Assembly (NCBI GenBank): GCA_003221195.1 | Contig: QHQO01000020.1 | Location: forward strand, 1-64,000 | Direction: 5' to 3' | DNA: 64,000 bases | DNA from: Verrucomicrobiota bacterium | Lineage (GTDB): Bacteria > Verrucomicrobiota > Verrucomicrobiia > Chthoniobacterales > UBA10450 | Part shown: positions 1 to 64,000 of the stretch, one piece after another | Numbering within the stretch: the stretch's first letter is position 1 | Layout of the letters: every line of letters begins with the position of its first letter | Notes under the pieces: generated by a model | Database searches by the model: none | What the model was told of the DNA's origin: nothing | Seen by the model: the letters and a program-made list of their open reading frames with translations, nothing else | Made by a program: the position numbers and the translations under genes

Positions 1-1
1 C

Positions 2-124
2 ATTCAAGAGCGAGGATTTCGCGATGCGAGACTGCAGCAACGCGTCCATATGAATGCCAACGATATTGCGCATTGGACAAGGGCGATCGCGAAAGAGGAA
101 AAGGCGCAGGGCAAGCGCGTGTGA
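2..124 (+). CDS. C-terminal fragment of an unidentified protein truncated by the window start
   Basis: Frame 2 is open from base 2 to TGA at 122-124 (IQERGFRDARLQQRVHMNANDIAHWTRAIAKEEKAQGKRV*), upstream of and convergent with the TPR gene. Confidence 0.45.
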   Translation: MQERGFRDARLQQRVHMNANDIAHWTRAIAKEEKAQGKRV

Positions 125-160
125 TTCGTTACAACATTACAATGGACCGAATCTACCGAT

Positions 161-2014
161 TCAACGTGGCGAAGCCGCTGGCAGTGGACTCGGTTGGGCA
201 AGAACTGGTGAAACTGCTGGCGACGGAGCTGCAGATACTCTGGCGATTTTTGCTTTCGCTTCGTCGAGCACTACTTTTTCTTCCGGATAAATCTCGTCGT
301 CCGCAGCGGCCACGTAATCCTTGGCGGTGTCGATTTGGCCTGCGTCGGCCAGCAATAGCGCCGCGTAAACTGCCGCATGCGGGTCGCGTAATTGGTCTGC
401 TGGCAATCCTTGAATCGTTGCAAGGGCCTCCGGGTGTCGGCCAAGGCGATACAGAGAGAACGCATAAGTCACGGCGCAGTTGGCTTCGTTCGGCGCGCGG
501 TCATGGGCCTCTTTCGCCAGTTCATGCGAGGGTTCTACGTTTCGCTCGAGGTTCAGGCCTAGTCGCGCTAGATCCGCCGTGATCGGCGCTTCATTTGGAG
601 AGCTATCGTGTAGACGTTGGAGAACATCGTAAAGTCTTTCGGTGTCGTTGGTCTTGCGATAAAGCCGGCGAAGCGCGTCCAGCGCCTCGCGTCGCATCGG
701 TGGATCTTCTGCGACGCGCAGCCACAATTGTTCGGATTCTTTCTCCAGATTCCATTTCGATGCGAGACGGGCGAGGACAACTTCGCGCTCGGGATGATCG
801 TGTGTCGACTGTTCTGCAGCGCGCCAAAGCGCATGGAATTCTATGTCCGCATTGTCTTGTCGTGATTGACGCGTGGCAATTGCCTGATATGCAAGGCGCA
901 GGTAATCGGATTCGCCCCACATTCCTTTGCGAGTCCATCGTTTCAAACGCATCCAATTCTTCACATTGGCGTACGCGTCTGCCACCGCAACAGCGGCGGG
1001 CGGTGAAGTCAGTTTCTCTACGGGAAGTTTCTCGATCCACTTAGCAACCTCTCCGGTAAGTCCATTTTCGTTCATCCATCTCATAAGCGATGCAAGATCG
1101 GATGGATTCTTTGTGGCAAAAGGCTTTACTCGTTCCAGCAGTAGGTGGAATTTTTTTTCATCGAGCTTCCGATAAAAATTCAGGCAGAGAAGATAATCAC
1201 CGAAGGTCACCTCCTGCGACATTTGGAGCTGTTGCGCGAAGTTATTCCCCGCTAAGAAGTCATTGCGTGCCACAGCATCATTAAGCAAAGCGCGCAGCGC
1301 GCCGGTCCGATAGGGAGCGAGCTTGCTGAGTCGCTCGAGATTTTCGCGGGCGTTCGCGTTCTTTTGTGCATCGCTGGAATGGATTTGCAGCGCTGCGAGA
1401 TTGAACTGGTAGAGATCATTCTTGGGTTCTTTTTTTACGGCAGCGGCAAATTGTTCTTCTTGTTCGGCAAAGTTTCCTTCGGCAGAAGCCAACCAGCCTG
1501 CAACAACGTGAAAAGCGGCCCTGTGTCGGTCACTGGCTGCAATCTGATCGAGCGTCTTTCGAGCAAGATCGAGCTTTCCAAAGCGCAACGCCGCGGAAAT
1601 GAGATTGAGCTGACTGTCCGGGTCTTTTGGGCGCAAACGCGCAATTTGTTCACGCCATGAAATCGTTTCTTCGAGATTCTGTTTCTCTGCTGCTTCCGCT
1701 AATATGTAGAGGATCGGCTGAGAATCGGGACGTTGTGCCAGGAGTTTTCGCGCGGTCTGTGTTGCTTCGTTGAATCTTCCCTGCTGCAGCATCAAAGCGG
1801 CTTCGTGTAACAAGCGGGTTTGGCGCCAGTCTTCATAGAGTTTCAAGCCGTACCTGAGAAAAAGAGTGCCAAGTAGAATCGCAATTGCCAATCCAGCGGC
1901 TACAAGAGCGACACGAGCTGGCCAGAGCTGTCGTTGGAAGAAGGATTCCAGACCAAAGAGAGATTGGCCGATTCTTCTATATCCAGCCTCTTCGGCTCGC
2001 TCCGCGATTTTCAT
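161..2014 (-). CDS. Tetratricopeptide-repeat protein with an N-terminal transmembrane segment
   Basis: 617 aa ORF; hydrophobic segment VALVAAGLAIAILLGTLFL near the N-terminus followed by TPR-like helical repeats. Confidence 0.8.
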   Translation of the reverse strand: MKIAERAEEAGYRRIGQSLFGLESFFQRQLWPARVALVAAGLAIAILLGTLFLRYGLKLYEDWRQTRLLHEAALMLQQGRFNEATQTARKLLAQRPDSQPILYILAEAAEKQNLEETISWREQIARLRPKDPDSQLNLISAALRFGKLDLARKTLDQIAASDRHRAAFHVVAGWLASAEGNFAEQEEQFAAAVKKEPKNDLYQFNLAALQIHSSDAQKNANARENLERLSKLAPYRTGALRALLNDAVARNDFLAGNNFAQQLQMSQEVTFGDYLLCLNFYRKLDEKKFHLLLERVKPFATKNPSDLASLMRWMNENGLTGEVAKWIEKLPVEKLTSPPAAVAVADAYANVKNWMRLKRWTRKGMWGESDYLRLAYQAIATRQSRQDNADIEFHALWRAAEQSTHDHPEREVVLARLASKWNLEKESEQLWLRVAEDPPMRREALDALRRLYRKTNDTERLYDVLQRLHDSSPNEAPITADLARLGLNLERNVEPSHELAKEAHDRAPNEANCAVTYAFSLYRLGRHPEALATIQGLPADQLRDPHAAVYAALLLADAGQIDTAKDYVAAADDEIYPEEKVVLDEAKAKIARVSAAPSPAVSPVLAQPSPLPAASPR

Positions 2015-2078
2015 GTCATGTCTCGGGGCGCAACGATCGACTTGTTCTTATCCATCACACCCGTGCTCGCTGCCGAGG

Positions 2079-3473
2079 CTAAGAGCGCGTGGCTACTTCT
2101 GCCTCTTTGACTACAGGAATTGATTTCACCGAGTCCTCGATTTTCTCCCTCAAACGCCGGCTCCAAACATATCGTCCCAACAACACTTTTACGGTGGCTG
2201 TAAGCGGGACGGCAAGAAGGGGACCGATTATCCCGCCAATGATCAAACCCCAGACAAAGATCGACACGATCACCGTCATTGGATGCAACCCGACGTAATT
2301 CCCAACAATTCGCGGGGCGTAAAATATGCCTTCGAGATTTTGAACAATGATGAAAATGCCAGTCACAATTAGAGGATGCGTCCAGTCGCCCCATTGGAAA
2401 GCTGCAATCAGAACGGCCGGCACCCAGCAGATGATGATCCCGATGTAGGGAATCATGGTCAGCACGACAACGAGCGCACCAATCACCGGCGCAAAATTGA
2501 GACCGGGAAATATTGTCAGCGTTGTGCCGATGAGGATCCCATCAACCAGACACACCAGTAGTTGCCCTCGAAAATACGCAGTGACGTAGCTGTTGATTTC
2601 TGACAAAAGCTCGGCGACTTCGTCTCTGAGGGGCGACGCGCGTAAAGGTAAATATTCTCTCCAGTTCGCTTCAATCCGCGGCCTTTCGTTCAACAGAAAA
2701 AAAAGGTAGATCGGCACCAGGATTAGGCTGAGCAAGAAACCTGTGACACCAAGAAAGCCACCGATGCTTTTCTTAAGGATATCCCAGAACTTTTCCATCA
2801 GCGTCGGAAGTGCCTGTTGCAAATTAGGCATTTGTTTTTCGACGTACGCCTGGATGCGCTGGCGTTCGGCAGTGGTCAGCTTTGGCGGGCTCGGCGCGAT
2901 TGTTTCAGCAGCCGGGGTAGTCTCGAAAGCTTTAGGTGTAGGAGAGACAGTCGGTTGCGCATGAGGAGAAGGAGAGGGTATCGGTCCGATGAGCCAGTTG
3001 GTAAAACTTGTCGATGCAGATTTCGTACGGCCACTGCCGAGGAATCCGAAGGACTGATCGAATCGATAGATTAGATCCACAATGTAGTCGCGGGCTCGCT
3101 CGGTATAAGCAGGAACTTGCTTTGCGAAATTCGCGCTTTGTATTGAGATGGTCGGGACGAGCCACGCCGCCAATCCACCGAGAGCAAAAAAGGCAATGGC
3201 AAAAAGAAGAGCTACCGCCTTGGTGCGACTGAGCGTACCGCGAGACATTTTCGTCACCAGCGGATCCAGCAGATAAGTCAGAATAACCGCGATAGCGACT
3301 GGGATCAGGATCGGTTGGAGGAAACTAATGACATTAGCGCTGGCCCAAATCACCGTGCCGATAATCAGAATGAGGAGAACCACACAGAAGGCTGTGAGAG
3401 CCGCCCACATCACTTTGCGCTGCCACGGCGTGGGATAACCGCTTATGTTCGTCGCGAGAACGTCGGGCGTCAC
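2079..3473 (-). CDS. AI-2E family transporter (PerM-like permease)
   Basis: 464 aa multi-TM ORF; motifs ILIPVAIAVILTYLLDPLV and PYIGIIICWVPAVL...GNYVGLHPMTVIVSIFVWGLIIGGIIGPLLAVPLTA typical of the AI-2E/PerM family. Confidence 0.9.
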   Translation of the reverse strand: MTPDVLATNISGYPTPWQRKVMWAALTAFCVVLLILIIGTVIWASANVISFLQPILIPVAIAVILTYLLDPLVTKMSRGTLSRTKAVALLFAIAFFALGGLAAWLVPTISIQSANFAKQVPAYTERARDYIVDLIYRFDQSFGFLGSGRTKSASTSFTNWLIGPIPSPSPHAQPTVSPTPKAFETTPAAETIAPSPPKLTTAERQRIQAYVEKQMPNLQQALPTLMEKFWDILKKSIGGFLGVTGFLLSLILVPIYLFFLLNERPRIEANWREYLPLRASPLRDEVAELLSEINSYVTAYFRGQLLVCLVDGILIGTTLTIFPGLNFAPVIGALVVVLTMIPYIGIIICWVPAVLIAAFQWGDWTHPLIVTGIFIIVQNLEGIFYAPRIVGNYVGLHPMTVIVSIFVWGLIIGGIIGPLLAVPLTATVKVLLGRYVWSRRLREKIEDSVKSIPVVKEAEVATRS

Positions 3474-5293
3474 TGGGTTTGATTTGTCTTTGTTGGAGGA
3501 CCGTTGCCAATTGGCGCCTTCGTTCTTTCGATCTTGTTCGCCAGGTTCTTATTGTTTGGATCGAGCGCCAGCGCTTTTTGCCAGGATTCCAGAGCTTCCG
3601 AAAGCCGATTCAATTTGAAATAGGCGTCACCAATGTGCTCAAAGATAACTGGATCATCGTGGTCGGCAGTTTTTGCAGCACGGAGCAGGTTGCTCAAAGC
3701 TTGATCAGGTTTGCCTTTTCGGTACTCGACCCAACCGAGGCTATCGAGGTAAGAAGCGTTATTAGGTTCTATCTCGAGCGCGCGGTTAATCATCGTTTCG
3801 GCTTCGTCCAGGTTCATGTTGTGATCGGCCCACATGTAGCCGAGATAATTGCAGGCTTCCGCAGAGTTCGCCGGGTCTAGAGCGATCGATTTGCGAAGAA
3901 GATCAGCTGCCTTTTGGTACAGGCCGGCCTGCTCTGCTGTCGCGCCATAGTTGAAATAGAACTTGGCATTTACCATGTCATTGCCCTGGTCGAGTTGCGC
4001 TTCGCGCAGTGCCTCCTCAAAGGTCGCCACGGCCTGCTGGGTCTGTTTCGCCTCGCTTTGGGCAATGGCCAGATAGTAAACGATCTCCGGCGCCCCCGGA
4101 AATCGACGCCGGGCTTCTGTCAGCAATCTGACCGCGCGATCGGCATCTTTTAAAGGGCCAAGCAGCAGTTCCGACAGATGCAAATATGTGCCCACGTGAT
4201 TTGGATTAATCAGCAGGCTTTGCTCATAATTTGCGGCCACTTTCGCAAAGATTGCTTTGGCTTCGTCAACTCTTTTGGCGCGTTGGAGCGATCGCGCTTC
4301 ATCATCCAGCACCTGTGCTAATAAATCGTAGGTTTGGTACTTTTCAGGATGCTCTTTGATGATTTGCTCGAGCATCTCAACTGCTTTACCGCGCTGATTC
4401 GTCAGGATAAAACCAGTTGCCAGTTTCTCTCGCGCATTTGCATCGTCAGGTTGCAACTCCAGAACGTGCAGATAAAGCGGAATTGCGTCTTTCAATTGCT
4501 GGGAGGCTGCATAGTAATCGGCGACATCTTTTAGAATCGCAGGATCATCGCCGGCGTGTTCGGCTGCCTTTTTGAAAATTTCGTTGGTCCTTTTCAGTTC
4601 GTCGGGCTTCGGCTGTGAATCGGACTTGAAAAGAATGGCCACGTAAAGTTTGCCCAGACGCATCCAGAAGTTGGCGTCGTCGCTGCGAACCTTTGTGGCA
4701 CGATCCAGAATTTCCAGCGCCTTTTTCTCTTGCCCGGCCGCAACTTCGATTTCCACCAGGCGCTGGTAACCTTCGATGTCTCCGGGATTGAGGGCAACTG
4801 CCCGATTGGCATAATCGATAGCCTGATCGGTTTTCTTAAGATATTTCGCATAAATAAATGCGAGTTGTTGATACGGGTCTGCATCTTTCGGGTTTGCCTT
4901 GATTGCATCTTTCAACACGTCAATCGCCTGCGGAAAATCATCCTGCTCTATCAGCAAAGCTGCTACGCGCGAAGCGAGTTGCGATTGACCGGGATCGACA
5001 TTTAGCACTTTGCGATACGCCTCCAGCGCACGATCCATCTCGCCATTTTCTTCGAATGACATTCCCTCGACAAAATGGACTAGCGCATCCGCTTTATGTG
5101 CGCCCTCCAAACGCAGGGCGAGATCGGCAGCCGGCCTGGCATAGAGCGAATCGTCCTGGCGACCAGTCTTTTTTGTTGTCGCCGACGAAGATTTCGGCGT
5201 TCGAGCGACTGCTGCACTCGCGCCAACGAGAAAAGCGAACGCAATGAAAAACCACCTGCGCAGCGAAACGCTCCGCTTTTTGGGCTTCCTCAC
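3470..5293 (-). CDS. TPR-repeat protein, probably exported
   Basis: 607 aa; N-terminal hydrophobic signal (WFFIAFAFLVGASAAVA) and many TPR units (ALEAYRKVLNVDPGQ, AIDYANRAVALNPGD, ALSNLLRAAKTADHDDPVIFEHIGDAYFKLNRLSEALESWQKALALDPNN). Confidence 0.85.
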   Translation of the reverse strand: MRKPKKRSVSLRRWFFIAFAFLVGASAAVARTPKSSSATTKKTGRQDDSLYARPAADLALRLEGAHKADALVHFVEGMSFEENGEMDRALEAYRKVLNVDPGQSQLASRVAALLIEQDDFPQAIDVLKDAIKANPKDADPYQQLAFIYAKYLKKTDQAIDYANRAVALNPGDIEGYQRLVEIEVAAGQEKKALEILDRATKVRSDDANFWMRLGKLYVAILFKSDSQPKPDELKRTNEIFKKAAEHAGDDPAILKDVADYYAASQQLKDAIPLYLHVLELQPDDANAREKLATGFILTNQRGKAVEMLEQIIKEHPEKYQTYDLLAQVLDDEARSLQRAKRVDEAKAIFAKVAANYEQSLLINPNHVGTYLHLSELLLGPLKDADRAVRLLTEARRRFPGAPEIVYYLAIAQSEAKQTQQAVATFEEALREAQLDQGNDMVNAKFYFNYGATAEQAGLYQKAADLLRKSIALDPANSAEACNYLGYMWADHNMNLDEAETMINRALEIEPNNASYLDSLGWVEYRKGKPDQALSNLLRAAKTADHDDPVIFEHIGDAYFKLNRLSEALESWQKALALDPNNKNLANKIERTKAPIGNGPPTKTNQTQ

Positions 5294-5418
5294 ATCTTAA
5301 ATGGTAGCTTTCGGCCCAGCCTCCGCAAACCTTACCCTAACCTATAGAGGCGACCGTGCTGGCTGTGCTTCTCATGAACGCGGGTGGCAGGCCCGTTATA
5401 GCGTCGCGACAACTCCTG

Positions 5419-5523
5419 TTACGCTTTATATCGGAGCCGTTTCTTATGCCGATTCGCTTTCATGCGCTTGCGGCGCTTATGCTTCGCAATTTTCGCTTTT
5501 CGTCTTTTCTTGAGAGAGCCCAT
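5419..5523 (-). CDS. Very small basic protein, AURKAIP1/COX24 (mS38-like) domain family candidate
   Basis: 34 aa ORF not in the supplied track: MGSLKKRRKAKIAKHKRRKRMKANRHKKRLRYKA*. The KK(R)R..KI.KHKRRKR...RHKK pattern resembles short bacterial AURKAIP1/COX24-domain proteins. Confidence 0.7.
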   Translation of the reverse strand: MGSLKKRRKAKIAKHKRRKRMKANRHKKRLRYKA

Positions 5524-5602
5524 TCGATTTTCAAATTCGCGAGTTCCGATTCAACCATCAGATGCGCTACAATGCAACCCAGTTCTTACATTGCTCGTAA
5601 CA

Positions 5603-7288
5603 TCATCTCTTTAACATTTCATCTCGCTTCCCCTTAAACTCACTTTCAGGTTTCCACTCTGGAAATTTGTCGCCGTTCACGACCTGATAGCCAACCTCGA
5701 ACAGAAGTTGAATATCCTGCACTGCGCCGGAGAGGTCCCAGTTTGGATTAACTTCGTCCGAGACCTGATGGTAGTGGTGCGCAATGTAATCGTCTTTCTT
5801 TTGCTGGCCGAAGTCTGCTGGTTTTCCGATGAAATCCTTGCCGCCGCCAGTGTAGAGCGAGGGCACGCCGCGCTTGGAAAATTCGAAATGATCGGCACGA
5901 TAGAAACCGCCTTTCTCCGGTTGACTGTTCGGTTGCGTCACTCGGCCATTGCGTTTTGCGGCAGCGGTCAGCAGATCATCGAGTGTTGAATTGTTGTTGC
6001 TCAGGTCCTCGATGTCGCGCGTTTTGCCCCAGGGATTCACGGTGTCGATGTTGATGTCAGCCAGCGTTTTTTCCAGCGGATAGAGCGGATGAAGCGCGTA
6101 AAATTTCGAGCCGAGCAATCCTGCTTCTTCAGCAGTCGTGGCCATGAACAAAACTGATCGTTTCGGCGGCGGATTTAATTTTGCGAATGCCGCCGCGAGC
6201 TGGATAAGCGAAGCAACGCCGGAGGCGTTATCGACCGCGCCGTTATAGATCTGATCGCCTTGCAGATTGTGATTAAGTCCGAGGTGGTCCCAGTGCGCCG
6301 TGTAAATGATATATTCGTCGCGCAACTTCGGATCGATTCCCTCGAGTTTGCCGATGACGTTGTGCGATTTAAAGGAGCGAAGCTGTTGCTTGATGTCGAT
6401 ATTAGCCTTTGCATTGATCGGCACCGGCCGGAACTCTTTTGTTATCGCCGACTTCTTCAGCGCCTCGAAATCCTCACCACAAGCGGCTAGCAATTTCTTC
6501 GCGGTATCGAGCGTTATCCACGAGCGCGCTTCTACGGTGTCCGCGTTCTTATTTGGCGAATCAATCTCGTAGTTCTCCTTGCCCCAACTCGTTCTTACCA
6601 CGGAATATGGGTATCCAGCCGACTCAGTCTGGTGGATGATCACAGCGGCTGCAGCGCCTTTTTGTGCTGCGATCTCATATTTGTAAGTCCAGCGACCGTA
6701 GTAGGTCATCGCTTTCCCTTTAAACATTTTTTCATCGAGTTTGGATGAATCTTTGGGATCGGGAATCGGTGGATCGCCAATCAGCATCAGCAGGGTCTTG
6801 CCGCGAACATCGACATTCTTGTAGTCGTCCCATCCGTATTCCGGTGCGACGACGCCGTACCCGACGAAGACGACTTCCGAATTATTGATCTTGATTTCCG
6901 GTTGAAGACGCGCGGAGGACGCAATGAAGTCGTCGGGGTACTTCAGGTCGATCGTCCCATCGCGTACCGCGAACGACATTCGTGGTTCGCTTTTGATTCC
7001 AGCCAACGGAACCTCCTGGGTGTAACCGCCGTCTGGGTTTCCCGGCTTCAACCCGATTTTCCTGAACTGATCCGTTATGTAATTAACGGAAAGTTCCTCG
7101 CCTTTTGTCCCCGGTGCACGTCCTTCGAATTCATCCGACGCAAGAACCTTGATGTGCGCCAGTAAACCGTCCGGCGTAATCGCCTCCAACGCCGGTTCCA
7201 GACGCAACGCCAATTCATCCACAGCGAAAAGCGAAGTCACAGCGGTAAGAGAAATCGCAATCAACCAGCCCGAAATTTTCATGTCCAC
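5603..7288 (-). CDS. M28 family metallopeptidase (PA domain plus zinc aminopeptidase)
   Basis: 561 aa; signal peptide; motifs [59 protein letters not shown]. Confidence 0.93.
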
Positions 7289-7374
7289 TCTGTAACGACA
7301 CTCTTTAAGCGCCGCAATGTTGTCGATACGGGCGTTGTGACGTCCCTCACTTCGTTTTGGTGATGACCGAAGTA

Positions 7375-9513
7375 TTAGCGGCCTTTTTGCGATGAGCCGC
7401 CGACCGCTTCCTTTTTCTCTCGGGGAATGCCGATTTTTTTCAAGAACGGCTGGATCGATTGTTTGCGGCCGAGAAACTTCTCGATGGAAACGGTGACGTC
7501 ACGCGAATCGCCCGGCTCATAGATTTCGTGGCGTAACTTCATACCAGCTTGCTTGTCGAGGTAACCATCCTTTGCCTTTTCGAAGACGGTTGCCATATCT
7601 GCGGCGATGGCGTCGGCCCATGCATAGCCGTAGTAACCGGCGTCATAGCCATTCAGATGGCCGAAGTAGGAAACGAAGGTAGTGCTGGGATCAATTGGGA
7701 GAAAGACCTTTTCCAGGATCGGATTTGAAATGGCCACACAATCGAAGGGCATATCCTCAGCATGCTGATTGTGCAATTCGAGGTCGAGCGATGCGAAGGC
7801 GAACTGGCGTCGATAAAGAACACCGGCATTCGCCAGTTTCGCGTCATTCATTTTTTTGATGATTTCCGCTGGAATTTTCTTCGATGGATCGCGGTAATCG
7901 GCCGCAAACATGTCGAGCACTTTCTTGTCCCAGACCCAGTTCTGCAGCATCTGCGATGGCGCTTCTACGAAATCCCCCGGCACATGCGTTCCGGCGAAAC
8001 GGCCGTACTTCGCGCGAGTGACAATCGAATGAAGCGCGTGACCGAATTCGTGGAATAAAGTTTCGACTTCCTGGTGTGTCATCAAAGACGGCTTGTCCGC
8101 TGCCGGAGGCGAAAAATTGCAAAGCAAGGCGACAGTTGGCCGCTGGTATTTTCCGTCCGGCAACAGTTTGCCAGTGATGATTTCGAATTGGGCGAAGTGA
8201 TTGAATTTTCCTTCGCGCGGAAACATATCGAGATAAAACATCCCGAGCGGCTCGCCGGTGGAGGAATCGGTCACCATGTAGAGCTGGAGATCGTCGATCC
8301 ATTTGTAAGGCGCAGCGATCTTCTCAAACGTCAGACCAAAGATGCTCTGATAAATATTGAACATGCCGTCGAGCACCTTTTGGAACGGGAAATATGCGCG
8401 CAACGCTTCCTTATCGACGGCGTATTTTTGTTTGTCCCGCTGGTTAGCGTAATAGCGCCAATCCCACACCTCGATCTTAGCGTTCGGATCGTTCGTTTCA
8501 GCGGCCTTCAACTTTTGTAATTCCGCGATTTCACTCTCAAACTTGGGCTGAATTCCGATAACCAGATCGCTAATGTATTTCTCCGCGTTCGCCCCATTCT
8601 TGGCCATTTTGACTTCAGTCTGATAGTCGTCCCACGATTTGTAACCGAGCCGAAGAGCGATCTTGTTCCGAAGCGCAAGCAGCTGGTTGAGGACAGGAAC
8701 ATTTGCCTCTTTGGCGAGCGTCTCGCGAATGACGTAAAGCTGTTTGCGCGTCGCTTCGCTCTTTGCGTTTTCTTCGACGGTATTGAATTGCCACGTGACG
8801 TTTGCCATTACTGTGTAGGCATCGTCTCCCGTCCTGACGCCGGGCGAAGCGAAGAAGCTTTCCGGCAACCCATCCAGATCGGCCTTCGTGAAAATCACCG
8901 GCGCGTTGGCCTTAACAATGTTGGTGTCGAAGTCAGTCCCGAGTTTGGACAGGTCTTTCCGCAACTGCTCCACCTCTTTGCGCTGATCAGGAGGAAGGTC
9001 CAGGCCGGCGCGGCGATAATCGCGCAACGTTTCGTTCAGCAGTTTTTCGTCTTCACCCGAAAGCTTCGGACGCGTGTCAGCAAGGGCCTTGATTGCCTTG
9101 TAAACGTCCTCGCGATAATCAACGCTCACAGCCCAGTCTTGAAACGCCTTTATGGCGTTCTCGCCAGCAGCGCGCATTTCCGGATTCGTGTTTGTCTCTT
9201 TGATGATTGTGGCCTTGTTGGCCGCGAGTCCTGCATCGTAAGTGAGATCATCGAGCGCCACCACCGTGCTCTTAAACGTAACCTTTTTCAGATCCTGTGA
9301 GGCAATTTGATCCAATGCCTTATTCGCCTTCGCGATGGCATCGTTCATCATTGCCTCGACCGCTTTCGGCGATTGCTCCCAGTCGGGAATCGTTAAGACG
9401 GCATTGGCCTTCGCGGCCGCAGGTCGAAAGTCATCGACAGTTTTCAGTTCAGCGGCTGAAAGACTCAGGCTCGCCGCGGCGAAAACAAATGACAGGAAAA
9501 CCGAGCATTTCAT
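7375..9513 (-). CDS. M3 family metallopeptidase (peptidyl-dipeptidase Dcp/oligopeptidase A-like), exported
   Basis: 712 aa; signal peptide; zinc site [39 protein letters not shown]. Confidence 0.95.
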
Positions 9514-9631
9514 AGTGGTCGAAGTTGGCCCACACCTTTATGCGCACCGAGCCGCAAAGGCAAATTGGCGGCGTTGCCCACCCCAGGCGGTTGCGTTTGA
9601 CGAATGCGCAAGCTAAGAAACGTGCGCCACG

Positions 9632-10207
9632 ATGATTCAGAAATTTTTCCTTGCCTTTATTCCGATCTTTGTCGCGATCGATCCAATTGGACTTATCGCG
9701 ATTTTTACGGGCCTCGCTGCCAACGCTTCACCGGAACAACGGAAACGGCAGGGGTTTCTCGGAATTCTCACAGCGCTCTGCGTGTCTGTCGGATTCATGT
9801 TTCTCGGGGAAATAATTTTCGACGCACTTGGAATAACAGACGCCGACTTTCAAGTCGCTGGTGGTCTTATTCTGCTTGCTCTGGCGGGTCGCGAATTGCT
9901 CAGTCTCAGGCCCTCTGACCAGGGCGAGAGGAACGAATTTGGAATCGTTCCGCTTGGAATGCCGCTAATCGCCGGCCCGGCCTTGCTTACGGCCCTGCTT
10001 GTTTTGGTTGATACGGTGAGCTTGGTGTTCACGCTAATCGCGCTTCTGGTTAACCTTGGTTTGGTTGCCGTGGCGTTCTGGAATGCGAATTGGTTCACTC
10101 GCTGGATGGGCCGGCAGGGATTGCGCGGTGTATCGAAGATAATCGCACTCCTTCTCGCCGCGATTGCTGTCAGCCTTATTCGTCGCGGCTGGAACACGCC
10201 AGCCTGA
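9632..10207 (+). CDS. MarC family integral membrane protein
   Basis: 191 aa; FVAIDPIGLIAIFTGL at the N-terminus, PLGMPLIAGPALLTALLVL, multi-TM. Confidence 0.9.
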   Translation: MIQKFFLAFIPIFVAIDPIGLIAIFTGLAANASPEQRKRQGFLGILTALCVSVGFMFLGEIIFDALGITDADFQVAGGLILLALAGRELLSLRPSDQGERNEFGIVPLGMPLIAGPALLTALLVLVDTVSLVFTLIALLVNLGLVAVAFWNANWFTRWMGRQGLRGVSKIIALLLAAIAVSLIRRGWNTPA

Positions 10208-10287
10208 CCGAGCGCAGCGACAATCTGGCCTTTCGAAAAACTGTTAGCCCGGCATCGCCCGCCAGATCACATCGAGATTACGCGAAG

Positions 10288-10683
10288 TTAAAAGGCCGTT
10301 TCAGGGCCGCTGGCAATATGCCTGCGCGATGAGGGCCAAAATTCCTTTAATTCCGCAGTCTTGTCACCATGCTGATAACGCCAGTTCAACTCAACTTCGA
10401 TCGCCTTGATCTCGTCTTGCGAAGGCTGGGCTTGTCCGTGGTAGATGTAAGCAGGTACGCCTTGTCGAGTCTCAGTGAGCGGAGTCATTCCGTAGAGATC
10501 GAGACGGCGCTGCTGCAGTTGGGCAGTGGTCCAATTCCGGTACGCTGGGTTGCGGTAACCCCACACTTCTGCCGTGGTGGAATAACGGGAGTACGTATAA
10601 CCAGTCGTCGCCGAGGGTGGCGCGGCTTGTTGGGCACAGCCGATAAGGCTGATGCCAAATGCTGCTAACAATATTCGTTTCAT
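10288..10683 (-). CDS. Small lipoprotein of unknown function
   Basis: Within track ORF 10288..10743; Met at 10683 starts MKRILLAAFGISLIGCAQQ (signal plus lipobox LIGC). Confidence 0.65.
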   Translation of the reverse strand: MKRILLAAFGISLIGCAQQAAPPSATTGYTYSRYSTTAEVWGYRNPAYRNWTTAQLQQRRLDLYGMTPLTETRQGVPAYIYHGQAQPSQDEIKAIEVELNWRYQHGDKTAELKEFWPSSRRHIASGPETAF

Positions 10684-10867
10684 AATCTGTGGTTCCTTTA
10701 TAGTTCGTTTTTGGAGACACACTTGCACCTTATTCAACCACATAAATCATCCACAGTCGCATCTTATTTGCGTTTTAGGTAACGCCCGGCTATTTTGAAA
10801 GGAATCAGAGTCCAAACGGAGGGCGGGAGCCGATTCAATTAACAAACTGAGCGCTTCAGTCGGGTGA

Positions 10868-10895
10868 TTGACACTCCGGGACGTCCTGTTATCCT
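10868..10895 (+). promoter_or_regulatory. Sigma70-like promoter directly before hpnH
   Basis: TTGACA (10868-10873), 16-nt spacer, TATCCT (10890-10895); proposed hpnH ATG at 10903. Confidence 0.5.
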
Positions 10896-10902
10896 CGCTC
10901 CA

Positions 10903-12192
10903 ATGAGATTTCCTTTACCGCTTACAGCGAAAATCGCGGGCTACGTGATTGGGCATAAGTTGCGTGGCACGAAGAAATTCGCCACGGTGCTTCAGCTCGA
11001 GCCGCTGCACACGTGCAATCTCACATGCACGGGTTGTGGGCGGATTCGAGAGTATTCCACGTCGCTCAAGGACATGATGAGCTTGGAGGACTGTCTTGGG
11101 GCGGCAAAGGAATGCAACGCCCCGATGGTTTCGATCTGCGGCGGCGAACCGCTTATCTATCCGCATATCGAGGCGCTGGTTCAGGGACTGCTCACGCAGG
11201 GGCGGATTGTTTACATTTGCACGAACGCCATGTTTATGCGCAAGAAGATGCGCGAGTGGATCGCCTCGCAGTTGTCCATTCGGCCGGAATTTGTCGAAGA
11301 AAAAATCACGGCGTTGCTCGCTGGGGGATTGTTAAGCGAAAAAGACGCAGCTGAAATTCGCAAGGGACCGAAGGATCCCGCAAAGCCAACTATTGATCCG
11401 ACCAAATGGATGTACTGGAACGTGCATCTCGATGGCTTGGAACGAACACACGACCTGATCGTGGAACGCGAAGGCGTTTTCAAGGAGTGCATTCTGGCAA
11501 TCAAAATGGCGAAGCTGCTCGGTTATCAAGTGGCGACGAACGCAACGATCTACAAAGAAACCGACATGCAGGAGATCGAACAAATGTTCGATTATCTTTC
11601 GGATCTTGGCGTGGATGGTCATACGATTACCCCTGGATACGATTACGACGCCGCCAAGAAGGACATGATCAAACGGCTGAACCTGCGCCCGGAAAACTTC
11701 TTTCTTACCCGCGCAATGACGATCGAGAAGTTCCAAAAAGTCGAGAAGTGGATGAATCGTTATACCTTTCTGGGAACGCCGGTCTATTTCGAGTTTCTTG
11801 CCGGCAAACGCGATCTGACCTGCTCGGCATGGGCGATCCCAACACGGAATATTCGCGGCTGGAAAGGCCCGTGCTATTTGATGACCGACGGGCACTACTC
11901 GAGCTATGCGGAGTTATTGGAAAAGACCGAGTGGGAGCGGTATGGCGTCGTGAACGGAGTCGCGCGTGATAGCCGATGCGAGAACTGCATGGTGCATTGT
12001 GGTTACGAGCCGACTGCCACATTGGGGCTGCAAGCGCAACGAGGAGACACGTGGAAAACCATCAAGTTCAATTTCGGCTCGAAACCGAAACCCTCTGGCC
12101 GCGGCAGCGAAGTTCTCGCTTTTAATGGCGTGAGCTCTGGTAACGGTCACCTGATGGGGAAACGCGCAGAAGTTGCAGCGCAAGCCTCGTAA
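10903..12192 (+). CDS. hpnH: Radical SAM adenosyl-hopene transferase HpnH
   Basis: LQLEPLHTCNLTCTGCGRIREYS (CxxxCxxC-type radical SAM site), VSICGGEPLIYPHI, C-terminal CENCMVHCGYEPTA; directly upstream of shc. The track start at 10864 is a GTG inside the promoter region; ATG 10903 preferred. Confidence 0.93.
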   Translation: MRFPLPLTAKIAGYVIGHKLRGTKKFATVLQLEPLHTCNLTCTGCGRIREYSTSLKDMMSLEDCLGAAKECNAPMVSICGGEPLIYPHIEALVQGLLTQGRIVYICTNAMFMRKKMREWIASQLSIRPEFVEEKITALLAGGLLSEKDAAEIRKGPKDPAKPTIDPTKWMYWNVHLDGLERTHDLIVEREGVFKECILAIKMAKLLGYQVATNATIYKETDMQEIEQMFDYLSDLGVDGHTITPGYDYDAAKKDMIKRLNLRPENFFLTRAMTIEKFQKVEKWMNRYTFLGTPVYFEFLAGKRDLTCSAWAIPTRNIRGWKGPCYLMTDGHYSSYAELLEKTEWERYGVVNGVARDSRCENCMVHCGYEPTATLGLQAQRGDTWKTIKFNFGSKPKPSGRGSEVLAFNGVSSGNGHLMGKRAEVAAQAS

Positions 12193-12205
12193 AGATCGAA
12201 TTTGC

Positions 12206-14206
12206 ATGCCGGAATCGTCGAAGAACCTCATTGCGTTGCCGAGTGCGCGACTTGAAATAGAGGAATCATATTCGGCGAACGACGAGGAGATCGCTGGCGC
12301 GATCGCGCGCGCGCAAGAGAACCTGCTGCGCCAACAAAAGCCAGATGGCCATTGGTGCGGAGAGTTGATCGTCGATAGCACCCTTTGCTCGGATTACATC
12401 CTTTTCATGCATTGGTGCAGCGAAGTGGACGCGCAATTGCAGCGGCGCTGCGTGAGACACATTCTCAAACGCCAGCTGCCGGACGGAGGATGGAACATTT
12501 ATCATGGTGGCCCGAGCGAAATTAATGCGTCGGCGAAAGCATATTTTTCGCTAAAGCTCGCTGGTTGTTCGGTGGACGCGCCGTTTATGCAGGAAGCACG
12601 CGCGACGATTATGCGTCGCGGAGGCATTCCGCAGATGAATACCTTTAGCAAGCTCTACCTTGCGTTACTGGGCCAGTTTCCGTGGAAATATCTGCCGGCA
12701 ATCCCTGTGGAAATGGTGCTCCTTCCACGCTGGGCGCCATTTCACATTTACAAAATGTCGTCGTGGAGCCGTGCGATGCTCATGCCGCTGGCGATTATTA
12801 ACCATTTCAAACCGACTCGAATTTTGCCTGGCGAAAAGCAATTGCACGAACTCTATCCACTCGGCACCGAGCAAAGCGATTTGCGCTTGCCCCGCAGCGA
12901 ACCTTTCTGGACCTGGCGCAATTTCTTTCTTCGGCTTGACGACGTTTTTAAGTTCCTGAGCCCGCTTCGAATTCGTCCGCTGCGGCGGCGCGCCCTTGAA
13001 GAAGCAGAGCGCTGGATGCTGGAGCGTATCGGCAAGGGCAGCGATGGCCTCGCGGCAGTGTTTCCCGCAATGCTGAACTCTTTGATCGCGCTGCGCGCAC
13101 TTGGTTATTCGAAAACAAATCCAGTTTACGCCAAAGCGGAACAGGATTTCGCCGGGCTCTTCGTTGACGATTCCGAAGATTTCCGGATTCAGCCTTGTCT
13201 CTCGCCGATCTGGGACACTGCAATCAATATTATCTCGCTGGCGGAATCCGGCGTTGCCCCAGACGACCCGAACCTGCAAAAGGCGGCCGAATGGCTCGTC
13301 AATAAAGAAGTGCGCATTCGTGGCGATTGGTCGGTAAACAATTCATATCCGCAAGCCAGCGGATGGGCATTCGAGTACAACAACGTTTATTATCCGGACA
13401 CGGATGACACAGCGATGGTGTTAATGGCGCTGCGGCTGGTTTGTTCGAAAGATCCGCAAGCGCTCAACGAAACATTTCGACGCGCACTGGATTGGCAGCT
13501 CAGTTTCCAATGTCGCGATGGCGGTTGGGCTGCGTTTGATAAGAATGTCACCACCCCATGGCTGGAAGACATGCCGTTTGCCGATCACAATGCGATTCTC
13601 GATCCAACATGCAGTGACCTTACCGCACGCACACTCGAGCTGCTCGGTTACATTGGGTTCGATCCGAAGACGCGATCCGTCCGCGACGCCATCCAGTATT
13701 TGATCGACACTCAGGACGAGGACGGCTCGTGGTATGGACGCTGGGGCGTCAATTACATCTACGGCACCTGGCAGGTTCTGCGCGGCCTGCGCGCGATTGG
13801 CCAGGACATGACCCAGGATTGGATATTGCGCGGCCGCGATTGGCTTGAAAGCTGTCAAAATAACGACGGCGGTTGGGGTGAGACTTGCGGCACCTACGAA
13901 AATCCATCGACCAAGGGCATTGGCGAAAGCACGGCGTCGCAAACGGCATGGGCAATCATGGGCATCTGCGCGTGCGGCGATCTCGATCGGCCGAGCATTC
14001 AGCGAGGTTTGCGTTACCTGCTGAATTCGCAAAAACCCGATGGATCGTGGGATGAAGAGCAAATCACAGGCACCGGTTTCCCACGCGTGTTCTATTTGAA
14101 GTACGACATGTATCGTCAAAACTTCCCGCTGCTCGCCCTCGCGACCTATGTCAATTATCGCAGCGGCGTCGGACATCGTCCGAGTTTTTATCGTTGCGAT
14201 CTGTAG
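12206..14206 (+). CDS. shc: Squalene-hopene cyclase
   Basis: QW repeats (QKPDGHWCGEL, QLPDGGWNIYHGG, QCRDGGWAAFDKN, QNNDGGWGETC, QKPDGSWDEEQ) and DTDDTAM catalytic motif. ATG at 12206 preferred over the track start 12173, which overlaps hpnH. Confidence 0.96.
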   Translation: MPESSKNLIALPSARLEIEESYSANDEEIAGAIARAQENLLRQQKPDGHWCGELIVDSTLCSDYILFMHWCSEVDAQLQRRCVRHILKRQLPDGGWNIYHGGPSEINASAKAYFSLKLAGCSVDAPFMQEARATIMRRGGIPQMNTFSKLYLALLGQFPWKYLPAIPVEMVLLPRWAPFHIYKMSSWSRAMLMPLAIINHFKPTRILPGEKQLHELYPLGTEQSDLRLPRSEPFWTWRNFFLRLDDVFKFLSPLRIRPLRRRALEEAERWMLERIGKGSDGLAAVFPAMLNSLIALRALGYSKTNPVYAKAEQDFAGLFVDDSEDFRIQPCLSPIWDTAINIISLAESGVAPDDPNLQKAAEWLVNKEVRIRGDWSVNNSYPQASGWAFEYNNVYYPDTDDTAMVLMALRLVCSKDPQALNETFRRALDWQLSFQCRDGGWAAFDKNVTTPWLEDMPFADHNAILDPTCSDLTARTLELLGYIGFDPKTRSVRDAIQYLIDTQDEDGSWYGRWGVNYIYGTWQVLRGLRAIGQDMTQDWILRGRDWLESCQNNDGGWGETCGTYENPSTKGIGESTASQTAWAIMGICACGDLDRPSIQRGLRYLLNSQKPDGSWDEEQITGTGFPRVFYLKYDMYRQNFPLLALATYVNYRSGVGHRPSFYRCDL

Positions 14207-14360
14207 TTGCCGACCTCTGGGCGGCGCGGCGGCAGCCGTGTTTATCATCTCAGCGCCTCGCTTCGCTGAGCGAAGTGTCTACAGCAGGAGAGTTTGATCT
14301 TCTTCTCGCGCGAAAAATAAAACCTGTCGCGCGGCGTAGTTCGATCTAACTGTATAGATT

Positions 14361-14960
14361 ATGGCTTACGAATTACCAAAATTACCTTATCCGTACGATG
14401 CATTGGAACCGCATATCGATGCGAAGACGATGGAAATCCACCATACCAAGCATCACCAGGCTTACATCGACAACGTCAACAAAGCGATCAAAGGCAAAGC
14501 TGATCTCGAAAACAAGTCGGTCGAGGATTTGATCAGTGATCTCAAATCGGTGCCGGAAGACATTCGCACAGTTGTGCGGAATAACGGTGGTGGTCACGCA
14601 AATCATTCGTTCTTTTGGAAAATAATGGGACCGAATGCCGGCGGTGAACCGAAAGGCAAACTCGCTGACGACATCAAATCAACGTTCGGCAGCTTTAATG
14701 AGTTCAAAGAAAAATTTGGTGCCGCTGGTGTGGGACGTTTTGGCAGTGGCTGGGCGTGGCTGATTAAGAATAAGAACGGAAAGCTCGAAATCATTTCGAC
14801 ACCAAATCAAGACAGTCCGCTAATGGACGGCAACACGCCAATCCTCGGCGTCGACGTTTGGGAGCACGCCTATTATCTTAAGTATCAAAACCGGCGGCCC
14901 GATTACCTCAAAGCCTGGTGGAACGTGGTAAACTGGGACGCGGTCGCGAAGAATTACTGA
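14361..14960 (+). CDS. Fe/Mn-type superoxide dismutase
   Basis: 199 aa; [86 protein letters not shown]. Confidence 0.97.
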
Positions 14961-14983
14961 TTGGCGCTTGGCCAGTTCTGCTA

Positions 14984-15008
14984 TAGCGGCGGTCGATGAC
15001 CGCCGCTA
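14984..15008. repeat. Perfect hairpin of the GCGGCGGTC family between sod and dapL
   Basis: TAGCGGCGGTC-GAT-GACCGCCGCTA, 11-bp stem and 3-nt loop. Confidence 0.75.
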
Positions 15009-15051
15009 AACTTGTACGGCTTCGGCGATCAAAGAGCCCAGCGATACGCGC

Positions 15052-16284
15052 ATGGCTTATCTAAACGAAAACTATCTTAAACTTCAGGCAGGCTATCTCT
15101 TCCCGGAAGTCGCGAGACGGGTGCGCGAATTCTGCGAAGCGAATCCGGAAGCGGCCAAGGGATTGATTCGCTGCGGAATCGGGGACGTCACCGAGCCACT
15201 GCCGCGTGCGGCAATCGATGCGATGAAGCGAGCTATCGAAGAGCTTGGCCATCGCGAGACTTTTCGCGGTTATGGCCCCGAACAAGGCTACGAGTTTTTA
15301 AGATCGGCAATCGCTCAGCACGATTATCGCGATCGCAACATCGACATTGCTGACGACGAAATTTTTGTCTCTGACGGCTCAAAATGCGATTGCGGTTACC
15401 TCCTCGATATCCTCGGCGATCAAAACAAAGTCGCGGTCCCTGATCCGGTATATCCGGTTTACGTCGATACGAATGTGATGGCGGGCCACAGCGGACTGGC
15501 AAGAGAAGATGGCGGCTATGAAGGAATTCTTTATTTGGCCTGCACAGCTGGAAACGGATTTGTTCCCGACCCACCGGCGGAACACGCCGATCTGGTTTAT
15601 CTCTGTTTCCCCAATAATCCGACGGGGACCGTTGCGTCACGTAAACAGCTCTCGCGCTGGGTCGATTACGCGCGCGAGCACGAAGCGTTACTTCTCTTTG
15701 ATGCCGCGTACGAAGCCTATATTTCCGATCCAGAGATTCCACATTCCATATTCGAAATTCCAGAAGCCCGGGAGTGTGCGATTGAATTGCGCAGTTTTTC
15801 CAAAAACGGTGGGTTCACCGGCGTGCGTTGCGGATTTACAGTCATGCCAAAATCGGTCCTCGCGCGGACGGAGAACGGCCGCCGACTTCCGCTTCATCCA
15901 CTTTGGCAGCGCCGTTGGAGCACGAAATCGAATAGCGTGAGTTATCCGGTTCAACGCGGCGCGGAAGCGCTATACTCGCCTGAAGGACGTAAAGAAATTC
16001 GCGCGCTCATTGATCATTATATGGGTAACGCCAAAATTCTTCGCTCAGCCGCAGCAAAAGATGGACTCGATGTTTTCGGCGGTGTCAACGCGCCCTACAT
16101 CTGGGTGAAAACGCCCAATGGCCTAACGAGCTGGCAAATGTTCGATCGGATGCTGCGAGAGCTGAATGTCGTCATCACACCCGGCGCCGGTTTTGGCGCT
16201 CAAGGCGAAGGTTATGTTCGCATTTCGGCGTTCAACAGCCGGGAGAACGCGGAGGAAGTAGCGCGCCGGTTACAGGAGTTGTAG
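15052..16284 (+). CDS. dapL: LL-diaminopimelate aminotransferase
   Basis: 410 aa; [86 protein letters not shown] (PLP-Lys region). Confidence 0.95.
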
Positions 16285-16399
16285 TCGGTTTCGCTCAAAA
16301 CGCGGGCAGCGTTCGTGCAAAGATAAGCGAATCGCCTCTTGTCGATGGTAGGTAGCTGCGTAGAGTGGGCTAAATTTTGCAAAGACGAAGGATGGGAGA

Positions 16400-16882
16400 G
16401 TGTCGGATCGAAAGCAAAATTTACCACAACTTTATCGCTTTTGTTTCTTGATGCTGGGCGACTTGCGCAAGGCACAGGAAGTCTTTAACACGACGTTGCG
16501 CGAAGCGGCTGTGCGCGCTGCTCAGGGGGTCTTACCCACGGAGTCCTTCTGGCTTTTTCGGGAGGCGCGCTGGCTTTGCTTAGAGGCAAGCAAGACGGAC
16601 CTGCAACCGGAATCGCTGGAAATCGAGGAGCACGACGTAGCTCCACGGGCTGCGTCACAGATCAAGCAGCTCGAGCCGGCGCAACTGGCAGTTTGGATTT
16701 CCGCCGCACCCGATCCTCAAAGGACCGCGCTGGCGCTCTTTTATCTCGACGAATTCAATTACCTCGAGATTCTCGACATCGCCGAGCTCAAACTGAGCAT
16801 GCTATCGCGATGCTTATCGCAGGGACGGCGACAGTTGCAGGCGTGGTTGGACGCTAAGCACACCGGAGCACCCGAGATATGA
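16400..16882 (+). CDS. Diverged ECF sigma-factor-like protein
   Basis: 160 aa; LPQLYRFCFLMLGDLRKAQEVFNTTLREAAV resembles sigma region 2; PQRTALALFYLDEFNYLEILDIAELKLSMLSRCLSQGRRQLQAWL resembles region 4. Confidence 0.55.
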   Translation: MSDRKQNLPQLYRFCFLMLGDLRKAQEVFNTTLREAAVRAAQGVLPTESFWLFREARWLCLEASKTDLQPESLEIEEHDVAPRAASQIKQLEPAQLAVWISAAPDPQRTALALFYLDEFNYLEILDIAELKLSMLSRCLSQGRRQLQAWLDAKHTGAPEI

Positions 16883-17652
16883 CGGCACTAGGATTATTAC
16901 GTCGGCGCCGCGCTCTTTTGAATTGCGCGCCCATCAGCCAGGACCATTTAGCTGACCGGTCCATGCGCGCCGCGGTATCACGTGCAGACGGTTCTGATGA
17001 ATTTGTTAATCAACAGAACTTTGATCGAGCCGTTGCGGAACTAATTCGTCTTGTGCCGCTACCGCCCGAGTCGGCTGAATGGTTCTTGGACAAGGAAGCG
17101 GTTCGCCGCCCCAAGTGGACGTGGAGAAGAATCGTCCTCAACCCTGCCGTCCTCGCGATAAGCATTGCTCTCATGGTAATCGCCGGGGTTTTCACGTTCC
17201 AAGTGCTCGGTCGACTAAATGATTTTCCAGGATCGGCTACAGCGCGGAAATTATTGACGGTGGCCGGCTCCACTCGATCGGTCACCCTCGATCCGGTGAG
17301 CGCTGAAGCGGGGACACTAAGTGATCTGTTCTTTATGAAACACGGGCTTGAACACTACGACGTTCCAGACGAGTTCGCCGATTTTCGCACAATCGGCTGC
17401 CGCGTTTTTGACGACGACGAGTCGCAGAGGATCGCCCAAATCTGGGTGGCTGAAAAACGCATGCAATTTTTTCTTTTCCCGGCAGAGAGAGACAGCAAGA
17501 CCGGGACTGTGTTGGCGTTTCCCGGTTGGCGTTATGTGCATCAGGAAGGGTGGGTCGGTGCAGTTACGGAACACAACGGCGTTTGCTTCATGGCCGTTCT
17601 ACAAGGCCGTGAGAAAGACTTGGAGCCGTATCTTTCGAAGGCGAAAGAGTAG
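16879..17652 (+). CDS. Single-pass membrane protein, candidate anti-sigma-like partner
   Basis: 257 aa; overlaps the upstream sigma-like gene by 4 nt; central TM (VLAISIALMVIAGVFTFQVLG). Confidence 0.6.
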   Translation: MTALGLLRRRRALLNCAPISQDHLADRSMRAAVSRADGSDEFVNQQNFDRAVAELIRLVPLPPESAEWFLDKEAVRRPKWTWRRIVLNPAVLAISIALMVIAGVFTFQVLGRLNDFPGSATARKLLTVAGSTRSVTLDPVSAEAGTLSDLFFMKHGLEHYDVPDEFADFRTIGCRVFDDDESQRIAQIWVAEKRMQFFLFPAERDSKTGTVLAFPGWRYVHQEGWVGAVTEHNGVCFMAVLQGREKDLEPYLSKAKE

Positions 17653-17712
17653 GGAAGTCTTATCAAAGAAAAACGCCCAACACCGAACATCCAACGCTCA
17701 ACTCACGGAGCA

Positions 17713-17784
17713 TGCCAGGGGGGAGATTCGAACTCCCGACCAAGGGCTTATGAGTCCCCTGCTCTACCACTGAGCTACCCTGGC
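17713..17784 (-). tRNA. tRNA-Met (CAT anticodon)
   Basis: Reverse complement GCCAGGGTAGCTCAGTGGTAGAGCAGGGGACTCATAAGCCCTTGGTCGGGAGTTCGAATCTCCCCCCTGGCA folds as a cloverleaf with a 7-bp acceptor stem, CTCATAA anticodon loop and TTCGAAT T-loop; no encoded CCA. Confidence 0.93.
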
Positions 17785-17853
17785 GCGAGGGAAAGAAACT
17801 GAAGCTCCTCGCACGAAGTGTCAACGCGGTAGGAGATGTTGTTTGGTTCCCGC

Positions 17854-17970
17854 TGACATCCCGAGCGAAGCGAGGGACCTCCCACAAACTTGAAAGATCA
17901 TGCTAGGTAACTTCTGCGACGGACCACCCATCGCGAGATCCCTCGGCGTCTTCGCGCCTCGGGATGACAT
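17854..17970. repeat. Inverted-pair intergenic repeat (GAGCGAAGCGAG family)
   Basis: Left arm TGACATCCCGAGCGAAGCGAGGGACCTCC; right arm reverse complement GTCATCCCGAGGCGCGAAGACGCCGAGGGATCTCGC. Confidence 0.75.
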
Positions 17971-18029
17971 ACACGCATTCGGCGTTCCGTCGTTGAATTT
18001 TTATAGCACGTATATGTAACCTATCGGTA

Positions 18030-19556
18030 ATGAACGAAGAGAGTTTTTTCCAGAAGCTTTTAGCCGCTGGAAACTCTTATTGGCTGACGCGCTTCGTCAT
18101 TCTGCGTCTACTCGGCTTTGTTTATGCAGTCGCTTTTCTCGTAGCGGCGCAACAGTTGGTGTCGCTTATTGGCGGGCAGGGGTTAACGCCGGCCAATCAT
18201 TTTCTCGAGAGCGTTCAAACACAACTCGGTTCGCGAACCGCTGGGATGCTTGGAATGCCGACGCTCTTTTGGTTCGGAATTTCCGACAATGCATTGTCGA
18301 TTCTCGCATGGATTGGTCTCGGCTTGTCGCTGGTTGTGCTTGGCGGCTACGCCAACGCAATTCTCCTTGGCGTCCTCTGGGCGATGTACATGTCAATCGT
18401 GCACGTTGGACAGATTTGGTACGGTTATGGCTGGGAGATTCAACTGCTCGAGACCGGCTTTTTGTCGATCTTCCTTTGTCCGTTGATCGATGGGCGTCCG
18501 TTTCCCAAATGCAGGCCGCCGATTCTCGTTATCTGGCTCTTTCGATGGCTTGGGTTTCGCATCATGATCGGCGCGGGTCTGATCAAATTGCGCGGTGACC
18601 CGTGCTGGCGCGATCTAACCTGTCTTTACTATCACTACGAGACACAGCCGATCCCGAGCCCCATCAGCCGTTATTTGCATTTCGCGCCACACTGGTTTCA
18701 CAAGTTTGAGACGGCGTGGAACCATTTCGTCGAACTGATTGTGCCGTGGTTTTCATTCGGACCGCGACAGGTGCGTCATGTCGCAGGTGTCTTGCTCGTC
18801 ACGTTTCAAATCTTTCTCGTCATCAGCGGCAATCTTTCGTTCCTCAATTATCTGACGATCGTTCCGTTCCTGGCGTGCTTTGACGATACATTCCTGTGCC
18901 ATTTTCTGCCGAAGGTATTGGTGAGGCGTGCCGAACGTGCAGCACAGGAATCGGAGCCGTCGCGCATCAACAACACGATCGCGGTAGCGCTGTCGATTCT
19001 CATTCTCTATTTGAGCGCCGCCCCGGTGCTCAATCTCGTTTCAGGACGACAGCTGATGAATTATTCCTACGATCCGCTCGGTCTTGTAAATACCTACGGA
19101 GCGTTCGGTACAGTCGGACGGGAGCGCCAGGAAATCATTTTCGAAGGCACCGAGGATTCAGTCATCACCGGCGACACCAAGTGGAAGGAATACGAGTTCA
19201 AAGCAAAGCCGGGTGACCCAAATCGGCGGCCGCCGTTCGTCGCACCCTATCAACCGCGGATTGACTGGCAAATCTGGTTCGCCGCGATGGCTTCACCCGA
19301 GGAATATCCGTGGACATTGCATTTTGTTTGGAAACTTCTGCATAACGATCCGGGCACGCTCTCGCTCCTTGCTAACAATCCCTTTCCGAACGCGCCACCT
19401 CACTATATTCGTGCGCCACTTTATCGTTATCGATTCGCTCCGATCGGCGAGAAAGAGTGGTGGAAACGGGAGCCGATTGGTGAATGGTTACCGGCACTCT
19501 CGAAAGACGATCCCGAATTTCGTCGCTTCCTCCAAGCAATGGATTGGTTGGATTGA
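18030..19556 (+). CDS. Lipase maturation factor (LMF1) family membrane protein
   Basis: 508 aa multi-TM; WYGYGWEIQLLETGFLSIFLCPL, GDPCWRDLTCLYYHYETQPIPSPISRYLHFAPHWFHKFETAWNHFVELIVPW. Confidence 0.92.
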   Translation: MNEESFFQKLLAAGNSYWLTRFVILRLLGFVYAVAFLVAAQQLVSLIGGQGLTPANHFLESVQTQLGSRTAGMLGMPTLFWFGISDNALSILAWIGLGLSLVVLGGYANAILLGVLWAMYMSIVHVGQIWYGYGWEIQLLETGFLSIFLCPLIDGRPFPKCRPPILVIWLFRWLGFRIMIGAGLIKLRGDPCWRDLTCLYYHYETQPIPSPISRYLHFAPHWFHKFETAWNHFVELIVPWFSFGPRQVRHVAGVLLVTFQIFLVISGNLSFLNYLTIVPFLACFDDTFLCHFLPKVLVRRAERAAQESEPSRINNTIAVALSILILYLSAAPVLNLVSGRQLMNYSYDPLGLVNTYGAFGTVGRERQEIIFEGTEDSVITGDTKWKEYEFKAKPGDPNRRPPFVAPYQPRIDWQIWFAAMASPEEYPWTLHFVWKLLHNDPGTLSLLANNPFPNAPPHYIRAPLYRYRFAPIGEKEWWKREPIGEWLPALSKDDPEFRRFLQAMDWLD

Positions 19557-19597
19557 AACCTCAACAGTGACGAGTTTCGTTTCAGCTAATAGAACTG

Positions 19598-20629
19598 ATG
19601 TGGAAGCCTGTCCGGGTTGTCAGCGCAAATTTTCTGAAGCGGATTAGTGAGCCGGCTTCTCCTTTTTATTCTGATTTCCTCGCGTATCGAAACGGCGAAA
19701 TCACGCAAGCTGACCTGATCGCGCGGCTGCCACATATTGCCTCGATCGGCGACAGCGTGTGCACAGGAGTCTATGTCTCATCGATCTGGGGCACGGTTTG
19801 GCGCGCGCGAACTTGCCGTGGAAATAATTGGTTTCTCGACAGTAATCCGCCACCAGCAGGCGTTCAGAGCATTTCGAAACGACTCGAAAAGTTCGCTCCC
19901 TTCGTTGCGATTGAATGCGCAGGCATCGGCGCGCTGGTCGATCATGAAGGGCAGCGGCAGAATTTTTTCCGAAGAATCCTTCGGACACGCAATTTCTCCG
20001 GGCAAATTGGCGCCTTGTTGACGATGAAACGTTTCCCCGATTTGACGCTCATCTCGATCGGACACAACAACGTTGATTGGACTTGGTGGTGCGTTCCCGC
20101 CGAGCTTCAGCAGCCGGAGAACCATTTGCAACAACTGAGCCGGCGTTTCCGAGACAATTTCGCGCGAGAGATGCGTCGGCTGATTGGCGGGGTCCGCATG
20201 CAGCGTCAACGGATCGCAATCGTCGTGTATGGACTCGTTAATTTCGAGTCATACTTCCGAGGGCGTGAAATTGCAGAGCGCCTGCGAGCGAACGATGCAT
20301 CTCGCTATCCGCATTTGCCAACCACTTACAAATATTTCAGATCCTTCCGGCCAGCATACCGCGCTAATCTGATTCGGCTGGCAGGGATGGTGAATGAGGA
20401 GTTGCGCGCGATCGTGGATGATTTGAACGGCGAACTCTCTGACAAGCCCAATATCCTATTGCAATATTCGGATGCCTTGGCGACAGCCGACCTGAGTCGC
20501 GTTGAACTGCTTCACCCGATCGATGGCTGGCATGCTTCGGTCGAAGGCCACAATGTTCTCGCAAAGGCCGCGTTTCGCGATCTCGGACCAAGTCTGGAAT
20601 TTCTTGGACTTAAGCGGCCGTCTTATTAA
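19598..20629 (+). CDS. SGNH/GDSL-type hydrolase, phospholipase B-like
   Basis: 343 aa; block I IGDSVCTGVYVSS, ISIGHNNVDW, C-terminal DGWHASVEGHNVLA (DxxH block V). Confidence 0.8.
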   Translation: MWKPVRVVSANFLKRISEPASPFYSDFLAYRNGEITQADLIARLPHIASIGDSVCTGVYVSSIWGTVWRARTCRGNNWFLDSNPPPAGVQSISKRLEKFAPFVAIECAGIGALVDHEGQRQNFFRRILRTRNFSGQIGALLTMKRFPDLTLISIGHNNVDWTWWCVPAELQQPENHLQQLSRRFRDNFAREMRRLIGGVRMQRQRIAIVVYGLVNFESYFRGREIAERLRANDASRYPHLPTTYKYFRSFRPAYRANLIRLAGMVNEELRAIVDDLNGELSDKPNILLQYSDALATADLSRVELLHPIDGWHASVEGHNVLAKAAFRDLGPSLEFLGLKRPSY

Positions 20630-20730
20630 CACCTGGCTTCAGCTAGGTGCTTCCGCGAGGCACCATTCCGAAAAGCCGTTTAAACGGCTTTCATTCCCAG
20701 CTTATCGGTGCACCGCGCTGAAGAGCGGTG
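20630..20730. repeat. Composite of three consecutive hairpins
   Basis: CACCTGGCTTCAGCTAGGTG (20630-20649), perfect palindrome AAAGCCGTTTAAACGGCTTT (20672-20691), CACCGCGCTGAAGAGCGGTG (20711-20730). Confidence 0.8.
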
Positions 20731-20749
20731 TTAATGAGAGCAAGGAAAA

Positions 20750-22501
20750 TTACAAATCTCCACGGTCTTTCAATCGAGCGATCGTGTCACGCAACATGCG
20801 GTAGCCAAAATGACCCTGGCGAACGCGTAGCAATTCAGAGCCACGCCATTTTTGCTGGATCGTCTCGAGCTGTTCGAGTGGCGCGATCGAGTCGAACTCC
20901 CCAGCAACAAACAGTACTCGCGCCGCGTCGCATAGCGGTACGTTATGGATCGGTGAGCTCAGATGGAAATGTCGGGCGACGAGACACGGCTCGATATTGG
21001 CACTACGCAGTTCGCGGCGGATTGACCGCGCTGCGGGGCTCTGCCAGATCGCGTGCTCGATATTTACGATCGGCGCCATCAAGGCAGCGAAGCGCAGGTC
21101 GCGCTCGACCATGGCAAGCAACGCGCCGATCCATCCGCCGTAGCTGGTCGCGAGCACGCCGAATTCGCCGGAGCCGCGTTCGCGCAATGCGCTCATCAAT
21201 TGCCGCAGCTCCGTTACGCTTTGCCGCAATCCTTCCGCGTTGCGGATGAGATCGCAGGTGATCGCAAGCTCGCCGTTCCAATAGCCCCGCGGGACACGCG
21301 AATAATGGTATGGCAGATGAATGAAGCATGCGTTCCAGCCAAGTTCGTTGAAGTGCGCTGCGCAACGCCGATAGCCAGTGGGGCTCGTAGACATCAGCGC
21401 ATGCAAAATGAGAACCGTCGGTGCGCTTCGACCACGTTCTGAAGGAAAAAAATCTGCGCGCGCGACATTGTTCGCTGCGAATTGGGTCTCGATCGGGCTG
21501 CGCCATTCGATGGTTGCGCGACCGTTTTTCAGGGCTTCAACAAGATTATTGTCGCGGGGCGAGGCGTAATACTGTTGGGCGTTGAGCCGCTCGCATTCCT
21601 GCACGTAGCGCTCCATTTCGTCGCGACTGTTCCCATCTAGCCGGTGGCGAGTATGAAGAAAGTTGATCGATGCGCATAGAAATGCATCGATTCCGCTCGC
21701 AGCGAAGCGGTGAAATCGGTTGCCATTGGTCTCGCCACGGCGGATCTGAACTTTACGGGAGAGACGCCGCGCTGTCCCGAAAGCTTTCGGGAGTCGTCGC
21801 GGCGATCCAACCCTGCTCTTCATCCGTTCTCGCGGCGAGTGCGGCAGATCATCCCTCGTCAGGTGAAATGTCTGTTGGAGTTCCCCATAGAGATTTTTGA
21901 ATGAAGACGCCAATTCAGATTCGACTCTCGCTCGTGCCTCTGATTTTTCGAGAACGGGAGAATGTGAAATTGGATTTCCAAACGCGATCCAGACCGGGGT
22001 GCGCCGCAACGCCGAAAGCTTTCGGGATTTTATTGAATAAAGACGGTCACTGCCAAGGATAACGCACGGCAAAATTGGAACGCCGGCGATGTGCGCAAGC
22101 GTTGATGCACCGGGCCGAAGCTGCGCGCCTTCGAGCAGCGATCGCGCGCCGTCACGAATCCCGCCTTCGGGAAAAAGCCCAACGACACGTCCATCTTGCA
22201 GCCTTTCAACTGCAGTCCGGATGGTTCTGCGATTCGCACGATCTCGATCTACCGGGAACGCATCGACCGCCCGCAAAAGAAAACCCACGACTGACGACTG
22301 AAAAAATTCTGCCATCGTCAGCCAGTCGATTTTCCGTCGAATCACTAATGAAATAAGGAATGGATCGAAATGGCTGATGTGATTGGCGGCCAGCAAAAAT
22401 CCGCCGGTCCGATTTGCATTTTCGGGCTGGATTACGTGAACACGCGTGACACAGCCAAACAGCAGCCTTACTAACAGCTTCCCAGCGCGATAAGATGTCA
22501 T
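20750..22501 (-). CDS. Fusion: N-terminal PlsC-like acyltransferase, C-terminal alpha/beta-hydrolase
   Basis: NHISHFDPFLISL (HX4D) and FPEGGIRDG acyltransferase motifs in the N-terminal half; VLILHALMSTSPTGYRRCAAHFNELGWNACFIHLPYH...GVLATSYGGWIGALLAMVE in the C-terminal half. Start at Met 22501 preferred; track start 22606 leaves only 15 bp to the divergent gene. Confidence 0.85.
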   Translation of the reverse strand: MTSYRAGKLLVRLLFGCVTRVHVIQPENANRTGGFLLAANHISHFDPFLISLVIRRKIDWLTMAEFFQSSVVGFLLRAVDAFPVDRDRANRRTIRTAVERLQDGRVVGLFPEGGIRDGARSLLEGAQLRPGASTLAHIAGVPILPCVILGSDRLYSIKSRKLSALRRTPVWIAFGNPISHSPVLEKSEARARVESELASSFKNLYGELQQTFHLTRDDLPHSPRERMKSRVGSPRRLPKAFGTARRLSRKVQIRRGETNGNRFHRFAASGIDAFLCASINFLHTRHRLDGNSRDEMERYVQECERLNAQQYYASPRDNNLVEALKNGRATIEWRSPIETQFAANNVARADFFPSERGRSAPTVLILHALMSTSPTGYRRCAAHFNELGWNACFIHLPYHYSRVPRGYWNGELAITCDLIRNAEGLRQSVTELRQLMSALRERGSGEFGVLATSYGGWIGALLAMVERDLRFAALMAPIVNIEHAIWQSPAARSIRRELRSANIEPCLVARHFHLSSPIHNVPLCDAARVLFVAGEFDSIAPLEQLETIQQKWRGSELLRVRQGHFGYRMLRDTIARLKDRGDL

Positions 22502-22620
22502 TTTGATTTGTGCTGCTTGATTGTTTCGCCGAATCGCCGCCGTAGGAGGGCTATTTTTCAGGCTGATTCCTTTTTTGAACGTGGTATCATAGTTGTCGGT
22601 TCGCACGCGAGGTTTTGGTT

Positions 22621-22920
22621 ATGAAACCCAGGAGTCCTTCCACGGACGGAAAAGGGAAATTTCCGCATACCGATTACTTTTTCCATTCTGGTTTTGGCCA
22701 ATGGCGCGGTGGCTATTTTTCGCCTTACGACGGAGGGGACAGATACGGATTCAGGAATTTTTACAATTTGGGGCGCGAATATCGTATTGAAGCCGCAAGG
22801 GAACGTGCCAGGGAGATGGCGGTATTTGCATTAATCGTTCTGACCTCGGCGTGGCCGGTGCTCTATATGGTGGTCACTGTGGTGAAACTGCTGAGTAGGG
22901 GTCGCCCCCTGGATCAGTAG
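22621..22920 (+). CDS. Small hypothetical membrane protein
   Basis: About 99 aa with one C-terminal hydrophobic helix (FALIVLTSAWPVLYMVVTVVKLL). Confidence 0.55.
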   Translation: MKPRSPSTDGKGKFPHTDYFFHSGFGQWRGGYFSPYDGGDRYGFRNFYNLGREYRIEAARERAREMAVFALIVLTSAWPVLYMVVTVVKLLSRGRPLDQ

Positions 22921-23045
22921 AGATCTGCGACCCTGGCGACGGCAATCTTTCTCAAGTAAGTGCTCCGGCAAGCGAGATGCCCGCCGGTCCGCCCAAGCTT
23001 GCCACGGGACGAGTCCGCCCCCAACTGGCGGAGAAGATGTCTGCG

Positions 23046-26000
23046 CTAGTGCTTTGGCCAGAGAAATTCGTCACGGTATTCGGGCGTCTTTTCCGGAGCA
23101 AGCCCGTGGCGGGCGACGTTTTCGGTCACGACGCGCGGGATGAGGAAGTTCAGCAAATAATCTTTGCCACCGGCTTTAGTCCCGCTGCCGCTCATCTTGA
23201 ATCCGCCGAAGGGATGACGGCCGACGATTGCACCGGTGCACGGGCGATTGATGTAAACATTGCCGGCTTCCAACTGCGCCTTGACGCGTTCGATGTTGGC
23301 CGGGCTGCGCGAGAAAAAGCCGCCGGTTAACGCGTAATCGGTGCCATTGGCGACTTTGATCGCTTCATCGAGGTCGCGTACTTTTAATACGCTGAGTACT
23401 GGGCCGAAAATCTCCTCGCGCGCGATCCGCATATTTGGTTTCACTCCAGTGAAAATCGTAGGCGGAATGAAATAACCGTGCGGTGGGAGTTCCTTTGCCT
23501 GATACGCGAGTGTCGCCTCACCTTTGCCGACCTCGATGTAATCCAGAATGCGCCGGTAAGCGGCCTCATCAATTACCGGCCCGACCACAATACCTGGCTC
23601 TTCAGGATTACCGACGCGCACGCTGGCGGCGGCTCCGAGCAAACGTTCCACGACCCGGTCGTGGTTTTCCTCGAGAACGATCAGCCGTGAGAGCGCGGAA
23701 CATTTCTGGCCTTGAAAACCGAACGCGGAATAGATCGAATCGACAATCGCTTCGTCCAGATCGGCGTCGGAATCGACGATCATCGCGTTTTTGCCGCCCA
23801 TCTCGCAAATGACGCGCTTGAGCTCGCGCTGGCCTTCGCGGGTTTTGCCGGCACTCTCCCAAATCCGCAAACCTACCTCGCGCGACCCTGTGAAGGCGAT
23901 CAAATCGACATCTTTGTGATTAACCATGTGCGCACCGATCACCGAGCCTTTGCCATTGAGAAAATTCAATACGCCAGGCGGCACGCCGGCTTCTTCGTAA
24001 ATTTCCATCAGCATGGCACCGATGATGACCGATTGCTCGGACGGTTTCATGATCACCGTGTTCCCCGTGACGAGCGCGGCGCTGACCATGCCACACAAGA
24101 TCGCCATCGGAAAATTCCACGGCGCGATGACCAGCGCGACGCCGCGCGGCCAGTAATGCTGATAGCTTTCTTCGCCGGGCACATTTTGCGTGAGCCGCGG
24201 CTGACCCATCAAGCGCATCTGCCGGGCGTAGAAGGTACAAAAATCGATGGCTTCGGCAATGTCGCCGTCCGCCTGAGCCCATGGCTTACCGACCTCAAAG
24301 ACTTCGAGCGCGGAAAGCTCAAACCGGCGGCGCTCGAGAATTTCAGCGGCGCGTTCCAGCAATTGACAGCGTTCTTCAAACGAAGTGCGACGCCATTTCT
24401 CGAATGCCATCCGTGCAGCGGCGACGGCGCGTTCAGCTTCGGGTACGCCAGCTTCGGCAGCGTAGCCGACGATTTGGTCTGGCTGGCTCGGATTGACCGA
24501 GGAAAACATGTTGTCGGTCCAAATCTTTTCGCCGTTGATCGTGAGCGGAACTTTGCGCGCAAATTGCTTGCGCTGTTCGCGGAGCGCAGCCCGCATTTTT
24601 TCCTGGTTTTCGGGCAACGCGAAGTTCGTTAGGGGCGCGTTTTCATAGTGAGCGCCCGGCTGTGTCTTGGGTGTGGTTGTTGTCATATTTATGGTGGCAT
24701 TTGATGGCGGTAGAACACCGTTTCGGCTCCCGCGCAAAATTTCGCGCGGATCGCGCAACAATTCTTCTGCGGGAACGTTCTCGGAAAATTTTGCACGCAA
24801 AAATCCTTCATTCGAGGTGTTCTCGAGCAAGCGACGGACCAGGTAGGACATTCCGGGAAGGAGTTCACCGACGGGGCAATATTCGCGGACGCGATAACCC
24901 ATTTCCACCAATGCGCGCTTGATTGGTCCAGCCATCCCATAGAGCAACTGAAACTCGAAGCGGCTGCGATCGATTCCGAGTTGCTCCGCGAGCGCCTGTG
25001 CATGAGCGATGCTCCGAACATTGTGCGAGCCAAATGCGGAGGTAACGATGGATTCATTTTCCAACAGTAACCGCGTGAGCGTTTCGAAATTTGCATCACT
25101 CTCTGGCTTCTCCAGATAAACAGGGCAATCCCAGCCATTCTGGCGCGATTTCGTTGTTTCGTAGTCCCAATATGCGCCTTTGACCAGCCGGACAGCGAAC
25201 CGCGTTCCGCGGGCGCGACCCCACTCAATCAGGTGGCGCAGATCCGCGTCAGAATCTCGCAAGTACGCTTGGATAACGATTCCCGCATGCGGCCAGTCCC
25301 TAAACTCTTCCTCCATAAAAACGGTTTTGAAGAGTTCAAGAGTACCATTTTTGTGCGCATAGCTTTCCATGTCGAAATTGATGAATGCGCCCAGCTCTCG
25401 CGCACGACGCAAAAGCGGCCGCAGCTTCGGCGCGAGATGGGCGATTGTCTCCGCCGGGTCGTCCGGACTAATTTGCGAATAAAGCGCAGAAATTTTAACC
25501 GAAAGATTTACAACCGGGAAAAGCTCCGAATTTTTTTCCAGCGCGTCGGTCCAGTTTTTTGTTTCATGCGCCAGGCCCTCTAGTAAATGTAGATAACGCG
25601 CCGCATATTCATCGGCCTCCGTTTCGCTGACGACAGCTTCTCCCAAAAGATCGACGGTAAAGCCAATGTTTTGGGTCCGCCGCTTGCGAAGTGTCCTCAT
25701 TACATCATTCGGATTTCGTCCGGCGATGAACTGGCGTGCCATTTCGGAAACATTCCAGCGCAGGATAGGCCCGCTGATCCACGGAACGATGCCCGCCAGC
25801 CGAATGCCGGCCCCGAGAAATTCCGCGACCTTTCCTGACTCGTGCCCATCGGCGAAATATTCCTGGAGATGCTCAATAATTTCGTCTGAGGTGTGGAGCG
25901 AAGGAAGAACAGCGACAAAGCGAAACAATTGCAATTTGAGCTGCTCATCACGCATCGAGAGCGTCATCAGTCGCTGATAGAATCCGGCCTTGCTGAAAAG

Positions 26001-26075
26001 CGACTCAGGGTATTTATCAACCAGTTCGAAGATGCGCTTGCCGCGCTGCTCGATTTCGCTTTGGAGCGGCGTCAT
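23046..26075 (-). CDS. putA: Bifunctional proline dehydrogenase / L-glutamate-gamma-semialdehyde dehydrogenase
   Basis: 1009 aa; PRODH motifs (FAVRLVKGAYWDYE, FQLLYGMAG, REYCPVGELLPGMSYLVRRLLENTSNEGFL) followed by ALDH motifs (APWNFPMAI, FTGSREVG, EMGGKNAMIVDSDADLDEA, FQGQKCSALSR). Confidence 0.96.
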   Translation of the reverse strand: MTPLQSEIEQRGKRIFELVDKYPESLFSKAGFYQRLMTLSMRDEQLKLQLFRFVAVLPSLHTSDEIIEHLQEYFADGHESGKVAEFLGAGIRLAGIVPWISGPILRWNVSEMARQFIAGRNPNDVMRTLRKRRTQNIGFTVDLLGEAVVSETEADEYAARYLHLLEGLAHETKNWTDALEKNSELFPVVNLSVKISALYSQISPDDPAETIAHLAPKLRPLLRRARELGAFINFDMESYAHKNGTLELFKTVFMEEEFRDWPHAGIVIQAYLRDSDADLRHLIEWGRARGTRFAVRLVKGAYWDYETTKSRQNGWDCPVYLEKPESDANFETLTRLLLENESIVTSAFGSHNVRSIAHAQALAEQLGIDRSRFEFQLLYGMAGPIKRALVEMGYRVREYCPVGELLPGMSYLVRRLLENTSNEGFLRAKFSENVPAEELLRDPREILRGSRNGVLPPSNATINMTTTTPKTQPGAHYENAPLTNFALPENQEKMRAALREQRKQFARKVPLTINGEKIWTDNMFSSVNPSQPDQIVGYAAEAGVPEAERAVAAARMAFEKWRRTSFEERCQLLERAAEILERRRFELSALEVFEVGKPWAQADGDIAEAIDFCTFYARQMRLMGQPRLTQNVPGEESYQHYWPRGVALVIAPWNFPMAILCGMVSAALVTGNTVIMKPSEQSVIIGAMLMEIYEEAGVPPGVLNFLNGKGSVIGAHMVNHKDVDLIAFTGSREVGLRIWESAGKTREGQRELKRVICEMGGKNAMIVDSDADLDEAIVDSIYSAFGFQGQKCSALSRLIVLEENHDRVVERLLGAAASVRVGNPEEPGIVVGPVIDEAAYRRILDYIEVGKGEATLAYQAKELPPHGYFIPPTIFTGVKPNMRIAREEIFGPVLSVLKVRDLDEAIKVANGTDYALTGGFFSRSPANIERVKAQLEAGNVYINRPCTGAIVGRHPFGGFKMSGSGTKAGGKDYLLNFLIPRVVTENVARHGLAPEKTPEYRDEFLWPKH

Positions 26076-26231
26076 TTTACGAAATTAGTTCGCCCCCATG
26101 CGTTAAGCAAAGACGGAACCAGCCGCCTTCATGGGCCTCAAAAAAAATTTACGTCCGGACACGGTCGGTTTGGGGCCGGTTTCCGAAAATAGAATGAAAT
26201 TGCTTCAAGTAATTTTGAGGAGCAAGTGGAG

Positions 26232-26291
26232 GAGATTTGCCTGGCAGAGTCCGGAGGCCCAGGGCTCGGATCTGTCAGGCAATCTCTTTTT
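26232..26291 (+). terminator. Stable hairpin followed by a T-run, upstream of ltaE
   Basis: GAGATTTGCCTGGCAGAGTCCG pairs with CGGATCTGTCAGGCAATCTC with three imperfections, followed by TTTTT at 26287-26291. Confidence 0.6.
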
Positions 26292-26464
26292 GTGCTGGAA
26301 CCCATCTCGCAAATAGGGAACGGCTGCGTTGCTGGAGATTTGATTTTTGCCGCTGCTTTCGTCGAGCCTTGCCAGCTGGCCGCCAGCGCTTAGCGCACTC
26401 ATTGCCTATCTGCGAGATCGGTTCTAATTGATCGACCACAGAAAGTTGGATAGCAAACAGTGTC

Positions 26465-27499
26465 ATGACTGTTGAGCACCACGAATTTGCGAGCGATAAC
26501 ACCGCGCCGATTTGTCCGGAAGCGTGGGCCGCATTGCAGGAAGCCAATACGGATTATGCCGCAGCGTATGGTGAGGACCGTTGGACAGCGCGTGTGTACG
26601 ATCGGATCCGTGAAATCTTTGAGACCGATTGCGACGTTTATTTTGTTTTTACTGGCACGGCAGCCAATGCGCTGGCGCTCGCGCAAGTGTGCCAGTCATT
26701 TCGCAGCATTATCTGCCATCAGAACGCTCACATTCAGACCGATGAATGTGGCGCGCCGGAATTTTTTACCGGCGGATCGAAATTGCTCCCGGTCGGGGGC
26801 GGAAACGGCAAGATCGATATTGGCCAGACCAAAGCGCTGCTTATCCGTCAGAATGATTTGCACTCGCACAAGCCGGGCGTGATCAGCATTGCACAGGCAA
26901 CTGAGTTCGGAACGGTTTACACGCCTGACGAAATTGCGGCTGTCGCTGGCTTGGCCCGTGCCTATCAATTGTTTGTGCACATGGACGGCGCGCGTTTCGC
27001 GAACGCTGTCGCGTCGCTCAACTGCTCACCAAAAACGATCACATGGGAAGTTGGCGTCGACGTTCTGTGCTTTGGCGGAACAAAAAATGGGACGGGCGCT
27101 GGTGAGTTAGTGATATTTTTTAACAAGGAGGTTTCGCGCGAGTTCGACTATCGAACGAAACAAGCCGGCCAGCTCGGTTCCAAGATGCGTTTTCTGGCTG
27201 CGTCGTGGATCAGACTTTTGACGGGGGACGTATGGCTCCGGAATGCCCAGCACGCGAACCGTGCCGCACGTCACCTTGCGAGGCGCCTGCAAAGTGTGCC
27301 GAAGGTCGAGATTGTCTTTCCCGTGGAGGCAAATGCAGTGTTTGTTCGACTGGATGACCAAGTCGCACGCGGCATCCAGACGGGCGGATGGCGTTTTTAC
27401 AAATTTATCGAGCCCGATGTTTACCGCCTGATGTGTTCCTGGTCCACAACCGAGGAGCAAATCTCCCATCTAGTTGCCGACGCCGCTGCGATAAAATGA
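26465..27499 (+). CDS. ltaE: Low-specificity L-threonine aldolase
   Basis: 344 aa; FASDNTAPICPEAWAAL, FVFTGTAANALAL, HMDGARFANAVASL, CFGGTKNGTGAGELVIFF (PLP-Lys). Confidence 0.92.
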   Translation: MTVEHHEFASDNTAPICPEAWAALQEANTDYAAAYGEDRWTARVYDRIREIFETDCDVYFVFTGTAANALALAQVCQSFRSIICHQNAHIQTDECGAPEFFTGGSKLLPVGGGNGKIDIGQTKALLIRQNDLHSHKPGVISIAQATEFGTVYTPDEIAAVAGLARAYQLFVHMDGARFANAVASLNCSPKTITWEVGVDVLCFGGTKNGTGAGELVIFFNKEVSREFDYRTKQAGQLGSKMRFLAASWIRLLTGDVWLRNAQHANRAARHLARRLQSVPKVEIVFPVEANAVFVRLDDQVARGIQTGGWRFYKFIEPDVYRLMCSWSTTEEQISHLVADAAAIK

Positions 27500-27539
27500 T
27501 TGAACAGATCGAGATAAGACAACATCTGTTACAAACAAC

Positions 27540-28064
27540 ATGAGACGATTAAGGCGAACTTTGATATTAGGCGCGGTCTTGCTTGCCGGATGTGGAACGA
27601 CCCGCAACGTTGCAGTGAGTTCTTATCATGTAACGCGCGATGTTGCGGTCGGTTCTTATCGTGTTGCTACGGCGCCGGTGCATTATGCCTTTCGGCGGCA
27701 TGGCGGTGAATCCGACACGGCAATGACAACACAAACCGTGCCCTCAGACGTTAACCAGCCAGGTCAACCTGTTCCACCGCCGGAGGTGGTTCAACAGCCG
27801 CGGTCTACACGGGAGAGGCCCCAAAGCACCTCAGCCTCTGCTCCGCAGACGGGCCGTAGAGAAAACACCAGTTCAAAACCATCATCCCAGCGAAAAGTCT
27901 CTTCTCCAAAGTCGGAATTTCCGACTGCGAAGGCAGTCCCTGGGAAACCAGGGTACGTGTTCAGTCCCTTTGACACTGATAAGAGATATGTCGATGTGAG
28001 CGGTTACGCTTCCGGCAGCAAAGTAAAGGATCCTTGGACCGATAAGATTTTTGTCGTTCCATAA
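27540..28064 (+). CDS. Lipoprotein with conserved C-terminal VPGKP...VKDPWTDKIFVVP motif
   Basis: 174 aa; lipobox LLAGC; Pro/Ser-rich linker; C-terminal motif shared with CDS 49854-50249. Confidence 0.75.
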   Translation: MRRLRRTLILGAVLLAGCGTTRNVAVSSYHVTRDVAVGSYRVATAPVHYAFRRHGGESDTAMTTQTVPSDVNQPGQPVPPPEVVQQPRSTRERPQSTSASAPQTGRRENTSSKPSSQRKVSSPKSEFPTAKAVPGKPGYVFSPFDTDKRYVDVSGYASGSKVKDPWTDKIFVVP

Positions 28065-28137
28065 ATTGCGACGCGACCGGCGGTCGGGCCGTACCATCGT
28101 GGATTGCCGCGAACCGGAGCGAGTGCTAGGTAATAAC

Positions 28138-30264
28138 ATGAGACTGGCATCGCGAGCTGCGACGTACTTGGTTGCTTTGTCTATCCTGGCTTTGACGTCG
28201 CAGAGCCGAGCGCAGGTTTATCAAGGAAAAGAACTCGTCAAGGCCGAGCTGCTTGCTGATGCGAACGCCATTGTTCCCGGGAAACCATTCACTATCGGTT
28301 TGCTGCTTCGGATGGCTCCGAGGTGGCATACCTACTGGGCGTTCTCTGGCGACGCCGGTCTTCCCACAGAATTGAAATGGAAACTGCCATCGGGCTGGAA
28401 AGTTGGCGAGATTCAATGGCCAATACCATTGAAAACAATCGATCCGGGCGACATCGAGACTTACGGCTATGAAAATGAAGTCCTGCTGATGCAGGAAATC
28501 ACGCCGCCGCAGAAACTAGAGAGTTCAAGAGTCAAGCTTTCAGCTGAGGCAAATTGGCTGGTCTGCGAGAAAATCTGTATTCCTGGCAGCGCAACACCGC
28601 AGTTGGAGTTACCGGTATCCACGACGAATCAACCGGCGAATTCGGAGCTCTTCGCGCGCTACCGTCGTTTGTTGCCGCAAAACTGGCCGGAATCGAATGT
28701 GGCATCAGCAAATTGGAGTCGAGTTGGACATGATCTCCGTCTAGGGATTACGAGCGAAAACCTTGCTAATTATCCGGCGCTGGATTTTTTCCCACTGCCA
28801 GAACAGGACGTTGTCGTTGGCCATCCAAGGATCGAATCACGCAACAAGAATGAGGTTACCTTTCGAGTTCCGATTGAGTCGTCGGAGAAGAATTTGTCGT
28901 CCATCCCGGGCCTGATCGTCTTTTCCCAGCAGGCAAATGGCGAGGATCGTGCAGCGTGGCAAATTTCAGCCGCGCCGACTCTTTCGGCGGCTAGCGCAGC
29001 GCCCGCACGCGGGATCTTCACTTTTCTGCTCTTCGGTTTTCTGGGCGGCATCATTTTGAATTTGATGCCCTGCGTATTGCCAGTGATTTCGCTGAAAATC
29101 TTTGGATTTATTCAGCAGGCTGGCCAAAGCCGGCGGAAGGTTTTGCGGAGCGGTATCGCGTTTGCGGTTGGAATCTTCGCGTGGTTCCTCGGGCTTGCGC
29201 TGCTTCTCATTGTGCTTAAGGGCGCCGGGCGCGACGTGACCTGGGGCGGATTTCAATTCACAAACGCCTATTTCGTTCTTGCACTGAGCGTGATTGTCCT
29301 CGTATTCGCGCTGAACCTCTTTGGCGTGTTCGAAATTTCTCTGCCACAAGTCCTGACGCGCGAATTGCTTTCGACCACCGAGCGCAAGAACGATCTGGGC
29401 TCATTTCTCCAGGGTGTGTTTGCCACTGTTCTAGCGACGCCCTGCACTGCGCCGTTCCTCGGCACCGCGCTCGGCTTTGCGTTTTCGCAATCGGCTGCGG
29501 TTATCTTGGCGATGTTCGTTGCGATTGCCGCTGGAATGAGTGGCCCGTACCTGCTTTTGAGTGCTCAGCCTGCCTGGCTGCGATTTCTGCCAAAGCCAGG
29601 TGCGTGGATGCTGCATGTGAAACAATTCATGGGCTTTCTGCTGTTGGCGACGTTGCTGTTTCTTCTTTACGTACTGGGCGCTCAGCGCGGCTTGGAAGGA
29701 GCGATTTGGGCAAGCTGCTTTCTTCTCGTGATCAGTGTCGCTTGCTGGATGAAAGGTGCTTTCGTTCTTCCGACTGCATCAACAGCGAAGCGAAGTGTCG
29801 TCCTCGTGCTCATGCTCGTGCTCGTGCTCGGAAGCGGTGTGTATTTCGTTGGCGGCAAATTTCGATCTACCAATGTCGCATTAGCCGATTCGCGACTACC
29901 AGGAGATTGGCAGGCGTTTACGCCTGAACGTTTGCAGGCGGAGCTGGAGCAAGGGCACTCCGTGTTTGTCGATTTTACCGCGGCGTGGTGTCTTACTTGC
30001 AAATTTAATGAGGCCAATGTGCTTGAAAGCGCAGAGGTGCGAGATGCCTTTCAACGTCACGCGACCGTCAAATTGAAAGCGGATTGGACGAACGGTGATC
30101 CAGCGATCACGAAATTGCTGCAGAAGTTTGGTCGGCCGGGCGTTCCGTTATACGTACTCTACCCCGGAAAAAACGAAGAACCGATTGTTTTTCCGGAAGT
30201 GCTCACCAAAGGCATGGTTCTGGAAAAACTCCAAACCGCGGCGCGCAGTGTTGCCGCACAATAA
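28138..30264 (+). CDS. dsbD: Protein-disulfide reductase, DsbD/ScsB family
   Basis: N-terminal signal (ATG 28138); membrane core FGFLGGIILNLMPCVLPVISLKIFGF and ATPCTAPFLGTALGFAF; C-terminal thioredoxin motif FTAAWCLTCKFNE. Confidence 0.92.
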   Translation: MRLASRAATYLVALSILALTSQSRAQVYQGKELVKAELLADANAIVPGKPFTIGLLLRMAPRWHTYWAFSGDAGLPTELKWKLPSGWKVGEIQWPIPLKTIDPGDIETYGYENEVLLMQEITPPQKLESSRVKLSAEANWLVCEKICIPGSATPQLELPVSTTNQPANSELFARYRRLLPQNWPESNVASANWSRVGHDLRLGITSENLANYPALDFFPLPEQDVVVGHPRIESRNKNEVTFRVPIESSEKNLSSIPGLIVFSQQANGEDRAAWQISAAPTLSAASAAPARGIFTFLLFGFLGGIILNLMPCVLPVISLKIFGFIQQAGQSRRKVLRSGIAFAVGIFAWFLGLALLLIVLKGAGRDVTWGGFQFTNAYFVLALSVIVLVFALNLFGVFEISLPQVLTRELLSTTERKNDLGSFLQGVFATVLATPCTAPFLGTALGFAFSQSAAVILAMFVAIAAGMSGPYLLLSAQPAWLRFLPKPGAWMLHVKQFMGFLLLATLLFLLYVLGAQRGLEGAIWASCFLLVISVACWMKGAFVLPTASTAKRSVVLVLMLVLVLGSGVYFVGGKFRSTNVALADSRLPGDWQAFTPERLQAELEQGHSVFVDFTAAWCLTCKFNEANVLESAEVRDAFQRHATVKLKADWTNGDPAITKLLQKFGRPGVPLYVLYPGKNEEPIVFPEVLTKGMVLEKLQTAARSVAAQ

Positions 30265-30394
30265 GATTTTTTTAAACGCCTGTTTCCGGCTGTCGCGCCT
30301 AAAACCGCTGTATTTGTGTTCCTGCCGTTCCTTGCCAATATGTTGATTGCAAGAAAATTGAACTAGCTTAACCACTTCGTTTTCTAATCCGTTT

Positions 30395-31009
30395 ATGAAT
30401 AAAAAAATAACTTTGATCGTTCTCACATCATTGATCGCTACTGCAGTTTTTGCCTTGGAGCCGCCGCCAGTGGGCAGCGCTGCGCCGGATTTCTCGCTAG
30501 CCGACGCAAAAGGCCAGACGCACTCGCTTGCTCAATACAAAGGCAAGTACGTGGTGCTCGAATGGTTTAATCCGGAATGCCCGTTTGTGAAAAAGCATTA
30601 CGGCAGCGATAACATGCAAAAACTGCAGAAGGAATACACAGACAAGGGCGTGGTATGGCTAACCATCGATTCCAACGCGCCCGGTACGGAAGGCAATTTG
30701 ACGCCGGAACAGGCTCAGAAAGTCGCAACCTCCTGGAAGACGCAGCAGACTGCGTTGCTTCTCGATCCGGACGGCAAAGTAGGCCGCGCGTACGGCGCCA
30801 AGAACACGCCAAACATGGTGATAATCAATCCAGAGGGAAAAATCGCTTATGAAGGAGCGATCGACAGCAAGGCGACGCCGAACCCAGCAGATATTCCCAG
30901 CTCGACGAACTATATCAAGTCAGCGTTGGATCAATCATTGGCAGGCAAATCTATCTCCACGCCACAAACCAAGCCATACGGTTGCTCGGTCAAATATAAA
31001 TCCTCGTAG
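30395..31009 (+). CDS. Exported thioredoxin/peroxiredoxin (AhpC/TSA-Redoxin) family protein
   Basis: 204 aa; signal peptide; PDFSLADAKGQTHSLAQYKGKYVVLEWFNPECPFVKKHY; NTPNMVIINPEGKIAYEGAID. Confidence 0.88.
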   Translation: MNKKITLIVLTSLIATAVFALEPPPVGSAAPDFSLADAKGQTHSLAQYKGKYVVLEWFNPECPFVKKHYGSDNMQKLQKEYTDKGVVWLTIDSNAPGTEGNLTPEQAQKVATSWKTQQTALLLDPDGKVGRAYGAKNTPNMVIINPEGKIAYEGAIDSKATPNPADIPSSTNYIKSALDQSLAGKSISTPQTKPYGCSVKYKSS

Positions 31010-31044
31010 AACTGGAGTGGGTATGTAACCTGCAAAAGCTTTCG

Positions 31045-31072
31045 AAGCGGCGGTCGAAGGCGACCGCCGCTT
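31045..31072. repeat. Perfect 12-bp-stem hairpin (GCGGCGGTC family)
   Basis: AAGCGGCGGTCG-AAGG-CGACCGCCGCTT after the Redoxin gene. Confidence 0.75.
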
Positions 31073-31213
31073 CTATTTATATCCCAAAGCCTACCAGCCC
31101 GCTGCAACGCACTGCGAGTTGCATGCTAAAGATGAGAGACGGAGTTTTGTATCGCGCATGATTTGTCCAGCCGGATGTAAGCGAATTGCTGCGGTTTTGC
31201 CGATTCCGACGTT

Positions 31214-32722
31214 TTGATGAACGTCTCTGGCGAATCAAGAGCATGGGCGAATAGGAATGAAAGCGTCCTGATCTTGCTCCTCTGTGTCGCAGCCGCTATT
31301 CGGGTGCTTATTTTCTCGGCCGCGTTCCCGTTCTTTAGCAACATTGATGAGGACCTTCATTTCGACCTTGTCACACAGTATTCCCACGCTCGGCTTCCAC
31401 AAAGCTTCGCTCGGCTTCAGGAAGAAACTCTCAACTGGATCGTTCCCTACGCGTCGCCGGAATTTCTCTTCACGGCCGATCGCTTCCCAGAAGGCAAATT
31501 TCCGTCGCCTATCTGGAAGCAGTCTTGGTCGCAAATCGAGCCGGAGATCGCGGTTACAAGAGCCGCGTGGAGCAGTGAAGTTAATTTCGAATCTTCTCAA
31601 CCGCCGTTGTATTACACACTAGCGAGCCTTTGGTGGTGGATTGGAAAACACGTCGGGCTGACCGGTCTTCAATCACTTTACTGGATCCGTTTCCTGAATG
31701 GTCTTCTGATCGCGCTAATGGTGCTGCTCGGCTATGTGATCGCACGCAGCATAGCGCCTAAGCGTGTGGAATTGCGTCTCGGCGTGCCATTACTGCTGGC
31801 CTTTTTTCCTCAGAACATTTTTTACGCCATGAACAATGACGTTCTGTCGCCTGTATGCTTCGGTGCATTGTTTCTTTGCGGTCTCCAATGGTTGCGTACA
31901 AACAGACCGACTTTCTTACTTAGCGCACTCACAGGGTTGGCAATCGCGGCTACGTACCTGACCAAACTATCCAATTTGCCTTTGGTCGTTATGGCCTTGG
32001 TCGCAATTATCGCGAAGCTGGCGCCGTCGATCCGCCAAAAATCAAAGACAACCCTTCTCGCATTTGTAACGCTTATTCTCTGCGCCGCGATCCCGATTGG
32101 GAGTTGGATTGTCTGGACAAAATATCAGTTTGGCGATCTGACCGGATCAGCAACAAAAATCACTTTGCTTGGCTGGACACACAAACCGTTCGTTGGCTGG
32201 TGGCACCATCCAATTTTTACGCTACGAGGTTTCTGGGTTTTTTGGTGGAACCTTATCGCTAGTTTCTGGCGCGGCGAGGTTAAATGGCACGGTCAGTTGT
32301 TAAATTGCCCAGTTGCGGATGACTTCTATACAATTTCCACTCTAGTATTGCTCGGCGCTGCCCTCCTTGGATTGCGAAAGAAAGCCGGGCTCTCGACGTT
32401 TGAGCGGCAAGCGATTGCCATAGCGGCTTTAAGTTTCATAGCGGCGGTTGGATTTTTGGCGTTGCTGTCGATTCAGTTCGATTTCGGCAATTGTATCAAT
32501 CCCTCGCGCGCGCATCCATATTTCACGTCGGGCCGATTATTGAGCGGCGCGCTGATTCCATTCGCGTTATTTTATGTCTACGGCATCAGCTGGATCCTCC
32601 GCCGAATCAATTCTGCTCTGCCTATTTTGGTGCTGGGCGTCCTCGTGATGTTTGTAATAACGTCAGAAATTAAAATCAACCGTGCAGCCTTCGAGAGCGA
32701 GCATAACTGGTTTCATCTTTAG
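31214..32722 (+). CDS. Polytopic membrane protein, DUF2142/GT39-like glycosyltransferase candidate
   Basis: 502 aa multi-TM ORF; early acidic motif FFSNIDEDLHFDLVTQYSHARLP resembles DUF2142/GT-C proteins. Confidence 0.65.
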   Translation: MMNVSGESRAWANRNESVLILLLCVAAAIRVLIFSAAFPFFSNIDEDLHFDLVTQYSHARLPQSFARLQEETLNWIVPYASPEFLFTADRFPEGKFPSPIWKQSWSQIEPEIAVTRAAWSSEVNFESSQPPLYYTLASLWWWIGKHVGLTGLQSLYWIRFLNGLLIALMVLLGYVIARSIAPKRVELRLGVPLLLAFFPQNIFYAMNNDVLSPVCFGALFLCGLQWLRTNRPTFLLSALTGLAIAATYLTKLSNLPLVVMALVAIIAKLAPSIRQKSKTTLLAFVTLILCAAIPIGSWIVWTKYQFGDLTGSATKITLLGWTHKPFVGWWHHPIFTLRGFWVFWWNLIASFWRGEVKWHGQLLNCPVADDFYTISTLVLLGAALLGLRKKAGLSTFERQAIAIAALSFIAAVGFLALLSIQFDFGNCINPSRAHPYFTSGRLLSGALIPFALFYVYGISWILRRINSALPILVLGVLVMFVITSEIKINRAAFESEHNWFHL

Positions 32723-32776
32723 GATTCTCTCGGCACCTTTGCTGCGAACCATGACTCGGAATTCACGCTAGGCAGC

Positions 32777-33574
32777 TCAGCATCGCCTTGGCGAAAGCCG
32801 CGACAGCAAGCGCAGGATCGGCATTGGCGTTATTCGGACGAGAAACATTCCGAGTTTCATCGGAAAGCCGGGAATAACAAGGGGGCGGTCTGCCTCCAGT
32901 GCTGCAAGCGCATCGCGCACGACTTCTTCGGCCGAAACGAAGACGAACTCTGGGCCGGTATCCGGTTGAGCCCCCGGGCGTTTGGCGACTTCCTGAAATT
33001 CCGTGTGCACGGGACCCGGGCAAAGAGAACAGACGCTTACGCCTGTTCCCCGGAGTTCGGCGCGAAGCGCTTCAGAGAAGCTTGTAACGTAGGCTTTAGT
33101 CGCTGCGTAAACCGCAAAGTCGGGAATCGGAAGAAATCCAGCCGACGAGCTAACATTCAAAATGCCGCCACATCGTCGCGCGATCATTCGCGGAAGCAAG
33201 TGGCGAGTGAGCATGGTGAGCGCGACAATGTTCACAAGGGTCATTTGTTCGTTCCGAATTGGATCGCTCGTCGAGAAGGCGCCGCTATCGCCCAGTCCGG
33301 CATTATTGATTAAAAGATCGACGTCAATTCCTTTATGATTCAGCCATGCCAGCAATTCATTCAGCTGCGCAGGGTCAGCGAGATCAGTTTTGAGAACGGA
33401 GACCGCGACGTTCGGATATCGTTGATTTAATTCGTCACGCAGTTCGTTGAGCTTTTGCTCCCGCCTCGCAATGAGAATGAGCGATTTGGCGCGACCGGCT
33501 AGTTGACGCGCAAATTCGCGGCCGATCCCAGCGGACGCTCCCGTGATCAGCGTGTTACAACCGTCAAGTTTCAT
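32777..33574 (-). CDS. Short-chain dehydrogenase/reductase
   Basis: 265 aa; TGASAGIGREFARQLA, LLINNAGLGDSG, NVSSSAGFLP, YAATKAYVTSFSEAL. Confidence 0.93.
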   Translation of the reverse strand: MKLDGCNTLITGASAGIGREFARQLAGRAKSLILIARREQKLNELRDELNQRYPNVAVSVLKTDLADPAQLNELLAWLNHKGIDVDLLINNAGLGDSGAFSTSDPIRNEQMTLVNIVALTMLTRHLLPRMIARRCGGILNVSSSAGFLPIPDFAVYAATKAYVTSFSEALRAELRGTGVSVCSLCPGPVHTEFQEVAKRPGAQPDTGPEFVFVSAEEVVRDALAALEADRPLVIPGFPMKLGMFLVRITPMPILRLLSRLSPRRC

Positions 33575-33575
33575 T

Positions 33576-34313
33576 TCACATTGAAGGGTGAAGCTTCCGC
33601 GATGCCGGACGCGGGCTCGCCGGGACTCGCCCTTTTAAGGATTGTAGCTCGCTTTTCGTCAGTGCTCGCCAATGCCCGCTTGGCAAATCGCCGACTCGAA
33701 GGTTTCCGACTCGAATGCGGAGAAGCCGTTCGACGCGATATCCGACAGCTTCGAACATGCGCCGAATCTGCCGGTTTATTCCCTGCCGCAAGATAACGCG
33801 AAGACGCGTAGACGAGAGTGAGCGAATCTGTGCAATTTTCGCGCGCTGGCCATCGAGACGAATCCCGCGTGCCAGTTTCAAAGCAAGCGCCGGATCCCAT
33901 GGTCGGTCGAGCGTGACCTCATATTCCTTGTCCACCTTGAAACGCGGGTGACTGAGCCGTTGCGCCAATTCGCCGTCATTCGTCAGAAGCAGCAAACCTT
34001 GAGTTTGCGCGTCCAAACGTCCGATTGTGAAGAGGTGGGAAAATTTTTCTGGTATGAGTTCAAAGACGGTGTCACGCGCGTGCGGATCCTTTCGAGTCGA
34101 AACGAATCCGGCGGGTTTATTCAACATGATCGTCAGCGGCGGAGCGGTGTGAACAAGCTTATCATCGACTTTGACGTGATCGCGCGCTCCTGGCTGCGCA
34201 CTGAAATTCGTGCAAACTTTGCCGTTAATTGTGACGCGGCCGGCAGCGATCAACTCATCGCAGTGCCGGCGCGAACCTAGACCGGCAGCAGCAAGGAAGC
34301 GGTTGAGACGCAC
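33576..34313 (-). CDS. RsuA/RluB-family pseudouridine synthase
   Basis: 245 aa; S4 domain MRLNRFLAAAGLGSRRHCDELIAAGRVTINGK; GRLDAQTQGLLLLTNDGELAQRL; RQGINRQIRRMFEAVGY. Confidence 0.94.
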   Translation of the reverse strand: MRLNRFLAAAGLGSRRHCDELIAAGRVTINGKVCTNFSAQPGARDHVKVDDKLVHTAPPLTIMLNKPAGFVSTRKDPHARDTVFELIPEKFSHLFTIGRLDAQTQGLLLLTNDGELAQRLSHPRFKVDKEYEVTLDRPWDPALALKLARGIRLDGQRAKIAQIRSLSSTRLRVILRQGINRQIRRMFEAVGYRVERLLRIRVGNLRVGDLPSGHWRALTKSELQSLKGRVPASPRPASRKLHPSM

Positions 34314-34317
34314 TTAA

Positions 34318-34398
34318 GCGAGTGAGAAGTGAGATGTAAATAGGTGAAAGCGCCACTGGTCACTTTTCACCAATCAGCTCTTACTAATCACCTCTCGC
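34318..34398. repeat. Imperfect inverted repeat of about 80 bp between the small basic protein gene and the rsuA-like gene
   Basis: Arms GCGAGTGAGAAGTGAGATGTAAATAGGTGAAA and reverse complement of TTTTCACCAATCAGCTCTTACTAATCACCTCTCGC; inner GGTGAAA/TTTCACC and outer GCGAG/CTCGC pair exactly. Confidence 0.55.
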
Positions 34399-34406
34399 GC
34401 TGGCGG

Positions 34407-34562
34407 TTAAACGTCCGGCTTCGTTTTAGGAAGACCGATGACTTTCTGGCCTTCCTTCCATTGACCGCGCTTTTTCAAAATCTCGACCCGTTCGAAGCGC
34501 TTTAGCACATTGCGCCTGGCGGCGATTGTGCTTGCTCCTTTTAAACTGCGATGTTGCGACAT
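34407..34562 (-). CDS. Small basic protein, Chlamydiae/Verrucomicrobia TIGR04137-like family
   Basis: 51 aa ORF absent from the track: MSQHRSLKGASTIAARRNVLKRFERVEILKKRGQWKEGQKVIGLPKTKPDV*; MSQHxSLK N-terminus, RNVLKRFER core and GLPKxK C-terminus match my memory of TIGR04137. Confidence 0.85.
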   Translation of the reverse strand: MSQHRSLKGASTIAARRNVLKRFERVEILKKRGQWKEGQKVIGLPKTKPDV

Positions 34563-34698
34563 AAATTACCTGGTTGAAACGTTAAGAGTTAAATGGCTAC
34601 AAAGTTGCAACGGAAGGCGAGAGGGGACATTAAACCAATGCAGCAATTTTTCAAGAAACGGGCAGAGTCTCCTTTCATCTTTTAACAAACAACTTCCT

Positions 34699-36492
34699 TC
34701 ACAATTGATTACTAAGCACCACGTAGGTGCCCGACGTCGTGAGTTGATGATAAATGTGAAAATGGGCGGTTAAGAGCCGTTTCCAATAAGCGGTCCGGCT
34801 TTCCTCGATAATTAGATAAATCGCGCTGGGTTGCCCCCATCTTTCCAACACAGCGGCTTCATTCAAAAAGATGTCAATAGGAGGTTTGCCAATCGGGGTC
34901 TCTTTCTGGGGGTTCTGATTAACCAGGAAAAATTTCCGGTTCAGATAGAACATGAGGCTGCTACTGTCGTCGAACGGTCCTTCAAAGATTGTATCGCCAG
35001 GCGCATCGAGCCGTGGATTTAGAAATCGCGCTACGTCCGCAAGTGAAAAATAAGGAGCGATTTGCGCGACGGCTTCCAACATGCTGAGTCCGCCAGGGAT
35101 CATCGAGGCCGCAAGGGCGATGGCCGCAAGTCTCTCGCGTTGCTTGGAAATGAAGTACAGGGCTGCCAGCGACAGAGAAACGAGCGACGCGCCAAAGATC
35201 GCAACCAAAGGTCGAAATGCGAGCCAAGTCGCAACGGGCATGTCCTGTAATGCCTTCCAGGCCGTCCAGCGCGCGTCCATAGTTCCCCAGTTTCCATTCA
35301 GAGCGGACGCCGCGCCTGCAATAAAGAACACCGTTGCCGCGATTATGATACCGACCAGGGCGACAGCGATTACACCGGCGGCGCGTAGCCTCTGCGGTAT
35401 TCGATCCCACGCGACGGCCGCCCAAAGCGCGAATGCGCTCCACATGGTCATTGAATAGTAATCCTGGCGTTGTCCCAGAAACAGCAGCGGAATAAAGACA
35501 ACACCCATCCAGCAAAGCGGCAATGCGTCCGCGAAATTGATCTCGCGCGGCCGAATCACCCGGCGCCAGGCGAGAATAACGCCGGGCAACAGCGCGATCG
35601 ACCATGGAAACCACCAGGCCAGATGCATGACCAGGAATTGATAGGCGGGCATCCCGAGGAAATCGTGTGTCTCATCGGTAAGTCCGCGCAGATGACCAAG
35701 CCACTCCGAGCTGATTTGATAATGAAAATACCCGGGAAAATGCCATTGCACCCAGATGTGCCATGGCGCGACGATCAGAATGAAGATCGCAAGATATTCC
35801 CATCGCAACAGGCCGCGAAATCGCATACGCGCTTCGCGGTAAAAGACTGAGAGGATAAGAAAAATCGCGGCCGGATAAGCGATGCCAAGCAAACCTTTGG
35901 TCAGACAAGCAAAACCCGAGCAAATCCAGAAGCCTGCAAACCAGATGCGGCGGTTACGGCGGCGCTGATAACCGCCGATCGCGCAAAAAATCGCACCTGC
36001 AATGAATGCGCTCACGACTGGTTCTGGCATGACAATGCGCGCGAGCAGAAATGTGCCGCACAAACTCAGATAAATCAGACCTGCAATGAAACCGCGCCAG
36101 TAGTCCGTGAGCTTATCCCCGATTAAAAAAATCAGGGCAGTCGAGGCGACAACTGCCAGCGAGACCGGGAGCCTGGCAGCTGCCGCGTTAATACCAAAGA
36201 GCTTGAACGAAATGATGATCAGCCAGTAGAGCAACGGTGGTTTTTGCAAACGTGGCGCGCCATTGTTGGTAGGCAGAAGCCAATGATGTGTCTCGACCAT
36301 CTCGCGAGCGGCGCCCGCGTATTGTCCTTCCGTCTGGCTATATAAATCGCCGGAGCCGATCGTCGCCACGTGCAGCAGCCCTGCCAACGCAATCAGAATC
36401 ACGAACAAGACACGGCGCATGGGCGGCGGAGAGAGAGCCGGCGGCTCAAGCAGAGTTTCTTCCAGACTTAGGCTGCGGGCGCCGGCAGTCAT
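34699..36492 (-). CDS. ArnT-like GT39-family glycosyltransferase (GT-C membrane protein)
   Basis: 597 aa multi-[49 protein letters not shown] (dolichyl-phosphate-mannose transferase/ArnT signature). Confidence 0.92.
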
Positions 36493-36959
36493 TGAATACG
36501 TTCCCTGCCAGCAGTTGGAGTCCGATCTTCGCGCTCTAACTCAGCGGAATCAGTGTTTCGATATTTCTCCCAGCGCTCGGGCAAACGAAGCAGTTTTCCT
36601 TCTGGCATCTCGATGAGCGCAAGCATCTGGCGGCATTGGGCGATCAGCATGTTATCTGCTGGACGTGTGATCTGGAATCCACACCAGAACCGCACGCGCT
36701 CTACCCGGTGCAGCCAACCTTCAATCGCGAGCTGATCTCCAAGTTTAGCCGGTCGGCGATAATCGATTTCTGTTCGCACGACAACCGGATACCTGTGCTT
36801 TTCGGCCATTTCCGTTAGGGCGAGACCGAGTTCTTCAGCGAGAAGCGTACGGGCGATCTCGATGAAACGCAGATACGCGATGTTCGAGACGACACCTCCG
36901 CAATCGGTATCGAAGAACATCACCTGTACTTCTGTGCGAATGCGCGGAGCAACGGCCAT
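36489..36959 (-). CDS. Acyl-CoA thioesterase, 4-hydroxybenzoyl-CoA thioesterase/YbgC family
   Basis: 156 aa; [26 protein letters not shown] (hot-dog fold active-site motif). Confidence 0.92.
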
Positions 36960-37077
36960 GGCAGGATTTCAAACTCGAGGCTTTAGACTCGCCCGTTTTT
37001 GCTTCGTAACACGCAAAACGATAATTCGGCGATTTCGTAGCTCATGCCCGCAAGTGTGAGATTTGAGGTGTTAGATT

Positions 37078-39030
37078 TCAAATTTGAAATTCTCCTGATT
37101 GTTTGCTCAGAATCGACAATACAGCATTGGCAACTTCCTGGACGCCCACTGCCTTCATGCAGCGAAAATCAATCGGGCATTCGCGCAAAAAGCAGGGGCT
37201 GCATTCGACATGATGTCGCAAGACGATGTGACCATCGCCGAGTGGGCCAGTGAGACGGGGTTCTGTTGAGCCGAAGATGCCGACGACTGGCACACCCAAC
37301 AATGCAGCGAGATGCATCGCGCCAGTATCGTTCGTAAGCAATAAACAGCATTCGCGCAGCTCGTCGATCAGTTGCTCGAGCGTCGTCTGGCCGACTCGAT
37401 TCACGCAGTGATCACCAAGGGCGGCCGCGATCTCGGCACCAACCGCGGCGTCGCGTGGCGTTCCAAGCAGAATCCATCGGGCGGACGATTGCGCGCTGAT
37501 TTTTTCGGCCGCCTCGGCGAATCGCTTCGGTAACCAACGTTTGGCGGGACCGTATTCGGCACCCGGGCAAAGACCGATTTTGATCGGTTGGCGGTTGATG
37601 GCCATTTGGACATTAGATGTCGAACGTAGAACACCTGCTCGCGAACTATGGGAGTCGAATGTGTCTGCGCCGCATTCGCGCGCGATACGGAGAAAACGGA
37701 GCGAATGATGTTCAGGCGGGCCTGGCTTTCTTGGGACCGGCACAATTTGGTTAAGCAACCAGCGTCGCGAATGGCCGCGGTAACCAACTCTGCGCGGAAT
37801 TCTGGTCAACCACGACTCCAAAGCAGCCCGTACCGAATTTGGAAAAAGGATCGCCACATCAAAAGACGGTTCTCGCCGAAGCAACCGGACAGATGAAAAG
37901 AGTTGGGGTCCTAGCATAACAATGATCGCGTCCACTTCAGGAACCAGCTTCCACATTGGCGCAATCTTCTCCGGGGCTGCGACCGTAACGCGCGCGTCGG
38001 GCCGTCCACTCTTTATTGCGCGAACTGCGGACACGCTCATCGCAGCATCACCCAGCCAATTACTTGAACGAATGAGAATTTGAAATGGCTTTAGGTCCTG
38101 AGGTGAAACGCCCGGTGGCAGATGGACGCCGCGTTTATACTGCGCGAGAAGGAAATTGGGCTGGGGCGTCTTCCAGCGATTGTGCACCCAAAACCAATCT
38201 TCCGGTGCGACGCGAATTTGTTGTTCGATGATCTGATTTATTTCTGCCGTGAGCGTGGCAACGGAGGCATCTGCCTTGGGCGGATCAAAGCGCTCGGTGA
38301 AAACCACGCGCCAACGCGCCAGACCCGTCGTGTAAACGCCTGCGGCGATTAGCGCCGCTCTGGTCCTCTTGGCAAGCAACGCGGGCAGGGGCGAAGTGGA
38401 CGCCAGCTTTCCGAAGAAAGGTGTCCACAGTCCGTGATCGCCAGCATGTTGGTCGGACAAAACACCGACGCCGCCGCCGGAACGCAGCAGGTCGATCACC
38501 GGTTGAAATCCTTGCTGGCGATCGAATAATTCCAAGCCGGTTTGGCCACGTGTCCGGCGCACGTGCGCGTCAATGAAGCGGTTACCAAGCTTCTGATAGA
38601 CGCTCGCATTGCGCACGTAACCGACGAACTTCGGCATCAATTGCGCAAACAATTCCCATGTTCCAAGATGACTCAAAACAAGCACTACCGGAACACCCGC
38701 GCGAAATTCTCGATCCATCGCCTCGATATTATCCACCTTGACCCGCTGCAGGATTTTTTCGGGCGGCATTGCGGTGAGTTTAACACTACAGAGAAGATTA
38801 GCGCCGAGTCGTTGGAAATGGCGGCGGACGAGGCGACGCATTTCTTGCGAGGTTTTTTCATTGGTAAACGCAATAGCAACGTTGCGTTTTGCCAGGCTGC
38901 GATATTTCCCGGACAAAAGCCATGCACAAAAACCGAGGAACTCCCCGGCGACAAAGAGAACCGGTAATGGTAGGCCGGCGGCGATTGCCGACCCCGCGCG
39001 GTAGAGAAGATAGACTACGAAATCGAGCAT
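37078..39030 (-). CDS. Fusion: LpxL/HtrB-like lysophospholipid acyltransferase plus GT9 (heptosyltransferase) domain
   Basis: N-terminal LSHLGTWELFAQLM and VGVLSDQHAGDHGLWTPFFGKLASTSPLPALLAKR; C-terminal RSSNWLGDAAMSVSAVRAIK and LLTNDTGAMHLAALLGVPVVGIFGSTEPRLTGP...CSPCFLRECP. Internal Met 39030 preferred over track start 39195, which overlaps the divergent GT2 gene. Confidence 0.88.
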   Translation of the reverse strand: MLDFVVYLLYRAGSAIAAGLPLPVLFVAGEFLGFCAWLLSGKYRSLAKRNVAIAFTNEKTSQEMRRLVRRHFQRLGANLLCSVKLTAMPPEKILQRVKVDNIEAMDREFRAGVPVVLVLSHLGTWELFAQLMPKFVGYVRNASVYQKLGNRFIDAHVRRTRGQTGLELFDRQQGFQPVIDLLRSGGGVGVLSDQHAGDHGLWTPFFGKLASTSPLPALLAKRTRAALIAAGVYTTGLARWRVVFTERFDPPKADASVATLTAEINQIIEQQIRVAPEDWFWVHNRWKTPQPNFLLAQYKRGVHLPPGVSPQDLKPFQILIRSSNWLGDAAMSVSAVRAIKSGRPDARVTVAAPEKIAPMWKLVPEVDAIIVMLGPQLFSSVRLLRREPSFDVAILFPNSVRAALESWLTRIPRRVGYRGHSRRWLLNQIVPVPRKPGPPEHHSLRFLRIARECGADTFDSHSSRAGVLRSTSNVQMAINRQPIKIGLCPGAEYGPAKRWLPKRFAEAAEKISAQSSARWILLGTPRDAAVGAEIAAALGDHCVNRVGQTTLEQLIDELRECCLLLTNDTGAMHLAALLGVPVVGIFGSTEPRLTGPLGDGHIVLRHHVECSPCFLRECPIDFRCMKAVGVQEVANAVLSILSKQSGEFQI

Positions 39031-39157
39031 TGCAGGACGAGCGGTATCTTGGGGCGGCGCGGCAGGGTAGATTTGCCTGTGGCTGCCTTCAACCAATATA
39101 ATATCCCCGGTGTCGCCATCGCCTTTCCACTCCACCAATGCCGATTTCGTTCGCGTT

Positions 39158-41518
39158 ATGTCGCGAAAGTTCGCAGGTGGCCGATTCCTTGTCATCGGCG
39201 CGAGCGCTCAGGAAGTTGGCCGTCAGTTTGCTGAAGCGAAAAGAGAAGTCTCCGTCGTGTTGTCTCCCAGTGACCTGGCGACAAAGCTGGGGCCGGGTGA
39301 GGCCACGGCGCACTTTGAAACCGCAGTTTGGTTTTATTCCTCTGGAGAAAACGATGATAATCGCATAGCGGAAGCGCTCTCGCGTTGCGCGGACAGGATT
39401 GTGCTCCTTCCCGGGCCCGGCGCTGAAGCTGCCAGGCGGCGTCCGCAACTCGTTCAGTGTTTCGAGCGCTTTGGACTACTGCCGGATTACGAATGCGACC
39501 TAATGGAATTAGATCCGGGAGCCCTATGTCTTCGACGCCAACCGAGTGTACCGCCCGGCGCGCTAACGCCGGTCGTGGAGGTGGCTTTTGCCAGACTCAA
39601 CAAAGCGCTGAGCGACTTGAAGGGATCATTTCAAATCCGTTGCTCTGAACTGGAAGGGGCGCACCGTCATATCGCTGCGCTGGAGGAGAAACTGCTCAAG
39701 CTCAAAGAATACCGGCGCGAATTGAAATTGCTAAACGAGCAGAAACGGACCATGCGGAAATCGCCGGAGCGCCGCGTGGGCCAGGTATTGCTCACGCCAT
39801 ATCGTCTTCCGGAAAAACTGGCAAAAACGGTTTGGAAAAAGCTCCGTCGACCCGCGCGAGAAAGTCGACGATCCGTCGCCCCAAGCGAATATCAGGAATG
39901 GTTCGAGCGGCATCGCGCAACTGCGCGCGACCTTGAGCGAATGCGAAATGAATCGCGTGCGTTTGCTTCGAAGCCGCTAATTAGCGTAATCATGCCAGTC
40001 TTCGACACACCTGTGCAGCGGCTTCAGGAAGCGATTGAATCAGTGCTCGCGCAGGTATACGAAAACTGGGAGCTCGTGTTAAGCGACGATGGATCGAGCG
40101 ACGCCGAGTTGCTCCAAGCGCTGCCTCTGCTGGCCGCTCGCGATCGGCGTATCATCCTGAAAAGCCTCGGAAAACATGAAGGCATTTCAGCGGCACTGAA
40201 TCAAGCGTTAACGCTCGCTAGCGGGGAGTGGGTCGCTTTTCTCGATCATGATGACGTCATCGAACCCGATGCGGTTTTCCAGATTGTGAAACTTTTGCAG
40301 ACCCATCCGGATGCCGATCTGATTTATTCCGATGAAGACAAGCTCGGCGAAGACGGCGTCGAGACTCCTTTATTTAAGCCAGATTGGTCGCCCGATTTTT
40401 TCCTTTCTTACAATTACGTTGGCCATTTAACCGCAGTGCGACGCGACATCGTGCAGCAGGCTGGCGGTTTCCTTTCACAATTCGATAGCGCCCAGGATTA
40501 CGACCTCTTCTTTCGCGTGATCGAGCAGACCAGGCGAATTCATCACATCCCCCGGGTCCTGTATCATTGGCGGCGCTCGGAGAGCTCCAGTGCGATCAGC
40601 GTTCGTCAAAAGCCCGAACAACTCGAGGCGTCGCGGCTTGCGATTGAAGCTCATCTGAAACGCCGCGGCGAGTCGGCTCATGTGGGTGTGGACTGGCGCA
40701 CCCACGCCTTCTGCGTCAGGCGCCGGCTGTTGGAAGCGAAGAAAATTTCGGTCATTGTTTCAACTTGCCACGGCTTCGAGTTGCTCGCGCGATGCATCGA
40801 AACCCTGACGAACAGAACAAGTTATCCGAATTATGAAATTGTGATCGTTAACCACGATGAGTTCCATGGCGCGTCAGCTTTTCCCTCGCATTTTCCATAT
40901 CGTACCGCGCGTTTCTCAGGCGAGGCCAATGATTCCGCGTTAAAAAATTTCGTGGTAAATCAAACAAACGACCCATGGATTCTTTTCCTGGGTGAAGGAA
41001 TCGAACCGATCGAACCGGACTGGCTGACCATCATGGCCGAGCACGTCCAACGGCCAGAAGTCGGCGTCGTAGGCGGGCGATTGCTGAATCCGAACGCTAC
41101 GGTTGAACACGCGGGGATGGTTGTGGGTGTGAATAAGACTGCGCAACCGGCTTTTCACGGTTTTCCGGCAGAACATCCTGGTGCGAATCGCCAATTGCAG
41201 GTGACTCGAAACTGCAGCGGCGTTTCGAGCGCGTGTATGCTCACGCGGCGTGACGTTTTTCAGGAAGCGGGCGGGTTCGATGAAAGCTTGGAAGGGGCAC
41301 TCGCCGATGTCGATCTTTGCCTTAAACTGCGTCAAGCTGGCTATTTAATTGTTTACACTCCGTTCGCAAAACTTTGCTGGCATCGAGCGCCATCCCATCA
41401 GGTCGACATGAAGGGTGAAGCGATTATGCGCGAGCGTTGGGCTGGCGTTTTGCGGCGTGACCCCTATTACAATCCAAATCTTTCTCGCGAACGAGCCGAT
41501 TTCTCGCTAGGCAAATAA
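39158..41518 (+). CDS. GT2-family glycosyltransferase with two GT-A-like segments
   Basis: PLISVIMPVFDTPVQRLQEAIESVLAQVYENWELVLSDDGSSD; FLDHDDVIEPDAVFQIV; second segment KISVIVSTCHGFELLARCIETLTNRTSYPNYEIVIVNHD...GGFDESLEGALADVDLCLKLRQAGY. Internal Met 39158 preferred. Confidence 0.92.
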   Translation: MSRKFAGGRFLVIGASAQEVGRQFAEAKREVSVVLSPSDLATKLGPGEATAHFETAVWFYSSGENDDNRIAEALSRCADRIVLLPGPGAEAARRRPQLVQCFERFGLLPDYECDLMELDPGALCLRRQPSVPPGALTPVVEVAFARLNKALSDLKGSFQIRCSELEGAHRHIAALEEKLLKLKEYRRELKLLNEQKRTMRKSPERRVGQVLLTPYRLPEKLAKTVWKKLRRPARESRRSVAPSEYQEWFERHRATARDLERMRNESRAFASKPLISVIMPVFDTPVQRLQEAIESVLAQVYENWELVLSDDGSSDAELLQALPLLAARDRRIILKSLGKHEGISAALNQALTLASGEWVAFLDHDDVIEPDAVFQIVKLLQTHPDADLIYSDEDKLGEDGVETPLFKPDWSPDFFLSYNYVGHLTAVRRDIVQQAGGFLSQFDSAQDYDLFFRVIEQTRRIHHIPRVLYHWRRSESSSAISVRQKPEQLEASRLAIEAHLKRRGESAHVGVDWRTHAFCVRRRLLEAKKISVIVSTCHGFELLARCIETLTNRTSYPNYEIVIVNHDEFHGASAFPSHFPYRTARFSGEANDSALKNFVVNQTNDPWILFLGEGIEPIEPDWLTIMAEHVQRPEVGVVGGRLLNPNATVEHAGMVVGVNKTAQPAFHGFPAEHPGANRQLQVTRNCSGVSSACMLTRRDVFQEAGGFDESLEGALADVDLCLKLRQAGYLIVYTPFAKLCWHRAPSHQVDMKGEAIMRERWAGVLRRDPYYNPNLSRERADFSLGK

Positions 41519-41536
41519 ATCATTGGCTAAAGTGAA

Positions 41537-42283
41537 ATGAGCAAGCACGAAGAAAATCTTTGGCAAGGTATCGACTCTGGGGCGCGAGGGAACCTAAACA
41601 CCCGAGATTACCGCACGGCATCCTTCACGCAGGAGCTTTCACAACGAGGCGTGGACGCAGGCGAACTCGCCGCTGCGAATCGGAGTCAGCGCGAGATTAA
41701 GAATGCTTGGATTCCGGGCGTGGAAATTTTCGCGCGAAAAGTTTACCCGCAGCGGCACCGTGGACTTTTCGGCGAATTTGTACGGCGCGAGGAAGGCATT
41801 CTCGCGCGGATTGGTCTCTGGCCCAAGCAATGGTCGGCTGCGCGGATGTTTTCGGGAACTGCCAAGGGTTTTCACGTGCATCCACCAACCATTCCGGAAA
41901 ATAGTGATCCGGTAGATTGGTTGCGCCGCTTGTATATCGATGAGCCTGATAATTATTCAGCGCGAAGTTATGACAACGAGCAATGGGACGTAATGTTTTT
42001 TATTCAGGGTCGCATCGAGATAATTCTGTTCGACATTCGCGCGGGACTACCGCGGCGAGTGATGCGCTTCTTTGTGGATGGCGACAATCATCGCGGCGAT
42101 AACAATGTCGGTATCGTAATTCCACCGGGCGTGGCGCACGCCATTCGCGTTGAAGGCACGGAAGACGTGATCATGGTTTATGGGACGAGCACAGTTTTCC
42201 GTCCCGAATTCGAAGGTCGCGTTGCGAGTGACGTGGAAACTGCCGCGCTCCCAGAATCGTGGCAAAAATTCCTATCGCCATAG
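41537..42283 (+). CDS. Cupin-fold protein related to dTDP-4-dehydrorhamnose 3,5-epimerase (RmlC-like)
   Basis: 248 aa; GFHVHPPTIPENSD...QWDVMFFIQGRIEIILFDIR...VIPPGVAHAIRVEGTEDVIMVYGTS. Confidence 0.75.
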   Translation: MSKHEENLWQGIDSGARGNLNTRDYRTASFTQELSQRGVDAGELAAANRSQREIKNAWIPGVEIFARKVYPQRHRGLFGEFVRREEGILARIGLWPKQWSAARMFSGTAKGFHVHPPTIPENSDPVDWLRRLYIDEPDNYSARSYDNEQWDVMFFIQGRIEIILFDIRAGLPRRVMRFFVDGDNHRGDNNVGIVIPPGVAHAIRVEGTEDVIMVYGTSTVFRPEFEGRVASDVETAALPESWQKFLSP

Positions 42284-42341
42284 CGGCGGTCTATGATGTC
42301 GCGTTAGGCGCACGGGGGCTCATGAAGGCGCCACTATTAAA

Positions 42342-43037
42342 ATGAAACGAAGTTTCGATCCAGCTGTGCTGGAGATGATGGATCGGGACCAGCCTCCCCC
42401 CGCCGAACTGGAACGCGATCTGGAACGTATTCGACAACTGAATCGCTGGTTCGGAAGCTATCATCTTGTATTGGGTTTTATACGCAGTTGGATCAGACCG
42501 GGCGACAAAATGCGTGTCGTCGACCTGGCAACGGGATCGGGCGATATCCCCCGATTGATTGTCGATTATGTGCGAAAGATCAGGGCCAAAGTAGAGATCG
42601 ATGCGTTGGATCGGCAGCCTGCCACATTGGAAATCGCCAGAAAACTGAGCGCCGATTATCCTGAGATTTCCTACCGTGAAGCCAACATTCTCGAATGGAA
42701 CCGTGTCGAATCATATGACATCACGCTTTGCACACTGGCGCTTCACCATTTCAGCAATGAAGACGCAGTGCGCCTCCTGCGCAGATGTTGCCAGGTGTCC
42801 AAAAGATTTGTCCTGGTGTCGGATTTACGACGTAGTTTTTCCCTTGTCGCAGGCATTTACGTTTTGACTACGCTGATTTTCCGCGAGCCGATGACGCGTT
42901 ACGATGCGCGGCTCTCTGCTGTTCGAGCCTTCTCCTTTTCTGAGATGCGTGATCTTGCCCTGCGGGCTGGATGGAAAAATTTCGGTCACAAGAAATTCCA
43001 CTTTGCCAGGCAAGGCATTTGGCTCGAATCAACGTGA
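42342..43037 (+). CDS. Class I SAM-dependent methyltransferase
   Basis: 231 aa; MRVVDLATGSGDIPRLIVDYV (motif I), EIDALDRQPATLEIARKL, DITLCTLALHHFSNEDAVRLLR. Confidence 0.92.
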   Translation: MKRSFDPAVLEMMDRDQPPPAELERDLERIRQLNRWFGSYHLVLGFIRSWIRPGDKMRVVDLATGSGDIPRLIVDYVRKIRAKVEIDALDRQPATLEIARKLSADYPEISYREANILEWNRVESYDITLCTLALHHFSNEDAVRLLRRCCQVSKRFVLVSDLRRSFSLVAGIYVLTTLIFREPMTRYDARLSAVRAFSFSEMRDLALRAGWKNFGHKKFHFARQGIWLEST

Positions 43038-43129
43038 CCCCATTTCTCTTCCGACCAGGAAAGCATTCGGAGGTTGTCCGGCCGTAGCTTTATGCGGAGG
43101 CTGAAAGGAATCTCTGGATATTTGATTCC

Positions 43130-43978
43130 ATGATCGACTCTGGTTCCAGGATGCGGATCATCACGACGATCGCCGAGGCGCAAGCGCAGTCGCATGCTAA
43201 ATGCCGTGTAATTGTTCCCACGATGGGCGCTCTGCACAAGGCGCATGGGGAAATGGTCCGGGTCGCACGCAAGCATGCTGGCTACGATGGCGAGGTGGCA
43301 TTGAGCATATTCGTTAATCCGTTGCAGTTTGAACCTGGAAGCGATTACGAACGCTATCCACGTTTGGAAAAAACGGACGAAGAATTTTGTCGGAATGCCG
43401 GGGTCGATCTTTTGTTCCGTCCGAGCGTTGCGGAGATGTACGCTGACGATCGCACCGTGTTTGTCGAGGAAACTTCTCTTTCAAATACATTGGAGGGCAA
43501 ATCGCGACCCGGACATTTCCGCGGTGTTTGCACAGTTGTCGCGAAGTTGTTCAACATTCTTTCAGCGGACGCCGCTTTGTTCGGTGAGAAGGATTTTCAG
43601 CAACTGGTGATCGTTCGGCGTATGGTGCGCGACCTCAATTTCAAGATCAACATTATTGCAGTGCCTACGGTGCGCGAAGAAGACGGCCTGGCATTCAGCT
43701 CGCGCAATCAATATTTGAATCCTGAAGAGCGCGAGCAGGCGGCCGCTTTGCACAAGGCTTTGCTGGCTGCGGAGAATGCCGGCAACAAATCCGCGAGAGA
43801 GATTGTCGATCTTGTTAGAAGAGTGATCAGTGAAGCGCCTCTGGGACGAATTGATTATGTGGAGCTGGTCGATGCGGAAACCTTGCGACCGATTAATACG
43901 GTCAGAACGAATTCGTTGCTCGCGGTTGCTGTGTTCTTCGGGAAAACTCGCCTGATCGACAATATCCGCTTGGGATGA
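43130..43978 (+). CDS. panC: Pantothenate synthetase
   Basis: 282 aa; VPTMGALHKAHGEMVRVAR, VALSIFVNPLQFEPGSDYERYPR, SRPGHFRGVCTVVAKLFNI, FGEKDFQQLVIVRRMVRDLN, SSRNQYL. Confidence 0.97.
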   Translation: MIDSGSRMRIITTIAEAQAQSHAKCRVIVPTMGALHKAHGEMVRVARKHAGYDGEVALSIFVNPLQFEPGSDYERYPRLEKTDEEFCRNAGVDLLFRPSVAEMYADDRTVFVEETSLSNTLEGKSRPGHFRGVCTVVAKLFNILSADAALFGEKDFQQLVIVRRMVRDLNFKINIIAVPTVREEDGLAFSSRNQYLNPEEREQAAALHKALLAAENAGNKSAREIVDLVRRVISEAPLGRIDYVELVDAETLRPINTVRTNSLLAVAVFFGKTRLIDNIRLG

Positions 43979-44058
43979 AGGAATACGTCGCGACGAGACA
44001 ATTCTATCTGCGTGTTTGAGCATTTAGCCCCAGCAGGCAAGATTGCTGCTTCACGGTC

Positions 44059-45651
44059 ATGAAGGAATACGATTTCGTGGTGATCGGCAGCGGTATCGCC
44101 GGCCTGAGTTTTGCATTGAAAGTGGCAATGCACGGCTCGGTGGCTGTGATGACGAAACGCAAAGGCTCCGACACAAACACCGCTTGGGCGCAAGGCGGGA
44201 TCGCCTGTGTGACGAGCGATGAAGATTCGTTTGAATTGCACGTGCATGACACGCTTGAAGCGGGAGCGGGTCTGTGTGATGAAGGAGTCGTACGCACGAT
44301 TGTGACTGAGGGTCCGGAGCGTATCCGCGAGCTGACTGAGCTCGGTCTGCAGTTCGATGAACGCGAGATTTCGGGACATCGCGAGCTTGATCTTGGCAAA
44401 GAGGGCGGTCATTCCAAGCGCCGGGTTCTGCACGTGCAAGACGTAACCGGGAAACAAATCGAAAACACCTTGTTGCGTGAACTGGGCCGACAATCTCATG
44501 TCCAGCTATTAGAAAATCACATGGCCGTGGATCTAATCACGGCAGCAAAGCTCGGGTTCGCGGCAGAAGATCGCTGTCTTGGTGTCTATGTCCTGGATGA
44601 AAAAACCGGAGAGGTAGAAACTATCCGTTCAGATCGGATCGTGCTTGCCACAGGCGGTTGCGGCAAAGTTTATCTGTACACGACGAATCCGGACGTTGCG
44701 ACCGGTGACGGTGTGGCGATGGCATGGCGTGCGGGCGTAGAGATTGCAAACATGGAGTTCATCCAGTTTCATCCCACCTGTCTTTTTCATCCACAGGCAA
44801 AATCGTTTCTCATTTCGGAGGCGGTACGCGGTGAAGGCGGAATCTTGCGCAATAACCGCGGCGAAGATTTCATGAAGCGCTACGACTCGCGCGGTTCGCT
44901 AGCGCCGCGCGATATTGTAGCACGCGCAATTGACGCGGAGATCAAGCGCTCAGGGGCCAAGTGCGTATTCTTGGATATCACGCATAGATCGCCGGAATTC
45001 GTTCAAGAGCGTTTCCCGCACATTTATCAGACATGTCTGCGGTTCGGGATCGATATGTCGAAGCAGGCGATTCCGGTAGTACCCGCTGCGCATTATCAAT
45101 GCGGGGGAATCAAAACGAACGTGAATGGCGTGACGAGTATGCCGGGACTGTATGCGATTGGGGAGGTCGCGTGTACTGGATTGCACGGAGCCAATCGGCT
45201 CGCGAGCAACTCGCTATTGGAAGGCCTGGTAGTGACGCATCGGGCCGCAATCACAGCCGTTCGGACCCGATCGGCTTCGAAACAAAAGATTCCGTTGCCG
45301 GAATGGAAATCGGGAAATGTGCAGGACGTCGATGAGTTGGTCGTGATTTATCATAACTGGGATGAGATCAGACGGTTGATGTGGGATTACGTCGGAATCG
45401 TCCGTACGGACAAGCGCCTCCAGCGCGCGAGCGCGCGACTGCGAAACTTGCTGCGCGAAATTCGCGAGTTCTATTGGAATTTCAAAGTATCCGTTGATCT
45501 GTTGGAGTTGCGCAATCTCGCAGCTGTCGCCTCTTTGATTGTTGATTCGGCGTTATATCGCAAAGAGAGTCGCGGGCTTCATTACACGCTGGATTATCCA
45601 GCGACGGACGATTTTCGATTCAAACGAGACACGGTGCTGAGCCGCGGCTAA
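44059..45651 (+). CDS. nadB: L-aspartate oxidase
   Basis: 530 aa; VIGSGIAGLSFALKVA, KGSDTNTAWAQGGIACV, HSKRRVLHVQDVTGKQIENTLL, EFIQFHPTCLFHP, HYQCGGIKTNVNGVTSMPGLYAIGEVACTGLHGANRLASNSLLEGLV. Confidence 0.97.
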   Translation: MKEYDFVVIGSGIAGLSFALKVAMHGSVAVMTKRKGSDTNTAWAQGGIACVTSDEDSFELHVHDTLEAGAGLCDEGVVRTIVTEGPERIRELTELGLQFDEREISGHRELDLGKEGGHSKRRVLHVQDVTGKQIENTLLRELGRQSHVQLLENHMAVDLITAAKLGFAAEDRCLGVYVLDEKTGEVETIRSDRIVLATGGCGKVYLYTTNPDVATGDGVAMAWRAGVEIANMEFIQFHPTCLFHPQAKSFLISEAVRGEGGILRNNRGEDFMKRYDSRGSLAPRDIVARAIDAEIKRSGAKCVFLDITHRSPEFVQERFPHIYQTCLRFGIDMSKQAIPVVPAAHYQCGGIKTNVNGVTSMPGLYAIGEVACTGLHGANRLASNSLLEGLVVTHRAAITAVRTRSASKQKIPLPEWKSGNVQDVDELVVIYHNWDEIRRLMWDYVGIVRTDKRLQRASARLRNLLREIREFYWNFKVSVDLLELRNLAAVASLIVDSALYRKESRGLHYTLDYPATDDFRFKRDTVLSRG

Positions 45652-45797
45652 TCTGTAGTTGGAATCGTCGATGCCGGTTTTTCTGAATTAAGCGCCTCGC
45701 CCGCGTGCTGGGATCATACAACATCATTGGCGTGTCGGATCCGAATTTCGGCTTGCCTAAGCGTTGGGAATCGGGTAGAGGGTGGCGGCGTTTGCTA

Positions 45798-46631
45798 ATG
45801 AGGAGACTTCTTGCGGCTTGTTTGAGTCTGGGGATTGCTTGCGCGGCTAAAGCCGATGAACAATCCACTTCCCCCTATGCGACGGCGGCCGACTTTGCGA
45901 AGTACGCAATGAAGCTGCGGGAGCAGGCGCTGCTCAAAGTAGAACCGCAGGTCTTTATCCCGACCAGCTCGCGTCCTGCGGTGCAGCGTTATCCTTGGAA
46001 GACCAATATCGTGACCACGGTATTCTGGGTCGGGGAACAAGCGGGAGGCAATAACCCCGTCCCGAACTACAGAAGTTCATGGGACGCGAACTGGACGAAC
46101 AACTACGGCGGCTTCGACAATCCAGATTCGTCGGCGCGACGAAGCTACATTCCGATTGCATTCATACCGCGACAAAATCCCTTCTACTGTGCCTTGCCGT
46201 ACAACGATGTGACGCACGGTCAGTTCAAGCCGGAAGCGCCACTGGTGATTCCCTGGTTTAAGCAAGCCTACACGGGACCGGGACAGTCAGTCTGCTGGCA
46301 CCGATGGCTCGCCATTCGCAAGGGCAATCGCACCTGTTATGCCCAATGGGAGGACTGCGGCCCGTTTCGCACAGACCATTTTCAGTACGTCTTTGGAAAT
46401 GAGCGTCCCAAACCAAACCTGAATCACGGTGCTGGGCTGGATGTTTCACCGGCCGTGCGCGATTACCTGGGACTGGCGCCAACCGACGTGACCGATTGGC
46501 AATTCGTCGAAGTTCGTGACGTGCCATCGGGGCCGTGGCGGAGCTACGGCGAAAATAACCACTTTGTCATCGCGCGTCGTCAGAACGAGCAGCGGATGGC
46601 AGACCGCGGCCTTGGCGCCGCGAAGAAGTAG
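45798..46631 (+). CDS. Exported hypothetical protein with a possible double-psi beta-barrel-like C-terminal region
   Basis: Signal peptide MRRLLAACLSLGIACAAKADE; CYAQWEDCGPF...GAGLDVSPAVRDYLGL resembles RlpA/expansin-type DPBB segments. Confidence 0.6.
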   Translation: MRRLLAACLSLGIACAAKADEQSTSPYATAADFAKYAMKLREQALLKVEPQVFIPTSSRPAVQRYPWKTNIVTTVFWVGEQAGGNNPVPNYRSSWDANWTNNYGGFDNPDSSARRSYIPIAFIPRQNPFYCALPYNDVTHGQFKPEAPLVIPWFKQAYTGPGQSVCWHRWLAIRKGNRTCYAQWEDCGPFRTDHFQYVFGNERPKPNLNHGAGLDVSPAVRDYLGLAPTDVTDWQFVEVRDVPSGPWRSYGENNHFVIARRQNEQRMADRGLGAAKK

Positions 46632-46648
46632 GCGTATTAAACGAAAGT

Positions 46649-47479
46649 CTAACCGCCTGGCGAAGACGCTGGCGAGGGAGTCGGAGAAGGGGATTCAGTA
46701 GCGCTCGCTGGAACAGTTCCGCCCGGCTGCGGACTCGGATGGGAGGGTCGAGCCGCCGCCATGCGAATCAATTCCGATACCGTGACGAATTTGAACCCTT
46801 TTGTCTCGAGCTCATCGAAAGTGGAAGGCATTGCTTCGATCGTCCCCGGGTGAATGTCGTGAGATAAAACGATCGAGCCGGGCCGCGTCTCCTTAAGAAT
46901 GCGAGCGCGGACCACAGCCGGGCCGGGCCGTTTCCAGTCATATGGATCGACATCCCAAAGAATGATGTCGTAACCGAATTCATCGTGAATCCAGCGTTTC
47001 TCGCGGGCCGTGATCGATCCATAAGGCGGCCGCAGCAACGTGGGCCGCTTGCCCGTGGCGTTCTTAATTGCATCATCGGTTTGTTGTAGTTGGCGGCGGA
47101 CGTTTTCGTCCGACATCTTACCAAAATTGGGATGCGACCAACTATGGTTCGCAATTTCATGACCTTCCTGCGCCGCCCGCGCAACGATCTCAGGATGTTC
47201 CGCGACGTTTTCGCCGATCACGAAGAACGTTGCCTTGATGTGGTGCGCAGCCAGCAAATCGAGTAATTTTGGGGTCAGCGTCGCGCTCGGTCCGTCGTCA
47301 AAGGTCATCGCGATATAGGGCCCATCGACATGGACCGAGTTGAATGTAATGCCCGGTTCCTCCGGCGTGGCTCGAGTCTCTCGCGTTGCACTTCGCTTTG
47401 CTGGCGTGGGTTCCGCTTCAAGCCCAAGGCTGAAGCTTAATATGGCGAAACAAAAGAACAGCAAACGATAAGCGGACAT
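46649..47479 (-). CDS. Polysaccharide deacetylase (NodB/CE4) family protein
   Basis: 276 aa; YIAMTFDDGPSATLTPKLLDLLAAHHIKATFFVIGENVAEHPEIVARAAQEGHEIANHSWSHPNF; RPPYGSI. Confidence 0.95.
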   Translation of the reverse strand: MSAYRLLFFCFAILSFSLGLEAEPTPAKRSATRETRATPEEPGITFNSVHVDGPYIAMTFDDGPSATLTPKLLDLLAAHHIKATFFVIGENVAEHPEIVARAAQEGHEIANHSWSHPNFGKMSDENVRRQLQQTDDAIKNATGKRPTLLRPPYGSITAREKRWIHDEFGYDIILWDVDPYDWKRPGPAVVRARILKETRPGSIVLSHDIHPGTIEAMPSTFDELETKGFKFVTVSELIRMAAARPSHPSPQPGGTVPASATESPSPTPSPASSPGG

Positions 47480-47605
47480 AAGTAGGAGCTTGGCGAAGGT
47501 GAACGCGTATCTGGCAGAGGCTAACAGTTACGCAAGGCGCTGCTCCCTCCCTTGCACGAGAGCGAAAACCCGCCGATTTTATTTGCGGCAGAAAACAAGG
47601 CCCAT

Positions 47606-48058
47606 TCAGCCTTTCCGCAATTTCTGTAGTTGCGCGATAAACGCCGCGGGACCGTCGGGAAAGTAACCGTCATACCGCCAAAGCTTTTGTCCGTCGGCGC
47701 TGAGCACTACAATAGTCGGAAACCCCACAATCTCATACTGCTGCGCAAGTTCGCGATTCTGCTTTCTTAGTTCGGGGGTCTGCGGTTTGGCACGCGGGAA
47801 ATCCAGTTCTACAATGACCAGATTATTCCGCGCATAGTCCTTAAACTCCGGCTGTAACAGGATCTCTTTGTCAAACTTTTTGCACCAGCCGCACCAATCT
47901 GAGCCGGTAAAATCGAGCAACAGAAATTTGTTACCAGCCTTAGCTTCTTGCTGCGCTTTCTTGTAATCAGTGAGCGAGTCAGACTCCGCGCGGGCGAACG
48001 GCCCGGAGATAAAAATAAAGGCCGCAACCGCGAAAAGAAAAAAACGATAGGTTTTCAC
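47606..48058 (-). CDS. Exported thioredoxin-fold protein
   Basis: 150 aa; signal peptide; LLDFTGSDWCGWCKKFDKEIL (CxxC), GFPTIVVLSADGQKLWRYDGYFP. Confidence 0.93.
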   Translation of the reverse strand: MKTYRFFLFAVAAFIFISGPFARAESDSLTDYKKAQQEAKAGNKFLLLDFTGSDWCGWCKKFDKEILLQPEFKDYARNNLVIVELDFPRAKPQTPELRKQNRELAQQYEIVGFPTIVVLSADGQKLWRYDGYFPDGPAAFIAQLQKLRKG

Positions 48059-48144
48059 GTCACCATCTTCGGTGGAAATACTGCCTGACGCAAGAGCCCC
48101 GAAAGGATTCGGAACCAGCGCAGCAACTTATTTTCACTCCGCAA

Positions 48145-48172
48145 ATAGCCCGGCGAACGAACGCCGGGCTAT
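48145..48172. repeat. Hairpin between the SWIB and thioredoxin genes
   Basis: ATAGCCCGGCG-AACGAA-CGCCGGGCTAT, perfect 11-bp stem, no T-run on either side. Confidence 0.65.
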
Positions 48173-48186
48173 CGACGGTTTGGGAT

Positions 48187-48468
48187 CTACCGCAGATGCT
48201 TCGAGACGAGTTTGGTCATCTCGAACATACTCACCTGGCCCTTACCATTGAATACAGGCCTGAGTGAGTCGTCGGCGTTGATCATGGTTCGTTTCTTTTT
48301 ATCCTGGCAACCGTGCTTCTTGATGTAGTTCCAGAGCTTTTTGGTAAGCTCCGAGCGCGGTAGCGGCTGCGACCCGACAATGGCAGCAAGCTTATCGTCA
48401 GGCTGGACCGGTCTCATGAAGGCGGGATTCGGTTTGCGCTTGGAAGTTTTCTTTTTGGTTTTCGGCAT
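48187..48468 (-). CDS. SWIB/MDM2-domain protein
   Basis: 93 aa; FMRPVQPDDKLAAIVGSQPLPRSELTKKLWNYIKKHGCQDKKKRTMINADDSLRPVFNGKGQVSMFEMTKLVSKHL. Confidence 0.94.
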   Translation of the reverse strand: MPKTKKKTSKRKPNPAFMRPVQPDDKLAAIVGSQPLPRSELTKKLWNYIKKHGCQDKKKRTMINADDSLRPVFNGKGQVSMFEMTKLVSKHLR

Positions 48469-48528
48469 GGAGGCTGATTAACGTTTCGCTGGGGAGAGAG
48501 CAACACTAATTTTAAGCAAACGAAAAAT

Positions 48529-49701
48529 TTATTGAGGGGCCATCCGGCGCACCGCCAAAGCCGTCATATCATCAGACAAGGCCTCTTTGGGGTTATTTGG
48601 CGTTACTTGTTCTAAAATTCCCTTGAGTAATACTTCGGCAGTTGGAGCAGAATGATTCAGCATCTTCTCTAACTGTTGGGGTGTCACCCGATGGCGTCCA
48701 TTTTCTGAAGAGCCAAATAAGCCATCGGTATAGAGAAGGAAGGCGTCCCCTGGCTCAAAGTCGAGCGCAGTCTCCACAAATTCGGAGCGTTCGACCAGGC
48801 CTAACGGAGGCGCGACCGACGCAATCGATTCCGTTGCACCGTTCTGGCGAACGATGAGAAGAGGCGGATGACCTGCGCCAACCGCGTGCGCGCTTCCCGT
48901 TTTGTGATTGATCGCGACACACATCGCTGTCATGAAAGAGCGGCCGCCAAAGATGCTTCGAAAGTCATCGTTGACTGCTTCCATCACGCTGGCGGGCGCG
49001 TTGTGTTCCGCACTGCCATGGTGAAAGAGAAGCTTTGCGAGCGTTGTAAGCAGTGCAGCAGCTGCCCCGTGACCGGACCCATCGGCAATCCAGAACAGGA
49101 TCCGACCATCTTTCATGCACAGCCAACCGTAGATGTCGCCCCCTACCTGGATTACCGGACGGTAAGAAGCTGCAACATCCCATCCGGGAAGCACCAGGGG
49201 CTTTTGGGGAATTAACGATTGCTGCGTCAAGCGCGCAGCCGCCAGATCGCGCTCAAGGTCTCGACGCCATCTTTCGAGTTCGTCATTTTGCCTCTCCAAT
49301 TGTCGCCTCATGGAACGGAGACGAAGCTGGGTCTCGATTCGCGCACGCAACACTGCTGCATTGACTGGTTTTGTCACAAAATCATCTGCGCCAGCTTGCA
49401 AACAATTGACTTCGCTTTCCTCGCTGCCGTGCGCAGTCAGCATAATTGTCGGCACCTGCGCAATTGCCTGGTGCTGATCCGAGCGAAGCTGTTTTAGCAC
49501 CTCGGCGCCATTTGCTCCTGGCATGTCGAAGTCGAGCAGCAGAAGGGAAGGCGGCTTGGCGTGAATCATCTCCAACGATTCAGCTCCGTCCCCGCACACC
49601 TGGCAGTTGTATCCCGCGGACGTCAGCACTTGCGCCAGGATTTTGCGGCTCAAGGCGTCATCATCTACTATCAAGATTTCTGCGTGGGTGTTGTTTGCCA
49701 T
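48529..49701 (-). CDS. Response regulator with C-terminal PP2C/SpoIIE phosphatase domain (RsbU-like)
   Basis: Receiver ILIVDDDALSRKILAQVL...LLLLDFDMPGANGAEVLK...TKPVNAAVL; phosphatase VGGDIYGWLCMKDGRILFWIADGSGHGAAAALL...FLLYTDGLFGSSENGRHR. Met at 49701 preferred over 49788. Confidence 0.93.
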   Translation of the reverse strand: MANNTHAEILIVDDDALSRKILAQVLTSAGYNCQVCGDGAESLEMIHAKPPSLLLLDFDMPGANGAEVLKQLRSDQHQAIAQVPTIMLTAHGSEESEVNCLQAGADDFVTKPVNAAVLRARIETQLRLRSMRRQLERQNDELERWRRDLERDLAAARLTQQSLIPQKPLVLPGWDVAASYRPVIQVGGDIYGWLCMKDGRILFWIADGSGHGAAAALLTTLAKLLFHHGSAEHNAPASVMEAVNDDFRSIFGGRSFMTAMCVAINHKTGSAHAVGAGHPPLLIVRQNGATESIASVAPPLGLVERSEFVETALDFEPGDAFLLYTDGLFGSSENGRHRVTPQQLEKMLNHSAPTAEVLLKGILEQVTPNNPKEALSDDMTALAVRRMAPQ

Positions 49702-49853
49702 CGATATCTCTATCTTGGATTCGGATGGAAAGCGGACTGTCATTGTATCCGGACGAGTTTTTGCAAAAGCACCGCCGAGCGTGAACAAAAAAGAGATTTA
49801 ATGATTGGCAACGACTGAGACTGTGGATACGATTGTTGCAGTATTTTCCATTT

Positions 49854-50249
49854 ATGAAATTCTCATTGTCGCTTGCTCTGTTCACAGCCTTCGTTGTCGC
49901 CTCATGCAGTGAAGAGCCGCAGCCACCACCCTCCCGACATCGGGCTGCGAGCTATGCCCCCGGTCAGCCCGACCAGTACCCGCCACCGCAACAGCCGTTC
50001 AATCCAAATGGTCCCGCTCAACCTACAGGCACTCCGCCCGCGGAAACCGCAGCAGCTTCACCTCCTCCAACAGCAGCCGCGCCAACGAAGATCGCAAAGG
50101 GAGATTATCCGTACGGAATTCCTGTGCCTGGCAAGCCTCATCTGGTAGAGAGTCCCTATTCACCTGGCAAATATATCGATGTGGAAGGCTTTCCTCCGGG
50201 GACGGAGGTAAAGGATCCGTACACGGATAAGATTTTTCTTGTTCCGTGA
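49854..50249 (+). CDS. Proline-rich lipoprotein with C-terminal VPGKP...VKDPYTDKIFLVP motif
   Basis: MKFSLSLALFTAFVVASCSEEPQ (lipobox VASC), Pro/Gln/Ala linker, C-terminal PVPGKPHLVESPYSPGKYIDVEGFPPGTEVKDPYTDKIFLVP. Confidence 0.75.
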   Translation: MKFSLSLALFTAFVVASCSEEPQPPPSRHRAASYAPGQPDQYPPPQQPFNPNGPAQPTGTPPAETAAASPPPTAAAPTKIAKGDYPYGIPVPGKPHLVESPYSPGKYIDVEGFPPGTEVKDPYTDKIFLVP

Positions 50250-50373
50250 CGGGTTGCTTTTGAGGGTGTTCAAGGCTGATGCTGGATGCTGATATTGGGT
50301 GCCGATTGTCGCAGCGTCTGTCTTTTTGTCGAGCATCCCGTATTGAGTATTCACTAACGGTTTCTTCTTATCT

Positions 50374-51729
50374 ATGGAGTTGCGAGTAAAACGGGCACCT
50401 CGAATTGACATCGAGATCACCGTGCCGGGCGATAAGAGTATCTCGCATCGCGCGGTAATCATCGCTGCCTTGTCGAATGGAGTGTGCACTCTTCATGGGT
50501 TTCTTCCGAGCGAAGATTGTATGCACACAGTGAATGCGCTGCGCGCACTCGGCATTAAGATCGAACAACCTGATCCGACCACGCTAATCGTGCACGGGAA
50601 AAGGCGGGTTCTCACGCCGCCCAAAAGCGAAATCAATTGCGGCAATTCCGGCACCACCATGCGCCTTCTCGCCGGGTTGCTTGCCGGGCAGACCTTTGAA
50701 AGTCGCCTTGTCGCGGACGCCGGGCTGTCAAAACGTCCGATGGAGCGAGTCATTGCGCCGCTTCATCAAATGGGTGCAAATATTGTCGCGGAAGGTCCGG
50801 AAGATACGCCACCGCTGCGCATTCAGGGCGGTTCCTTGCGTGGGATTCGTTATCGAACGCCTATCGCGAGCGCACAGGTGAAAGGCGCACTGCTACTGGC
50901 CGGCCTCTTTGCCAAGGGCAAGACCACCGTAATCGAGCCAGCCCCAACTCGGAATCATCTGGAAATGATGTTTGATTATTTCCTGGTCCGAATAGCGGTG
51001 GACGGGAGTGGCAGCGTCACTGTATTTGGCGACCAGGTCCCAGAGTCCCGCGACTTTGCCATTCCAGGCGACATCTCTTCCGCGGCCTTTTGGCTGGTTG
51101 CCGCTGCGGCTCAACGACGAGGTCATCTACTCATTCGCGATCTTGGCCTGAACCACACGCGAACGGCGTTACTCGGTGTTTTGCTTCGAATGGGTGCGCA
51201 AGTGCGCGAAGCGATTGAAGAAACCGATCAAGTTGAACCGCGTGGAATTGTCGAAGTCACCGGTTTGCCGCTTAAGGGTACTGTCATTCAGGGTAAAGAA
51301 GTACCGCAGCTTATCGATGAACTGCCGATCCTTGCAGTCGCAGGCGCTCTTGCGGACGGCAAGACGATTATTCGGCACGCGGAAGAGTTGCGCGTAAAAG
51401 AAAGCGATCGGATCGCTGCAATCGCGCACAATCTGCGTGCCATGGGAGCACAGGTAGCGGAAATGAACGATGGCCTGGAGATCCTTGGTCCGGCGCCGCT
51501 GCATGGGGCCCGTGTGCCAAGCTTTGGCGACCATCGTATTGCGATGGCGTTTGCCATAGCCGGCCTATTCGCTGATGGCGAAACTATTGTTCAGGAAGCC
51601 GAATGTATTCGTGAATCTTATCCTGGCTTTGAAACCGTGCTTGAAGAGTTCACAAATTCAAAACGGATGCAGATCAGCACGCCAGTGATTGGTTCACTGA
51701 CTCCTGGTCCGGTCGAGGAAGGAGCATGA
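50374..51729 (+). CDS. aroA: 3-phosphoshikimate 1-carboxyvinyltransferase (EPSP synthase)
   Basis: 451 aa; VPGDKSISHRAVIIAAL, NCGNSGTTMRLLAGLLAG, DAGLSKRPMERVIAPL, ELRVKESDRIAAIAHNLRAMG, FGDHRIAMAFAIAGL. Confidence 0.98.
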   Translation: MELRVKRAPRIDIEITVPGDKSISHRAVIIAALSNGVCTLHGFLPSEDCMHTVNALRALGIKIEQPDPTTLIVHGKRRVLTPPKSEINCGNSGTTMRLLAGLLAGQTFESRLVADAGLSKRPMERVIAPLHQMGANIVAEGPEDTPPLRIQGGSLRGIRYRTPIASAQVKGALLLAGLFAKGKTTVIEPAPTRNHLEMMFDYFLVRIAVDGSGSVTVFGDQVPESRDFAIPGDISSAAFWLVAAAAQRRGHLLIRDLGLNHTRTALLGVLLRMGAQVREAIEETDQVEPRGIVEVTGLPLKGTVIQGKEVPQLIDELPILAVAGALADGKTIIRHAEELRVKESDRIAAIAHNLRAMGAQVAEMNDGLEILGPAPLHGARVPSFGDHRIAMAFAIAGLFADGETIVQEAECIRESYPGFETVLEEFTNSKRMQISTPVIGSLTPGPVEEGA

Positions 51730-51806
51730 TCCCCTGAAGTATCTGGGGGCCGCATGTACATCACTGGACGCTTGCCCTGCATCTTTCAGGCGCGCTAATT
51801 TCCGGG

Positions 51807-52460
51807 ATGCGGGAACAGTTTCATCGGGTAATTGCCATCGACGGCCCGGCGGCTTCTGGAAAAAGCAGTGTCGCACGAGGGCTCGCTCGGCGACTGGGAT
51901 TTGTCTACGTTAATTCTGGGGCGATTTATCGAGCAATCACCTGGCGCATCCTTCAGAAGAAAATCCACCCGGAGGAAAACGAGCGTATCGCTGACGCCCT
52001 TCAGACAGCCGCCATCACATGTTGCCTGCAAGACAATGAGTCGCGCATTTTGATTGACGACGTGGATCCCGGGGAGCGTTTGCGTGATGATTGTGTAAAC
52101 GAAAACGTTGCGGGCGTCAGTCAGTTCCCGGTGGTTCGCCAGATTGTCGCGAAGAAACTGCACGAGCACGCACAAAGCCACGATCTGATCGTGGAAGGCC
52201 GGGATATTGGTTCGGTCGTTTTTCCCGACACGCCGTACAAATTCTACCTTAATGCTTCGCCTGAAGTGCGTCTCCAGCGTCGTGCCGCACAAGGGGGACG
52301 CGACGAAATCACGATACGTGATCGCGCTGATTCTTCGCGCCCCGTCTCACCTCTCGTCATCGCGAAAGACGCGCATATCATCGACACGTCACATCTTACA
52401 ATTCAGGAGGTCATCAACGAGATCGTTGGCGTACTCGAGAAAATGGGCCTGCGGACTTAG
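51807..52460 (+). CDS. cmk: Cytidylate kinase
   Basis: 217 aa; IAIDGPAASGKSSVARGLARRLGFVYVNSGAIYRAITWRIL, VEGRDIGSVVFPDTPYKFYLNASPEVRLQRRAAQ. Confidence 0.97.
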   Translation: MREQFHRVIAIDGPAASGKSSVARGLARRLGFVYVNSGAIYRAITWRILQKKIHPEENERIADALQTAAITCCLQDNESRILIDDVDPGERLRDDCVNENVAGVSQFPVVRQIVAKKLHEHAQSHDLIVEGRDIGSVVFPDTPYKFYLNASPEVRLQRRAAQGGRDEITIRDRADSSRPVSPLVIAKDAHIIDTSHLTIQEVINEIVGVLEKMGLRT

Positions 52461-52467
52461 CGATTAA

Positions 52468-53082
52468 ATGAATTTCTATTACTGGCTCGGGTATCACCTT
52501 AGTCGCCTCGTTGGCCGATTGTTTTTTCGTCTTCGTGTAGTTCATAGGGAGCGGATGCTTCAGGACGGCCCCGTCATCCTCGCAATGAACCATCAGAGTT
52601 ATCTCGATCCGCCGCTTGCGGGCATTACGTGCGATCGGGCAGTTTACTTTCTGGCGCGGCGAACCTTGCTCGATGTACCGCTGCTCGGCCGGCTTTTGCC
52701 AAAGCTTAATGTAATCCCAGTTAATCAAGAGGGCATCGACCGAAGCGCCCTGAAGGCCTTGATTCGTGTTCTAAAGGCTGGCAACGCAGCCCTGGTCTTT
52801 CCGGAAGGGTCGCGCACCGTCGACGGTAGTTTGCAGTCGGCCGAGCCGGGATTGGGCCTCGTAATTGCAAAAACGCTCGCGCCAGTCGTGCCGATGCGGA
52901 TCTTTGGCGCCCATGAGGCCCTGCCACGCGGTGGCGGCGGTTTGCACTTTGTGCCAATTACCATCGTAATCGGAGAACCGATTCTTTTTACGGCTGCCGA
53001 TCTAAACTCACCAGCGAAGGATCTCTACAAGCGCCTAAGCCAGCGAGTCATGGATGCCATCGCGGCATTGCGCTTAATCTGA
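52468..53082 (+). CDS. plsC: 1-acyl-sn-glycerol-3-phosphate acyltransferase
   Basis: 204 aa; MNHQSYLDPPLAG (HX4D), LVFPEGSRTVDGSLQ, VPMRIFGAHEALPRG. Confidence 0.93.
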   Translation: MNFYYWLGYHLSRLVGRLFFRLRVVHRERMLQDGPVILAMNHQSYLDPPLAGITCDRAVYFLARRTLLDVPLLGRLLPKLNVIPVNQEGIDRSALKALIRVLKAGNAALVFPEGSRTVDGSLQSAEPGLGLVIAKTLAPVVPMRIFGAHEALPRGGGGLHFVPITIVIGEPILFTAADLNSPAKDLYKRLSQRVMDAIAALRLI

Positions 53083-53163
53083 TACGGCTTATTCCCTTTC
53101 ACCGAGCAAGGAAAACGAGTAAGGTCTCCTTGCGCGCGTGAGATCGATATCGATACTTCACAC

Positions 53164-53358
53164 GTGAATTCGCCGCAGCAGCCTGCCAAGAGACTTCGAT
53201 CGTCTCAGGTTCCAAGGAGCGCCGTCACGCTGATGATCATCATCGTCGTCTCACTCGCGCTGGTGGCCATCTTTGCCAATATTCAACGCCTTCGCCGTGG
53301 GCAGATCGAAACGATCGTCGTGGTACCGGCAAGCTCGGTAACGCCCCAGCCGCGCTAA
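53164..53358 (+). CDS. Small hypothetical single-pass membrane protein
   Basis: 64 aa; VTLMIIIVVSLALVAIFANI helix. Confidence 0.45.
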   Translation: MNSPQQPAKRLRSSQVPRSAVTLMIIIVVSLALVAIFANIQRLRRGQIETIVVVPASSVTPQPR

Positions 53359-53433
53359 CTTTCATTTGACTAGCAGCCGCTGTCTCGGTTTGTTCGTGCG
53401 AATTAACGGAAAACCAAAAATACAACCTACGAT

Positions 53434-53958
53434 ATGAAAAAACTCTTTGTCCTCTCGATGCTTGTTCCTTTGGCAATGGTTTGCTCCTGCCAAAAACAGG
53501 ATGCAGCGGCCGAACAACAACTCGCTCAGCGGAGAGCCGAGCTGGATACGCGCGAGAAAGCATTAGACGAACGAGAGAAAGCATTGGCCGAGAGAGAAAA
53601 AGCAGTGGCGCGCGCGGCGATGGTTCCAGCCGACCGTCAATTGCGCGCGTTGAAAAAGGATGCCGCTTCGAATGTTCCGCCTTCTGCAACAATCCCTCCT
53701 GGTTTAGCGCCGCCTGATACTTCGCAGCTCAAAGCTAGTAGAGCCGAAAGAATGGAAGAGCTGCGCGCTCTAAGACAGCGCAGATTGGAGGCACTACAGA
53801 GAATGAGATCGACCATGCGGGCACAACCCAATTCCGGTGCCGGGGTGCCTGCCGATACCAGTGCGTCTGGCAACACCAGCGGGTCTTCTGATACCAGCCC
53901 GTCTGCCAGCCCCGGCGCGGAAGCGACTTCACCTTCTCCGTCGTCTACGCCCCAGTAA
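53434..53958 (+). CDS. Hypothetical lipoprotein with heptad-repeat coiled coil and Ser/Pro-rich tail
   Basis: 174 aa; MKKLFVLSMLVPLAMVCSC lipobox; tandem heptads TREKALD EREKALA EREKAVA. Confidence 0.65.
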   Translation: MKKLFVLSMLVPLAMVCSCQKQDAAAEQQLAQRRAELDTREKALDEREKALAEREKAVARAAMVPADRQLRALKKDAASNVPPSATIPPGLAPPDTSQLKASRAERMEELRALRQRRLEALQRMRSTMRAQPNSGAGVPADTSASGNTSGSSDTSPSASPGAEATSPSPSSTPQ

Positions 53959-53981
53959 ATACTAGGTGTTGACCAATCGCT

Positions 53982-56723
53982 TCAAAGTAAACTAGCCGGC
54001 GAACTTGCGCGTTGCGTTGCTAGCTCGCGAGCGTATTGCAGGGTGTCAATTGAATCGACATTCTTGTCGCGCCGGATTGCCTTGATTCTAGGGAAACGTA
54101 GTGCCAGGCCACTGGCGTGGCGTGGGCTGGGCTGAATTGAATTAAAAGCGACTTCGAGGGTCACGTCTGGTTTCACTTCGCGATACCGGCCGTGGTCTAC
54201 GATGGTGTTCTGCTTGAAATGCTCGGTCAACTCTGCAATCTCTGCGTCGGTTAATCCGCTGTAAGCCTTACCAATCGGCAAGAGCTTGCCAGTAGTTTCA
54301 TCGCGCACGGCAAATGTGTAATCGCTCAACACATTATTGCGCTTGCCATGCCCAAACTCGGCACCCACCACCACGACATCCAGCGTCGCCAGTTCTTTCT
54401 TAAGCTTGAACCAAAACATGCCGCGGTTACCAGGCAGATAGAAGCTCTCCGGGTCCTTGATCATCAGCCCTTCGTTTAAGCGCTGCCGCGCCTGTTGGAA
54501 CGTTTGTTCGATCTCGGCTGCAGAATGCGCGGGCATCACCGTGGCAATTTGAAAATGCGGGGGCAATTGCACGCTGCTGAGATGTCTTCGCCGCTGATGC
54601 AGCGGAGTTTTTAACAACGACCGGCCGTTCAACCAAAGAAGATCGAAGATCACAAACGCGACCGGCACATCTGCCGCTGCACGCGCGAATAAATCGGCAC
54701 CGTTACTCCTTCGTCCCAGCCGCTTCTGCAGATCGAAGAAGGTGAGTGCGCGACCCTTCTCGAAAGCAATAATTTCGCCGTCGATGATCAGCTCCTCCTG
54801 GAAATTACTGGCTTGATCGACAACCTCGGGGAATTGACCTGTGATACGCCGCAAGTCGCGAGAGAAGATCTCGACCTGTTGCGTACTGCGGTGGAGCTGT
54901 GCGCGAACGCCGTCGAATTTGTCCTCCAAATAGACCGTAGCCGGCGCGGACGACGCCAGTTCCCGGTCAGTCCTTGCACTTTCAGTAAACCGTTCCCACA
55001 CCGCTTCAGCCGTCGGTTCAGGCGTCGCAAGCATGCATTTGATGGGACGAAAAATCGACAGTTCCGCCCGGTTTAGTTCGTTTCGTGAAGCAAGCAGCGC
55101 CGTCTGACCAATGTCGCCTAACAACATGTTGGCTTCTCTTACCTGCTCAAGAGGGACACCGAATGCCTTCGCGATCGCCTCCTCGACCAAACCCTCGCGC
55201 AATCCGATGCGCAGATCGCCAGTTAGAATTTTGACGACGTACTGACCTTCGCGCGCAGACAACCTTGAGAATCGATTTCGCAGCAGCTCGGCCTTGGCAA
55301 TCGGACCGCGCGCTCGGTGGAGATTTTCAAATAGCTCGCCCGTTTCGCTAATGCTGAACGGCTGAGGTGTCGTCCTTCTGTCGAGAACTTCGAACGCGGT
55401 CTTGCCCGCATCGCCGTGGCTGCTGGCGACGCGATGAAATTCCTCGTCGCTGACTTTGGTGGCCGCTTGCATCGCGCGAAAGATTACGGCCCAGCCAGCC
55501 TGCAAGGTGCGCGGGTCGCTTTGAGCAAAGGCTTTCCCGGTGAAGTAGGGTGTCGCAATTCGAAGCTGCTCCCTCGTGAGGCCGCGCAAATAATCGGCAA
55601 GCAGTCGAATTTTTTCCAGTTTGGCCGGAGTTGCAGCGATCGCCTCGCCAACATTCGCAAACGCGAGGAATTCGGATGTGCTGGCGCAGCCGTCTTCCGT
55701 GCGGCGTCCGGCGTCGGAGGTAGCAACGGAAGGGCGGGCAGGAATTTGTGGCAGCGTAAACTCCATTTGGTTTTCTTCACTTAACGCCCATGCTTCGATG
55801 CCGCGTTCACGCAAATCGCATGCAAACGAAGCAGCGAAACCGTGGAGTGTAAGCACGCGTCGCGGCTGTACGAATTCGACATAGCGAAGCAGATCGTTGT
55901 AATCAGCGTGATCGGACAGTGCAAAAGCCGCGTCAACTTGATAGCGATAGATTGCGTTTGGATCGACCGCCCAACCGCTGATCATCGCTACGCGTTTGCG
56001 CGCAATTTTTTCCAGCATGTGTGAATGATTCGCGCTGGGTGGGCAGATCAGAACTTTTCCAGCAGCGTCGTTCGGGTTGTAGCGAAGATATTTGCAAAAC
56101 GATTGGCCAAACTGCTCGTAGATGCGGGTCATCCGATAAACCGAACCGTGGAGCATCGGGGTTAACCCAGCTCCATCAAGCGAACAGAGGATCTCCTGCG
56201 CCTTGCCTAACGAATACCCAAGGAGCACGGGTACTCCACCGTCATCAATTGTTTCCTGGCAAAAGGCAATTATTTGATTAATGACCTGTTCCGTTGGTGG
56301 GAATCGATAACGCGACAGACCGAATGTCGTCTCCATGACGAGTGTGTCCGCCTTGCGCCATTCCGCGGGCTCGGCCGATTTACCGGGACGCAGCTTAAAA
56401 TCGCCGGTGTAAAGCAATGTCTCGTTTCCGGCAGAAAGGAAACATTGCGCCGATCCGAAGATATGCCCGGCCGGCAATAGCATCAGGTCGATCCCGTGCA
56501 CCGTTCGTTTGTCACCGAATGGCAGAATGTACTCTGTGCGGGAGCCTGGCAGCCGGCTTTGCATCAAGCGTGCCGTCCGCTCGGAAACAATGACTTCTTC
56601 GTGTGGCGCAATGTGGTCACTGTGCGCGTGCGAAACGAAAGCAAATCGCTTTGCGTCCCATGGGTCGAGCCATAAGTTCTGGCGCGGCAGATACACCCCG
56701 CGCTCATAACGAACTTCAATCAT
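53982..56723 (-). CDS. Fusion: metallo-beta-lactamase-fold (ligase-associated) exonuclease plus ATP-dependent DNA ligase
   Basis: N-terminal FVSHAHSDHIAPHEEV, LYTGDFKLRPG, ALSDHADYNDLLRYVEFVQPRRVLTLHG; C-terminal ligase KxDG YLEDKFDGVRAQLH, ELIIDGEIIAFEKG, GLMIKDPESFYLPGNRGMFWFKLKKE. Met at 56723 preferred over 56810. Confidence 0.93.
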   Translation of the reverse strand: MIEVRYERGVYLPRQNLWLDPWDAKRFAFVSHAHSDHIAPHEEVIVSERTARLMQSRLPGSRTEYILPFGDKRTVHGIDLMLLPAGHIFGSAQCFLSAGNETLLYTGDFKLRPGKSAEPAEWRKADTLVMETTFGLSRYRFPPTEQVINQIIAFCQETIDDGGVPVLLGYSLGKAQEILCSLDGAGLTPMLHGSVYRMTRIYEQFGQSFCKYLRYNPNDAAGKVLICPPSANHSHMLEKIARKRVAMISGWAVDPNAIYRYQVDAAFALSDHADYNDLLRYVEFVQPRRVLTLHGFAASFACDLRERGIEAWALSEENQMEFTLPQIPARPSVATSDAGRRTEDGCASTSEFLAFANVGEAIAATPAKLEKIRLLADYLRGLTREQLRIATPYFTGKAFAQSDPRTLQAGWAVIFRAMQAATKVSDEEFHRVASSHGDAGKTAFEVLDRRTTPQPFSISETGELFENLHRARGPIAKAELLRNRFSRLSAREGQYVVKILTGDLRIGLREGLVEEAIAKAFGVPLEQVREANMLLGDIGQTALLASRNELNRAELSIFRPIKCMLATPEPTAEAVWERFTESARTDRELASSAPATVYLEDKFDGVRAQLHRSTQQVEIFSRDLRRITGQFPEVVDQASNFQEELIIDGEIIAFEKGRALTFFDLQKRLGRRSNGADLFARAAADVPVAFVIFDLLWLNGRSLLKTPLHQRRRHLSSVQLPPHFQIATVMPAHSAAEIEQTFQQARQRLNEGLMIKDPESFYLPGNRGMFWFKLKKELATLDVVVVGAEFGHGKRNNVLSDYTFAVRDETTGKLLPIGKAYSGLTDAEIAELTEHFKQNTIVDHGRYREVKPDVTLEVAFNSIQPSPRHASGLALRFPRIKAIRRDKNVDSIDTLQYARELATQRASSPASLL

Positions 56724-56830
56724 AAAACCGAAATTTACTTGCAGATTCGCGTAAGTTCCACAGGAGCCGGAGAACTGGAATGTGGGGTTGCTCGTTGACA
56801 CCCGATTCAAAACCCGGCTTTATTAGGCGA

Positions 56831-57430
56831 ATGAGATTTGCCGCCGCAGTCTTTGCCTTGGGCTCTTTGACCCTTGTTGTTAGCTCCACCGACGGCGCCC
56901 GCGAAGAACCAAGAATCGTAGAAAAAGTGACACGGCTCCCGGTGTCGCTAAACAACGATTTCGAGTTTCGGAAAACGAAGCTTTTCTTTTTGAGTGAAAA
57001 AGCACCGAAAGCAGGTGAGCGCGCGAGGCAGACAACGAGCACCACCTCACTTGGTGGAAAATCGACTTCGCCAAGCCAGAAAACGGCAACGCTTCAGGAC
57101 GCTCCCATTACTTTTGAGCGCCAATATCGAATGTTTGGAGCGGTGACGGCCCTTGATCAGCGTCAACGTTTCGGCAATTACTTTGATTTCTTCTGGCGGA
57201 CCAAGCACTCTTCGGATGTCACAGTGCGTTTAGAATATCGTCAGGAAAAACTGCACGAGCACGTTCAGGCGCAGGAGATTTCGTATCGAAATGTGCGTGG
57301 CACTCGCAAGACCGAATTCAGGGTGATTGGAGACGATTATTTTGATGATGGCCGCGTAATAGCATGGCGGTGTCTGTTAATCGAAAACGGGCGGATCGTA
57401 GCGGAAAATCGCTCCTTTATGTGGGAGTGA
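56831..57430 (+). CDS. Hypothetical exported protein
   Basis: From Met 56831: MRFAAAVFALGSLTLVVSSTDGAREEPR signal-like N-terminus; no family recognised. Confidence 0.55.
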   Translation: MRFAAAVFALGSLTLVVSSTDGAREEPRIVEKVTRLPVSLNNDFEFRKTKLFFLSEKAPKAGERARQTTSTTSLGGKSTSPSQKTATLQDAPITFERQYRMFGAVTALDQRQRFGNYFDFFWRTKHSSDVTVRLEYRQEKLHEHVQAQEISYRNVRGTRKTEFRVIGDDYFDDGRVIAWRCLLIENGRIVAENRSFMWE

Positions 57431-57579
57431 GATCCAATGGGCGCGTCTCATCTCCCCCGGTTAGTGTTACCTGAAGCAGCCTTTCGTGCCGCGGATTTCG
57501 AATCATTGTCTGAGGCTTTCTCGAATCCGGCGAGCATTGACAGCATGCCTTCCGGGCTGGTATCTTTTGGCTAGTAACT

Positions 57580-58095
57580 GTGGACTCATCTATTCAAGTA
57601 GGGGTGAGCGGCCCAACCGTGTGGGTGAAAGTGGCGGGGAAAGGTAGTTTCCTCAACAGCGGCAATCTCAAGGAGTTCGCCCGTGAGATGTTGGACCGCG
57701 GCTATCGCGAATTTGTGGTGGACCTGGCGGATTGTGCCATGATGGATTCCACATTCATGGGAACGATGGCCAGCGTGGCACTTCGATTGAAGGAGCTGGG
57801 GCACGGACATCTTCACATCGTTCATTGTGGAAACCGCAGCCACGAGCTTCTCTCCGGGCTCGGCTTGGATCAGATATTCGATATTCGTGCTAATGGTTCC
57901 AATCCCCCTGAATGCGGAGCGCTCGAGCGAACCCCCGCGGTCCGGTCGCCCGGGGATAGAAAGAAAAAACAAACGGAGACGATGCTGGAAGCCCATGAAG
58001 CTCTTTGCGAGGCCGCGCCGGAAAATATCTTTCGCTTTAAAGACGTTCTCGATTTTTTAAGACAAGACCTTCATCACGAGACGCCTTTGAAGTAA
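57580..58095 (+). CDS. STAS-domain protein (anti-sigma factor antagonist-like) with C-terminal extension
   Basis: 171 aa, GTG start; GSFLNSGNLKEFAREMLDRGYREFVVDLADCAMMDSTFMGTMASVALRL contains the STAS core with DSTFMG. Confidence 0.85.
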   Translation: MDSSIQVGVSGPTVWVKVAGKGSFLNSGNLKEFAREMLDRGYREFVVDLADCAMMDSTFMGTMASVALRLKELGHGHLHIVHCGNRSHELLSGLGLDQIFDIRANGSNPPECGALERTPAVRSPGDRKKKQTETMLEAHEALCEAAPENIFRFKDVLDFLRQDLHHETPLK

Positions 58096-58107
58096 GCTGG
58101 CCCTTGC

Positions 58108-59547
58108 ATGATGTGGCCGACTCTTCTTCTCGGACTGCTTGTTGCCTCTGTCGCCGGATGGATTATTACCGCGTGGTTTCAGATACGGCGGATTCGACGG
58201 CTAGAGCGCTCTCATGAAGAAATTCAGGTTGAGGAAACGCTTGTTTTCGATTTTTTGCATGGTCTCGGCGAAGCCTTTCGAGAGACCATTCGGCCTCAGG
58301 AGCTGCACCGGCTAATCGTCGAAGGCGCCACGCGTGTTCTCGACGCGCACGGGGGCGTGCTTTACGTCACCGATCGAACGGGCGGGAAACTTACTCCGGC
58401 GTTTATCTCCAAAGGCTCTCCGCCGCTAGTGGACGTTCCCCCAAATATCTTGCAACAAGCCGCGGCTGCTCCCATAGCGCTTGAGAGCTTTCTACGGCTG
58501 CACACGATTAGCCCGGGTGAAGGATTAATCGGACGAGTGTGGCAGACGGGCCAGTCCGTTTGCTTGAATGAATTCTCCGAGGTGCCAGAGCTGGCAAAAT
58601 TGCGTGGCAGCGCTTTTGGCAGCTCGTCGATTATTGCTGCATCACTGCGGTACGGAAACCAAGATCTCGGCGTCCTAGCACTGGCGAACGGCCCTGCGGG
58701 CCCAGGTTTTTCCCAGGGGGATTTCGTCGTTTTTAAATCGATCGCTGAACAGTCGGCCTTTGCGCTTTACAACGCCATCATCTATTCCATGGCTAACGAA
58801 AAGAAGCGCCTCGATCACGATCTCGAAATCGCGCGAGACATTCAGCGTATCTTGCTTCCATCGGAGGCGCCGGCGATTAATGGGTTTCAGATCAGCGGCG
58901 TTAATGCGCCAGCCCGCCAGGTAAGCGGCGATTATTTCGATTACATTCAAGTCGATCAAGAACGGCTCGGAGTAGTCATCGCAGACGTGTCAGGTAAAGG
59001 TGTGCCGGCATCGCTTATCATGGCCATCTGCCGCAGCGTCTTGCGAGCGGAGGCTGCACGGAACCCATCTCCGGCCGATGTATTACGAAAGGTGAATCGA
59101 CAGCTCTACCCCGATATTAAGGAAGACATGTTCATCAGCATGGCCTACTTGATTCTCAACCACCAGCATGAGGGAGTGACGCTCGCGCGCGCCGGACATG
59201 ATGCGCCATTACTTTACAAGCGGCAGTCTCAAACTGTCACGCCGGTGAAACCGCCCGGCATGGTCGTGGGAATTGACAGTGGAAACGTGTTTGATAGGCT
59301 AACCGCTGACTTCGCTGTTCCGCTCGAGCGCGATGATTGCCTCGTCCTCTACACCGACGGCGTGACCGAAACGCTTAATGCCGAGGGAGACGAGTTCGGT
59401 GTCGACCGTATGATGCAATCGGTTCGCGCCAGTGCGACCAACGGAGCGCAAGCAATAGTAAAGCAAATCATCGAGGACGTTCGCGAGTTTACCGGCTCGA
59501 TCCCGCAAAACGACGACATCACTTTGATTGCCATTCGCAAAACATGA
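58108..59547 (+). CDS. GAF-domain PP2C/SpoIIE phosphatase (RsbU-like), N-terminal TM
   Basis: 479 aa; TM LLLGLLVASVAGWIITAWF; GAF-like segment; SGDYFDYIQVDQERLGVVIADVSGKGVPASLIMAICRSVLRA...CLVLYTDGVTETLNAEGDEFG...QNDDITLIAIRK. Confidence 0.94.
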   Translation: MMWPTLLLGLLVASVAGWIITAWFQIRRIRRLERSHEEIQVEETLVFDFLHGLGEAFRETIRPQELHRLIVEGATRVLDAHGGVLYVTDRTGGKLTPAFISKGSPPLVDVPPNILQQAAAAPIALESFLRLHTISPGEGLIGRVWQTGQSVCLNEFSEVPELAKLRGSAFGSSSIIAASLRYGNQDLGVLALANGPAGPGFSQGDFVVFKSIAEQSAFALYNAIIYSMANEKKRLDHDLEIARDIQRILLPSEAPAINGFQISGVNAPARQVSGDYFDYIQVDQERLGVVIADVSGKGVPASLIMAICRSVLRAEAARNPSPADVLRKVNRQLYPDIKEDMFISMAYLILNHQHEGVTLARAGHDAPLLYKRQSQTVTPVKPPGMVVGIDSGNVFDRLTADFAVPLERDDCLVLYTDGVTETLNAEGDEFGVDRMMQSVRASATNGAQAIVKQIIEDVREFTGSIPQNDDITLIAIRKT

Positions 59548-60122
59548 AAAAAATTCCTGTTACTGAACAAAACAAACAAATGAAACAATCGGCATCGGCA
59601 AGTTCGATCCCTTCATCTGCCCCACCCGGGACCGATGACGATGCAGTGCAATACGAAGCACAAGATCCAACGGCTGGTTTGCAGGCCGATCTCGACCGGT
59701 TTCGGGACCTCGCGGCCCGGAGCCAGGCCGACTTCGAGAATTACAAGAAACGTTCTGCTCGCGAAAAGGAAGAGGCGATCAAATATGCCAACCAGTCTTT
59801 GCTGGAGCGTTTGGTCGGAATCATCGACAATTTTGAACTTGGCCTTGCAGCAGCAAAAGAGCAGCGTGCGGACTCTCCGATTTATTCCGGAATGGTTCTC
59901 GTGCAAAAACAACTCAGCGATTTGCTGGCCGAAAATGGACTGCAACCGATCGAGGCCGAGGGAAAAACATTCGATCCGAACCTGCACGAAGCAATTGCGC
60001 ATGAACCCAGCAATGAATATCCCGAAGAGATTGTGGTGCGCCAAACCCGTCGCGGTTATCGATTTAAGGACCGGTTGCTGCGACCTGCGAAAGTGGTTGT
60101 TTCCAGCGGCCCTGCAAAGTAG
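59544..60122 (+). CDS. grpE: Nucleotide exchange factor GrpE
   Basis: 192 aa; RSQADFENYKKRSAREKEEAIKYANQSLLERLVGIIDNFELGL...FDPNLHEAIAHEPSNEYPEEIVVRQTRRGYRFKDRLLRPAKVVVS. Confidence 0.96.
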   Translation: MKKIPVTEQNKQMKQSASASSIPSSAPPGTDDDAVQYEAQDPTAGLQADLDRFRDLAARSQADFENYKKRSAREKEEAIKYANQSLLERLVGIIDNFELGLAAAKEQRADSPIYSGMVLVQKQLSDLLAENGLQPIEAEGKTFDPNLHEAIAHEPSNEYPEEIVVRQTRRGYRFKDRLLRPAKVVVSSGPAK

Positions 60123-60179
60123 GTGGCTCCTTGCCCGCTTTTACTAGTCCCATAAATCACAAGCGGGCTCATCGGCTAC

Positions 60180-61316
60180 ATGGCTACTGAAAAGCGGGAT
60201 TACTATGAGGTACTGGGCGTCAAACGAGACGCCACGGATGAGGAGGTCAAACGCTCCTATCGCAAACTCGCGGTCAAGTTTCATCCGGATAAAAATCCGG
60301 ACGACCCGCACGCCGAAGAAAAGTTCAAGGAATTAGGCGAAGCGTACGATGTGTTGATCGATCCTGACAAGCGCGCCGCCTACGATCGCTTCGGCCACGC
60401 GGCGTTCACACAGGGCGGCGCCGGTTTTGGGCGCGGCGCTTTCCACGATCCGTTCGAGATTTTTCGGGAAGTTTTCGGCGGCGGCGGATTCGGTGGCGGC
60501 ATCTTCGAGACGTTCTTTGGCGGCGATCAGGCGGAAGATCGGCGGCGCGGCTCGGATTTGCGCTACGACATGCAAATCAAGCTGGAGGAGGCGGCGTTTG
60601 GCGCTGAGAAAGAGATTGAAATCGCGAAACTCGATACCTGCGACAAATGCAACGGCAGCGGGGCCGAACCAGGCTCACGCACGATTACGTGCTCTACCTG
60701 TGGCGGCCGTGGGCAGGTGATCAGTTCGCGCGGATTTTTTCACGTATCGCAGACGTGTCCTCGGTGCCGAGGTGCTGGTGAAGTCATTGAGAAACCGTGC
60801 CAAAAGTGCCGTGGCGAAGGACGCGTGGAGAAATTGAGCCGCGTTAAGCTGAAGATCCCTGCTGGAATCAGGGAGGGTTCACGATTGCGCTCGTTAGGCA
60901 ACGGCGAGGCTGGCACACGCGGTGGTCCTCCGGGCGATCTTTATGTGGTCATACACGTTCGAGAGCACAAGATCTTTCAGCGCGAAGGAGATGATCTGTA
61001 TTGTGACGTACCGATCCCTTTTTCCGTTGCGACTCTGGGTGGCGAAATTGATGTGCCGACTCTTGAAGGCAGGGCGCATCTGAAAGTACCCGCCGGCACT
61101 CAAAGTGCGCAAATGTTTAAAATGCGCGGCAAAGGAATTACAAATGTTAATGGGCGGGGCCGCGGCGATCTGTTCGCGCGTTTGATTGTCGAGGTGCCGT
61201 CGCGCTTGAACGCGCAGCAGCGTCGTAAGCTTGAGGAATTCGCGGCGCTTTGCGGCGATGAAAACACGCCCTTGCGCAAGAGCTTTTTCGAACGCGCGAA
61301 GGAATTTTTCAGATAG
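60180..61316 (+). CDS. dnaJ: Chaperone protein DnaJ
   Basis: 378 aa; [38 protein letters not shown]-rich region; [42 protein letters not shown] zinc repeats. Confidence 0.98.
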
Positions 61317-61331
61317 AATCCCGCAGCTTCT

Positions 61332-62198
61332 GTGTTTCACGATACCGTCAAGCTGATCGAGTGCCCCCGTGACGCCTGGCAAGGTCTCAAGCGACAAATC
61401 CCAGCGGAACTCAAGGCGAGCTATCTCCGTGCGTTAATTGCGGCGGGGTTCAAGCACATCGATGCCGTTAGCTTTGTGTCTCCCAAAGCCGTTCCGCAGA
61501 TGGCTGACAGCGAGAAAGTGCTCAAGCAAATCAGTCCACCAGACGATGTCGAAATCATCGGTATTGTCGTTAATGAAAAGGGAGCCGACCGTGCCATTGC
61601 GACAGAAGCGGTTTCGACCCTGGGCTATCCTTGTTCCATTTCTGAAACATTCCTGCGCAAAAACCAAAATCAGACACCCGAAGAGGCCTACAAAAGGTTG
61701 GAATCGATTAAGACAAAAGCTGACGCATCCGGACTGGGTATGGTTGTTTATATCTCGATGGCGTTCGGAAATCCGTACAGCGATCCGTGGGATGAGACCG
61801 AGCTGCGGCGGGTGGTAGAGAAACTGGCGACGCTCGGAGTCCGATCGATTTCGCTAGCGGACACCGTTGGAGTTGCCGACCCTCATTTGATTCACCGTGT
61901 AGTCCAATCGATCACAAACCAATACGCCGATTACGATATCGGCGTGCACCTTCATAGTAAGCCGGAGGAAGCTGCAGCCAAAGTGCTCGCTGCTTGCGAT
62001 GCAGGCTGTCGGCGAATTGATTCAGCCATTGGTGGTCTTGGTGGGTGCCCTTTCGCGCAGGATGCATTGGTTGGGAACATTCCTACCGAAAGTGTACTCT
62101 CCGTACTTCAACAGCGCGGGAACGAGCTGCCGATAAGTAAAAAATCGTTGGCAAATGTGCTGCCGATGAGCTCGCTCATCGCATCTGACTACCAATAG
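61332..62198 (+). CDS. Hydroxymethylglutaryl-CoA lyase family protein
   Basis: 288 aa, GTG start; IECPRDAWQGLKRQIPAELKASYLRALIAAGFKHIDAVSFVSPKAVPQMAD; GVHLHSKPEEAAAKVLAACDAGCRRIDSAIGGLGGCPFAQDALVGNIPTE. Confidence 0.92.
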   Translation: MFHDTVKLIECPRDAWQGLKRQIPAELKASYLRALIAAGFKHIDAVSFVSPKAVPQMADSEKVLKQISPPDDVEIIGIVVNEKGADRAIATEAVSTLGYPCSISETFLRKNQNQTPEEAYKRLESIKTKADASGLGMVVYISMAFGNPYSDPWDETELRRVVEKLATLGVRSISLADTVGVADPHLIHRVVQSITNQYADYDIGVHLHSKPEEAAAKVLAACDAGCRRIDSAIGGLGGCPFAQDALVGNIPTESVLSVLQQRGNELPISKKSLANVLPMSSLIASDYQ

Positions 62199-62250
62199 GA
62201 AATCGAGTTGCGCGGCCCGTCGTCTTATTAGGACTCATCTTGTAAATGGC

Positions 62251-62350
62251 GCTGTCATGTTGAGCGAAGCGAAACATCTCTGATTTATTCCACGGGCGTC
62301 GGTCCAGAAAGTGACCAGAGATTCTTCGCTTCGCTCAGATTGACATTCTA
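62251..62350. repeat. Inverted-pair intergenic repeat (GAGCGAAGCGA family)
   Basis: Left arm GCTGTCATGTTGAGCGAAGCGAAACATCTCTG; right arm reverse complement AGAATGTCAATCTGAGCGAAGCGAAGAATCTCTG; about 34-nt spacer. Confidence 0.8.
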
Positions 62351-62375
62351 AGATGGACTGTAGTCCTATAGTCAC

Positions 62376-63128
62376 ATGCATCGCTTCTTCATCTCTCCCG
62401 AGAATTGGAATTCTGGCGCCCTCGCATTAGGTGGGTCGGAAGCACATCACGCGCGCGACGTCCTGCGCATGAGGGTGGGGGAGAAAGTTGTTCTCTTCAA
62501 CGGACGGGGACGGGAAATCACCGCGGAAATCGTCGATCTTGGCAGCGATGAAATTCGATTGCGAAAATTGCACGAAGCGGAAGCACCACCGCTTCAATGC
62601 CGGATCGTTCTGGGACAGGCAATCCCAAAGGGAAAAAACATGGACTTAATTGTGCAAAAGGCGGTGGAGATCGGCGCTTCTGAAATCGCGCCGATCATTT
62701 CCGATCGCACCATTGTGCATGTTGATTCCAAAAGCGCGGGGCAAAAACAGTCCAAATGGCAGCAGATTGCAGTCGAGGCGGCCAAACAATGCGGCCAGAA
62801 CTGGCTGCCGCACGTACATGCGCCTAGAAAGCTTTCAGAATTTCTTTCCGTAGCGCGGGAGAAGCCGTTCGACCTACAACTGATCGGCTCGCTTCAGCCG
62901 GGCGCGCACCACTTAAAGAAGGTTCTCGCGGACTATTCAAGTGAGCATCAACATCGTCCTGAGAGCGTGTTGATGCTTGTTGGACCAGAAGGCGATTTCA
63001 CGCCTGCGGAACTTGCGCTTGCGCGTCGTCACGGCTGCCAGCCAATTACGCTCGGCCCGATCATTCTGCGAGTGGAAACCGCGGCAATTTATTGCCTGAG
63101 CATTCTCTCGTACGAATTGCTGATTTAA
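62376..63128 (+). CDS. rsmE: 16S rRNA (uracil(1498)-N(3))-methyltransferase
   Basis: 250 aa; LGGSEAHHARDVLRMRVGEKVVLFNGRGREI, QAIPKGKNMDLIVQKAVEIGASEIAPIISDRTIV, LMLVGPEGDFTPAELALARRHG, LGPIILRVETAAIYCLSILSYEL. Confidence 0.97.
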   Translation: MHRFFISPENWNSGALALGGSEAHHARDVLRMRVGEKVVLFNGRGREITAEIVDLGSDEIRLRKLHEAEAPPLQCRIVLGQAIPKGKNMDLIVQKAVEIGASEIAPIISDRTIVHVDSKSAGQKQSKWQQIAVEAAKQCGQNWLPHVHAPRKLSEFLSVAREKPFDLQLIGSLQPGAHHLKKVLADYSSEHQHRPESVLMLVGPEGDFTPAELALARRHGCQPITLGPIILRVETAAIYCLSILSYELLI

Positions 63129-63137
63129 AGCGCGGGT

Positions 63138-64000
63138 TTACGGTTGCGTCTTCTCGTAGAGTTCTCGAAAGCCTGGATCGGCACGCAACGAATCCCAAAG
63201 GGGATCGAGTCTTAGATATGCCGGCGTAAGAGGCATTGGGCCGTAAAGCTGACTTTGAAATGGTGTTTGCACAAGCCGCATAAGCGTTGCGATCGCGCTG
63301 CTGCTGTCGCCGAAGATCGTCTGGACTAACGCCAGGTTCTCCTCGGTGCCCGGGCCGTCCACTGCATCCTTGGCACTTGGTAGAAGCATAGTAGCGCGTT
63401 CCGCCTCCTTCAGAGCTAGGTCCTTCTCTCCTAACTCGGCATAAGCCAGAGCCAGCCACTCCGCAAAGTTGGAGTTATCCGGTTGTTTTTTGCCGAGCGG
63501 CTCCAGCGTGTTGCGCGCCTGTTCGGCTGTAACCTTTGCGCCGGCAGCATCACCGGCAAGGCGCTGAGCAATAGCGAGGTAAACCTGAGTACCGCCCCTG
63601 TAGATCTCAGAAGTGAACTTGAATTGCGCAAGTCGGGTTTGCAGCAATCGAATGGCCTCAGCGTAATTCCGTTCAAGTCTTAACTGGGTCATCTTAATGA
63701 AGAAGGCATTCTCAAATGGAGTGTCCGCGGGTATTTCTGATAAGAGGTTTGCGGCTTGCTCCAGATTTCCCTGGGCCTGATAACTGCCGGCCTTTAACGA
63801 CATCAAATCGGGATCATTCGCAATAATATCCGTCGCTTGATCATAACGCGTTAACGCCACCGGGAATTGTCGTAGCATGTCATAAGTCCATGCTGAAGTA
63901 GTTATTAACTCTCCGTTGCGCGGATCCAGGTCGAGACCTGCCTGGACCGCGGCAAGGCTTTCATTCCAGTTTCCAAGGCGTCGGTTGACCGCGCTGAGGG
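63138..64000 (-). CDS. TPR-repeat protein, truncated by the window end
   Basis: The track ORF starts at 63878, but the frame stays open to the window edge (SAVNRRLGNWNESLAAVQAGLDLDPRNGELITTSAWTYDMLRQF...), so the gene probably begins outside. Confidence 0.8.
   Translation of the reverse strand, partial: LSAVNRRLGNWNESLAAVQAGLDLDPRNGELITTSAWTYDMLRQFPVALTRYDQATDIIANDPDLMSLKAGSYQAQGNLEQAANLLSEIPADTPFENAFFIKMTQLRLERNYAEAIRLLQTRLAQFKFTSEIYRGGTQVYLAIAQRLAGDAAGAKVTAEQARNTLEPLGKKQPDNSNFAEWLALAYAELGEKDLALKEAERATMLLPSAKDAVDGPGTEENLALVQTIFGDSSSAIATLMRLVQTPFQSQLYGPMPLTPAYLRLDPLWDSLRADPGFRELYEKTQP

Follow-up and report, generated by a model that had tools for sequence, protein, structure and literature searches.

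The window, a stretch of 64,000 nucleotides from a soil verrucomicrobial genome, contains a 309-base gap between the genes for a TPR-repeat protein and an M28-family peptidase that holds a single open reading frame (ORF), all three lying on the minus strand (Table 1). The ORF translates into MGSLKKRRKAKIAKHKRRKRMKANRHKKRLRYKA*, a peptide of 34 residues in which 11 lysines, 8 arginines and 2 histidines account for 62% of the composition (56% for lysine and arginine together), and which is present in a single copy in its own genome. The preliminary description of this DNA had reported a very basic ORF of this length, strand and placement, and it is confirmed here as described. An ORF of this size falls below common cut-offs and would hence be missing from a default gene track.

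Table 1. Features at the locus of the small basic ORF, here assigned to the bS22 family.
Feature	Position	Strand	Description
TPR-repeat protein	3470..5293	minus	607 aa; downstream neighbour; homologues follow the bS22 gene in 74/90 loci of the order
bS22 gene	5419..5523	minus	ATG to TAA, 34 codons
Short leader	5524..5548	minus	putative transcription start ~18 bases before ATG
Promoter-like element, conserved in the genus	5549..5577	minus	TTGCAT (5577-5572), 17-base spacer ending TGG, TTGAAT (5554-5549)
M28-family peptidase	5603..7288	minus	upstream neighbour in the genus; occupies the hisG place of other families

A short ORF taken alone could be the product of chance; the conservation of this one could not. 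The ORF is carried by 91 of 98 close relatives (37 of 38 genera), and a profile search over 289 genomes from across the phylum recovers it in 283 of them, or in 248 of 251 when only those of good quality are counted. All 90 loci retrieved from the order share the position of the ATG start and span exactly 34 codons, and their 90 distinct DNA sequences encode only 35 distinct proteins. Mean heterozygosity over these loci is 0.13, 0.07 and 0.46 at codon positions 1, 2 and 3, and comparison of the window copy with the other 89 yields pS = 0.78 and pN = 0.057, for a pN/pS ratio of about 0.07, with pS near saturation in distant pairs. Close pairs thus provide a cleaner test of constraint. Within-genus comparisons show synonymous to nonsynonymous changes of 9:0 and 12:0, which, if changes are independent, random single changes would produce with P between about 1e-5 and 1e-8; in these same pairs coding identity is 88-99%, and the next 100 bases downstream show only 18-32% ungapped identity. 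The ORF is therefore a real gene under strong purifying selection. The two checks on coding status proposed in the preliminary description, conservation of the frame in related genomes and a synonymous/nonsynonymous test, both come out in its favor, the frame being conserved and the constraint being strong.

The assignment of this gene to a family requires some care, since K/R-rich low-complexity sequences can match by composition. The sole Pfam match of the window protein is PF08213 (COX24_C), which aligns over residues 1-29 (positions 1-29 of 33) with an E-value of 4.2e-4. The search against the AURKAIP1/COX24 model suggested at the outset thus finds the family, slightly below the cut-off (20.6 vs 23 bits), and the same model is matched by all 34 distinct family sequences scanned. 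The NCBIfam equivalog model for bS22 (NF047430) scores 12.3 bits against a cut-off of 34. Neither model, on the other hand, returned a match when scanned against the solved Flavobacterium johnsoniae, 9i5v and Borrelia bS22 stretches, taken as the matched parts read from single-sequence PDB alignments. As both models overlook bS22 proteins seen in ribosomes, sub-threshold scores do not exclude the window protein, and automated annotation will overlook many bS22 genes. NF047430 covers only part of the bS22 family and does not take in the window protein. Similarly, a search of the window's own genome with PF08213 at E <= 0.001 gave no match, which is an effect of the cut-off and not an absence. 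The THX model (PF17070) matched nothing anywhere in this genome, and a THX identity was accordingly rejected; an Rfam scan returned only a chance match.

Comparison with solved structures yields a consistent picture. A profile built from 20 diverse members from across the phylum (A3) was searched against all PDB chains and obtained 12 matches, all of them bS22 or mS38. The best is F. johnsoniae bS22 (E=3.6e-6), followed by plant mS38 (E 0.0011), with weak matches to actinobacterial bS22 (E 0.13-0.35) and to human mS38 (AURKAIP1; E 5.8); bL34, bL36, THX and histone chains are not found among them. In agreement with this result, profile A1 matched only bS22 and mS38 chains, and the single window sequence retrieved F. 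johnsoniae bS22 (E 0.0012), the 9i5v chain labelled 'AURKAIP1/COX24', mS38, Borrelia bS22 and nothing else. A set of near-invariant positions (K11, H15-K16-R17, K19-R20 and R25-H26-K27-K28) is common to the family and F. johnsoniae bS22. The AlphaFold2 model is a single helix over residues 4-33 (mean pLDDT 92), and the bend seen in ribosomes is absent from the prediction.

Hence, we consider it very probable that the product of this gene is ribosomal protein bS22 in its Verrucomicrobiota form, which would most likely occupy the predicted pocket of 16S rRNA. The protein is almost certainly a homologue of mitochondrial mS38 and a structural analogue of eL41, and the gene is a new and probably unannotated member of a known family; a literature search linking Verrucomicrobi* with bS22, AURKAIP1 or COX24 found no paper. 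The earlier assignment to an mS38/AURKAIP1-COX24 type is thus supported, both by PF08213 as the only Pfam match and by PDB matches restricted to bS22 and mS38. The accompanying claim that the protein is lineage-specific was wrong: its distribution across the sampled genomes, together with homologues in Flavobacterium, Borrelia, Actinomycetota and mitochondria, indicates a protein that is phylum-wide and older.

Two rival explanations dispute this identity or its functional reading, and a third disputes the gene itself. The peptide might be a small basic nucleic-acid-binding protein, akin to protamines or histone tails or to bL34, bL36 or THX, that resembles bS22 in composition only, as its basic residue content and a Pfam score just short of the cut-off would allow. 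Composition does not, however, account for the position-specific matches shared with F. johnsoniae bS22 or for a profile whose PDB matches are solely bS22 and mS38, and the THX model finds no candidate in the genome; we regard this explanation as very unlikely. The chances are slimmer still that this is a bS22 acting also or mainly outside the ribosome, for instance as a secreted antimicrobial peptide. The idea draws on the bS22 peptide of Cutibacterium acnes, which in vitro is inhibitory both to the growth of bacteria and to cell-free translation (PMC10085706), but human eL41 likewise inhibits cell-free translation and the effect may simply reflect charge. Moreover, the verrucomicrobial gene is single copy and near-universal across the phylum, a signal peptide is not visible in the sequence, and near-invariance under strong purifying selection is unlike typical bacteriocins. 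Finally, a chance, non-coding ORF would be short, would lie in an intergenic gap and would show no evident Shine-Dalgarno motif, all of which holds here, but synonymous-biased substitution and a frame that is invariant in 90 genomes refute it, leaving it a negligible probability.

If the window protein is a bS22, its place in the ribosome can be proposed by analogy with solved relatives. In known ribosomes, bS22 sits in a 16S pocket formed by h2, h27, h44 and h45 and touches H67/H68 of 23S rRNA, which adds an intersubunit contact (PMC10618245, PMC10085706, PMC6133939). In yeast, mS38 stabilises upper h44, and mitoribosome biogenesis and translation initiation are impaired when the protein is lost (PMC6582356), while the bS22 gene of Borrelia shows zero transposon insertions and is among the candidates for essential genes (PMC10618245). 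By homology, the window protein would be a component of the ribosome. As a small, very basic helix, it would most likely lie in the h2/h27/h44/h45 pocket beneath the decoding centre, where it would neutralise rRNA charge, brace upper h44 and contribute a further intersubunit contact through H67/H68; binding, position and effect on h44 are all deduced from those relatives.

The C-terminal end of the protein may add a particular element to this arrangement. In the window's order the chain closes with RLRYK, invariant in 90/90 loci, and then a single residue that varies, an ending found also in Akkermansia-type genomes; other members of the phylum end in RTWQK, LWG or simply RHKK(K). The known orientation of bS22 would put this tail on the 50S side, so that a lineage-specific bridge contact is possible. 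That it actually makes an additional contact with 23S rRNA, unlike any solved bS22, is a tentative idea that we hold to be rather doubtful.

The region upstream of the gene contains a plausible regulatory signal. In an upstream alignment of 31 members of the genus, GTTGCA and TGGTTGAATC are kept in at least 90%, defining an element of the form TTGCA(A/T)-17-TTGAAT in which TGG closes the spacer and which ends 25 bases before the start codon. Scanning the minus strand for sigma-70 promoters and terminators gave nothing useful, and the consensus scanner leaves this element unlisted because it requires the second hexamer to have A as its second base. We infer that the element would act as the bS22 gene's own promoter. 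No Shine-Dalgarno motif is evident upstream of the window gene. Elsewhere in the phylum, GGAG-type sites precede several bS22 homologues (L198, L202, L212), and none is evident in the window's genus or in Akkermansia-type genomes (L101 and the window compared), hinting that Shine-Dalgarno use might differ between lineages of the phylum. An idea concerning Shine-Dalgarno absence has been raised for mS38 (PMC6582356); as a rule for the phylum, a tie between bS22 and leaders devoid of this motif is ruled out by the GGAG-type sites.

The gene neighbourhood of bS22 was compared as well. A HisG homologue sits immediately upstream of the gene in 29 of 90 loci from the order, and a homologue of the window's TPR protein follows the gene in 74, often within 15-20 bases; among 42 loci examined outside the order, hisG precedes bS22 in 24 and TPR homologues follow it in several. 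With hisG upstream and TPR downstream both inside and outside the order, the ancestral arrangement, conserved across the phylum, was most likely hisG-bS22-TPR. This conserved order was noted among loci L008-L090, from the order, and L101-L116 and L198-L216, from other families and classes. A search of the window's family detected hisG in no more than 4 of the 62 genomes, every one from a single genus, or in 3 of the 28 that are of good quality; the genome of the window itself, assembled to 87% completeness, yielded none. The absence fits the published finding that one Udaeobacter genome has no identifiable histidine pathway (PMC7343977). The window's lineage, Candidatus Udaeobacter, has lost hisG and kept the TPR neighbour, and loss of hisG from all but one genus of the family would have left the bS22 gene in a new upstream context.

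The implications of these results are useful, if not surprising. One ribosomal protein is added to the parts list of nearly the whole phylum (283/289), including Akkermansia and abundant soil bacteria, in which length cut-offs and current Pfam and NCBIfam models can overlook it, and profiles A1 and A3 are ready for its annotation. The range of bS22 now extends well past the lineages with solved structures, and this bears on whether mS38 derives from a bacterial ancestor or was acquired by mitochondria.

Among known systems, the closest is F. johnsoniae bS22 (PDB 7jil chain 5), the best PDB match, which has a near-equal length (30 aa) and a colinear KKRxxxKxAxHKRxKRxxANRHKK core, but carries P instead of G at residue 2 and lacks the LRYKA tail. 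The bS22 of B. burgdorferi (PDB 8fmw chain V; PMC10618245) likewise comes from an unannotated tiny gene and shares the same core (E 0.05-0.5), although its gene starts with GUG and its 28-residue chain in the PDB has no tail. The Mycobacterium and Cutibacterium proteins (5o61, 8crx; NCBIfam NF047430) resemble the window protein in size (33 aa) and in their MGS start, yet their match is weak (E 0.13-0.35) and stops short of the RHKK signature, at residue 25. More distantly, mitochondrial mS38/AURKAIP1/Cox24 has a homologous K/R helix at its C-terminus (E 0.0011 for plant mS38), whereas its long N-terminal region and targeting sequence, and its import into mitochondria, set it apart from the verrucomicrobial protein.
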